Shown here piece after piece: positions 1-41,465 of a DNA stretch of 41,465 bases (within the stretch, counting starts at the first letter, position 1; each line of letters opens with the position of its first letter). The position numbers were made by a program, and so were the translations under genes. Below the pieces are notes generated by a model. It was not told where the DNA came from and made no database searches. It saw only the letters and a program-made list of their open reading frames with translations. The DNA is taken from NCBI GenBank assembly GCA_002763265.1, contig PEZQ01000001.1, forward strand, positions 16,436-57,900, in the 5' to 3' direction. Origin of the DNA: an archaeon CG10_big_fil_rev_8_21_14_0_10_43_11. Lineage in GTDB: Archaea > Nanobdellota > Nanobdellia > PEZQ01.

Positions 1-91
1 ACTAACGCATACTTTCATGTTTTAAAAAAATTCCTATGCTTCTTTGGCGCAAAAAAAATAGATGATGCAGAAAAAAAATAAGTGGTCACGC

Positions 92-505
92 TTAGAAGAA
101 GGGTATTGAGCGCGTTTTTACTTTCACGCCTTTTTGTTTTAATTGTTCAAGAACCGGCCTGCTTTCTTTATTAAGGGGGTTTGCAGATATTTCCAGTTCT
201 TTAAGATTTTTTAATTCAAGAATACGCGCATTGAGCGTTTCAATCTTGTTATCCTTGAGTTTGAGTTTTCTCAGGCTTTGCCAGTTGAGTATGCTATCGG
301 GCAATTCACGAATATCATTGTGCGACAAATCAAGCTCGCGCAACTCTTTGAGTTTTGTAAGCGGGGTGATATCAACAAGGTCTCCCCACGTGAGTGTTAG
401 TTTTTCCATGTGCTGAGCTTTTTCAATTCCTGTTGGAATCTCTTGTGAACCCTTTGCTTCATATTTCTTCCATGTTGGATTAATATGTATTTGAGACATT
501 CCCAT
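92..505 (-). CDS. Small leucine-rich-repeat protein
   Basis: A 137-residue protein. Residues about 30-110 form four consecutive leucine-rich repeats: spaced L-x-x-L-x-L-x-x-N patterns such as LRELDLSHNDI and LRKLKLKDNKI. There is no signal peptide or membrane segment, so it is probably cytosolic and binds another protein; the partner is unknown. A minus-strand TATA-like box (TATATAAAAA, about 522-533) lies upstream of ATG 505. The next ATG is two codons in and is an alternative start. It is transcribed alone and diverges from the gene at 607. The LRR assignment is clear; the function is not. Confidence 0.8.
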   Translation of the reverse strand: MGMSQIHINPTWKKYEAKGSQEIPTGIEKAQHMEKLTLTWGDLVDITPLTKLKELRELDLSHNDIRELPDSILNWQSLRKLKLKDNKIETLNARILELKNLKELEISANPLNKESRPVLEQLKQKGVKVKTRSIPFF

Positions 506-606
506 AGTTTAATGATAGTTGTGCAATTTTTATATACGTTTTGCACCGCAAAGAAGTAAAAGAAAAGCTTAAATACGGTTATTTTGTGTTTTTCCAACCG
601 ATACGT

Positions 607-957
607 ATGAAAGAACAACCGTTACAAAACATCATTGACATAACAACATTTGAAGGCTTGCTTAACATTCCCTGGTATCGTCAACACCCCCAATTTATCA
701 TGCATGAGCTCTACACGCTACGAGACAGTGTTGCACGTGACCTGTCAGTTGTTGTGCAAAATTCACAATCCTTTTCTCAGCTCTGTCAAAAAATCATTCC
801 CTATCTAGAACATCACGCGCTCCCCATAAAATCGCGCTACGCGTATTACTCAAATGGAGGTGCCGTGTCGTTTATGGATGAGCTTATTGAAGACGCGCTT
901 GTGCATCTCAAAGAACAAACCGGAGCGTCAGAACACGTTTTGCGCCGCCCGTTCTAG
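607..957 (+). CDS. Hypothetical protein, 116 aa
   Basis: I do not recognise a family. The protein is mostly helical with no signal peptide, membrane segment or cysteine cluster. ATG 607 is preferred over the longer frame from 541 because a TATA-like box (CTTAAATACGG, about 569-580) would lie inside the longer version and places the transcript start close to 607. It diverges from the LRR gene and is followed by the candidate guide RNA on the opposite strand. Confidence 0.6.
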   Translation: MKEQPLQNIIDITTFEGLLNIPWYRQHPQFIMHELYTLRDSVARDLSVVVQNSQSFSQLCQKIIPYLEHHALPIKSRYAYYSNGGAVSFMDELIEDALVHLKEQTGASEHVLRRPF

Positions 958-970
958 CGTGTCTAAATAG

Positions 971-1041
971 GTTCCCGCTCAGAATTGGATTCACACATCA
1001 TGCGTGTGTTCAGTTAGGTTGGTTATTCATCAGTGCGGGAC
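971..1041 (-). ncRNA. Candidate C/D-box guide sRNA
   Basis: Read on the minus strand, the segment has every element of an archaeal C/D-box sRNA in order. C box CTGATGA is at 1033-1027, a 13-nt guide at 1026-1014, D' box CTGA at 1013-1010, an 8-nt spacer, C' box ATGATGT at 1001-995, a 12-nt guide at 994-983 and D box CTGA at 982-979. The ends pair: GTCCCGC (1041-1035) with GCGGGAAC (978-971), with one bulged A. The first C-box base departs from the RUGAUGA consensus, and the D'-C' spacer is slightly long. The RNA would guide 2'-O-methylation through fibrillarin, Nop5 and L7Ae, but I could not identify targets. It lies 14 bases after the PUA-protein stop and could be processed from that transcript. 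Confidence 0.6.
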
Positions 1042-1055
1042 AAAAAAATAATTGG

Positions 1056-1526
1056 TCAGATAAGATTTTTGATGCGTCGCTCTTTTGGCACGTGATTGAG
1101 TATGCCGCCATGAAATGCTTTTCCACACCCAACAATGTCACCCTGATGCGTGAGAATAACATACCCTTCATTTGTGCCAGAATAATCAAGATTCACACCG
1201 CGAATCCAGTACTCGAGTTGTTTTTTGTCTAGTTCAATCACGTTTTTAGTCGCGTCTTTGCCAAACATCATTGCGCCCTCAATGCTCAAGCGCAGCGCGC
1301 TGCGTTTATCATACTGGCCAAAATAAAGACCAATGGTTTCAACCCGGTAGGGTAGCTCTTTGGTCTGCTCGTATTCAGGCGTGCATATCCAGAGCTTGTG
1401 TTTTCCTGTTTGAAGAATTACATCAGATTCAAACGAAATAGTTATGCCAAAACGCTCGTGCAAATCAGTGCTTAACTGTTTTTTTTGGCGTTTGCTAAAA
1501 AACGTTATTTCCTGTTTTTCTTTCAT
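1056..1526 (-). CDS. NOL1/NOP2-associated PUA-like RNA-binding protein
   Basis: A 156-residue basic protein like the stand-alone archaeal members of COG3270 (NOL1/NOP2/fmu-associated ribosome biogenesis proteins), which match the C-terminal PUA-like domain of RsmF-type methyltransferases. The C-terminal half holds the PUA-like part: GYVILTHQGDIVGCGKA followed by a basic tail (KERRIKNLI). Its ATG overlaps the stop of the upstream methyltransferase gene (ATGA, 1523-1526), so the two are translationally coupled. It probably helps that enzyme bind tRNA or rRNA. Confidence 0.75.
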   Translation of the reverse strand: MKEKQEITFFSKRQKKQLSTDLHERFGITISFESDVILQTGKHKLWICTPEYEQTKELPYRVETIGLYFGQYDKRSALRLSIEGAMMFGKDATKNVIELDKKQLEYWIRGVNLDYSGTNEGYVILTHQGDIVGCGKAFHGGILNHVPKERRIKNLI

Positions 1527-2455
1527 TGTTTTATCAGCCTCGCAACAAAAAATCCTTCACTATCATTATCCTGAGGGTATATGCGATGCGCGTGTTTGAG
1601 AGTTGTATCAAATGTCTGATTCTCCCAACTGGTTATGCCTTCACGCGTCTTAAATGAGCGAATCTTAAAGGTTTCAATTTCAACAGGCAGGTTTTGAAGC
1701 GCCCAATCAACAACAGCTTCGTTCTCTTCTGGTTCAAGCGTGCAGGTGGAGTACACGATAGTGCCTCCCGGTTTGCACGCGTTTACGCCGCCTTCAAGTA
1801 TTCGTTTTTGTAGATTGCTCAATTTTGTGCCCATATGGGGATTCCATTGCTGGATAATATCCCAATTCTTTCTGATTGCCCCCACTGCTGAGCATGGCGC
1901 GTCAACAAGCACGCGGTCGAAAAATTCTGTTTTTTTCATGCGTGTTGCGTCCATTCTAGTGATTACAATATTTTTGCATCCCATACGTTGTGCGTTTGCG
2001 CGCAACGCAGAAATGCGTCCAAGGTTTGGTTCGTTTGCGTAAATAACGCCGGTGTTTTCCATCATCTGCGACATTTGCGTGGTTTTACTTCCTGGTGCAG
2101 CGCTCGTGTCAAGAATTTTTTCTCCTTTCTGCGGCTCTAAAAAAAGAGGAGGAAGCATGCTTGCACTCTCTTGCACGTAGTAGTAGCCAAGAAAGTGTTC
2201 AAGCGTGTTTCCAAGAGCCATATCCCGTTTTTCAATGCGAAGTGCAGGCGCGTAGAATGGCATGTTTTTGACCGTCCACCCACGAGCTTTGAGTCTTGCT
2301 TCAACCTCTCCTACCCGTGTTCTAAGCGTGTTTACCCTGATAATGCCTGGCAGCCGCGTGGTTGACACATCAAGAAACATTTTTGTTTCGCTTCCAAGAA
2401 GGGTTGTGTATTTTTCGACAAATCCTTTTTTGAACTCAGGGGGTTGTTTTGGCAT
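1523..2455 (-). CDS. NOP2/Sun family RNA cytosine-C5 methyltransferase
   Basis: A 310-residue AdoMet-dependent RNA m5C methyltransferase. Motif I is LDTSAAPGSKTTQ (about residue 115). Motif IV is DAPCSAVGAIRKNW, with the Cys that helps product release. Motif VI is YSTCTLEPEENE, whose TCT Cys is the catalytic nucleophile. The Rossmann core is complete, with a short N-terminal RNA-recognition region. A TATA-like box (CGTATAAAAGC, about 2486-2496 minus) sits in the end of the minD-like gene, so it may have its own promoter. Archaeal members modify tRNA (for example C48) or rRNA; the sequence does not show which. Confidence 0.9.
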   Translation of the reverse strand: MPKQPPEFKKGFVEKYTTLLGSETKMFLDVSTTRLPGIIRVNTLRTRVGEVEARLKARGWTVKNMPFYAPALRIEKRDMALGNTLEHFLGYYYVQESASMLPPLFLEPQKGEKILDTSAAPGSKTTQMSQMMENTGVIYANEPNLGRISALRANAQRMGCKNIVITRMDATRMKKTEFFDRVLVDAPCSAVGAIRKNWDIIQQWNPHMGTKLSNLQKRILEGGVNACKPGGTIVYSTCTLEPEENEAVVDWALQNLPVEIETFKIRSFKTREGITSWENQTFDTTLKHAHRIYPQDNDSEGFFVARLIKQ

Positions 2456-2485
2456 GTGTTGGGTAGAACAGTGTGGGAAGCGCTT

Positions 2486-3256
2486 TTATACGTATCGTTT
2501 AAGAAAGCGTTTGAGCCGCGAAAAGAATGTTTCTTCAATGTAGACATATTCTTTTCCAACAACGCGCGCGGCAAGTTTTTTGAATTCCATGCTTGTTTTT
2601 GCGTTTGGCTCGCTAATCGTGATAGGCGTCTGTTCCATGATGGCGCGCTTGACTTTCTCATCATCAGGAATGATTGCAACAACCGGAAGTTCAGTGAATT
2701 CTTCAATATTTTCCTCAGTGAGTTCGTAATTTTTCCCCTGATATTTGTTGATAACAATGCCTAATGGTTTGAGACCACGTTTGAGCGCGAACTTGTGCAT
2801 TTTAAGTGCTTCAACAATTGCGGGAAGTTCAGGATTGGTGATAATAAGAATTTCATCGCTAATGCTTGCTGCTTTTTCAATGTCTTCGCCAATGCCTGCT
2901 GCAGCATCAATAAGAATGATGTCCACAGAGCCAACAAGGTCAAGCACCGCTTCCCCAAGATTTGAGTCAATGCGCGCTTCAACATCGTACATGCTTCCGC
3001 CCGTTGGCACGAACTTGATGCCCGCAGGGTGATAGTACACAACGTTGTGAATGCTTGTTTTTCCTTCCAAAACATCAATGAGGGTTTCATCCTTTTTTGT
3101 CAAGCCAAAGTGGTGACCAATTTGTCCTGTGCGAAGGTCTGCATCAATAACAAGCACATCGTTTCCCAGTTTGGTAAGCGCAACTGCAAGGTTTGCTGAA
3201 ACCGTTGTTTTTCCAACCCCACCTTTTCCTGAGGCTATAAGAATGACGCGTGTCAT
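2486..3256 (-). CDS. minD: MinD/ParA-family ATPase
   Basis: A 256-residue deviant Walker A ATPase. It begins with the deviant Walker A KGGVGKTTVSANLAVAL, then has the dimer and switch region DADLRTGQIGHHFGL and the hydrophobic Walker B DIILIDAAAG. It ends in an amphipathic basic helix (FFSRLKRFLKRYV) like the membrane-targeting sequence of MinD. Archaeal MinD homologues organise membrane-associated machinery such as archaella and chemoreceptors rather than placing FtsZ. No MinC, MinE or archaellum gene is nearby. An SD-like GGGAG precedes ATG 3256. Confidence 0.88.
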   Translation of the reverse strand: MTRVILIASGKGGVGKTTVSANLAVALTKLGNDVLVIDADLRTGQIGHHFGLTKKDETLIDVLEGKTSIHNVVYYHPAGIKFVPTGGSMYDVEARIDSNLGEAVLDLVGSVDIILIDAAAGIGEDIEKAASISDEILIITNPELPAIVEALKMHKFALKRGLKPLGIVINKYQGKNYELTEENIEEFTELPVVAIIPDDEKVKRAIMEQTPITISEPNAKTSMEFKKLAARVVGKEYVYIEETFFSRLKRFLKRYV

Positions 3257-3304
3257 ACTTGATTACTCCCTGTTTTTGATTTTAAACGTTTAGGTTTTAG
3301 CGCC

Positions 3305-3970
3305 CTACTTGATTTTTCGCGCAGGAACCCCGCCCCAAACACTTTTTTTGGGAATAGTTCTACTTTTTGGTACAAGACTTCCTGTTGCAATAATTGCACT
3401 GTCACCAATAACAACACCAGGCATAATAATGCTTTTTGCACCAATAAGCGCGTTTCTTCCGATACGAACTGTTTTGAAAAGCGTGTGGTCTTTTTCAGTG
3501 ACGTGACCGGTAATGAGGGTGTATGCGCCAAATTGCGTACCTTCACCTACTTCCAAAAGGTTTGGCTCAAGTATGGTTGTTCCAATTGAGAAAACAACCC
3601 CCTTGCCAATTTTTGCTCCGCACAACCTGAGAAAGGGGATAATAATTTGGCCAAAAGGAATAAGGGGTATGAAATAGCCGGTTGAAACAAGATTGGTTGA
3701 AAGCAGGTGCTGGCGCGTAAGGCTTGGTCTTAGAATGCGCAGGATAAGCGCGCTAGTGAACGCTTGAATGTAGATAAAAACAAGCACGAACATAATGATG
3801 GAGAGCACGGCTTTTGCAAGGGTAAGCACAGGGTGCACGCGCAGGCTTACAATAGGTGCGATTACACTGCTTGCAAGCAGAATCTGTGTGATAATAATGA
3901 GAAAAAAAAGAATCAGCGTGCGCCCCGGCACGGTGAGTTTTGTTGAATCACGCAAGGCAGTCATGAACAT
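3305..3970 (-). CDS. Membrane-anchored hexapeptide-repeat acyltransferase
   Basis: A 221-residue protein. Residues 18-45 and 50-75 are hydrophobic segments. Residues about 115-215 form a left-handed beta helix of hexapeptide repeats (IGKGVVFSIG, IGRNALIGAKS, VVIGDSAIIATGS). Such enzymes transfer acetyl or other acyl groups to sugars or small amines; the substrate is unknown. The two N-terminal membrane helices suggest a role in surface polysaccharide or lipid modification. A TATA-like box at about 3988-3999 (minus) places the transcript start near ATG 3970; ATG 3964 is the alternative. It is probably first in an operon with the minD-like gene. Confidence 0.8.
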   Translation of the reverse strand: MFMTALRDSTKLTVPGRTLILFFLIIITQILLASSVIAPIVSLRVHPVLTLAKAVLSIIMFVLVFIYIQAFTSALILRILRPSLTRQHLLSTNLVSTGYFIPLIPFGQIIIPFLRLCGAKIGKGVVFSIGTTILEPNLLEVGEGTQFGAYTLITGHVTEKDHTLFKTVRIGRNALIGAKSIIMPGVVIGDSAIIATGSLVPKSRTIPKKSVWGGVPARKIK

Positions 3971-4050
3971 GTTCTATTGCACACACTCATAAAAAGGTGA
4001 TGGTACCTTTCTTTGTCCTGTTTTTGCATCACCAAAAAAAAAACAGTCAT

Positions 4051-4075
4051 GGGCTCGCCAGGAGTTCACTGCATC
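4051..4075 (-). repeat. Partial copy of the 3' end of tRNA-Val
   Basis: On the minus strand this segment reads ACTCCTGGCGAGCCCA around 4066-4050 and matches the T-arm and acceptor 3' end of the tRNA-Val gene (ACTCCTGCCGAGCCCA) with one mismatch. A matching ACTGTT follows both copies after a short offset. The copies are about 115 bases apart in the same orientation. This could be a relic of a tRNA duplication or of integration at the tRNA 3' end. No integrase is present. Confidence 0.45.
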
Positions 4076-4097
4076 TTCTTTAAAAAAAGAGGACCGC

Positions 4098-4114
4098 AAA
4101 AATCTTCGATTTTT
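4098..4114 (-). terminator. Small AT hairpin downstream of tRNA-Val
   Basis: A perfect inverted repeat (arms AAAAATC and GATTTTT, 3-base loop) lies about 50 bases after the tRNA-Val gene on its strand, between the tRNA and its partial copy. It may help end or process the tRNA transcript. Archaea usually end transcription at T-runs without hairpins, so this is tentative. Confidence 0.3.
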
Positions 4115-4163
4115 TGGTTCCCAAAAATATTCATTTTTGTGGAATGCACTAAGAAATGAACAG

Positions 4164-4236
4164 TGGGCTCGGCAGGAGTCGAACCTGCGATATCCGCCTT
4201 GTAAGGGCGGCGTCATAACCGCTAGACCACGAGCCC
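4164..4236 (-). tRNA. tRNA-Val (UAC)
   Basis: On the minus strand a full 73-nt cloverleaf can be drawn: acceptor GGGCTCG pairs with CGAGCCC, discriminator A. The D arm is GTCTAGCGGTTATGAC. The anticodon stem CCGCC/GGCGG encloses loop CTTACAA, giving anticodon UAC (valine, reads GUA). The variable loop is 5 nt, and the T arm is GCAGG-TTCGACT-CCTGC. There is no intron and no encoded CCA. A TATA-like box (ATTTTAAAACC, about 4248-4258) lies upstream. Confidence 0.96.
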
Positions 4237-4268
4237 GTGCAGCAGGGTTTTAAAATGATAATCACATT

Positions 4269-4964
4269 TTAAACATTTTCTTTTGCGCGCGCAAAAAGAT
4301 TTTCACGCCGTTTCGGGTTTACACGCCACTGCGCGCCAAACACGTCTTTTTTGTTTTTTGTTTGAAGCACCCACTTTTGTTGCAAAAGTGTTTTACACGA
4401 TTCAAAAACGCGTTCAGGCGTGCTTTCAACAATGTCTGCAACGTCTTGGGTTGTGAGCGTGTAGGGATGTGCATCAACAAGGGTGAGCAATACATCAACA
4501 CTCACGGGGTCCAAGTATTCGCTGAGAATCTCGTGATACGAGTGCGCGTGTTCAAGCACGTCTTCATAATCTTCTTTAATGCGCGCCAGTTTTTCAACGA
4601 TTTCGCGATGCGTTTGCTCAGTGCCTGCAAGATGTTTATTTTCTCGTGTAAGCTCATAAAGACGCGTGTTCATCTCTTTTTGCCGCTCAATAAGCGTGGC
4701 AACACGTTCTTGAAGCAGGTCACACTCCCCTCTTGCCTCAAAGAGAAGTTGTGTGTGCTCTTTTTTTGGAATCATACTAAACTTGAGAAGTGAGCGTTGT
4801 TTTTCAAGGTCTTGGATTTGTTTTTCATAACGCGCGTTTCTCAATTTTTCAAGGATACGAGAAAGACCATGCAAACTAATGCCCAGTGAGGCGCCAAGCG
4901 TAAGAACACTTCCTCCTAATAAGAGTGCATTTGTCCACATAACTGCAACCATACTGGCTCTCAC
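4269..4964 (-). CDS. Membrane-anchored coiled-coil winged-helix protein
   Basis: A 231-residue protein in three parts. A hydrophobic N-terminal anchor (about 8-35) comes first. A long charged heptad-rich coiled coil (about 36-145, with KQRSLLKF, RGECDLLQERVATLIERQKEM and similar) follows. The C-terminal domain (about 150-231) has winged-helix character (TTQDVADIVESTPERVFESCKTLLQQKWV). It looks like a membrane-tethered DNA-binding or scaffold protein; no exact family is recognised. A minus-strand TATA-like box (GCTTAAAAAGTCC, about 4977-4988) precedes the start. ATG 4952 is an alternative start. Confidence 0.65.
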   Translation of the reverse strand: MRASMVAVMWTNALLLGGSVLTLGASLGISLHGLSRILEKLRNARYEKQIQDLEKQRSLLKFSMIPKKEHTQLLFEARGECDLLQERVATLIERQKEMNTRLYELTRENKHLAGTEQTHREIVEKLARIKEDYEDVLEHAHSYHEILSEYLDPVSVDVLLTLVDAHPYTLTTQDVADIVESTPERVFESCKTLLQQKWVLQTKNKKDVFGAQWRVNPKRRENLFARAKENV

Positions 4965-5013
4965 TATCAGTCTAGGACTTTTTAAGCTTTGTTATCTCTG
5001 TTTTTTGGGGAAT

Positions 5014-5143
5014 AAATTAAATAGATACCCTTCTCATATACTGTTATGCGGTGTTTTTCCTATGGGTAAGGTCGACGCGTATGCGCATCGGAGTCCGATA
5101 TCCTATTTAGTCATGACTAAACATAGTGAGCTCATCTTTTTTT
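5014..5143 (+). ncRNA. Possible small structured RNA in the 5-kb intergenic gap
   Basis: A TATA-like box (AAATTAAATAG, 5014-5024) predicts a transcript start near 5045. The following 90 bases contain two perfect palindromes, ATCGGA-G-TCCGAT (5087-5099) and TTTAGTCATGACTAAA (5106-5121), and end in a T7 run (5137-5143) that could terminate transcription. No convincing protein is encoded here. The palindromes could instead be operators for the gene at 5231. I do not recognise a known RNA family. Confidence 0.25.
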
Positions 5144-5230
5144 GTGCTACTCAAAACAACAAAAAACAGACTTCTTTTCTTCACTCTTTTTTCTATCCTG
5201 CTTATATGCATAACGCACCGCACGCACGGT

Positions 5231-5788
5231 ATGTATCCTATGACAAAAAATAGTTTGTATTCAAAACTTGCATCTCTTGGGAAAACTGACATTTGTAGTG
5301 TTACGGTTAGCCCAAAAGCGTATAGTGGTTCTCTTAAGAAACTGCTTAAGGTCACGCTCATAAAAAAGGACCATGCCGCGGTGTACATATCACTTAACAA
5401 ACCCTGTTCGTCAATTATGTCGCTTCGCGAGTCGCTTAAGATTAGCGAAGAAAGATTGCACGTGCTTGACGCCACAGGCGGGATGGTGCCAAAAAAGAAG
5501 CCGAATCGGTGCTCATTTACTAGTAGCGGGGTTCGCTCTCTTACTGAGCTTTCTATTGCCATAACAAAAGCAATCAACAGTGGAAAGTATTCAGTAGTCA
5601 TTCTCGATTCTGTTTCAACCCTGCGCGTATATCACTCGCCGGAGGTTATTGAAAAATTCATTCATTTTCTGGTAACCAAACTCCGCCAGTTAGCGCTTGG
5701 CGGTGTTTTGATTGCGGTAACTGATTCGCAAACAAAAGACATGATTCCCGTTATTTCCCAATTTTGTGATGTTTCAATTGAATTGTAA
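5231..5788 (+). CDS. Degenerate KaiC/RecA-like protein
   Basis: A 185-residue protein resembling the archaeal KaiC/RAD55-like NTPase fold. The central strand VVILDSVSTL resembles a Walker B strand, followed by HSPEVIEKFIHFLVTKLRQLALGGVLIAVTDSQ as in these folds. No Walker A P-loop (GxxxxGKT) is visible, so ATP hydrolysis is doubtful; it may be a signalling or scaffold relative. A TATA-like box (CTTATATGC, about 5202-5210) lies just before ATG 5231, with ATG 5240 as alternative. The longer frame from GTG 5126 is rejected because it would include that promoter. The fold call is moderate. Confidence 0.6.
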   Translation: MYPMTKNSLYSKLASLGKTDICSVTVSPKAYSGSLKKLLKVTLIKKDHAAVYISLNKPCSSIMSLRESLKISEERLHVLDATGGMVPKKKPNRCSFTSSGVRSLTELSIAITKAINSGKYSVVILDSVSTLRVYHSPEVIEKFIHFLVTKLRQLALGGVLIAVTDSQTKDMIPVISQFCDVSIEL

Positions 5789-5809
5789 AACAGTTTTTGC
5801 TTCTGAAAT

Positions 5810-5840
5810 GTTTATAAGGTTCTTTTTCGTGGAAAAGAAC
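5810..5840 (+). promoter_or_regulatory. Promoter and inverted repeat of the glutaredoxin gene
   Basis: A TATA box (TTTATAAGG, 5811-5819) is followed by a perfect inverted repeat with 8-bp arms (GTTCTTTT 5819-5826 and AAAAGAAC 5833-5840). It ends four bases before the glutaredoxin ATG. It covers the likely transcript start, where a bound repressor would block initiation. A 5' hairpin in the RNA is the other reading. Confidence 0.5.
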
Positions 5841-5844
5841 TAGT

Positions 5845-6138
5845 ATGAGCACTTCATCTGGCGCGCTCAAAAAACCGCAGAAAACAAAAACGAATCCGCG
5901 CGTTACCGTTTACACCACACCCTCGTGCAAGTACTGCAAAGCAGTAAAGCAATTCTTACACGAAGAAGGAATCGCGTTTAGCGAAGTTGATGTGCAAGCA
6001 AATCCAAAACGCTTTGAAGACGTGTTCTTGCTTACTGGTCAAATTGGGGTTCCGCAAACAAAGATTGAAGATGATGTGGTTGTTGGCTTTGATAAAAAAC
6101 GGCTTATTGACGTGCTTAAAGCACACGACATTCTTTAA
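5845..6138 (+). CDS. Glutaredoxin-like protein
   Basis: A 97-residue thioredoxin-fold protein. After a basic N-terminal tail of about 18 residues it has strand VTVYTTPSC, the redox motif CKYC, the cis-Pro loop GQIGVPQT, and the C-terminal GFDKKRLIDVL typical of glutaredoxin/NrdH proteins. It could reduce ribonucleotide reductase or feed the nearby membrane thiol system. It converges with thioredoxin reductase (overlap 6135-6138), a natural electron donor for NrdH-type proteins. Confidence 0.88.
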   Translation: MSTSSGALKKPQKTKTNPRVTVYTTPSCKYCKAVKQFLHEEGIAFSEVDVQANPKRFEDVFLLTGQIGVPQTKIEDDVVVGFDKKRLIDVLKAHDIL

Positions 6139-7049
6139 TTTCTTGCAAGGTAGCGCTCAGCAAGCATGGCTGCTTTGCATCCGCTTCCTGCAGCAGTAAT
6201 TGCTTGTCTAAACACCGGGTCTTGCACGTCGCCTGCAGCAAACAATCCATCAACGACTGTTTTTGCGTCTTGCTCTGTTTGTATGTATCCCTGCTCGTTG
6301 AGATTAAGAAGGTCTTTTACAAGCACGGTGTTTGGAATGTGACCAATAGCAATGAAGACTCCATCAACTGCATGCTCTTTTTCCTCACCAGTTTGTATGT
6401 TTCGAACAATTGCAGTGCCCAATTTTTTGCCATCCCCTTTAAACGTGACAATTTGTGAATCATAGATGATATGAATGTTTTTGTTGTTTTTCACGCGCTC
6501 CTGCATAATGGTTGATGCACGAAACTCTTTTCTTCGGTGAATGATTGTCACGTTGTCAGTGAGTTTTGACAAGAACAATGCTTCTTCCATCGCGCTGTCA
6601 CCTCCCCCTACAACAAAGACTTTTTTGCCGCGATAAAAGAATCCATCGCACGTAGCGCATGTGGTTACCCCTCTTCCTAAGTATTCTTTTTCTCCAGGGA
6701 TGTTGAGCGTTCGTGCGCTCGCGCCTGTTGCGATAATAACGCTTTTTGCTTTGTACACGCTTTCTTGACCTTTGAGTTCAAACACGTTTGCTTCTTTTTT
6801 CATGCGTGTTATCTTGTCGGTTACAAAACGTGTTCCAAAGCGCTCTGCCTGTTTTTTCATGCGCTCAATAAATTCAGGTCCTGTTTGTGCTTCGGGAAAT
6901 CCTGGAAAGTTTTCAAGCTCGCTTGTAAGCGTAAGTTGTCCGCCTTCTTCGTATCCGGTGATGATAAGCGGTCTGAGCGCGGCGCGTGCTGCATAAATTG
7001 CTGCAGTAAGACCTGCAACGCCAGAGCCGATAATAATAAGCTGTTCCAT
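6135..7049 (-). CDS. trxB: Thioredoxin reductase
   Basis: A 304-residue low-molecular-weight NADPH:thioredoxin reductase. It has the FAD-binding GSGVAGLTAAIYAAR at the N terminus, the redox pair CATC (residues 131-134), the NAD(P)H Rossmann motif VGGGDSAMEEA with HRRKEFRAS (basic residues suited to NADPH), and the C-terminal FAD motif GLFAAGDVQD. ATG 7049 is chosen because it starts directly with the first beta strand (MEQLIIIGSG), and a TATA-like box (ACATAAAAAAC, about 7076-7086) fits a nearly leaderless transcript. It would reduce thioredoxin or glutaredoxin and so power the CcdA relay downstream. Confidence 0.95.
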   Translation of the reverse strand: MEQLIIIGSGVAGLTAAIYAARAALRPLIITGYEEGGQLTLTSELENFPGFPEAQTGPEFIERMKKQAERFGTRFVTDKITRMKKEANVFELKGQESVYKAKSVIIATGASARTLNIPGEKEYLGRGVTTCATCDGFFYRGKKVFVVGGGDSAMEEALFLSKLTDNVTIIHRRKEFRASTIMQERVKNNKNIHIIYDSQIVTFKGDGKKLGTAIVRNIQTGEEKEHAVDGVFIAIGHIPNTVLVKDLLNLNEQGYIQTEQDAKTVVDGLFAAGDVQDPVFRQAITAAGSGCKAAMLAERYLARN

Positions 7050-7133
7050 ATACGTATTCAAAACAGTGCGTTGTTTTTTATGTTTTGCCTATGTGTGCAC
7101 GTTGTTTAAAAGCAAATCTTCCCAACACGCGCA

Positions 7134-8843
7134 TTACACGAGTTTTCTTCCAAGCGGGGTAATGGTGATTGTTTTTGTCCTGCCAAGGGGCTGAACCTTG
7201 ATAAGGCCTTTTTGTTCAAGCGCGCGTATTTTTGTGCGGGTTGTGGGCTTTGTTATCTTAAATGCGCGTGTTATCTCATTGTAGGTTACGCTTTTGTTTC
7301 GCGTATTTTGTGCATTAATATATTCAAGGATAGCAAGTTCATCTGCTTTGAGTTTGATTTTTTCACTCGCATGGCCATACACGCTTTTTGTTTCTGCTTC
7401 AAGGGATTTGCGTTCCTCTTGATGCAGGGAGTCGGGATTCACTGAAAGAATGATAATCGCATCGCGAGCAGTAAGTACATCATTTAAGGTGTAGACCATT
7501 TTGAGAACATCAGTAAATGAGTTGTGCGCGATAAGGTATTCAAGCCGTTCTATGAAAATAACGCTTTTCTCACTTTTTTTGATAAACTCGTGTATAAGCT
7601 GTTTGAGTTCGTCAAGGGTTGAGACGCGGTTTTCAACCTGTTGGTCTGAGGTAAGCCATACCAGTGGTGTTTTTTTCAAGCCATATTTTTTTTGGATTGT
7701 GTTTGGATTTGTGCGCACAATGCCAAGACCTGCGTATCCCTTGTTGAGCATGCTAATAAAGAGTTCAAACGCCTCATGTTGTGTTTCCTCTTCTACAAGA
7801 TACACCCCTTTTTTTTGAATAGTTATCTTACTGTTTGAGAACGTTTTGCGTTCCTTTTCAATAGTAATTCCCATTGTGCTCAGCAAGTCCTTTGCCTGTG
7901 CGAGCGTGTGCTCGGATGTTTTTCCTGAACGGTAAACATAAACAATAAGCGCACCCAAAACGCCTGCAAACAAAACAACAATACCAAGGCTAAGGGTGTG
8001 TTGTGTTCTGATTGCTTCAAAATTTCCTGAAAGCGCTCTCTGCGGGGTAATAAAAAATATCAAAAATGTTTCATTGCCAATGATGAATCCTGAACGCGTT
8101 ATGATGCTCTCACCATATGTTTGCAAAACCGTTTGCTCAAGCGTGCTCGCACTTACATTTTTTAAGCTCGTGTTGAGTGTTGAAAAGATGGATGCATTAG
8201 TTCTCTTACTTGCAATAAATGCGTAACTTTCTTGCGTGTCAAGAAGGGGGTGCGCATACCGGTAGTACAAATCCCCCAGCTCAATTATAGTAAATATAAT
8301 GCCCTTAAACTCGCCTAACACATTTGGGTAGGGTATGTATGTTGTAGTTTTAAACAGAGGTGTTGATACAATGACTTGTGAACGGTCATGATTCTGAACC
8401 GGGCTGCTAATGTATGGTTGAGTGGTTTGGTTTGGAATAGAAAAATAATCTGTATTCTTCACGTTCAATCCAACATAACTTGAAAATCGCGGGCTTGAAC
8501 ACTCTGTCACGTCCCCCTGCGCGTTTGTTCGAAGCAGTGTGTTGAGCACGCCTTCAATATTTTCATGTATGATGCTTAAATCTCCACTACACTCGTTGAT
8601 GTTAAGGTCAATAATAGTTGGAAACGTGCTAAGTGAGACGAGTTCATTTCTGACTTGGAGAATATGCTCTGCAATTTTGCTTGCCGCAAAATCTGTTTTG
8701 ATTTGTTGATTGTGATTCCATTCATCTGAAACGGTGTTTTCAAACTCGTATAAAGACCACATGTTCATTATAATAACTGCGCCAAGCAGGAGTGCTGAAA
8801 CAAACAGCAATATGAATATGGTATTTCGTTGAATAAGGTTCAT
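7134..8843 (-). CDS. Transmembrane sensor-regulator: dCache - DUF835 - winged helix
   Basis: A 569-residue one-component regulator. TM1 is 8-29. The extracytoplasmic part (about 30-283) is dCache-like (NTDYFSIPNQTTQPYISSPV, then VIVSTPLFK and FKGIIFTIIELGDL). TM2 is 284-304. A DUF835 domain follows at about 345-480 (KGVYLVEEE, VVWLTSDQ-like strand, SVIFIERLEYL). A winged helix ends the protein at about 497-569 (TYNEITRAFKITKPTTRTKIRALEQKGLI). ATG 8843 is used; the longer GTG start at 8885 would put the TATA box (about 8868-8881) inside the gene. The ligand is unknown; its position suggests control of the redox genes at 8960 onward. Confidence 0.85.
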   Translation of the reverse strand: MNLIQRNTIFILLFVSALLLGAVIIMNMWSLYEFENTVSDEWNHNQQIKTDFAASKIAEHILQVRNELVSLSTFPTIIDLNINECSGDLSIIHENIEGVLNTLLRTNAQGDVTECSSPRFSSYVGLNVKNTDYFSIPNQTTQPYISSPVQNHDRSQVIVSTPLFKTTTYIPYPNVLGEFKGIIFTIIELGDLYYRYAHPLLDTQESYAFIASKRTNASIFSTLNTSLKNVSASTLEQTVLQTYGESIITRSGFIIGNETFLIFFITPQRALSGNFEAIRTQHTLSLGIVVLFAGVLGALIVYVYRSGKTSEHTLAQAKDLLSTMGITIEKERKTFSNSKITIQKKGVYLVEEETQHEAFELFISMLNKGYAGLGIVRTNPNTIQKKYGLKKTPLVWLTSDQQVENRVSTLDELKQLIHEFIKKSEKSVIFIERLEYLIAHNSFTDVLKMVYTLNDVLTARDAIIILSVNPDSLHQEERKSLEAETKSVYGHASEKIKLKADELAILEYINAQNTRNKSVTYNEITRAFKITKPTTRTKIRALEQKGLIKVQPLGRTKTITITPLGRKLV

Positions 8844-8867
8844 ACGTACACGGTCTAAACTCCTGCC

Positions 8868-8919
8868 CTTTTTATATATTTTCACAATTTTTTCACAATT
8901 ATTTCAATGTGTTTAAATA
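8868..8919. promoter_or_regulatory. Divergent promoter with tandem 11-bp operator
   Basis: Between the sensor-regulator and the gene at 8960, two perfect tandem copies of TTTTCACAATT occupy 8879-8889 and 8890-8900. On the minus strand each reads AATTGTGAAAA. The pair directly abuts the minus-strand TATA box (about 8868-8881) and lies about 11 bases before the plus-strand TATA box (TTTAAATA, 8912-8919). The 11-bp spacing puts both copies on one face of the helix. The same pattern recurs at 14916-14937. Confidence 0.7.
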
Positions 8920-8959
8920 TGCTTCATGCAAGAAACTGTTCTATGCGTAAGGTGAATGT

Positions 8960-9706
8960 ATGAATACCATTATACCCGATGATAGTTTTGTTAAATCAAT
9001 ACATGGTCATAAAAAGAAAAAAGGGGAGCAACTGTTTACTCCTCTTGTGCTCGTAATGCTGGGCGTTTCTGCGTTGCTTATTGGTTTTAACGTACTCCAG
9101 CTTCAGTCTGTTACTGGTATGGCAACTGCTTCTGTGGGCGGGGCGTACTCTGCGGAACTTTCATCTCTTGATATTAATACACTCAAGTCAACTGGGCACA
9201 CGGTTGCTGCAGTTTTTCCCATTCAGGAGTTTAAAACCCAAGAAGACGTGATGAGATATATGTTTCCAACAGGAACACCCTCATATGGTGCTGCGCTTAG
9301 TGTGAGTTTTGACGACCCTATAACGTCGCTTTCAACGCTTGCACGAATGTATGAGGGTCTTAAAAGTGAAGTTAAAACAAATAATCCTGATGGCTGGCAG
9401 CGTTTTATCAGTCTTGCCACAAAACCGGTTGGCATATCTTGTGAGTATTGCTGTGGTGTTGGCCCAATTGGCGTTGACTCCCAGGGCAACTCACGTTGCG
9501 GATGCCAGCACAATCCTGCAATGCTCAGTCTTGCATTGTACCTCTCAGCATACACTGATATGCCTGACGGGCAAATATTACAAGAAGCAATGAAATGGAA
9601 GACGCTTTTCTTCCCAAAAAACATGATAGAACTTGGCTTGAGTCTTGCAGGAGGAGATACTTCCGGCTTGCAGGAAAACTTGCCAGGCATGGTTGGAGGC
9701 TGTTAG
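8960..9706 (+). CDS. Membrane-anchored CxxCCG/CGCxHN protein with MVGGC tail
   Basis: A 248-residue protein. A short basic cytosolic N terminus is followed by a TM helix (about 27-47) and an extracytoplasmic part. Residues about 156-184 hold a Cys/His-rich cluster, CEYCCGVGPIG and CGCQHNPAM, that looks suited to metal or thiol chemistry. A helical stretch (EAMKWKTLFFPKNM) follows, and the chain ends LPGMVGGC. I do not recognise a named family. AGGTGA lies 7 bases before ATG 8960. It is the first gene of a closely spaced run through the second cupredoxin (14117), and shares its tail with the next protein. Confidence 0.75.
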   Translation: MNTIIPDDSFVKSIHGHKKKKGEQLFTPLVLVMLGVSALLIGFNVLQLQSVTGMATASVGGAYSAELSSLDINTLKSTGHTVAAVFPIQEFKTQEDVMRYMFPTGTPSYGAALSVSFDDPITSLSTLARMYEGLKSEVKTNNPDGWQRFISLATKPVGISCEYCCGVGPIGVDSQGNSRCGCQHNPAMLSLALYLSAYTDMPDGQILQEAMKWKTLFFPKNMIELGLSLAGGDTSGLQENLPGMVGGC

Positions 9707-9724
9707 TACAGTAATGGTGATAAC

Positions 9725-9976
9725 ATGAAAGAAACAACAATTAAACTGGACCAAAAAACGCTTTTGTACGTGGTTCTTGGCGTGCTTATCCTTGGCGCCG
9801 CGTTTCAAGCGTACCAGATTACCCTGATGAAAAATGAGATTGCATCAGCAGGTCTCTCACTTGGCTCGTCCTCTTCAAGAACAAGTGTTGCCACGCAATC
9901 AGGAGATTCATCTGGCCAAACTCAGTCCTTACCGGACAGTATTAGTGACTTGCCACAAATGGTTGGAGGATGCTAA
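9725..9976 (+). CDS. Small membrane protein with MVGGC tail
   Basis: An 83-residue protein: a charged N terminus, one TM helix (about 12-30), then a low-complexity Ser/Gly/Thr linker and the end LPQMVGGC. The final five residues match the upstream protein exactly; the rest is unrelated. The single C-terminal Cys is probably outside the membrane. It may be a partner or carrier for the upstream protein, or a substrate of the same modification. It follows the previous gene by 18 bases, and the next gene starts 49 bases later. Confidence 0.7.
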   Translation: MKETTIKLDQKTLLYVVLGVLILGAAFQAYQITLMKNEIASAGLSLGSSSSRTSVATQSGDSSGQTQSLPDSISDLPQMVGGC

Positions 9977-10025
9977 GAACCAGTGGTGTTGCATCTTTCA
10001 AACCATTATTTTATGAGGGAGAACT

Positions 10026-11177
10026 ATGAAGAAAAGATTAAGAAAATTCAAAATTGTCACAACACCCCAAACAAAATATGTTGCGCTTATTGGTGTTGTT
10101 GTCTTTGCTATTTTTGCATTTAGCGCGTTTCAATCAATGACGCTTGGCAGTATTGTTCATGATGCGGTGCTCAGCGCAAAAGAAGAGGCACGGCCCGCAG
10201 AAATCGCGCTTTTAACCATTACTACAAATAATTGTCCTGAATGTTTTAACATTCAAAGTGTTGTTGAGAAAATCAAGAATTCAGGCGTTAATGTAACACA
10301 AGAAGGCACGCTTGATTTTTCATCAGATGAAGCAAAACAAATCATAGCCCAGTTTGGCATAACAAGTGTGCCGACGGTTATTGTATCAGGTGAGCTTAAC
10401 CGGTCATCATCACTTGAGCGTGTTGTCACGCCAATCGCACACCTTTCTGGTGGTGCGCTTGTTGTTGACACGATTGAGCCGCCATTTCTTGATGCGCAAA
10501 CCGGAGCAGTTCAGGGCAATGTGAGTGCGTTTGCTATTATTGAACCAAGCTGTGAGTCATGTATTTCACTTGACCCGCTGGTAAGCCAGATAGAATCACT
10601 GGGCATTGCTCTTATTGAGAACAAAACGCTTCTTGCACAAAGCGCGCAGGCAAAATCGTTTATCAGCGCGTATAACATAAGCGCGTTGCCGTCGCTGGTG
10701 TTAATCGGTGACATGAATAAATACACTGATTTTGCAAGTGTATGGGCGCAAATTGGAACGGTTGCATTAGATGGCACGTACGTGCTTCGAACAAAAACCC
10801 CGCCGTACTTTGATATTGTGCAAAGCAGGGCGCGCGGAAACGTGGGCGTGCTTTTTATTGAAGCGGACACGTGTGAAACGTGCTATTCAGCACAAGTATT
10901 TCACACGCCAATCCTCCAAAATTTTGCCCTTCCTTTGAGCAATGTCACGTCACTTAACGCATCAAGTGAAGAAGCGCAAGTCATAATTGAGGAGTACCGC
11001 ATTGAAAAGTTGCCTGCTCTTATCATGTTTGACGACCTTGCAGCATACCCTTCTTTGGTGAATGCATGGGCGCCTGTCGGCACTGTTGAGAGTGATGGTA
11101 CGTACGTGTTTAGAAGTGTTGAATTTGCAGGTCAACCGTACTTGAATGTAACAAGCAACACCGTTGTATCTGGTTGA
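10026..11177 (+). CDS. Membrane-anchored triple thioredoxin-like protein
   Basis: A 383-residue protein: one TM helix (about 18-36), then three tandem thioredoxin-like domains outside the membrane. The CxxC motifs are CPEC (70-73), CESC (176-179) and CETC (283-286). Cis-proline loops are SVPT, ALPS and KLPA. Each domain ends in a similar segment (SLERVVTPIAHL, FASVWAQIGTVALDGTYV, LVNAWAPVGTVESDGTYV), showing internal duplication. The adjoining CcdA is the likely electron source. Likely clients are the Cys-rich neighbours and the CuA cupredoxins. GAGGGAGA before ATG is a good ribosome binding site. Confidence 0.88.
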   Translation: MKKRLRKFKIVTTPQTKYVALIGVVVFAIFAFSAFQSMTLGSIVHDAVLSAKEEARPAEIALLTITTNNCPECFNIQSVVEKIKNSGVNVTQEGTLDFSSDEAKQIIAQFGITSVPTVIVSGELNRSSSLERVVTPIAHLSGGALVVDTIEPPFLDAQTGAVQGNVSAFAIIEPSCESCISLDPLVSQIESLGIALIENKTLLAQSAQAKSFISAYNISALPSLVLIGDMNKYTDFASVWAQIGTVALDGTYVLRTKTPPYFDIVQSRARGNVGVLFIEADTCETCYSAQVFHTPILQNFALPLSNVTSLNASSEEAQVIIEEYRIEKLPALIMFDDLAAYPSLVNAWAPVGTVESDGTYVFRSVEFAGQPYLNVTSNTVVSG

Positions 11178-11182
11178 AAACA

Positions 11183-12175
11183 ATGAAACGAGCAAACGCG
11201 TTCAAACTTATGGGGGTGGCATTACTCCTCCCCCTTTTGTTTTCTTTTGTGTTTGCTCAAACAACTGATGAACCTATTGGATTGCAAAAGATTCGCGAAT
11301 ACAACAACCAGTATTTGCTTGATTTTAGCGTAACCATATCTTTTTTTATCGCGTTTGTTGCAGGCATTCTTGCTATACTCTCCCCGTGCATTTTACCTAT
11401 CCTGCCTGCTTACTTTTCAATAACTTTTAAGGAAAAAAAGAACATCACTTTGATGACGCTGGTGTTCTTTCTTGGGTTTTCTCTTGTGTTTGTTGCTATG
11501 GGTGTTGTTGCCGGCTTTATTGGAGAGCAAACAATTCTTGCAATTCAAAGCCCTGTTGTAGTCACTATTGGCGGGTTGTTTCTTATTTTTATGGGTTTTA
11601 TTACTCTCTCAGGCAGAGGTTTTGGCTCTTTTATTAGAATCCAGAAGCGATTTTCAAATGATATTCCCGGCGTCTTTTTATCCGGTTCAGCTTTTGCATT
11701 AGGGTGGACTGCGTGTCTTGGTCCGATTCTTGCAGCAATTCTTGGTCTTGGCGCTCTTTTGCATAATATTCTCTTTTCAGCGTTGCTGATGTTTTTCTAT
11801 GCACTTGGAAATCTCGCGCCGCTTTTTATTATTTCAATGTTTTATGACCGCTTAAACTTGTCACAATCGCGCTTTTTGCAGGGGAGAACCTTTAATTTTG
11901 AAATAGGAGCGCGGCTTATTAAAATTCATTCAACAAACCTGATTGCAGGCATTATTTTTGTTCTTCTTGGTGCGATAATAATTGTATTTCAGGGAACAGG
12001 TGTGTTTAACACATGGGACTTTCTTGGAACAAAACAATACTTTTACTCACTTCAAGATTGGCTTATTGCGTGGGCTCCTGCAAACGTAGTGAGTTTTGTG
12101 CTCTTTGCCATTTTTATGTTAGTGCTCGCCCTCTTTTTTATGTTTCGGGCAAAACATAGGGGGGTAAGGAAATGA
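11183..12175 (+). CDS. ccdA: CcdA/DsbD-type transmembrane thiol electron transporter
   Basis: A 330-residue membrane protein. An N-terminal signal-like helix is followed by about seven further TM segments. The two redox-active cysteines sit in LSPCILPILPAYF (Cys69) and GWTACLGPILAAIL (Cys178), the proline-flanked motifs of CcdA/DsbD. It moves electrons from cytosolic thioredoxin to extracytoplasmic thiol proteins. ATG 11183 is chosen over the upstream TTG that overlaps the previous stop. It sits directly after the triple thioredoxin (5-base gap) and overlaps the next gene by ATGA, as expected for a relay operon. Confidence 0.92.
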   Translation: MKRANAFKLMGVALLLPLLFSFVFAQTTDEPIGLQKIREYNNQYLLDFSVTISFFIAFVAGILAILSPCILPILPAYFSITFKEKKNITLMTLVFFLGFSLVFVAMGVVAGFIGEQTILAIQSPVVVTIGGLFLIFMGFITLSGRGFGSFIRIQKRFSNDIPGVFLSGSAFALGWTACLGPILAAILGLGALLHNILFSALLMFFYALGNLAPLFIISMFYDRLNLSQSRFLQGRTFNFEIGARLIKIHSTNLIAGIIFVLLGAIIIVFQGTGVFNTWDFLGTKQYFYSLQDWLIAWAPANVVSFVLFAIFMLVLALFFMFRAKHRGVRK

Positions 12176-12774
12176 CAAACACGTTTGAGTGCTCTGTTTG
12201 TTCAAAACAGTTTAGCTCACAGCAGGGTCTTGAAATGCACACGAGTGCAAAACACGCACAAAAAAGCACGAAACGTATCTCTTTGCCGAGTATTACTATT
12301 AAAGCATCACATGTTGGCCTGCTTGGCGCGCTTGTTATTGTTTCACTCGCACTTGTGGTTGGTGTTTCATCACTTGCCTCGCACGCGTACGTGTGCGAAT
12401 CTGACCCGGTTGAATTGATGAATATTAGAGAGCATTTGGAGTTAGTAAGCCACATCCATCCTACTCTGCGCATTTCAATTCTGGGAAAAGCGTATGCAAT
12501 TCCTGCAAATATAGGTATTGCATCAAACTGGATGAGTCCAATACATACGCATGAGGGTACGGGCAAGCTCCATGTTGAAGCGCCATGTTCAAGAGATTTT
12601 TACCTTTCCGACTTTTTTGTAATTTGGAATAAAACATTTAACCAGAGTTGCATTTTTGAATTTTGCATGAACCAAACGCATCAGTTGCGCGTAACACGAA
12701 ACGGGTTTGATGTTATAGACCCTGAGAATCTTGTGTTACGCGACCGTGATGACATTGCTATAGTCTATGAGTGA
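12172..12774 (+). CDS. C2H2 zinc finger - TM - HIHP-domain fusion
   Basis: A 200-residue protein. Residues 7-28 form one C2H2 zinc finger (CSVC ... HTSAKH). A TM helix spans about 46-68. The outer domain carries HIHPTLRISILGKAYAIPANIGI, HTHEGTGKLHVEAP and FYLSDFFVIWNKTF, a His-rich pattern I also know from many uncharacterised bacterial exported proteins. The HIHP and HTHEGTG histidines could bind metal. The finger would lie in the cytosol and the His domain outside, so it may sense or relay. Its ATG overlaps the ccdA stop. The domain reading is good; the function is inferred. Confidence 0.75.
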   Translation: MTNTFECSVCSKQFSSQQGLEMHTSAKHAQKSTKRISLPSITIKASHVGLLGALVIVSLALVVGVSSLASHAYVCESDPVELMNIREHLELVSHIHPTLRISILGKAYAIPANIGIASNWMSPIHTHEGTGKLHVEAPCSRDFYLSDFFVIWNKTFNQSCIFEFCMNQTHQLRVTRNGFDVIDPENLVLRDRDDIAIVYE

Positions 12775-12780
12775 TATACT

Positions 12781-13629
12781 ATGAATACTATGAAACGGTT
12801 ACTATTGCCCACAATTTTATTAACAATCGTTACTGGTGTGTTTGCGCACAGTAATGTGTTGTACGGCGTTGATTTAAGTTTTAACACCCTATTTGAAGAA
12901 GGCGTGGTTCAAAGCGCCAAAGATTTTTTTAACACAACAAATACGCCTTCACGCATTGATTACGAGCATGAAGCACTGATTGTTAATTTTGAATCAGATA
13001 AGGAATTGTATGCAATTATAAGCCCAATTGATTTTTCTGTTATTGGTTTTAGAAATAACTCGCTTATTTCTGCTAAATCACAGGCAATACTTTTTAGTAA
13101 AGAAGCACGAAGAGCAAAGGCAGAAGCGGTTTTTCAAACGCTTGCAAACCGCTTACGCCAAGAACTCGTGTATGGTGAAGAAGTGCAGGAGTATTCAGGA
13201 CAATTTCGCCACACCTGGTATCGCCAAGTTGAAGGCATTCTTGTTGCAAATGACTATTTTGAAGTTGAAGTAGACGGCCACACAGGAGATATTGTTTCCT
13301 GGAGAGCACCTCTTTTTATCTACCAAAAAAGTGCCATGACACTAACCCCTGCTATTTCGTACCGGGTTGCACAATACATTGCAGAAATTCGTTTTAATGC
13401 CAAACCAACAGACACGCTTCCTGTTCTTGTTATTGAAAAAACAAGACCGCTTTGGCTTGTTAAGGTCAAAGCGTTATATCCTATTTATGTTGCAGTTGAT
13501 GCATTAACCGGCAGAGTCGTGTATTCTGGAAATCCCCGTTCCCCTCTTCCAGTTGACTATGATGCAGGCAGGGATGTTGCAGTTATCAAAACAGATTACA
13601 TTAAGCAGGTTTATAGTGGTGACTTATAA
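12781..13629 (+). CDS. Exported PepSY-like protein
   Basis: A 282-residue protein with an N-terminal signal peptide (about 1-22, ending in VFAHS). The body contains a PepSY-like pattern twice: FRHTWYRQVEGILVANDYFEVEVDGHTGDIVSW and RPLWLVKVKALYPIYVAVDALTGRVVYSG, with the usual strand followed by D-x-x-T-G-x-I/V-V. Such domains often act as chaperones or inhibitors of exported enzymes. ATG 12790 is an alternative start. It lies 6 bases after the previous gene and one base before the first cupredoxin, so it may assist copper-protein maturation. Confidence 0.7.
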   Translation: MNTMKRLLLPTILLTIVTGVFAHSNVLYGVDLSFNTLFEEGVVQSAKDFFNTTNTPSRIDYEHEALIVNFESDKELYAIISPIDFSVIGFRNNSLISAKSQAILFSKEARRAKAEAVFQTLANRLRQELVYGEEVQEYSGQFRHTWYRQVEGILVANDYFEVEVDGHTGDIVSWRAPLFIYQKSAMTLTPAISYRVAQYIAEIRFNAKPTDTLPVLVIEKTRPLWLVKVKALYPIYVAVDALTGRVVYSGNPRSPLPVDYDAGRDVAVIKTDYIKQVYSGDL

Positions 13630-13630
13630 C

Positions 13631-14083
13631 ATGATGAAAACAAAACTTCTTTTAGGACTCTTATTCGTGCTGCCCGTTATTTCAGGATGCACGCAAGCTA
13701 CCCTTGATAACGACTACATCAAGGCACAAAAACTCATTGATGTTAACAGCAATCAATATACGGATATGGCTGCAAGCGGCACACTTGAAGATGGCGTGCG
13801 CGTGATTCGTATAAGCGCGCAGCAATTCAACTTTGACCCTGCCCTCATTATTGTGAATAAGGGAGAGCGCGTGCGTCTTATTATTGAAGTTGAAGACATT
13901 CCTCACGGGTTTGAAATCGAAGGATTTAACATTCCAGGCTATGATATCAGTACTATTATACGAAAAGGAACGCCTCTTGTGCTCGAATTTCTTGCAGATG
14001 AGGCAGGTGTGTGGGAATTTATCTGCACAATTTATTGCGGTTTTGGCCATAGCGAAATGAAGGGGACCTTTGTGATACGATGA
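13631..14083 (+). CDS. CuA-type cupredoxin lipoprotein
   Basis: A 150-residue lipoprotein. The signal peptide ends in a lipobox (VISGC, Cys20). The cupredoxin domain carries the complete CuA ligand set of cytochrome oxidase subunit II: H92 in IPHGF, then CTIYCGFGHSEM with C132, C136, H140 and M143. It would hold a binuclear copper centre outside the cell and transfer electrons. There is no subunit I or COX2 transmembrane hairpin here, so its redox partner is unknown. ATG 13631 is right because the signal peptide begins there. Confidence 0.92.
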   Translation: MMKTKLLLGLLFVLPVISGCTQATLDNDYIKAQKLIDVNSNQYTDMAASGTLEDGVRVIRISAQQFNFDPALIIVNKGERVRLIIEVEDIPHGFEIEGFNIPGYDISTIIRKGTPLVLEFLADEAGVWEFICTIYCGFGHSEMKGTFVIR

Positions 14084-14116
14084 ACAGTGCTCTACCGTAA
14101 GGGGAAGTGAAATACT

Positions 14117-14551
14117 ATGATAAACAAAAATTATGTTGCAGGTCTGTTCTTACTCGGCGTCTTAGTTATTGCTGGTTGCACGCAAAACAGCATCCTCTTA
14201 GGCTAAGCGTCTGAGAGTGAGAACAGCCTTGGTCAAACACAAAACGATGCCTCACCTGATGTGCAACTCACTGGCGAGATAAAGGAGTTTGAGATTATTG
14301 CAAAACAATGGGAGTTTATTCCATCAACAATACGTGTAAACCTAGGAGACCGTGTTGAATTGCACGTTGAAAGCACTGATGTGGCGCATGGTTTTATGCT
14401 TCCTGAATTTGGAATTAGTGAATATCTAAACCCCGGCGTGGATGTGCACATTGACTTTATTGCAGATAAAACCGGCACGTTTTCTTTCTCGTGTTCAGTT
14501 CCGTGTGGAAGTGGTCACGGAAGAATGACTGGACAATTAATTGTAGAATAA
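14117..14551 (+). pseudogene. Second CuA cupredoxin lipoprotein with in-frame stop
   Basis: From ATG 14117 the frame encodes a lipoprotein signal (LVIAGC) and seven or eight linker residues, then stops at TAA 14204-14206. The same frame continues without a shift through a Ser/Asn/Gln-rich linker and a full CuA cupredoxin domain (AHGFML His; CSVPCGSGHGRM with C-x3-C-x3-H-x2-M). All copper ligands are kept, so the break is recent, a sequencing error, or a read-through. GTG 14261 could start a domain without signal peptide, but that would not be exported. GGGGAAGTG is its ribosome binding site. Confidence 0.8.
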
Positions 14552-14582
14552 AAAAAGAAAAGAAAAAGATTTTTTTTTCTTT
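14552..14582. terminator. Bidirectional A/T-run terminator
   Basis: Between the converging cupredoxin and His/Met-rich genes, an A-rich run (AAAAAAGAAAAGAAAAAG) is followed directly by a long T-run. It provides a T-run terminator for both strands and can also fold into an A/T hairpin. Confidence 0.65.
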
Positions 14583-14862
14583 AGTTATGCATTGGACAGC
14601 CGCCAAAATCTGCGTCTTCACCATGCATGCTTCTGTGGTGTTGTATCATATCACCAAGACTTGAGTCATTGCCATGCATCTCATTGTGAAATGCAATCAT
14701 GTCATCAACGTCGGCATCAGGTTGGTCATGCATTATTTGGAAGTGTTCAAGCATGTCCTGCAGGAAGTTTCCTTCCCCAGTTGGATTGTTAGCATAGCCA
14801 TGGGCAAACGCAATTCCTCCAACTACCATAATTGCTGCAAGCGCGAATAATGCTCGTTTCAT
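14581..14862 (-). CDS. Secreted His/Met-rich copper-binding protein
   Basis: A 93-residue exported protein. The signal peptide is about 1-20 (ending in IAFAHG). The mature part repeats His/Met clusters: MLEHFQIMHD, IAFHNEMHG, MIQHHRSMHG and the end CPMHN. Repeated H-x(2-3)-M and MH pairs are typical of copper-binding proteins. It probably buffers copper outside the cell. A TATA-like box (CTTTATATG, 14905-14897) and SD GAGGTGA precede ATG 14862. Its promoter is divergent from the membrane winged-helix regulator and shares the tandem operator at 14916-14937. Confidence 0.8.
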   Translation of the reverse strand: MKRALFALAAIMVVGGIAFAHGYANNPTGEGNFLQDMLEHFQIMHDQPDADVDDMIAFHNEMHGNDSSLGDMIQHHRSMHGEDADFGGCPMHN

Positions 14863-14896
14863 TGTCTCACCTCACTATAGCTTAGTAAGGTTAGAA

Positions 14897-14953
14897 CATA
14901 TAAAGAGGCGTAAAGAATAGTGAAAGAATAGTGAAAACCACTACCTTTTAATA
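14897..14953. promoter_or_regulatory. Divergent promoter with tandem 11-bp operator (second copy)
   Basis: Two tandem 11-bp units, AATAGTGAAAG (14916-14926) and AATAGTGAAAA (14927-14937), lie between the minus-strand TATA of the His/Met-rich gene (about 14897-14905) and the plus-strand TATA of the regulator (CCTTTTAATAGG, about 14943-14953). They differ from the 8879-8900 pair only by A/T at the fourth base of each unit and G/A at the end of one unit. In both places the forward orientation points at the TATA box of a membrane-bound winged-helix regulator. Confidence 0.7.
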
Positions 14954-14976
14954 GGGATTATTTGTACGTTTTGATA

Positions 14977-15474
14977 ATGCAACAAAAGCTATTTGCCCTC
15001 TTACTGCTTATCCTTGCCATGGCATCTTTTGTTTCTACATATCAGTTTCGCGCAAATGAGGATTTTCTCAATGATAAGATAATGGAATTAAACGGGGATT
15101 CATGTGTGTTGTCCAATGGGTATTGTTTGCACACTGACCGTAATGAAACCCCCTATTTTCTTGGGTATTTTACGAGTTTTGGTCTGGTGATTGCCGCATT
15201 TCTTGTAGTCTATATATCATTTAGCAAGCGCTCACGTGCCCATCATGTAGTTCAAAAACCCGTTCCTGCTATTGCAGAGCGCGAGTTGGATGAAGAGGAA
15301 CAAGCTGTTTTTAACCTTGTGCAGGATTCACAAGGCTCTGTGTTTCAATCAGACCTGGTGCGCAAGACTGAATTTTCTAAAGTAAAAATAACGCGCATTC
15401 TTGACCGGCTTGAAACAAAAGGTCTTATTGAGAGAAGGCGCAGAGGCATGACAAACCTTATTGTGCGCCTTTGA
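14977..15474 (+). CDS. Two-TM winged-helix regulator with outer Cys/His loop
   Basis: A 165-residue regulator. TM1 is about 4-21, an outer loop is 22-60, TM2 is about 62-82, and a MarR-like winged helix is about 103-165 (FQSDLVRKTEFSKVKITRILDRLETKGLIERRRRG). The loop holds C43, C50 and H52 (SCVLSNGYCLH), a possible metal or thiol-sensing site. ATG 14977 is used rather than the upstream TTG 14962 because of the TATA box at about 14943-14953. It diverges from the His/Met-rich gene and precedes the DUF411 operon, so it is the likely copper or redox sensor of the island. Confidence 0.82.
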   Translation: MQQKLFALLLLILAMASFVSTYQFRANEDFLNDKIMELNGDSCVLSNGYCLHTDRNETPYFLGYFTSFGLVIAAFLVVYISFSKRSRAHHVVQKPVPAIAERELDEEEQAVFNLVQDSQGSVFQSDLVRKTEFSKVKITRILDRLETKGLIERRRRGMTNLIVRL

Positions 15475-15500
15475 AACTAGTTTCAAACGTATTATTATAA
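15470..15500 (+). promoter_or_regulatory. Palindromic operator and promoter of the DUF411 operon
   Basis: TTTGAAACTAGTTTCAAA (15470-15487) is a perfect 18-bp palindrome with no loop. It overlaps the regulator's stop codon and lies immediately before a TATA-like box (ATTATTATAAGC, about 15490-15501). Its position at the BRE/TATA site fits a dimeric transcription factor controlling the DUF411-to-copA genes. It differs from the tandem GTGAAA operator, although both contain GAAA. Confidence 0.6.
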
Positions 15501-15539
15501 GCTGTTTCGCCCACTCACTGGTCATACACATATGGTGTG

Positions 15540-16055
15540 ATGAACATGAAAAACATATATTATGGTGTGGGTGCACTTGCGCTTCTTATTGTGGGTGTCT
15601 TGATTGGCGGCGTTTTGTTCAATCAGCCGGCAACAACAGGCCTTGCTGTTGGCAGTCAAAATGCTGACACGCTCGAACTTGGTGGAGAATCAGTGAAGGT
15701 TTTTCACTCATCAACGTGTGGTTGTTGTTCAATGTATATGAGCTACTTGCGCGACAATGGTTTTGGCGTTGACTCTGAGTCAGTAGCTAATATCAACACA
15801 ATCAAAGAACAGTACAATATACCGGTTAATGGCTCAAGCTGTCACACAACAATTGTAGGAAACTACGTGGTTGAAGGACACGTTCCGGTTCAGGCAATCA
15901 AAAAACTGCTTGACGAACAACCTGCTATTGACGGCATAACTGTTCCGGGCATGCCACGCAATAGTCCGGGCATGGGTGGAAATGGAGACGGCTTAATTGT
16001 CTACACACTCAATAACGGAGCTGTTGGAGACGTGTTCATGGTGGTTGACTTATGA
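15540..16055 (+). CDS. DUF411 metal-binding protein
   Basis: A 171-residue membrane-anchored DUF411 protein. An N-terminal TM helix (about 7-28) is followed by the conserved domain: HSSTCGCCSMYMSYL with the CxCC cluster, then SCHTTIVGNYVVEGHVPVQAI, then ITVPGMPRNSPGM. DUF411 proteins are associated with copper and other metal resistance in bacteria and archaea. The Cys, SCHT and EGHVP residues probably bind copper. The final part (NGDGLIVYTLNNGAVGDVF) is outside the core. ATG 15540 or ATG 15546 are possible starts. Its stop overlaps the next start (ATGA). Confidence 0.88.
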   Translation: MNMKNIYYGVGALALLIVGVLIGGVLFNQPATTGLAVGSQNADTLELGGESVKVFHSSTCGCCSMYMSYLRDNGFGVDSESVANINTIKEQYNIPVNGSSCHTTIVGNYVVEGHVPVQAIKKLLDEQPAIDGITVPGMPRNSPGMGGNGDGLIVYTLNNGAVGDVFMVVDL

Positions 16056-16594
16056 AAAAACTCGCTGCAGTTCTTGCAATGCTTATTTCAGCAAGTGCAG
16101 CACGCGCCCACTGCCCCCTGTGTACGGGGGCAATCGGGTTTGCCGTTTTTTCCGCATCACTTTTTGGCGTTGATGCAAGTATTATTGGCGTGTTTGTAGG
16201 CGCCTTTGCTATCTCAACAGGTCTTTGGATGAGCAGAAAAATTCAAGAAAAATACGGGCAAAAAATTCCTGCGCAAAACCCGGTTATTGTGTTAGCATCA
16301 TTTTTGCTTACGGTCGTGCCGCTCATGGCACTTAATACGGGAATGGTTATGTTGCCACTTCTTTTGTTTGGCGAACCCGGCTCTATTTTGAACAGGGTGT
16401 ATAGCATTAACAGTCTTGTATTTGGAAGCGTGATTGGTGCAACAACCAGTTTGATTGCATTCAAACTGCACAACCTTGTAAAAGAAGTTCGTGGAAGCGT
16501 GCTTTTCCCCTATCAAAGCATTGCTTTTGCACTTGGCTTGCTTACCCTTGTGAGTATTGTATTGCAGCTTATTATTAGCAAGGTGATGGTATGA
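16052..16594 (+). CDS. Membrane protein with outer HCPLC motif
   Basis: A 180-residue polytopic membrane protein. A signal-like segment (1-19) is followed at once by AHCPLCTGAIG, then four further hydrophobic segments (about 24-50, 74-97, 120-140, 152-177). HCPLC at the outer start of a helix is a plausible Cu(I)-binding or thiol-exchange site; similar proteins lie near copper or cytochrome genes in other archaea, as far as I recall. No named family is assigned. It overlaps the previous and next genes by ATGA, so the three are co-translated. Confidence 0.7.
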   Translation: MKKLAAVLAMLISASAARAHCPLCTGAIGFAVFSASLFGVDASIIGVFVGAFAISTGLWMSRKIQEKYGQKIPAQNPVIVLASFLLTVVPLMALNTGMVMLPLLLFGEPGSILNRVYSINSLVFGSVIGATTSLIAFKLHNLVKEVRGSVLFPYQSIAFALGLLTLVSIVLQLIISKVMV

Positions 16595-17103
16595 AGCCTG
16601 AAGTCAACAAATGGCTTGAACAGGTTGAGCGTGTCAAACAGGAGGGGGTTGACTTGTCGCGTGATGAGGATTTGAGCATTGCAATTATGAATCTTGTCAG
16701 TTTAGAAGAGCATTTCTATTTTAGTGCAATGAAGACAAACAACAAGAAATATGTAGCAATGCTTGACGCAGTGAGGAATGTTCGAAAGAATATGCTTGCA
16801 AAAATCGTGAAAAACCCGCAGGGCGAGGAATGGTGCGTAAGCAAGCACTTGCTTGCTGCAAGCATGCGCTTAATTGAAGTCGGCACAAAAGAGCTTGCAA
16901 AAAAGAATCATGCACAGGCAGATGAATTTTTTTCTTCTGCTTTTGATTTGTATTCGCTTTTTTTTGCCATAAATACGGGTGTGGTGAAATCTCAAGGGCT
17001 GAGCAAAGAAGAGAAAGAAGCAATTGAGCCTGTTGAAAAAACGCCTTTGTTTAAGAAAGTAACAGACTTTGTCAAACACGCGGTTGACTGCTGCAGAGAA
17101 TAA
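16591..17103 (+). CDS. Hypothetical helical protein ending in CCRE
   Basis: A 170-residue soluble, helix-rich protein. I do not recognise the family. It contains EEWCVSKHLLAASMRLIEVGTKEL in the middle and ends with KHAVDCCRE. It has no signal peptide. It is coupled to the upstream membrane protein by ATGA overlap and followed by a micro-gene whose product starts MGDCC. The adjoining CC pairs suggest, without proof, cytosolic copper handling next to the membrane proteins. Confidence 0.65.
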   Translation: MKPEVNKWLEQVERVKQEGVDLSRDEDLSIAIMNLVSLEEHFYFSAMKTNNKKYVAMLDAVRNVRKNMLAKIVKNPQGEEWCVSKHLLAASMRLIEVGTKELAKKNHAQADEFFSSAFDLYSLFFAINTGVVKSQGLSKEEKEAIEPVEKTPLFKKVTDFVKHAVDCCRE

Positions 17104-17118
17104 TTATAGTGATATACG

Positions 17119-17226
17119 ATGGGAGATTGTTGTTCAAGTAATAAATCAAAAAAACAAAAACAAAAAACTCAGCAAAAAGAGGAAAAAAAAAGTAAAAGCT
17201 TGCTTGCGCGTTTACTCAAACGCTAA
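17119..17226 (+). CDS. 35-aa micro-protein with N-terminal CC
   Basis: A short ORF encodes 35 residues: MGDCCSSNKSKK, a very basic Lys/Gln-rich middle, and LLARLLKR at the end. It fills the 150-base gap between two genes of the copper operon. Vicinal cysteines with a basic amphipathic end would suit a small membrane-associated metal carrier; this is inference. No strong ribosome binding site is visible (TTATAGTGATATACG precedes it). Confidence 0.45.
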   Translation: MGDCCSSNKSKKQKQKTQQKEEKKSKSLLARLLKR

Positions 17227-17253
17227 AGCAAACCTTTCTTTTTTTTAGCTATC

Positions 17254-18150
17254 ATGGAAATAAAAATTCGCTGGACCCCAAAGCTCATCGGTGTTGTTGG
17301 CGCAGCGTTGTTGTTGGGATTTTATGCAAGCATTCTGACCCTGTTTAATGGGGTTAATCATACTATTGAACAATTTGAGATGTACTGGTATTTTATCATC
17401 CCGCTTGTTGTTGGTTTTGGTATTCAGCTTGGTCTTGTTGCATTCATGCATTACAAATCAAAAGCAAGCGGCATGGCAAAAGTAAGTGGTGCAATGAGTG
17501 CAGGCTCAATGGTTGCGTGCTGTGCGCATCACATTACTGATTTTGTTCCGCTTCTTGGTGTGAGCGCGGTTGGTTTGTTTCTCGCAGACTACACGCCGGT
17601 ATTCCTGCTCTTTGGCGTGCTCTCAAACGTGATAGGCATTTTGTTTATGCTGCGTGAATTGCAAAAGCACGGACTACTCAAAGATATAATGTACTTGCCT
17701 TCCTTGAATTTTGATGTTGCATTCAAAGCAGGGCTTGGCATGAGTGCGGTTGTTTTTGTTGCGTATTTTATCATGTTCCAGGCTCCTGGCAGCGGTCTTG
17801 ACGTGACTGCGCTTGCTTCGCTTCCTGCATCTTCTTTGCAAACACTTACTGATTCGCAGTTGGATGTGGTGTTTGATGTGACGCCGCGCGTTGAGAATGG
17901 CGCTGTTTTGTTTGATATTGGCATTAACAATCACCAGTATGATGTGGCTTTTGATATTGTGAAGGAAAGCTCGCTTGAAATTAATGGACAGGCATGGACT
18001 AGTCTTTCTTCGTGGGTGGGCGCTCCAATTAGTGGGCATCACGTAAGCGGCACGCTCGTGTTTGAGGGCGTTTCTCAGGATGTTTTACGCCTTAAACTTG
18101 TTGTTCAACTGCTTGGCACCACGCGCACGTTTGAATGGAAAGATATATGA
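17254..18150 (+). CDS. Membrane protein with CCAHH motif
   Basis: A 298-residue membrane protein. There are five or six TM segments in residues about 10-180. In the third hydrophobic region it has GSMVACCAHHITDFVPLLG, a Cys-Cys-x-His-His cluster next to a conserved proline, likely a metal site in the membrane. Residues about 190-298 form a separate beta-rich outer domain (ENGAVLFDIGINNHQYDVAF; GHHVSGTLVFEG). Position before copA and after DUF411 argues for copper transport or insertion. I cannot name the family with certainty. Confidence 0.72.
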   Translation: MEIKIRWTPKLIGVVGAALLLGFYASILTLFNGVNHTIEQFEMYWYFIIPLVVGFGIQLGLVAFMHYKSKASGMAKVSGAMSAGSMVACCAHHITDFVPLLGVSAVGLFLADYTPVFLLFGVLSNVIGILFMLRELQKHGLLKDIMYLPSLNFDVAFKAGLGMSAVVFVAYFIMFQAPGSGLDVTALASLPASSLQTLTDSQLDVVFDVTPRVENGAVLFDIGINNHQYDVAFDIVKESSLEINGQAWTSLSSWVGAPISGHHVSGTLVFEGVSQDVLRLKLVVQLLGTTRTFEWKDI

Positions 18151-18181
18151 GCAAAAAAATAGTTTAGTAGGGTTGTAGGCA

Positions 18182-20398
18182 ATGGTTAAACAACAGTTGC
18201 AGATTAAGGGAATGCATTGCGCGTCATGCGCGCTTACCATAGAAAAAGCGCTCAAAAGTGTTACGGGTGTGCAGGACGCATCGGTGAATTATGCAACAGA
18301 ACAAGCCCATATTGAGTATGATGAAGTTCATACAAATCAAGAGGAACTAACGCGTGCAGTTAAAGACGCGGGCTATGACATACTGGGCAGTGATGAGAAA
18401 AAACAGGATAGGTATGCCCTGCGTGACGCTGAGCGAAAAAAAGAACTTAAAAAATTGGGCGTTCTTACCCTTATTGGCATCCTGCTCTCCATTCCTGCGT
18501 TCATACTTGTTTTTCCGCTTAGCTGGCTTGGCATCACTCTTCCTTTTACAAACCAGATTTTATTCTTTCTTGCAACGCCTGTGCAAATTCTGCTTGGGCA
18601 CCGGTATTATAAAGGCGCGATAAAAACTGCTTTGCATTTTCGCGCAAATATGGACACGCTTATTGCGCTTGGCACAAGCGCAGCTTATTTTTACAGTGTG
18701 CTTGTTATTGTATTTCCTGGCGTGCTTGGTTCCCACACTTATTTTGAGTCAGCGGCATTTATTCTTACCTTTATTACATTAGGCAAGTGGCTTGAAGCGT
18801 TTGCAAAAGGAAAAGCATCAGACGCGATTCGTGCACTTATGAATTTGCAGCCAAAAAAAGCCCTTGTTATTCGTGATGGCAAGGAAGTGGAAATTTCTGC
18901 AAGCGAGGTCGTGAAAGGAGATATCGTGCTTGTTAAACCGGGTATGAGTATTCCCGTTGATGGTGTTGTTGTTTCTGGTATTTCTTCTGTTGATGAATCT
19001 ATGATAACTGGTGAGAGTATTCCTGTTGAAAAAACAAAAGGGGATACCGTAATTGGCGCGTCTATTAACAAGCTTGGCGCGATTCGTATTCGTGCGACAA
19101 ACGTTGGCGAACAAACTGCGCTCAGCCAGATTATCAAACTAGTTGAGGAAGCGCAAGGAAGCAAAGCACCTATTCAGGGTTTGGCAGACGCGGTGAGTGG
19201 CTATTTTGTTCCTGCAGTTATTGTTTTCTCACTTTTCGCGTTTGCGTTTTGGTACTTTTTTGGCGCGCAATCGTTTGTATTTTCGTTTACTATTCTTGTA
19301 GCGGTTCTTATTATTGCGTGCCCCTGTGCGCTTGGTCTTGCAACACCCACCGCAATTATTGTGGGAACGGGCAAAGGCGCTGAGAACGGTATTCTTATCA
19401 AGCACGCGCACGCGCTTGAAGATGTGCACAAAGCAGACACGTTTGTGTTTGATAAAACAGGAACGCTTACAAAAGGAGAGCCGCAAGTCACTGATGTGAT
19501 GGGTCTTGCAAACACAAGCGAAGACGAGGTGCTCACGTACGCGGCAATGCTTGAAGCAGATTCAGAACACGTGCTTGCTCAGGCAATTCTTGCTCGGGCA
19601 AAAGAAAAGAAGCTCAAACTCCCCTCAGTTACGAATTTTAAAGCAATCCCGGGTCAGGGCTTGCAGGCGCATTATAAGGGAAGCCGTTTTTTGCTTGGAA
19701 ACGCGCGCTTGATGAAAGAAAAACGCGTTGATCTTTCAAAGGTTGGTTCTCAACTCAATTCACTTCAAGAGGAGGGAAAGACCGTGATGGTTCTTGCAAA
19801 ACAAGCGCACGCGATTGGCCTGATTGGCGTTGCTGACCCGCTCAAACCCTCTTCAGCACGCGCAATTGCATCTCTTGAGAAAATGGGCAAGCGCGTGTTT
19901 ATGATAACTGGTGATAATGAGCAAACAGCTAAAGCTATTGCAAAACAGGCAGGTATTAGTAATGTGCTTGCAAACGTGCTTCCTGAAGAAAAAGAGAGCA
20001 GGATTGCCAAACTTCAAGAGCAAGGCAGTTTTGTTGTGATGGTGGGTGATGGCATTAATGACGCGCCCGCGCTTGCGCGTGCAAACGTTGGCATTGCAAT
20101 TGGTGCGGGCACTGATGTTGCACTTGAAACCGGCCAAATCGTGTTGATGAAAAGCGATTTGCGTGATGTAGTTCGCGCAGTTGAGTTAAGCGAGTACACG
20201 CTTAAAAAAATCAAGCAAAACCTGTTTTGGGCGTTTTTCTACAATGTGGTGAGTGTTCCTGTTGCTGCGGGCATTTTATATCCAAGCTTTGGTTTTCTTC
20301 TCAATCCCGCAATCGCAGGTGCAGCAATGGCGTTTAGTTCCGTTTCTGTGGTAACAAACTCGCTTCTTATGAAACGGTTTAAACCAAAAGCGCAATAA
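18182..20398 (+). CDS. copA: Cu(I)-exporting P-type ATPase CopA
   Basis: A 738-residue P1B-1 ATPase. It has one heavy-metal-associated domain with GMHCASC (Cys13, Cys16), the intramembrane CPC motif (380-382), phosphorylation motif DKTGT (Asp424), TGE in the actuator ([11 protein letters not shown]), and [10 protein letters not shown]. The Cu(I) class is shown by YN in TM7 (FFYNVVSVP) and [11 protein letters not shown] in TM8. The nucleotide-domain SEHP loop reads SEHV (461-464): the ATP-binding His is kept but the proline is replaced. Copper would be pumped out of the cytosol. It ends the copper island. Confidence 0.97.
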
Positions 20399-20439
20399 CA
20401 ATATTTAAAAAGCGTGTTATTCTCATTCTGGCTCACGCT

Positions 20440-20736
20440 ATGTTTGAATTTGTTAGAGAATGGAAAAAACAATATGCCTTAGAGGTGGATACGCATAGTG
20501 CGAACCGTTCTCTATTATGCCATTGCACGCAGGAACAAGAACTTGTTTCATTGCTTGAGCCCCTTGTTCTTGAAGGCGTATCAATACAAAAAACAGAGAC
20601 CTCACTTGAAATTCCTCTTGCCTACGTATCAGCGTCCCGTCCATTGAAATGCGCCGGTGCGGACATGGTTCTTGATGTGTACGGTGGTTTGGTGTATCAC
20701 TCTCTTTCTGATAGGCAATGGTGCTCTGTTTTTTGA
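20440..20736 (+). CDS. Hypothetical protein, 98 aa
   Basis: A small soluble protein with no recognised family. Cysteines occur in LLCHCTQEQE, LKCAGAD and QWCSVF. A TATA-like box (ATATTTAAAAAGC, about 20400-20412) lies a good distance before ATG 20440, so it has its own promoter rather than belonging to the copA transcript. It converges with tRNA-Gly. Confidence 0.55.
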   Translation: MFEFVREWKKQYALEVDTHSANRSLLCHCTQEQELVSLLEPLVLEGVSIQKTETSLEIPLAYVSASRPLKCAGADMVLDVYGGLVYHSLSDRQWCSVF

Positions 20737-20783
20737 GTCAACGTTTTCATTGAGAAACAGATTGAATTTCATAATAAAGGAAG

Positions 20784-20855
20784 TGCACCCGCCGAGATTT
20801 GAACTCGGGTCACAGCGTTGGCAACGCCATATCCTAACCACTAGACTACGGGTGC
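20784..20855 (-). tRNA. tRNA-Gly (GCC)
   Basis: On the minus strand a 72-nt cloverleaf is visible: acceptor GCACCCG pairs with CGGGTGC, discriminator A. Anticodon loop TTGCCAA gives anticodon GCC. The anticodon stem TGGCG/CGCTG has two G-U pairs. The variable loop is 4 nt and the T arm is CCGAG-TTCAAAT-CTCGG. No intron and no encoded CCA. A TATA-like box (AGTTTAAAAGACC, about 20887-20899) is upstream. Confidence 0.96.
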
Positions 20856-20915
20856 AGGGTATTATTTGAACAAGTGAGAGAGGTCTTTTAAACTTTTTTA
20901 TCAAAGAAGCGTGTG

Positions 20916-21488
20916 CTATGCTGCAACGCGGTATTTGAGAACTTCCGTGACTTTGAGCGGGTGCACTTTTTTAAGGTCGTTTTTGATGTCTTTTTGCAGT
21001 GCGCCTTGAAGGATGCTTGTTACGAACGCGTCATATTCAAGTCCTACTATGCGGGTTTTGATTGATTGCATGCCTTTTGCTCGCAGGTCTTTTCGTTGGT
21101 TTGCTGTGCATTGTGAGGTTGTGAGCAGGAGTACTTTGACTGTTACGTTTTTGCCGTCTTTTGTTGGCGTGGTTGTGATAATGTCGATTCGTGAGCCGTT
21201 TTTTCTAATAAGTCGTTTGATGTGGCTTTCCATGAGCTCGTATGATTTGAGAATGGTTGTTGCGCGGTCTCCTTTTACTTGGTTGATTTTGAACGTGAAT
21301 TTTCTGGTTTGTTTTCGAGGGTCGTTTGTGAGTAAGGATGCGTTTGTTCTGATAGTCCTTCCAAGAACGTCTTTTTCTTCATACCCAACGGTGTTTCCAA
21401 GGTCTGCTTCGTTGAAGAGTGCTGGTGCTTGCACGCTAAACCAGCGTTTCTTGTTCCATTTGAGTTTTGGTGCGATTCCTTTAACCAT
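20916..21488 (-). CDS. rps3ae: Ribosomal protein S3Ae
   Basis: A 190-residue small-subunit protein (eS1). The N-terminal KLKWNKKRWFSVQAPALFNEADLGNT and the following GRTIRTNASLLTNDPRKQ are diagnostic, as is the later QCTANQRKDLRAKG. It binds the platform of the 30S subunit near the mRNA exit. A TATA-like box (ACCTTTAAAAAGC, about 21521-21533 minus) gives a short leader. It is transcribed alone. Confidence 0.95.
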   Translation of the reverse strand: MVKGIAPKLKWNKKRWFSVQAPALFNEADLGNTVGYEEKDVLGRTIRTNASLLTNDPRKQTRKFTFKINQVKGDRATTILKSYELMESHIKRLIRKNGSRIDIITTTPTKDGKNVTVKVLLLTTSQCTANQRKDLRAKGMQSIKTRIVGLEYDAFVTSILQGALQKDIKNDLKKVHPLKVTEVLKYRVAA

Positions 21489-21578
21489 TGTTTCTGCAAC
21501 GTTTTAAGTGACGAGTGCTTTTTAAAGGTTACTCTTGGTTTGGACACAAGATTTGTTCATTCCATAGCAGAGGCGTAC

Positions 21579-21786
21579 GTGAAGGAGAAAACGTATTTGT
21601 TCATTGTTTCTCTATCTTTTTCTGTGCTTCTTCGTATCTGCTGTTATTGGTTCAACAAGTCTCACAAATCAAACAGTGAATAATTCTTCCCTTGTAATGA
21701 TGAATAATTCTTCAACACACGCACAACCTGTTATCGAAGAAAAAATTAACTGGAGTGAAGTACCCCAGTTTGACTTTTCAGGTTAG
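21579..21786 (+). pseudogene. Frameshifted small exported peptide
   Basis: GTG 21579, after a GAGG-like site, starts a signal peptide (EKTYLFIVSLSFSVLL). The frame then shifts: the neighbouring frame continues naturally as FFVSAVIGSTSLTNQTVNNSS and ends QFDFSG at 21786. One inserted base near 21630-21635 would restore a single protein. The DNA around the start closely matches the paralogue at 22236, which supports the start and the homology. The outer part is rich in N-x-S/T sites. Either a pseudogene or a sequence error. Confidence 0.5.
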
Positions 21787-22124
21787 TTTAAGCAACAATA
21801 AATGTTTCCTGTTTCTAAACATCCGATGTTTTGTCCATATGGTGCTTCACTTTGGTTAGTGGTTGTGTTGCCACTGGGGAGTATGTAGGTAGTGCACTCT
21901 TCTGCGCATTCTAGTCCCCCATTTGCTCTACATGCTATCCCTGCGTTTGCAGTGATATCCGCATTTTGTTTTACGGGCGCTATTGCTCCTACTTTACTTT
22001 CTGGTTGTGTCATGTTTTCTAGATAGATAGTTGATATGATGATTGTTGAGAGTGAGAGTATAATGCCTATTCCAATTCCTGTTAGAATGAGAAAATATTT
22101 TTTTTGTAGAAGTGGGTTTGACAT
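21783..22124 (-). CDS. Small membrane-anchored Cys-rich protein
   Basis: A 113-residue protein: one TM helix (about 10-33), then an outer domain with seven cysteines (CRANGGLECAEEC, GCLETGNIYCCLN). The pattern suggests a disulfide-stabilised mini-domain of unknown function. The N-terminal half of the outer part is Thr/Asn/Gln-rich. It has its own AT-rich promoter (TTTATATTATG, about 22150-22162 minus), divergent from the small exported peptide at 22236. The neighbourhood is AT-richer than the rest of the window. Confidence 0.7.
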   Translation of the reverse strand: MSNPLLQKKYFLILTGIGIGIILSLSTIIISTIYLENMTQPESKVGAIAPVKQNADITANAGIACRANGGLECAEECTTYILPSGNTTTNQSEAPYGQNIGCLETGNIYCCLN

Positions 22125-22235
22125 ATAATTTTTTTTACTGTTATTTACATAATATAAATTTTTCTTTGTTTATCGTTTACGAGATTTTAACAACGTTTAA
22201 ATAAGTTGGTTGTGTGTTTTGTGGCGGAGGGTTAC

Positions 22236-22400
22236 TTGAACAGGAAAAAGTTTTTGTTCATTGTTTTTCTATTATTTTCTGTGCTCTTCTTTTCTATTAC
22301 TGTAACAGCGCTAAGTATCACTAACTCAACGAATGCTACAAATCAAGCGGTTTTTCCTGCGATAACTGCACGTAAAGTAACTTTGCTTACGGCTGAATAA
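22236..22400 (+). CDS. Small exported Asn/Thr-rich peptide
   Basis: A 54-residue peptide starting at TTG 22236 after a good site (GGCGGAGGG, 22222-22231). It is a signal peptide (NRKKFLFIVFLLFSVLFFSITVTA) followed by about 30 residues with N-x-S/T sites (TNSTNATNQ). TTTAAATA at about 22195-22202 is its TATA box. It is a paralogue of the frameshifted peptide at 21579. Its end overlaps the converging nuclease gene by 14 bases. Confidence 0.5.
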   Translation: MNRKKFLFIVFLLFSVLFFSITVTALSITNSTNATNQAVFPAITARKVTLLTAE

Positions 22401-23232
22401 GAGTTGATTCTTCCCAGGGCTTGCACACGGGTTTGAAGTGGCAATAATCGCAGAGTTTTGTGACGGTACGGTTAAAACGTGTTTCTTCAAGGGGAAGTGC
22501 TTTAATGTGGTCAAGGAGTTTTTCAACTTCAAAAACATCTTCTTTTTGAGGCTTGTAAAACACGCTCTCACCTGTTTTTGCATAATAAATGCTCAAATGC
22601 AAAGGAAGCGCGTTATTCTTTTTCTCATACATGTACGCGTACGTTTTCAATTGCAATAAATGAGAATCATCAATGGTATGAGGAATACCGTTTTCCCCAC
22701 TCTTATAATCAACCACGCCAACACCCCTGCCAAACACATTTACAACTTTATCAATATACCCATGCAAGTTATCAATTTTGATGTATTCCTCGCGACTTTT
22801 TGGCTTGAAATAACGCTCAAAATTTGATGAAAACCACTTGTCGTCTGCGCTGTTTTTTTTGAAAAAGTTATGCATGCGATACGCTTCTTTTATAGCAAAG
22901 AACCGCAAGAATTCGCGCGTCTCATCCTGCCACTTTTTCTCATCATCAAACACGCTGCGGTGTTTTTGTGACAACTTATTCCACTCCATAGCCATTATGG
23001 TGTTAAGAATGTGTGAGAATTTGTCTGCAAGCAGTTCCCAATTCTTGTGCTGCTTGAGCATGTCTGCTTGTATCATGTCATAAAAGTCTTCAAGCACTTT
23101 GTGAAAGAGGGTTCCGCGAATCGCGTGCGGACTGTCTGGTTCAGGAAGCTTTTTGATGTAGCGATACCAAAACTTGCGCGCACAAGACGTGTACGTAACA
23201 ATCTTACTCGGGCTCAACATCAGGTCAACCAT
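22387..23232 (-). CDS. Cas4/RecB-like PD-(D/E)XK nuclease
   Basis: A 281-residue nuclease. The active site is AIRGTLFHKVLEDFY (His motif), HGYIDKV and GVVDYKSG (catalytic Asp and D-x-K). An N-terminal Cys (YTSCARKFWYRY) and the C-terminal CDYCHFKPVC give four cysteines for a Fe-S cluster as in Cas4/AddB. ATG 23232 is chosen over the longer frame because a TATA-like box (ATATTTAATAGG) at about 23251-23262 fits a leaderless start. No cas gene or repeat array is in the window, so a DNA repair role is likelier. Confidence 0.85.
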   Translation of the reverse strand: MVDLMLSPSKIVTYTSCARKFWYRYIKKLPEPDSPHAIRGTLFHKVLEDFYDMIQADMLKQHKNWELLADKFSHILNTIMAMEWNKLSQKHRSVFDDEKKWQDETREFLRFFAIKEAYRMHNFFKKNSADDKWFSSNFERYFKPKSREEYIKIDNLHGYIDKVVNVFGRGVGVVDYKSGENGIPHTIDDSHLLQLKTYAYMYEKKNNALPLHLSIYYAKTGESVFYKPQKEDVFEVEKLLDHIKALPLEETRFNRTVTKLCDYCHFKPVCKPWEESTLIQP

Positions 23233-23291
23233 GGCAAACACAAAGAAGAAGTACCTATTAAATATGTATGCACGCGCCCGTCCACTTTTCT

Positions 23292-24110
23292 TTAACCAAA
23301 CACGTCTTTGCACGCGAGCACGTACTCACGCGCCTTTTTTGGATTAAATGTGTCCATGCCGTATGCGGTAGTGTGCGGATTCGGCTTGCGAAGACCGCTC
23401 TCAGCATCAACGCTGAATTGTGCGCTTCCAACTGCGGCTGCAAGTTTTTCAATCACCCTGCTTGCATTTTCACTATTAATTCCTCCTGCAAAGATGAGGG
23501 GGAGGTGGTATTTGCGCATTTGTTTGCCAAACGCTCCGGCACGCGTTATGTTAAGCGTTCGTTTCTTGCCTGTTTTTGGGTCAACACTGGCCCCATGTGT
23601 TGGGTCAAACATAGCATACCGAATCATAGGTCGCTCAAGAACAAAGTTGGTAAGCTCTTTAATATTGTAATCCTCTTTTTTAAACGCGCCCACATCGCTG
23701 AGAGCAACCGACACTTTGAAGATGATATCTACATCAAACAAAGTAGTTACCTCTTCAAGAAGTGACGATTCAAGGGGGAGTGTGTTGAATTGGATTTTTT
23801 TAGCAAAGTAATCCAAATGGTTTTCTTTGAGAAGTATGTGTAAATCAGGCATGATGGTTTGTGAGTCTTTTGTGTAATAATGAATGGTTGGTTCAAAGCC
23901 GTATTTGCGTGTTGTTTCAAACAAGTCAGTTACGTCTTTAAGGTGTGGTTGGCGATTATTACTTGGACCCTGACAAATACTTTTGTGCGAGAACTGGTAG
24001 CCAATCACTATCTCATGGTTTTCAAAGCGAACGTTTCCCAATTCATGCTTGAGCTCGTCAAGTTCGTATGGCGAGGAAATTCCGCTTATGCTAACAAAAT
24101 GCATTCTCAT
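23292..24110 (-). CDS. TrpF-like TIM-barrel protein
   Basis: A 272-residue protein whose C-terminal half resembles phosphoribosylanthranilate isomerase: LIFAGGINSENASRVIEKL and FSVDAESGLRKPN match the AGGLxPxNV and DxSSGxE motifs, and the preceding FDPTHGASVDPKTG is in the right place for the phosphate-side strand. It is longer than usual TrpF (about 200 aa), and no other trp gene is nearby, so the substrate may differ. A TATA-like region (GTAATATAAACAATT) precedes ATG 24110. Confidence 0.6.
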   Translation of the reverse strand: MRMHFVSISGISSPYELDELKHELGNVRFENHEIVIGYQFSHKSICQGPSNNRQPHLKDVTDLFETTRKYGFEPTIHYYTKDSQTIMPDLHILLKENHLDYFAKKIQFNTLPLESSLLEEVTTLFDVDIIFKVSVALSDVGAFKKEDYNIKELTNFVLERPMIRYAMFDPTHGASVDPKTGKKRTLNITRAGAFGKQMRKYHLPLIFAGGINSENASRVIEKLAAAVGSAQFSVDAESGLRKPNPHTTAYGMDTFNPKKAREYVLACKDVFG

Positions 24111-24168
24111 GACTGTTTTGACAAGACCCGCATTTTTAATTGTTTATATTACACGTTCGCTGCACGGC

Positions 24169-24624
24169 TTATCCAATGATGAGCTTTGCTTCTTCTGGGT
24201 TGTAACGCCATGCTGCGTCAACTTTGCCTGTTTTCTGATAGTATTTGGTGAGGCGTTTGATTTTTGACTCAATAAGATGTAGACCCCGCGTTGAGTGCTT
24301 GTCATTTTTATTTGATTCCAAGTGTTTTCGCAAGTTGACTGCGCGTTTCATAAGGTCAAGAAGGTCATGGGGAAGTTGTTTTGAAAGCTTGTTTTCAACA
24401 AGGATGTTAGTAAGCTTTTTTCCTGTTACTGTGCGAACATCTGGAATGCCGTACTGGTCGCGAAGAAGAGTTCCAATCATGGCTGGTGTCTTGTCGTCTT
24501 TGCCGAGCTTGATGACGAGTTTTTCAACTACATCAGGCTTGTGGCGCACCCAAGACGAAGCGTTGCTTCGTGCAGGCTTTGTTGAGCCGCTCTTTCCTTT
24601 TTTTCTCGCATGCATTCGTGCCAT
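24169..24624 (-). CDS. rps15: Ribosomal protein S15
   Basis: A 151-residue archaeal/eukaryotic S13/S15 protein (uS15). It begins [14 protein letters not shown], the basic archaeal N-terminal extension, and has [15 protein letters not shown] and [26 protein letters not shown], the helical rRNA-binding core. A TATA-like box (GCTTTAAAAACC, about 24652-24663 minus) gives its own promoter. Confidence 0.96.
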
Positions 24625-24664
24625 GGTTTGTATGGTTGGTTAAAGAATAAGGGGTTTTTAAAGC

Positions 24665-24756
24665 TTACTCCTTATTAATGGTTACAACACGTTCTAAATA
24701 TTCTCGCGTTCCTTGTTCGGGAATAACATGGTGCGTTCGCACAAGGCGTTCAAAAC

Positions 24757-24760
<4 letters not shown>
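24665..24760 (-). CDS. 31-aa micro-ORF coupled to bud32
   Basis: ATG 24760 overlaps the bud32 stop (ATGA), and the frame encodes MSFERLVRTHHVIPEQGTRE and eleven more residues (YLERVVTINKE). The overlap and the plausible codons suggest translation. No family is recognised; a truncated remnant is also possible. The TATA box of rps15 lies at its end. Confidence 0.4.
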
Positions 24761-26360
<1,600 letters not shown>

Positions 26361-26573
26361 TTAGTCTTGCTTGAACTTAGTGTAACCACATTTTCCGCAC
26401 GTTTCGCGGTTTTTGTGTTGTGCCATGTACACGCCTGCACCACATTTTGCGCACATGCTTTTGTTTCGTGAAAGTGTGTTTCCTTCAATGGTGAATGCTT
26501 GGTATTTCTTGCTTGTGGGGCGCTTTGTTGGTTTTCTTTTTCCACGCGTTCGAACTTTTGGTCCTGATGCCAT
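26361..26573 (-). CDS. rps27ae: Ribosomal protein S27Ae
   Basis: A 70-residue zinc-ribbon protein of the small subunit (eS31). The basic N terminus is followed by CAKCGAGVYMAQHKNRETCGKCGY (two CxxC knuckles). It has no ubiquitin fusion, as usual in archaea. Its ATG directly abuts the stop of rps6e (26574-26576), so the two form one operon. Confidence 0.95.
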   Translation of the reverse strand: MASGPKVRTRGKRKPTKRPTSKKYQAFTIEGNTLSRNKSMCAKCGAGVYMAQHKNRETCGKCGYTKFKQD

Positions 26574-26975
26574 TTATTGTTCACCTTCCTTTTTTTCGCC
26601 TTCTTCTTTTTTGAACACATCAGCAAGAGGGGTTTTGCCTTCTTTTACTATTTTCATGTTCACTTGTGCAATGTCTGTGTCAATAGCATTTCCGCGAACG
26701 GTTTTTCGTCTTCTTAGGCCTTTTGCATCTGGTTTAAAGCCGACTCCGCCGCTAATAAGAAGTTTCTTTCGTTTCGTGCCAGGAACGCTTTTTCTCATGG
26801 CAAAGCCTTGCGTGTCATTTCCGCCTGTGATTTCAAATTCATAGCCTTGCAAGTCAAGAACTTCTCCTTTAAGAGTCTCGCCAATGCGTTTTCCTACCAG
26901 GAGTTTTACATCCTCATCAGTAAGCGGTTTTCCATACGTCTTGCCTGTTTTTGGGTCTGCGATTACAGCTTTCAT
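26574..26975 (-). CDS. rps6e: Ribosomal protein S6e
   Basis: A 133-residue eS6. The conserved core begins MKAVIADPKTGKTYGK and includes ITGGNDTQGFAMRKSVPG, LLISGGVGFKP and LRRRKTVRGNAIDTDIAQVN. ATG 26975 is the family start; the longer frame adds unrelated residues. The tail is acidic and lysine-rich. Confidence 0.96.
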   Translation of the reverse strand: MKAVIADPKTGKTYGKPLTDEDVKLLVGKRIGETLKGEVLDLQGYEFEITGGNDTQGFAMRKSVPGTKRKKLLISGGVGFKPDAKGLRRRKTVRGNAIDTDIAQVNMKIVKEGKTPLADVFKKEEGEKKEGEQ

Positions 26976-27100
26976 TGTGTGTTGTGCCACCTGTGTTGTA
27001 GTTAAAAATATCATATCCTTTAAAAAACTATTGGATTTCTTAGCATCTACCCTTTTTTAAGACGATTATTTAATATGTGCATGCTGCTCTTTAGTAGGAC

Positions 27101-28384
27101 ATGCGCGTGGTGTGGTTTTTTGTTCTAAGTATAGTCCTTGTTCTTTTTGGTGTAGGACTGGTAAATTCCGTTTTTTTTGGAAAAACCTATGCGTGTCTTG
27201 ATTGCAATCTTGTCATTATCTCGCTTGACACGCTGCGAGGAGACATGCTTGGATATATGAATTATTCATTAAACACCACGCCCTTTTTAGATGAGTTCTC
27301 CAAAGAGTCAGTTGTGTTTACGCGAGCGTTTTCAAACGCGCCGTGGACGCTTCCAAGCCATGCAAGCATGTTTACCGGATTGTTCGCGGGCACGCATGGT
27401 GCCATACAAGGGGATAGCGTGCTTACAAACACAACGTTCACTGAGGTATTGGCAAACAAAGGGTATGCAACATTCGCATTTAGCGGGGCAGGATTTGTTT
27501 CAGAAGCAACCGGTGTTTTGAACGGTTTTCAAACCGTGTTTGAGGATAAAACAACTATCTTTTTAAAACCATTTGATTTTCCGGTTATTAGAGATACGCT
27601 TGCTTGCAAAAGCCCTTTTTTCGCTTTTTTCCACACCTACTACCCGCATGACCCGTACGTGTTGAATAATGAGAGCGAGGTGGTATTTCCAATCTTTAAT
27701 TCTAATCTAAGCATCACACTTGCCCAACTGCTTTCACGCAAAGGCATTGATGTGAACACAATAAGCATGGAGGAGGCTCTTACTAACGTGTCATATCGCG
27801 AGATAAGCAGAGGCTATGTGTTAGAGTTTAATGACACACCGCGCGAAGCTGAGAACGCGAAGCGCGCGTATGCTAATAAGATTCGAAAAACAGACGAATA
27901 CGTGCGGGAGCTTTTTAATCTGCTTGAAGAAAAGGGCTGTCTTGAAAAGACACTTGTGGTTGTCATGTCTGACCATGGCGAAGCGTTTGGCGAGCATGGC
28001 ACGTTCCTGCACCGAAAACTCTACAACACGGAAATTCACGTGCCGCTTCTCATTCACTTTCCTGAAAACATGCATGAAATCCGCGAAGAACCAGTCATGC
28101 TCGCAGACCTGTTTCCAACCATTCTCACCAGTTTAGGCGTGTCCTATGCAGACCATGTTGATGGTACTGATATGTTTTCAGCCGAGCATGTGAGCACGAT
28201 TATTTCAGGCCACGCACAGGAAACACCCTATTTCAAGGATATAAGCGTTATAAAAGACTCATATAAACTCATTATCACGCCAAACGGAACTGAACTTTAC
28301 AATATTGCCGTTGATTTTGGTGAAACAACAAACCTCAATCAGTCGTTTCCAGAAGTAGTGGACGCGTTGCGTTCCCGTATCTGA
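27101..28384 (+). CDS. Membrane-anchored sulfatase/alkaline-phosphatase-family enzyme
   Basis: A 427-residue enzyme: one N-terminal TM helix (about 5-25), then an outer sulfatase-family domain. Metal-site residues are D43 (IISLDTLRGD) and SDHGEAFGEHG. The nucleophile motif is WTLPSH with T83, in place of the Cys/Ser of true sulfatases (C/S-x-P-x-R). Thr at this site is used by phosphoglycerol or phosphoethanolamine transferases. It may act on surface lipids or glycans. A TATA-like box (ATTATTTAATATG) at about 27065-27077 precedes it. It converges with infB. Confidence 0.85.
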   Translation: MRVVWFFVLSIVLVLFGVGLVNSVFFGKTYACLDCNLVIISLDTLRGDMLGYMNYSLNTTPFLDEFSKESVVFTRAFSNAPWTLPSHASMFTGLFAGTHGAIQGDSVLTNTTFTEVLANKGYATFAFSGAGFVSEATGVLNGFQTVFEDKTTIFLKPFDFPVIRDTLACKSPFFAFFHTYYPHDPYVLNNESEVVFPIFNSNLSITLAQLLSRKGIDVNTISMEEALTNVSYREISRGYVLEFNDTPREAENAKRAYANKIRKTDEYVRELFNLLEEKGCLEKTLVVVMSDHGEAFGEHGTFLHRKLYNTEIHVPLLIHFPENMHEIREEPVMLADLFPTILTSLGVSYADHVDGTDMFSAEHVSTIISGHAQETPYFKDISVIKDSYKLIITPNGTELYNIAVDFGETTNLNQSFPEVVDALRSRI

Positions 28385-28396
28385 TTTCTAATCGGC

Positions 28397-30157
28397 TCAC
28401 ATACCCCAAAGCGCGTTTTGTTTGCGTTTGAGGTCAAGGATTTCTTGCAGGATTTCAAGTTCGTTTACGGTTAAAAATTTTTTCATGGAGAGAAGCGTTT
28501 TAAAATCGTGTTCAGAAATATCACTGTAAAAAAAGTCTGATTCCTCAAAATCGCGCTTGTATTTCGCGTTTTCAATGCTTATTGCAATGTGTTCGCCACG
28601 GCCAGCTTGTGCAACATTCTCATTTTGGTGTTGTATGCCTTTTACGCGTCCCAGGCTTTTTGCAGCGGCGTTTATGAGTTTTATGCCGTTTCGAAGCGTT
28701 CCGCCAATCACTTCAACACCTACAATGCACGGATTGAACTCGCGAAACACGCAATCTTCTTGCACCTGCAGTTTTACTGGCGTGGTTGTGGTAAGAAGAA
28801 TTTCTTTTTCTTTTTCTGTTTTAAGCTGCTCTTTCCATTCTTCATAGTTTTCAACAAGTTTGTAGATGATGTTTGCTTTAAACACTTTGACGTGTTCTTT
28901 TTCAATCACCGCTTGTGCGCGCTCGCCAATATGCACATTAAACGCGAAAATAACGCCTAAGTAGGGTTCGTTTTCGCGCACGCCTTGTGCGGTCACCACA
29001 TCTTTTTTGTTCACATCCCCGATTCCTGCGCTCTTTATGGGAATAGCATGTTCTTTGAGAATGCTGCTTAATGCTTCAAGCGAGCCAAGACTCTCAGCTT
29101 TGATAACAACCCCGGTTTCCTGGGTTTCAACAAGAATTGCATTAATCTGTTTTTGAATTGTTTCTTTGGTTTTTTCAATATCCTTTGCCCCTGCAATAAA
29201 GGGCATGCCCGGAATAACGCCTTCAAGGTCGGGCGCAGCTATTTTGATGCCCGCTGCAGCACCGATTTCTTTGAGCCGGTCATATTTTTTGGTTTGGCGT
29301 AGTTCTGTAAGAGGAGCTGGTTTGAGAAGTGATTTGACCTTGGTGATGATTGGTTTTTCAATACCCCCAATAATAAGCGCGTCATTGATGCGCACGCTGC
29401 CATTGTAGAGAATTACGTCAATGGTTTTTCCAAGGCCTTTTTCTTCTTTAACTTCGATAATTGAGCCTTTGCCTTCTGACTGTTTATTGATTTCAAGGCG
29501 GGCTTGCAGGAATTTTTGAGAAAGACCGCTCAATACCATGAGCAGTTCGCTAATACCTTCCCCGCTCACCCCTGAGGTTGGGATGAGTGCAATGGTTTTT
29601 GCATAATCTTCAACATCGCGAACATGTGCTGCATTAAATCCTGCTTGCGAGAGTTGACCCATAATGTCATAGAGTTTGAGGTTTAAGTTTTCAATGGCCT
29701 GCGAGTTTTGTTTTTTTTCAGAATGAGTGTATGACGTTGTGTGTTGTGCTCGCCAGCCATGCACGAGATCTATTTTATTGCATGCAATTACAAATGGGAC
29801 TTTAAATGAGCGCAAGATATCAATGGATTCCTTGGTTTGCGGCTGCACGCCCTGATTAACATCAATAACAAGAACAGCAAGGTCTGCGATGCTTCCGCCG
29901 CGCTCGCGAAGTGATGAAAACGCCGCGTGTCCTGGGGTGTCAATAAATAAGAGTCCGGGAATCGTAAAATGTTTCCCTTTAATAAGGTCGCCGCACACGT
30001 CTTGAATGGTTTTAATCGGAATTTCTGTTGCGCCAATTTGTTGGGTGATGCCTCCTGCTTCTTTGTGTTGCACAGCCGTTCCCCTAATTTTGTCAAGAAG
30101 CGTAGTCTTGCCGTGGTCAACATGTCCAAGAACAGCAATAATTGGTTGGCGAATCAT
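28397..30157 (-). CDS. infB: Translation initiation factor aIF5B
   Basis: A 586-residue GTPase. The N terminus is IIAVLGHVDHGKTTLLD (G1), with DTPGHAAF (G3), CNKIDL (G4), and the C-terminal domains II-IV typical of the archaeal/eukaryotic IF5B. It promotes subunit joining. ATG 30157 is chosen; the TTG 30169 lies closer to the TATA-like box (GTTTAAAAGC, about 30179-30190), and the leaderless start fits 30157. Confidence 0.96.
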   Translation of the reverse strand: MIRQPIIAVLGHVDHGKTTLLDKIRGTAVQHKEAGGITQQIGATEIPIKTIQDVCGDLIKGKHFTIPGLLFIDTPGHAAFSSLRERGGSIADLAVLVIDVNQGVQPQTKESIDILRSFKVPFVIACNKIDLVHGWRAQHTTSYTHSEKKQNSQAIENLNLKLYDIMGQLSQAGFNAAHVRDVEDYAKTIALIPTSGVSGEGISELLMVLSGLSQKFLQARLEINKQSEGKGSIIEVKEEKGLGKTIDVILYNGSVRINDALIIGGIEKPIITKVKSLLKPAPLTELRQTKKYDRLKEIGAAAGIKIAAPDLEGVIPGMPFIAGAKDIEKTKETIQKQINAILVETQETGVVIKAESLGSLEALSSILKEHAIPIKSAGIGDVNKKDVVTAQGVRENEPYLGVIFAFNVHIGERAQAVIEKEHVKVFKANIIYKLVENYEEWKEQLKTEKEKEILLTTTTPVKLQVQEDCVFREFNPCIVGVEVIGGTLRNGIKLINAAAKSLGRVKGIQHQNENVAQAGRGEHIAISIENAKYKRDFEESDFFYSDISEHDFKTLLSMKKFLTVNELEILQEILDLKRKQNALWGM

Positions 30158-30204
30158 AGCTTTAGACAATCAAAAACGGGCTTTTAAACGTATCTGCTCA
30201 CGGT

Positions 30205-30807
30205 TTATGCACGCTGTTTTTTAGAAACTGCATGTAATATCTTGAATAATGCGCGTGATGCAGGTTCAATATCGTAGCCGGGAAACCATGCTTCTTGCAA
30301 TCGCGTTTCGCCTTTAACCTGCTCTGCTGATTCTTCATAGATTGCTCGAAGCACGCTTTTAGCGCTTGCTGACGCGTTTGCGTAGGGTGCGCACACAATC
30401 ACGTACGCGTGACCGTGGAAGGGTCGCTGTTCAATAAATCCTTTCGGGTGGTTGTTGCTAAATTCTTGGAGTGCGCCTTTCACGTTATTTCCAAGACTTC
30501 GCTCAGCTTCACGCATGCGTTCCTGTTCTTGCGGGCTTGCGTTTTTGTACTGCACCATATCTTCTTTTGTAAACACAATTTTTCCAAGCGTTCCTAAAAA
30601 ACCGGTGGTGAGCATTGATTTTTGGAGCAGTGAAACAGGCATTTCTCCTTCTGCTTTGATTGTTTCAAGCCTGCTTAACAATTCATTTTTTCCTTTAATA
30701 AGAGCGATTCCTTCAACAAGGGCAATAATCATGCCTGTAGTGTCAAGCACCATAAACTCACTGTTTTTGAGCAGTGTTTCAACTTCTTTTTGTAACGCAT
30801 CGTGCAT
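30205..30807 (-). CDS. Hypothetical protein, 200 aa
   Basis: Not recognised. A soluble mixed alpha/beta protein with MVLDTTGMIIALVEGIALIKGKNELL, FTKEDMVQYKNASPQEQERM and HGHAYVIVCAPYANASASAKSVLRAI. ATG 30807 is used because an AT-rich TATA region (about 30825-30842) lies inside the longer frame. It diverges from the PIN-domain gene. Confidence 0.6.
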   Translation of the reverse strand: MHDALQKEVETLLKNSEFMVLDTTGMIIALVEGIALIKGKNELLSRLETIKAEGEMPVSLLQKSMLTTGFLGTLGKIVFTKEDMVQYKNASPQEQERMREAERSLGNNVKGALQEFSNNHPKGFIEQRPFHGHAYVIVCAPYANASASAKSVLRAIYEESAEQVKGETRLQEAWFPGYDIEPASRALFKILHAVSKKQRA

Positions 30808-30893
30808 AGGGATATTGTGTTTTTTAATATAATATAAATATTTAGTTTGAGTATTCCAAAACGTGTTTATAGCAGCGATGCGCGCATACCCGT

Positions 30894-31265
30894 ATGACCT
30901 ACGTGTTTTTGGATGCAAACTTTTGCGTGGTTCCCTTCACCAAAGGAGTTGACATCATTGCTGAAATACCGGTTCTTGTTGAAAACGCACACATAGCAGT
31001 GCCTGATTTTATCCTGTTAGAACTCGAAAAAATCACGAAAAAAGAGCGTTTTGCAAAAGTCGCGCTCAAATACATTGAATCTGAAGGCATTGAGGTGTTG
31101 AGTACGGGTATGCTACCAAAAGACACGGATTCGGCATTGCTTGCGCTTGCAAAAGAGCACAACGCTATTATTGCAACCAATGACAAAGCGCTTCGCTCGC
31201 GCGCAAAGCGCAGAAACATTCACACCCTCTTTTTGCGCTCAGGCCAAACCCTTGAAAAAGCGTGA
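30894..31265 (+). CDS. PIN-domain protein (Fcf1-like)
   Basis: A 123-residue PIN nuclease: VFLDANF (first Asp), VPDFILLELEKI (Glu), DTDSALLALA (Asp) and IIATNDKALRSRAKRR (final Asp). Archaeal genomes keep this type with aIF2 gamma, Rpo7 and Spt4, where it is thought to be an rRNA-processing relative of Fcf1. No antitoxin is adjacent, which argues against VapC. A TATA-like box (GTTTATAGC, about 30865-30873) fits a leaderless ATG 30894. Confidence 0.85.
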   Translation: MTYVFLDANFCVVPFTKGVDIIAEIPVLVENAHIAVPDFILLELEKITKKERFAKVALKYIESEGIEVLSTGMLPKDTDSALLALAKEHNAIIATNDKALRSRAKRRNIHTLFLRSGQTLEKA

Positions 31266-31312
31266 ACAATTAAATTTAAATACCCTTGTGTTGTGTCATA
31301 CATTCGATACTC

Positions 31313-31885
31313 ATGTACCAGCGTGTGAAAGTAAAAGACAGGATTCGCGTCCCTCCCCACCTCTTTTCAGAAGACTTGGAAGGCGCAATTGAACAAGTTA
31401 TCCGCGAGGAATACGAAGGAGGTCTTGCAAAAAATGCAGGAATCCTCTTACTGCTCAACAAAATTGAGTCAGTTGGCGAGGGAGTTATCCTTCCTGAGGA
31501 CGGCGCAGTTTACTACGAGACTCTTTTTGAAATGATTGCGTGGGAACCGCACATGCACGAAGTTGTTGAAGGCGTTATTTCAGAAGTTCGCGAATTTGGC
31601 GTGTTCATGCGTATGGGACCTATTGATGGTCTTGTTCATGTTTCACAAGTTATGGATGATTTTGTCAACTACTCAAAAGCAGGAAGCTTGCTTGGAAAAC
31701 AATCAGGAACCGTGCTTAAAGTAGGTGACAAGGTTCGCGCCCGCATCATCGCAATCAGCCTCAAAAGCAAAGAAACAGGAAAAATTGGTCTTACTATGCG
31801 CCAAAGCGGCATGGGACGGCTTGACCTTGTTGAGCAACAGGTTGCTGAAACTGAAGCTGATGCGAAAAAAGGAGGTACTCAATAA
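31313..31885 (+). CDS. rpoE1: RNA polymerase subunit Rpo7 (RpoE1)
   Basis: A 190-residue stalk subunit. The N-terminal tip domain (MYQRVKVKDRIRVPP) is followed by an S1/OB domain (about 80-165) with VVEGVISEVREFGVFMRMGPIDGLVHVSQV. It pairs with Rpo4 in the RNA polymerase stalk. ATG 31313 is the family start, with a TATA-like box (AATTTAAATACCC) near 31269-31281. Its stop overlaps the spt4 start (TAATG). Confidence 0.95.
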   Translation: MYQRVKVKDRIRVPPHLFSEDLEGAIEQVIREEYEGGLAKNAGILLLLNKIESVGEGVILPEDGAVYYETLFEMIAWEPHMHEVVEGVISEVREFGVFMRMGPIDGLVHVSQVMDDFVNYSKAGSLLGKQSGTVLKVGDKVRARIIAISLKSKETGKIGLTMRQSGMGRLDLVEQQVAETEADAKKGGTQ

Positions 31886-32073
31886 TGGTACGAGCATGCA
31901 AAAAATGTTTAGTAATTGTTGAAAAAGGCAATGACTGCCCAATTTGTAAAAGTAAAGACCTTGGTACAAACATTAAAGGACAAATTGTTGTATTCAATCC
32001 TAATCACTCTCGCATTGCTGAGCGCATTCATGCAAACTCTCCAGGAGAATATGCAATACGGGTGAAATCATAA
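31885..32073 (+). CDS. spt4: Transcription elongation factor Spt4 (RpoE2)
   Basis: A 62-residue zinc protein: CKKC (5-8) and CPIC (18-21), then IVVFNPNHSRIAERI. It pairs with Spt5 to increase RNA polymerase processivity. It overlaps rpoE1 by one base and is followed 2 bases later by rps24e. Confidence 0.95.
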   Translation: MVRACKKCLVIVEKGNDCPICKSKDLGTNIKGQIVVFNPNHSRIAERIHANSPGEYAIRVKS

Positions 32074-32075
32074 CC

Positions 32076-32399
32076 ATGAAAGTTACTGTTGTTGAGAAGA
32101 AAAAAAATTCGGTTATGGAACGAGAAGAAGTCATGCTTCTTATTGAACATGAAAGAAAAGCGCAGCCAAGCAGAAAAGAGCTTGAAAGCGTTATTCTAGC
32201 AGAACTCGGCAAGAAAACTGATGTTGTTGCAGTGCGAAAGATTCAAGGCATGTTTGGCACGCCGCGTTCAAAAGTGTTTGTGAACGTGTACAAAACCGCT
32301 GAGAAAAAAGCGTACTTTGAACCAAAATACGTGCTTAAAAAAGAAGAAAAGCTCAAAGAACCTGAGCAGGGAAAACAAGCAGGAGAAGCAAGCGCGTAA
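32076..32399 (+). CDS. rps24e: Ribosomal protein S24e
   Basis: A 107-residue eS24: VTVVEKKKNSVMEREEVMLLIEH, then PSRKELESVI, VVAVRKIQGMFGTPRSKVFVNVY and an acidic Lys/Glu tail. It is the last gene of the rpoE1-spt4-rps24e operon. Confidence 0.96.
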   Translation: MKVTVVEKKKNSVMEREEVMLLIEHERKAQPSRKELESVILAELGKKTDVVAVRKIQGMFGTPRSKVFVNVYKTAEKKAYFEPKYVLKKEEKLKEPEQGKQAGEASA

Positions 32400-32404
32400 A
32401 AACC

Positions 32405-32412
32405 TTTTTTTT
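32405..32412 (+). terminator. T-run terminator after rps24e
   Basis: An eight-T run begins six bases after the rps24e stop, just before the promoter of the aIF2 gamma gene. This is the usual archaeal termination signal. Confidence 0.55.
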
Positions 32413-32461
32413 CCTAAAAAATCAATACTTTTTTAAAACGTTCTGCTATTAGTGTTTGAAG

Positions 32462-33667
32462 ATGAGTCAGCCAGAAATTAATATTGGAACCGCAGGTCAT
32501 GTGGATCATGGAAAAACAACCCTTCTCCAGCGCCTCACTGGCAAGTGGGCTGACGTGCACTCTGAATCAGTAAAGCGCGGTATTACTATTAAATTGGGGT
32601 ATGCAGACGCAACCATTCGGAAATGCCAAAAATGCGCAAAACTCGTCACTCAAAAAAAGTGCGCGTGCGGAGGAACAGCAAAAGATGAGCGAAAAATCAG
32701 CTTTGTTGACGCGCCAGGCCACGAAACCCTTATGGCAACTATGCTTTCAGGTGCTGCGACCATGGACGGCGCCTTGCTTCTTGTTGCTGCAAACGAAGGC
32801 GTGCAGCCGCAAACAAAAGAACACTTAATGGCACTTGAAATCCTTGGCGTTCAAAAAATCATTATTGTGCAAAACAAAATTGACCTTGTTGATGAAGCAC
32901 GAGCACTTGAAAACTTTAAAGAAATCAAAAAATTTGTCAAAGGAAGTATTGCAGAAAACGCGCCAGTTATTCCAATTAGTGCACAACACGGTGCAAACAT
33001 TGACGTGCTTCTTGACCATATCCAAACAAATATTCCTACTCCAAAACGGGATCTCACAAAAGACCCGGCACTCATTATTGCGCGTAGTTTTGACGTAAAC
33101 AAACCCGGCGTGTCTATTAACACACTTGCAGGCGGCATTGTTGGTGGCGTTATCCTGCAAGGAACGCTTAGCGTTGGTGATGTTGTTGAAATAAAGCCTG
33201 GTTTTCGCGATGACAAAGGAGAGTACACGGTTCTTCAAACAACGGTTACATCGCTTTTATCAGGAAATGAATCACTTACTAAAGCAGGTCCAGGGGGTTC
33301 GCTTGGCGTGGGAACAGACCTTGACATGTTTGTCACAAAATCAGACCGTCTTGCAGGAAGCGTACTTGGAAAAAAAGAAAAACTCCCCCCAGTTCACCAT
33401 GACCTCGTGATTGAAATTCATTTGATGAACCGCGTTGTTGGCTCCCAAGATGAGGGTGATATTGAAAAAATAAAAATCAACGATCTTCTCATGATTAATG
33501 CATGGACCAGTAAAACCCTTGGCGTCGTGTCTGGTCTTGGAAAAGGCGGAACAACCAATATTAAACTTAAATTACCCGTATGTATTGATTACGAACAAAA
33601 AGTCGCACTCTCACGCATGGTAAACAAGCGCTGGCGCCTTATTGGGTATGGGCTACTCAAAAAATGA
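32462..33667 (+). CDS. eif2g: Translation initiation factor aIF2 gamma
   Basis: A 401-residue GTPase: NIGTAGHVDHGKTTL (G1), a zinc knuckle CQKCAKLVTQKKCACGG in the insert, DAPGHETLM (G3), NKIDLV (G4), then two beta-barrel domains. It carries initiator Met-tRNA to the ribosome. ATG 32462 is used rather than TTG 32456; a TATA-like box (TTTTTTAAAACG, about 32430-32441) fits a leaderless message. Confidence 0.97.
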   Translation: MSQPEINIGTAGHVDHGKTTLLQRLTGKWADVHSESVKRGITIKLGYADATIRKCQKCAKLVTQKKCACGGTAKDERKISFVDAPGHETLMATMLSGAATMDGALLLVAANEGVQPQTKEHLMALEILGVQKIIIVQNKIDLVDEARALENFKEIKKFVKGSIAENAPVIPISAQHGANIDVLLDHIQTNIPTPKRDLTKDPALIIARSFDVNKPGVSINTLAGGIVGGVILQGTLSVGDVVEIKPGFRDDKGEYTVLQTTVTSLLSGNESLTKAGPGGSLGVGTDLDMFVTKSDRLAGSVLGKKEKLPPVHHDLVIEIHLMNRVVGSQDEGDIEKIKINDLLMINAWTSKTLGVVSGLGKGGTTNIKLKLPVCIDYEQKVALSRMVNKRWRLIGYGLLKK

Positions 33668-33678
33668 GGGCACTTTTT

Positions 33679-34137
33679 TTAGTAGTGGTGTTCTTGGCCG
33701 CTGCGCGTGTATGAGCATACTTCATTAGTGCTAAACCACAACTCACATTCTTTTTTCGCATCAGACTCGTTTGCGCTTGCATGAATAAGATTCTTTCCAA
33801 GCGGGCCGAGCGTGTGCGCGAAATCACCGCGAATGGTTCCTGGCTGTGCATCATTTGGGCGGGTTGGACCAACAAGTTTTCTCACAAAACTAATTGCGTC
33901 TTTGCCTTCCAAAACCATAGCAAGCACGGGTCCTTGCCTAATGTAGTGCATAAGTTCGCCAAAAAAGGGTTTTTCAACGTGTTCCTTGTAATGTTTTTGT
34001 GCAAATTCCGTGTCAACGTGCATGAGTTTTAATCCGATAATTTTGAGACCGCGCTGTTCAAAGCGTTTGATGATTTCACCAACAAGACCGCGCGCTACGC
34101 CGTCTGGTTTGATGAGTACCAGTGTTTTTTGAACCAT
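33679..34137 (-). CDS. ndk: Nucleoside diphosphate kinase
   Basis: A 152-residue NDK: TLVLIKPDGVARGLVGEII, VGPTRPNDAQPGTIRGDF, and NLIHASANESDAKKECELWF with the catalytic His in IHASAN-type NxxH-S-D. It balances NTP pools. A TATA-like box (CTCATAAAAACAG, about 34161-34173 minus) precedes it. It converges with aIF2 gamma, sharing a T-run (about 33670-33678). Confidence 0.96.
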   Translation of the reverse strand: MVQKTLVLIKPDGVARGLVGEIIKRFEQRGLKIIGLKLMHVDTEFAQKHYKEHVEKPFFGELMHYIRQGPVLAMVLEGKDAISFVRKLVGPTRPNDAQPGTIRGDFAHTLGPLGKNLIHASANESDAKKECELWFSTNEVCSYTRSGQEHHY

Positions 34138-34203
34138 AGTGACCTGCTACAGGTGCGAACTGTTTTTATGAGTTTTGCCAAAACCCTGAGTAAGAAGCGA
34201 ATA

Positions 34204-34240
34204 ATTTAAAAAGCAGTGATAATTATAACTCAGTTATAAT
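34204..34240 (+). promoter_or_regulatory. SUF operon promoter with palindromic operator
   Basis: A TATA box (ATTTAAAAA, 34204-34212) is followed by a perfect inverted repeat: ATTATAAC (34222-34229), spacer TCA, GTTATAAT (34233-34240). It covers the likely transcript start and reaches into the ATG (34239) of the regulator gene. A protein bound here would block initiation, so it is a good operator for autoregulation of the regulator and the suf genes. Confidence 0.7.
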
Positions 34241-34607
34241 GATAGCTCCTTGTGAATCAGTGTCAAAAAGTTTTTTGCCGGCAATTAAGGCAGCAACAGC
34301 TCTTGAACTTGTAAACACGCATCGCTTAAGCCAGATGCGCGCTGCAGACAATCTTGGCGTGACCCAGGCTCAAATAAGCAAGTACGTAGCAGGAAAATTT
34401 TCTGACGAGATAAAGGCGCTTGCCTCCTCAGAGCAGGTGCAAAACATTGGCAGAGAGCTTGCAAACCTGATTGCTAACAATGCTGGTGAAAAAAACATAA
34501 ACCAGGCAACGTGCGCGTTTTGTTCGTCATTTAACAATCATGATTCTTGCTATTTTATTCATCTCAAAGCAATTTCTGACGCAATAAAAGGAGGTGCAAC
34601 TCAATGA
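34239..34607 (+). CDS. HTH regulator of the SUF operon with Cys cluster
   Basis: A 122-residue COG2522-type regulator. The HTH is at about 28-54 (LSQMRAADNLGVTQAQISKYVAG). Cysteines C5, C92, C95 and C104 (ATCAFC then DSC) could bind a Fe-S cluster. First gene of the suf operon, with ATGA overlap to sufC and a palindrome over its start. The likely job is to sense Fe-S status and repress suf genes (inference; similar in role to bacterial SufR or IscR but not homologous as far as I can see). Confidence 0.8.
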   Translation: MIAPCESVSKSFLPAIKAATALELVNTHRLSQMRAADNLGVTQAQISKYVAGKFSDEIKALASSEQVQNIGRELANLIANNAGEKNINQATCAFCSSFNNHDSCYFIHLKAISDAIKGGATQ

Positions 34608-35338
34608 GTCTCCTTTTTGAAATCAAAAACCTTCATGTGAATGTTGGTTCAAAGCCTGTTTTGAGTGGTGTGAGTCTTACTATCAATAAAGGAGAATTTC
34701 ATACTATCATGGGTCCAAACGGCAGTGGCAAGTCAACGCTTGCAAAAACTATCATGGGACATCCTGATTACATAGTCGTATCTGGAGAGATTTTTTTCAA
34801 AGGAAAAAACATTCTTGACTTGTCAACTGATGAGCGCGCTCGTCTCGGCATATTTCTTGGATTCCAGCAACCTGTTGATGTTGATGGCGTTGTGTTTTCA
34901 AACTTACTGTTTCAAATCGCAAAAAAACGCGGCTATGACAAGAGCATTTTTGATTTTAGAAAAGAACTTAAAACAGACCTTTCAAAAGTTGGTTTTGAAT
35001 TAGACCTGCTTAACCGCGAAGTCAATAAAGGGTTGAGTGGCGGGGAGAAGAAACGCGCAGAAGTCTTGCAGTTACTCTCACAAAAACCATCATTCGTGAT
35101 TCTTGACGAGATAGACTCTGGTCTTGATGTTGACACCATGAGAAACCTTGCCTCAACAGTAAATGAACTGCGAAAAGAGCATTTGTCAGGCTTGGTTATT
35201 ACGCATTACAATCGATTGCTTTCGCACTTGAAAACAGATTTTGTCCACATTTTAAAAAACGGAAAAATCATAAAAAGCGGCGGTCCAGAAATTGCAAAAC
35301 AAATTGAAGAAGAGGGGTATGCAGGGATTTTAGCATGA
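34604..35338 (+). CDS. sufC: Fe-S assembly ATPase SufC
   Basis: A 244-residue ABC-type ATPase: Walker [11 protein letters not shown]-loop LGFQQPVD, signature [10 protein letters not shown], Walker [13 protein letters not shown], switch ITHYNRLL. It powers the SufBCD scaffold in the cytosol. It overlaps both neighbours by ATGA. Confidence 0.97.
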
Positions 35339-36747
35339 ACGAAAAAACGCTTGCTCTCAAGCATCTTAATGATGATTACAAAGAACGCTATGGTTTTAGT
35401 AAACCTGACGCGTCAGTTTTCAAAACTAAAAGAGGATTGAACCGTGCGGTTGTTAATACGATTTCTAAAACAAAACAAGAACCAGAATGGATGCGCGAGT
35501 TTAGATTAAACGCGCTTACTATTTTTAATGAAAAACCAATGCCAACATGGGGCGCTGATCTTTCAAACATCAATTTTGATGACATCACCTACTACTTGAA
35601 ACCCGGCAGTCTTGCGCACAACTGGAATGATGTGCCAAAAGAAATTAAAGACACGTTTGAGCGCCTTGGCGTTCCCGAGTCTGAGCGAAAATTCTTTGGT
35701 GGGGTTGGCGCACAGTACGACTCTGAAACCGTGTATCACAACCTGCGAGAAGATTTGAAAAAGAAAGGTGTGGTTTTTCTTGACACAGAAACAGGACTCA
35801 AAGAGTATCCTGAGCTTTTCAAAAAATATTTTGGAACGGTTATTCCTGCTGGTGACAATAAGTTTGCCGCACTCAACAGCGCAACGTGGAGTGGTGGCAC
35901 TTTTATTTACGTGCCAAAAGGTGTGAAAGTAGGTGTTCCTTTACAGGCATATTTTAGGATTAATGCTGACCGCATGGGCCAGTTTGAGCGAACCCTTATC
36001 ATTGCAGATGAGGGGGCAGAAGTTCACTATATTGAAGGCTGCACTGCGCCGGTGTATTCAAAAGATTCCTTGCATGCTGCAGTGGTTGAAATCATTGCTC
36101 TTAAAGGAAGCAAAGTTCGCTACACTACGGTGCAAAACTGGAGTGGCAATGTATACAATCTGGTAACAAAGCGCGCAGTAGCCCATGAGGACGCGGTTGT
36201 GGAGTGGATTGACGGTAATTTGGGAAGCAAAATCACTATGAAATATCCCAGTGTGTATTTGAAAGGAGAGCGCGCTCGTGGGGAAATATTGAGTGTTGCA
36301 TATGCCGGCAAGGGCCAGCACCAGGACGCGGGCGGAAAAGTAGTGCACCTTGCAAAAAACACGACAAGCAGGGTGGTAAGCAAGTCAATTAGCAATAAAG
36401 GCGGTCGCGCAAGTTATCGTGGCCTTGTGTATGTTGCGCCACACGCGGATAACGTATCTTGCAATGTGCAGTGCGACGCGCTCTTACTTGATGAAGCGTC
36501 ACGCTCAGACACGTATCCTACTATGAAAATCAATAATGATACTGCTACAATCACGCACGAAGCAAGTGTTGGAAATGTGGGAAAAGAACAATTATTCTAT
36601 ATTATGAGCCGGGGCTTTAGCGAGTCTGAAGCTATTGCGCTTATTGTGCTTGGCTTTATTAATGATTTTACAAAAGCACTGCCTATGGATTACGCGGTTG
36701 AACTCAAGCGCTTGATTGCCCATGAAATGGAGGGGAGTATTGGATGA
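35335..36747 (+). CDS. sufB: Fe-S assembly scaffold SufB
   Basis: A 470-residue scaffold protein. Typical stretches are [24 protein letters not shown]-type (about 165-190), [40 protein letters not shown], and [22 protein letters not shown] near the C terminus. It forms the SufBCD complex that builds Fe-S clusters. ATGA overlaps with sufC and sufD. Confidence 0.97.
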
Positions 36748-37271
36748 CACGAGAAATTTGTATTGATGAAGCAAAAGACGCTCATTTCACGTTTATTCAT
36801 GACACCATTGATTCAGACATTGTAATTCGACTTGCGCGAGAAGGCGCGCGCGTGTTTGTTGATGAAATTTTTTTCTCAGATGCATCGCTTACAAGCAATT
36901 TGAGAATTATTCATGACGCGCCGCGCACGTTTTCACGCGTGGATGCGCGCGGAGCAGTGAGAGCGGGCGTAAAAAATGTGGCAAACACAACAGTGGTTAT
37001 TCCAAAGCAGAGCGTTGAGTGCGACACGCACGTGTCACAGCGATTCTTGCTTCTTGATAAGACTGCAAAAGCCCAGGCATTTCCTGGCCTTGAAATCATT
37101 CCAAACCGCGTCAAAGCAGGACACGCTTCAAGTGTTGTGCCACTATCAAAAGATGCGCTGTTTTATCTTAACACGCGCGGATTATCACATGAACAGGCAA
37201 AGCACATGATTATTGAAGGATTTTTAAACATTCCAGAAACGTATAAAAAACAGGTACGTGTTGGTGTGTGA
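36744..37271 (+). CDS. sufD: Short SufD-like protein
   Basis: A 175-residue protein matching only the C-terminal beta-helix end of SufD/Suf[73 protein letters not shown]. SufD is usually over 350 residues, so about the first half is missing. No frameshift or upstream remnant is visible: its ATG overlaps the sufB stop. It keeps the His that in SufD takes part in cluster assembly (GHASS). A minimal SufD seems real. Confidence 0.85.
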
Positions 37272-37295
37272 AACGTTTTGTGTGGTGGTTAGTCA

Positions 37296-38510
37296 ATGTT
37301 TAATCCAAAACGCGTGAAAAATGATTTTCCCATTTTTTCTAGAGTGATTAATAACCATGAGCTCGTGTATTTGGATAATGCAGCAACAACGCAAAAGCCG
37401 CAAAGCGTGATTGATGCAATAGCAGACTATTATGCATATCATAACGCGAACGTGCATCGTGGCGTGCACACATTAAGTGAGGAAGCAACAAATACCTATG
37501 ATGCTGCGCATGAAAACACCGCTTCATTTGTTCGTGCAAAAAACGCTAAAAACATTGTGTTTACCAAAAACGCAACAGAATCGCTTAATCTTGTTGCGTA
37601 CGCGTATGCACGAAACACTCTTAAAAAAGGCGCGCGCATCCTCACCACAATTATGGAACACCATTCAAACATAGTTCCTTGGCAGCAAGTTCCCCATGCG
37701 AGCGTTGATTACGCGCCAATCACGAATCAGGGAACACTTGATTTGGAGGCTTTTTCTGAGTTGTTATCAAAAAAACCGCACATTGTTGCGCTCACACACG
37801 CGTCAAATGTGCTTGGCACGATTAATCCGATTCGTGAACTGGTAAAAATGAGTCATGACGCGGGCGCGGTTGTTGTGGTTGATGGCGCGCAAGGAGCACC
37901 ACAAGTAAGCCTTGACATGCAAAAGATTGGTGCTGATGCGTACGCTTTTTCAGCGCACAAAATGCTTGGACCCATGGGTATGGGTGTGCTCTATGCAACA
38001 CCGGTATTGCTTGACTCAATGCCGCCATTCCTGTTTGGCGGGGATATGATATCATCAGTAACAACGAAAAAAAGCGAATGGAACGAGCTTCCCTGGAAGT
38101 TTGAAGCAGGAACGCCAAACGTTGCAGGTGCAGCAGGTCTAAGCGCGGCACTTGCATATCTGTCAAAGCTGGGTATGGGAAACGTTGAAAAACACGAAAA
38201 AAAGCTTGCATCATACGCGATTAAGGTGCTTGAAACCCATGAGCGCGTGACCACGTTTGGCCCAAAAAATATACGCGAACGTGGTGGCGTGGTAAGTTTT
38301 TCAGTTGCAAATGCGCACGCGCATGATGTTGCATCCTTGCTCAATGATTGGGGTGTTGCAATTCGAAGTGGCAACCACTGTGCTGAGCCACTTATTAGCG
38401 CTCTTGGCAAGGGCGCGCTTGCACGTGCAAGCATGTACGTGTATAACACAAAAGAAGATGTTGACATGCTTTTTTCTGCGCTTAAGAACGTGTTTGAGGT
38501 GTTTGTATGA
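37296..38510 (+). CDS. sufS: Cysteine desulfurase SufS
   Basis: A 404-residue PLP enzyme of the SufS/CsdA group: YLDNAATTQKPQSV, HRGVHTLSEEAT, TIMEHHSNIVPWQ, FSAHKMLGPMGMGVLY (Lys binding PLP), and RSGNHCAEPL with the catalytic Cys. It releases sulfur from cysteine for Fe-S assembly. It overlaps sufU by ATGA. Confidence 0.97.
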   Translation: MFNPKRVKNDFPIFSRVINNHELVYLDNAATTQKPQSVIDAIADYYAYHNANVHRGVHTLSEEATNTYDAAHENTASFVRAKNAKNIVFTKNATESLNLVAYAYARNTLKKGARILTTIMEHHSNIVPWQQVPHASVDYAPITNQGTLDLEAFSELLSKKPHIVALTHASNVLGTINPIRELVKMSHDAGAVVVVDGAQGAPQVSLDMQKIGADAYAFSAHKMLGPMGMGVLYATPVLLDSMPPFLFGGDMISSVTTKKSEWNELPWKFEAGTPNVAGAAGLSAALAYLSKLGMGNVEKHEKKLASYAIKVLETHERVTTFGPKNIRERGGVVSFSVANAHAHDVASLLNDWGVAIRSGNHCAEPLISALGKGALARASMYVYNTKEDVDMLFSALKNVFEVFV

Positions 38511-38881
38511 ACTCACATGACATGTATCAGGAGCACGTGCTTGACCATTTTGCGCATCCAAGAAACAAGGAGCATGTAAAAAATGCAAACGCGCTCGCGT
38601 CAAATGTGAACCCGCTGTGCGGCGACACAATTGGCATTGAAATACGCGTTAAAGAGGGTGTTATCAAAACAATTGGCTTTACTGGCACGGGCTGCGCGAT
38701 TAGTCAGGCGTCAGCTTCAATCATTACTGAATTTGTGAAAGGAAAAAAAATAAGTGCAGTAAAGCGTATGACTTCTGATGATGTGTTTGATGTGATTGGC
38801 GTGCCCGTTACTAATGCGCGAAAAAAGTGCGCGCTACTTGCGTTTCAAACCATTCGAAAAGCCCTTGAAGGCGTTGTTTAA
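38507..38881 (+). CDS. sufU: SufU/IscU-type scaffold or sulfur carrier
   Basis: A 124-residue protein with three cysteines: NPLCGD (C38, D40), TGCAISQASASI (C63) and ARKKCALLAF (C108). It accepts sulfur from SufS. The ASAS motif is SufU-like; the length is closer to IscU. It is the last gene of the suf operon and converges with nrdB (4-base overlap). Confidence 0.93.
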   Translation: MNSHDMYQEHVLDHFAHPRNKEHVKNANALASNVNPLCGDTIGIEIRVKEGVIKTIGFTGTGCAISQASASIITEFVKGKKISAVKRMTSDDVFDVIGVPVTNARKKCALLAFQTIRKALEGVV

Positions 38882-39873
38882 TTCCAGTCAAGCGAGCCTG
38901 CTCCCCTGTATTCAGTTACGCGCGTTTCAAAAAAGTTTTTTTCTTTACTTAAGTCAGTTGCTTCACTCATCCAGGGCAACGGGTTTTTGCGGTTGTACTC
39001 TTTTGGCAGTCCAATGCGTTCAAGCCTGCGGTCTGCAATGTATTCAACATATTCAGAAAATTGGTGTGAACTAATGCCAATAATCCCCTTTGGGCACGCA
39101 TCTTTTGCATAGTGTTTTTCAAGCTCAACTGCTTTTTTGATGAGTTCAGTAATTTCTGCGCGAAACTCGGGCGTCCAGATGCTTGGATTTTCTGCGCGAA
39201 TCGTGTTAATCAGGTCGCAGCCAAACGCGAGGTGAATGCTTTCGTCTCGCATGATAAACTCGAATTGTTCGCCAATGCCTACCATTTTGTTTTGGCGTTT
39301 GAGTGCAAGCATCATAGCAAAGCCTGCATAAAAGAAAATGCCTTCCATAATGACGTAATAGCCAATGAGGTCGCGCACAAATCGTTGAACATTCTCATCA
39401 CCCGTTGTTTCAAAGGTGGGGTCAAAAATGGTTTTAGTAATGTCAACAACATAGTCATCTTTTGCTTTAATTGAAGGAATCTTTTCATACATGGTGTAAA
39501 TCTCTTCAGGGTTGAGTCCAAGCGTGTCACAACAGTAAATAAATGTGTCAGTATGAATTGCTTCTTCAAATGCTTGGCGAAGCAGGTATTGTCTGCATTC
39601 AGGGTTGGTGACGTGCCGGTAAATGGCAAGTACAATGTTGTTTGCAGTAAGAGATTCTGCTGTTGAGAAAAATCCGAGGTTCCAGAGAATCATTTTTCGT
39701 TCTTCATCACTAAAGAAATCGTGAGATTTCCATTGTTCTACATCTTTTTGCATGGATACTTCTTCGGGTGTCCAGTTGTTTGAAACACCATTCTTGTAGT
39801 GTTCTCGTGCCCAGGGATATTTCATGGGCAGTATCTTATTTGGGTCTGTTTTTGAGTCATTAATAATTGCCAT
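38878..39873 (-). CDS. nrdB: Ribonucleotide reductase small subunit, class Ic-like
   Basis: A 331-residue R2 protein with all metal ligands: E73, E104, H107, E177, E211, H214 (spacings equal to E. coli D84, E115, H118, E204, E238, H241). The first ligand is Glu instead of Asp, and the radical Tyr122 position is Phe111 (EEAIHTDTF). Both changes are the marks of class Ic enzymes, which use a Mn/Fe cofactor in place of a tyrosyl radical. It follows nrdA by 27 bases in one operon. Confidence 0.95.
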   Translation of the reverse strand: MAIINDSKTDPNKILPMKYPWAREHYKNGVSNNWTPEEVSMQKDVEQWKSHDFFSDEERKMILWNLGFFSTAESLTANNIVLAIYRHVTNPECRQYLLRQAFEEAIHTDTFIYCCDTLGLNPEEIYTMYEKIPSIKAKDDYVVDITKTIFDPTFETTGDENVQRFVRDLIGYYVIMEGIFFYAGFAMMLALKRQNKMVGIGEQFEFIMRDESIHLAFGCDLINTIRAENPSIWTPEFRAEITELIKKAVELEKHYAKDACPKGIIGISSHQFSEYVEYIADRRLERIGLPKEYNRKNPLPWMSEATDLSKEKNFFETRVTEYRGAGSLDWN

Positions 39874-39900
39874 TGTGTTTAATTCACCTTTTGTTTGTTT

Positions 39901-41465
39901 TTATTGGCACGCTTCACAATCAGGGTCTTCAATTTTGCAAAGTTTTTGCTCTCCGCCCACTGCTGCAGCAAGGGGTTCTTGTGCAATTTCTTTGTATTCG
40001 CGTTTTTGGGTAAACCCGTATTTAGTGTCAAGCGTAGATTTCTCAATTTGTGTTGCGCCAAGCGTGCGTAAATAGTAGGTTGTTTTTAGTCCAGTGTGCC
40101 ATGCCTGGAAATAGATTTCTTCAAGTTTTTTGCCGCTTGTTCCTTCCATGAAAATGTTGTGTGACTGACTTTGGTCAATCCATTTTGCGCGAGCAGCAGT
40201 AAGTTCAACTTGCCAGCTTGGGTCTATTTCAAAGCTTTCAAGGTATTTTTGTTTTATTTTTTCAGGAATGCCTGCAATGCGCGAGAGCCTGCCGTCAGCG
40301 TATTTGAGTTTTTCAAGCATTTCTTTATTCCACAAACCCTGTGCTTTGAGGTCGCGCACAAGATGTTTGTTTACAATCGTGAACTCACCGCTAATGTTTG
40401 ATTTCACATAAATGTTTTTGTAGATTGGTTCAAGACTGGGATACACGCTTGTGATGTTTGCCACGTTTGATGTTGGCGCGATTGCCATAGTATTCGAGTT
40501 TCGCATGCCATAGTCCTTAACATGTTTTCTAACCGGTGTCCAGTCGAGTTTGCTTGTTCGTGAAACATTAATGGGCATGCCGCGTTCTTTTTCCAAAAGC
40601 TCAATGGTGTCAAGAGGAAACAGGTTTTTGTCCCATTTTGAACCGTTATAGGATTTGTAAGCGCCGCGTTCTTTTGCAAGCTTGCTTGAAGAAAGAATAG
40701 CCGAGTAGGAGATGACTTCCATCCATTCATCAGCAAGTTCTCGTGCTTGTGTATCAGCAAAGCTCACACCCATAGTAAAAAGCGCGTCTTGAAAGCCCAT
40801 AATACCCATGCCAATCGGGCGGTGTCGCATGTTTGAATTTTTAGCTTCTATTGTTGGATAGTAGTTGAGGTCAATCACGTTGTCAAGCATGCGTATCGCG
40901 CTTTGCACGGTTTGCGCGATTTTTTCCTTGTCAAGACCTCCTTGTTTTGTCACGTGTTTGTACAGATTGATTGAGCCAAGATTGCACACCGCAATTTCAT
41001 CTTCGCTTGTGTTAAGCGTGATTTCTGTGCACAGGTTTGAACCATGAATCACACCGGCATGGTCTTGGGGTGAGCGAATATTACACGGGTCTTTGAACGT
41101 AATCCAGGGGTGTCCTGTTTCAAAGAGGCGGGTGAGCATTTTTCTCCATAAGTCTTTTGCCTGAAGCGTTTTGAATTTTCGAATACCACCTTCACGTGCT
41201 TTTTTCTCGTAGGCAACGTAGCGTTTTTCAAAATCAGCACCATACGTGTGATGCAAGTCGGGGACTTCATCAGATGAGAAAAGCGTCCATTTTTCGTCTT
41301 CAAGCACGCGTTTCATAAACAAGTCAGGAACCCATGCTGCGGTATTCATGTCATGTGTTCGTCTTCGCTCATCACCCGTGTTTCGTCGAAGGTCAATAAA
41401 ATCTTCAAAATCGTAATGCCATGTTTCAAGATACGCGCACGTTGCACCTCTTCGTTTCCCGCTTC
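39901..41465 (-). CDS. nrdA: Ribonucleotide reductase large subunit, partial
   Basis: The C-terminal about 520 residues of a class I R1 protein; the N-terminal part lies beyond the window. The frame is open to the edge (CAYLETWHYDFEDFIDLRRN precedes MNTAAW). Visible catalytic parts are SNLCTEI (thiyl Cys439 and Glu441 equivalents), AVCNLGSINL (Cys462 equivalent), KTTYYLRTLG (Tyr730/731 pair) and the C-terminal CEACQ, which is reduced by glutaredoxin or thioredoxin. It is the first visible gene of the nrdAB operon. Confidence 0.96.
   Translation of the reverse strand, partial: SGKRRGATCAYLETWHYDFEDFIDLRRNTGDERRRTHDMNTAAWVPDLFMKRVLEDEKWTLFSSDEVPDLHHTYGADFEKRYVAYEKKAREGGIRKFKTLQAKDLWRKMLTRLFETGHPWITFKDPCNIRSPQDHAGVIHGSNLCTEITLNTSEDEIAVCNLGSINLYKHVTKQGGLDKEKIAQTVQSAIRMLDNVIDLNYYPTIEAKNSNMRHRPIGMGIMGFQDALFTMGVSFADTQARELADEWMEVISYSAILSSSKLAKERGAYKSYNGSKWDKNLFPLDTIELLEKERGMPINVSRTSKLDWTPVRKHVKDYGMRNSNTMAIAPTSNVANITSVYPSLEPIYKNIYVKSNISGEFTIVNKHLVRDLKAQGLWNKEMLEKLKYADGRLSRIAGIPEKIKQKYLESFEIDPSWQVELTAARAKWIDQSQSHNIFMEGTSGKKLEEIYFQAWHTGLKTTYYLRTLGATQIEKSTLDTKYGFTQKREYKEIAQEPLAAAVGGEQKLCKIEDPDCEACQ

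Follow-up and report, generated by a model that had tools for sequence, protein, structure and literature searches.

An archaeal copper and thiol-redox gene island carrying proteins with a conserved MVGGC tail

Gene content of the island

The window analysed here is a stretch of 41,465 nucleotides (positions 16436-57900 of contig PEZQ01000001.1) from an archaeal genome of 1.006 Mb that is 99.6% complete. An island of 15 genes, all of which were confirmed, occupies positions 8960-20398 of the window. A sequence-only reading of the same DNA had described it as a copper and thiol-redox island, and the parts named there (CcdA, a triple thioredoxin, CuA, DUF411, a His/Met-rich protein, HCPLC, CCAHH and CopA) are all present. 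The island and two flanking genes are listed below in window coordinates.

6135-7061, minus strand: thioredoxin reductase, a likely cytoplasmic electron source outside the island (Pyr_redox_2 1.1e-53; CATC motif in the translation)
7134-8885, minus strand: membrane sensor with DUF835 and a winged helix (domain search), a probable regulator, divergent from A
8960-9706, plus strand: protein A, with an N-terminal TM segment, a CEYCCG...CGCxH domain and a C-terminal MVGGC (tail 9689-9706 including stop)
9725-9976, plus strand: peptide B, with one TM segment, a Ser-rich linker and a C-terminal MVGGC (tail 9959-9976 including stop)
10026-11177, plus strand: triple thioredoxin, membrane-anchored, with three CxxC motifs (Thioredoxin 6.5e-8)
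11174-12175, plus strand: CcdA (DsbD transmembrane) electron transporter (DsbD_TM 4.5e-15)
12172-12774, plus strand: protein with a C2H2 finger, a TM segment and a His-rich outer domain (zf-C2H2_6 7.3e-9)
12781-13629, plus strand: secreted PepSY/YcdB-like protein (DUF4901 9.6e-5, weak and under cut-off)
13631-14083, plus strand: CuA cupredoxin lipoprotein 1, CTIYCGFGHSEM (top NCBIfam matches are NosZ/Cox2 CuA domains)
14117-14551, plus strand: CuA cupredoxin lipoprotein 2, CSVPCGSGHGRM, with an in-frame TAA at 14204-14206 (COX2 1.5e-7)
14581-14862, minus strand: small secreted His/Met-rich protein (translation)
14962-15474, plus strand: two-TM winged-helix regulator with outer cysteines (DUF7343 3.6e-12)
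15537-16055, plus strand: CopG-type (DUF411) copper protein (DUF411 2.2e-25; PDB 6WIS 6.4e-19)
16052-16594, plus strand: HCPLC membrane protein with an invariant AHCPLCT (conserved residues in homolog alignment)
16591-17103, plus strand: CH helical protein with invariant EEH and EWCxSKH and a C-terminal DCC[KR]E (homolog alignment)
17254-18150, plus strand: CCAHH membrane protein (C89, C90 and H92 invariant in 26 aligned homologs)
18182-20398, plus strand: CopA Cu+-ATPase with an N-terminal HMA domain (family and domain scores)

CopA is a P1B-type Cu+-ATPase by its TIGR01511 score (629 bits against a cut-off of 397), its HMA domain (4.3e-18) and a CPC within ACPCALG, and CcdA, a member of the CcdA/DsbD family, has both membrane cysteines (SPCILP and GWTACLGP). 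The DUF411 protein belongs to the CopG family by score and motifs, being a clear homolog of the proteins in PDB 6WIS and 6WJE, with which it shares CGCC (CxCC) and SCH; unlike those proteins, it lies within an archaeal operon with HCPLC, CH and CCAHH. Multinuclear copper binding is a property of this family and is putative for the window's copy. The presence of CopG, CopA and HMA ties the island to copper.

The PepSY-like protein of the earlier description is likewise present, with the weak match listed above. The protein taken for a Cys/His regulator (16591-17103) is there too, but it is helical and shows neither a family nor a recognisable DNA-binding domain; the gene at 14962-15474 encodes the clear regulator, and a real C2H2 finger is found in the protein at 12172-12774. 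The HCPLC, CCAHH, A, B and CH proteins matched no Pfam family at E <= 0.1, and when whole alignments of HCPLC, CH and A were scanned, only scattered weak matches came up. As a candidate fold relative of CH, rubrerythrin was set aside, as no PDB match reached E <= 0.001 and the weak rubrerythrin-like matches (TM about 0.36) were not counted as evidence.

Two recurrent modules

For comparison, 371 genomes, a subset of the phylum, were sampled, and 100 related regions were collected, the genes of which were labelled by profile HMMs; locus counts are given over 101 loci. The regions were picked around HCPLC or MVGGC matches, so adjacency counts describe those loci rather than all genomes. The genomes compared are all or nearly all metagenome-assembled, and the relatives are by name DPANN archaea (Woesearchaeota, Pacearchaeota, Aenigmatarchaeota, Diapherotrites and others). 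HCPLC homologs are present in 68 of the 371 phylum genomes. Among the 101 loci, 42 contain the C2H2-finger family and 62 the family of the winged-helix regulator; thioredoxin reductase homologs occur in 11 of the related loci, DUF835 sensor homologs lie near A in several genomes, and three CxxC motifs are kept in 39 of 41 triple-thioredoxin homologs. No homolog of the His/Met-rich protein was found in the related loci.

Two gene orders are shared by dozens of DPANN genomes, so the island is not a product of chance, and its genes are kept together elsewhere. The first module runs A, peptide, triple thioredoxin, CcdA, often with CuA added and sometimes with the divergent DUF835 sensor. The second runs winged-helix membrane regulator, A, peptide(s), CopG, HCPLC, CH, CCAHH, CopA. 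Each is also seen by itself, and neither always includes CuA; judged from sequence, the MVGGC-tailed A protein with its peptides is the unifying element. The window has both modules but a single A-peptide pair. As its A falls within the thioredoxin-module clade of the tree (100/100), the window's copper module has no A of its own, and the missing gene is seen as a 62-base gap between the regulator and CopG. The window's own gene order was compared in two genomes only.

Plain copper resistance would account for part of this arrangement. The island would then export and sequester copper, with A and the MVGGC arms serving as a surface Cu(I) sponge, CcdA and thioredoxin only repairing copper-damaged disulfides, and CuA being incidental. 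This fits the second module, with its CopA, CopG and membrane regulator, and canonical CuA is missing from 51 of the 53 copper-only loci. However, the first module is common without CopA or CopG, so that what the loci share at their core is not copper export, and canonical CuA clusters with that module (14 of 41 thioredoxin/CcdA-module loci vs 2 of 53 copper-only loci, p = 1.5e-4). Copper resistance as the whole explanation is unlikely, albeit the best placed of the alternatives.

The MVGGC tail and protein A

The earlier description missed that A and B end in the identical pentapeptide MVGGC. In the first set of collected loci, it is the commonest terminal pentapeptide and closes 349 of the 352 frames ending in GGC. 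At the DNA level, 99 of the 371 phylum genomes (about a quarter) carry the pattern for it, usually as two or three close copies; the reversed pattern, as a control, occurs in 3. Across 287 distinct sites, synonymous codons vary freely (all four at Val and at both Gly, both at Cys), in a tally restricted to true stops since the end of the DNA pattern, TRR, also admits TGG. Because the codons vary and the peptide is constant, selection acts at the protein level. Uncommon variants (QVGSC, MVGAC and NTGGC) retain the final cysteine. In a comparison with Bacteroidota, the genomes of which are each about three times larger, 7 of 198 match the pattern; four of the seven matches end in TGG, not a stop, and another lies in the very contig that had brought its genome in, probably a misbinned DPANN contig.

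The tail and HCPLC co-occur in 62 of the 68 HCPLC-bearing genomes (p = 4e-37), and the tail also co-occurs with CuA (p = 6e-10), both by Fisher tests that ignore shared ancestry. In the loci chosen around HCPLC or MVGGC, it nearly always adjoins the same copper and thiol genes. A string search of the open-access literature, which other wording would escape, found no description of it, and the published occurrences of the string 'MVGGC' all appear unrelated from their titles and abstracts. MVGGC is apparently an undescribed tag: short, invariant, C-terminal, and carried by small proteins of uncultured archaea.

Protein A is a new CEYCCG/CGCxH family, with no relative in Pfam, NCBIfam or PDB sequences, nor by fold (PDB, E <= 0.001). 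Its AlphaFold model is of moderate quality (pLDDT 74, pTM 0.57), with the tail unstructured. Of 89 A genes, 82 have an MVGGC peptide directly behind them, at a median distance of 19 bp; beyond the peptide comes TRX in 36 cases, CopG in 32, HCPLC in 16 and CcdA in 5. Twenty A proteins lack the tail; for 16 of these, a tailed peptide is found in the same locus. A TM segment was found in 154 of the 155 distinct small MVGGC peptides, and in none of the 155 is there a second outer cysteine, the sole one being the last residue. Their outer linkers are rich in Ser, Ala, Gly, Thr and Gln (median 41 residues), and some contain conserved motifs of Met and His (34 of the YEMHG type, 12 of the MMxRMHP type). 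Positive-inside counts for an N-in/C-out orientation, 98 vs 2 for A and 85 vs 22 for the peptides, suggest that the tail lies outside the cell.

MVGGC might instead be a signal for processing or for attachment, similar in role to other C-terminal signals: it stands at the very C-terminus, hardly varies and is shared by two proteins that are not related. The terminal Cys would then be lipidated, cleaved or cross-linked to the envelope, and the redox genes would act on that modification only. Among the families followed, however, no dedicated modifying enzyme recurs beside MVGGC, the partners of which are thioredoxin, CcdA and copper proteins. Known sortase-type signals have a TM segment and a basic tail after the motif; in the MVGGC proteins, the motif closes the chain, the TM segment is N-terminal and none follows, so that they do not match signals of the sortase/archaeosortase type. 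A signal of this kind is improbable.

Cupredoxins without an oxidase and a proposed carrier

The usual picture of DPANN archaea is one of fermenting episymbionts that have no respiratory chain, yet many of them retain copper redox proteins. The ligand pattern CxxxCxxxHxxM with an upstream His, found in 60 of the 88 cupredoxins of the loci, is present in both window proteins; the frame of the second holds the TAA directly after the lipobox. These two proteins have the only COX2-like domains in their genome; COX2-like CuA domains occur in 82 of the 371 phylum genomes. The earlier reading had noted the absence of an oxidase nearby. COX1 (haem-copper oxidase subunit I) is missing from the whole genome, which rules out a complete oxidase operon elsewhere in it, and none of the 80 CuA-bearing relatives searched has COX1 above cut-off; controls matched in 8 genomes. 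A search for the NosZ CuZ beta-propeller gave no match on the CuA proteins or in the genomes, and control genomes matched none either. The best Sco/SenC match in this genome scored 21.4 bits against a cut-off of 22.8; six of the 80 relatives have Sco above cut-off. The two findings that the sequence-only reading had named as counting against it, genes not conserved together and a full oxidase operon, were both looked for, and neither was found.

Extracellular electron transfer, in which CuA lipoproteins and thiol arms would pass electrons to a host or mineral, along the lines of the second option of the earlier reading, could draw on this breadth of oxidase-free CuA and on the adjoining thiol relay, but it is the least probable explanation, since no cytochrome, oxidase or acceptor gene was found in the island, most MVGGC loci are without CuA, and DPANN CuA genes gave no significant effect in N2O-reduction complementation (PMC10936187).

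The CuA proteins in that study, published as 'nosZ-like' from DPANN of oxygen-deficient zones, lack CuZ and did not significantly complement a nosZ mutant; fatty-acid genes surround most of their genes, which are said to be confined to such zones (PMC10936187). The proteins described here resemble them as short extracytoplasmic CuA domains with weak NosZ/Cox2 scores and no oxidase. Unlike that set, they are spread across the phylum and often stand beside A-peptide-TRX-CcdA. Orphan CuA in oxidase-free DPANN is already known in kind; its breadth and its neighbours here are additional.

In the preferred reading, to which we would give almost an even chance, the island handles copper and thiols at the cell surface independently of any oxidase, and MVGGC arms carry Cu(I) and/or reducing equivalents. 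By family knowledge, the thioredoxin reductase at 6135-7061, CcdA and the triple thioredoxin would form a complete outward thiol relay, the nearest conserved partners of which are the MVGGC proteins. The reductase and a cytoplasmic thioredoxin would reduce CcdA, CcdA would reduce the membrane-anchored triple thioredoxin, and the latter would keep the terminal Cys of the arms (A and peptide) reduced. Each arm, a membrane anchor and floppy linker ending in one thiol with a methionine nearby, would swing to pick up Cu(I) and/or reducing equivalents and hand them to partners. In the thioredoxin module, these would be the CuA cupredoxins, which need reduced cysteines for copper loading; in the copper module, they would be CopG, HCPLC, CCAHH and CopA. 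We infer the topology, the electron flow and the tail's capacity to bind copper.

Flexible terminal thiol arms that pass Cu(I) or electrons are known from the C-terminal HCH tail of Ctr1 and the GCUG tail of thioredoxin reductase; the archaeal arms differ as separate one-pass peptides alongside a new domain, and homology is not claimed. The carrier reading draws on the adjacency of A and peptide, protein-level selection, the single outer Cys and the C-out charge counts, together with the co-occurrence of MVGGC with HCPLC and CuA, the preference of CuA for the thioredoxin module, the absence in this genome of COX1 and of Sco above cut-off, and the copper link given by CopG, CopA and HMA. A precedent is bacterial TlpA, a membrane-anchored thioredoxin that reduces CuA cysteines ahead of metallation (PMC6696091). 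As in CuA maturation by TlpA with Sco/PCuAC, an extracytoplasmic thioredoxin, a CuA acceptor and copper genes are found together; unlike in that system (PMC6696091), the thioredoxin is triple rather than single, and Sco above cut-off and an oxidase are lacking in the genome. The MVGGC arms have no counterpart there. Three observations were counted against the carrier reading: the unstructured tail of the A model and its lack of a fold relative, the rarity of CuA in the loci and the A proteins without a tail.

Canonical CuA occurs in 16 of the 101 loci, and most are without it. Many CuA genes also stand by themselves: among 40 CuA-centred regions beyond the collected loci, about 15 have an island gene nearby. 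CuA loading can therefore not be the arms' only role. The earlier proposal that CcdA keeps thiols reduced for copper loading agrees with the placement of canonical CuA in thioredoxin/CcdA loci; the single self-contained island that went with it gives way to two modules, each also found alone, with CuA optional.

More tentatively, and with a chance somewhat below even, the MVGGC arms could be a new DPANN-wide carrier: tethered flexible peptides with an invariant terminal thiol, shuttling Cu(I) or electrons, served by dedicated CcdA and triple-thioredoxin partners, that would take the place of the soluble metallochaperones and small thiols of other cells. Orphan DPANN CuA proteins now have a link to a conserved module of thiol-relay and copper genes. 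The tag can easily be searched for and be tried out as synthetic peptides, which makes the function of the published 'nosZ-like' DPANN genes directly testable. The A family is about as frequent in a second DPANN phylum, where 28 of 145 genomes have it.

Membrane-bound sensor and regulator

7134-8885: membrane sensor with DUF835 and a winged helix, divergent from the gene for protein A
14962-15474: two-TM winged-helix regulator with outer cysteines

In several genomes, homologs of the DUF835 sensor are divergent from and adjoin genes for A, its one-TM peptide, and the triple thioredoxin (TRX) (e.g., related regions L049, L075, L236, L245, L254, and L259). The window's sensor is probably the regulator of this module (A-peptide-TRX-CcdA). 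The outer cysteines of the two-TM regulator are retained in its relatives (CVLSNGYCLH in the window copy), and the protein looks like a membrane-embedded sensor of copper or thiols.

Cysteine- and histidine-rich proteins

12172-12774: C2H2 finger, TM segment, and His-rich outer domain
16591-17103: helical CH protein with EEH, EWCxSKH, and DCC[KR]E

In the first protein and its relatives, the TM segment joins the finger to the outer domain (HIHP, HTHE); the family has 59 members in the related loci, some of which lack the finger. In the CH protein and its relatives, EEH and EWCxSKH are invariant and DCC[KR]E forms the protein's own conserved C-terminal cysteine tail.

Cupredoxins

14117-14551: second CuA gene, with an in-frame TAA at 14204-14206

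The TAA separates the lipobox from the CuA domain, which is itself intact; it may reflect a pseudogene, recoding, an internal start, or an assembly error. Many copper-module loci (among them L073, L081, L083, and L084) carry near CopA a cupredoxin of a second type, ending in F.CSMGMG.G, from which the CuA motif (CxxxCxxxHxxM) is absent.

Atypical occurrences of A and MVGGC

L190, a contig assigned to 'Bacteroidetes bacterium', encodes an A homolog and is likely DPANN sequence placed in the wrong bin; that genome also has an MVGGC pattern. At L088:9383-9664, the peptide frame continues beyond its MVGGC motif as MVGGHKIYFFIFLI, apparently through a recent frameshift.
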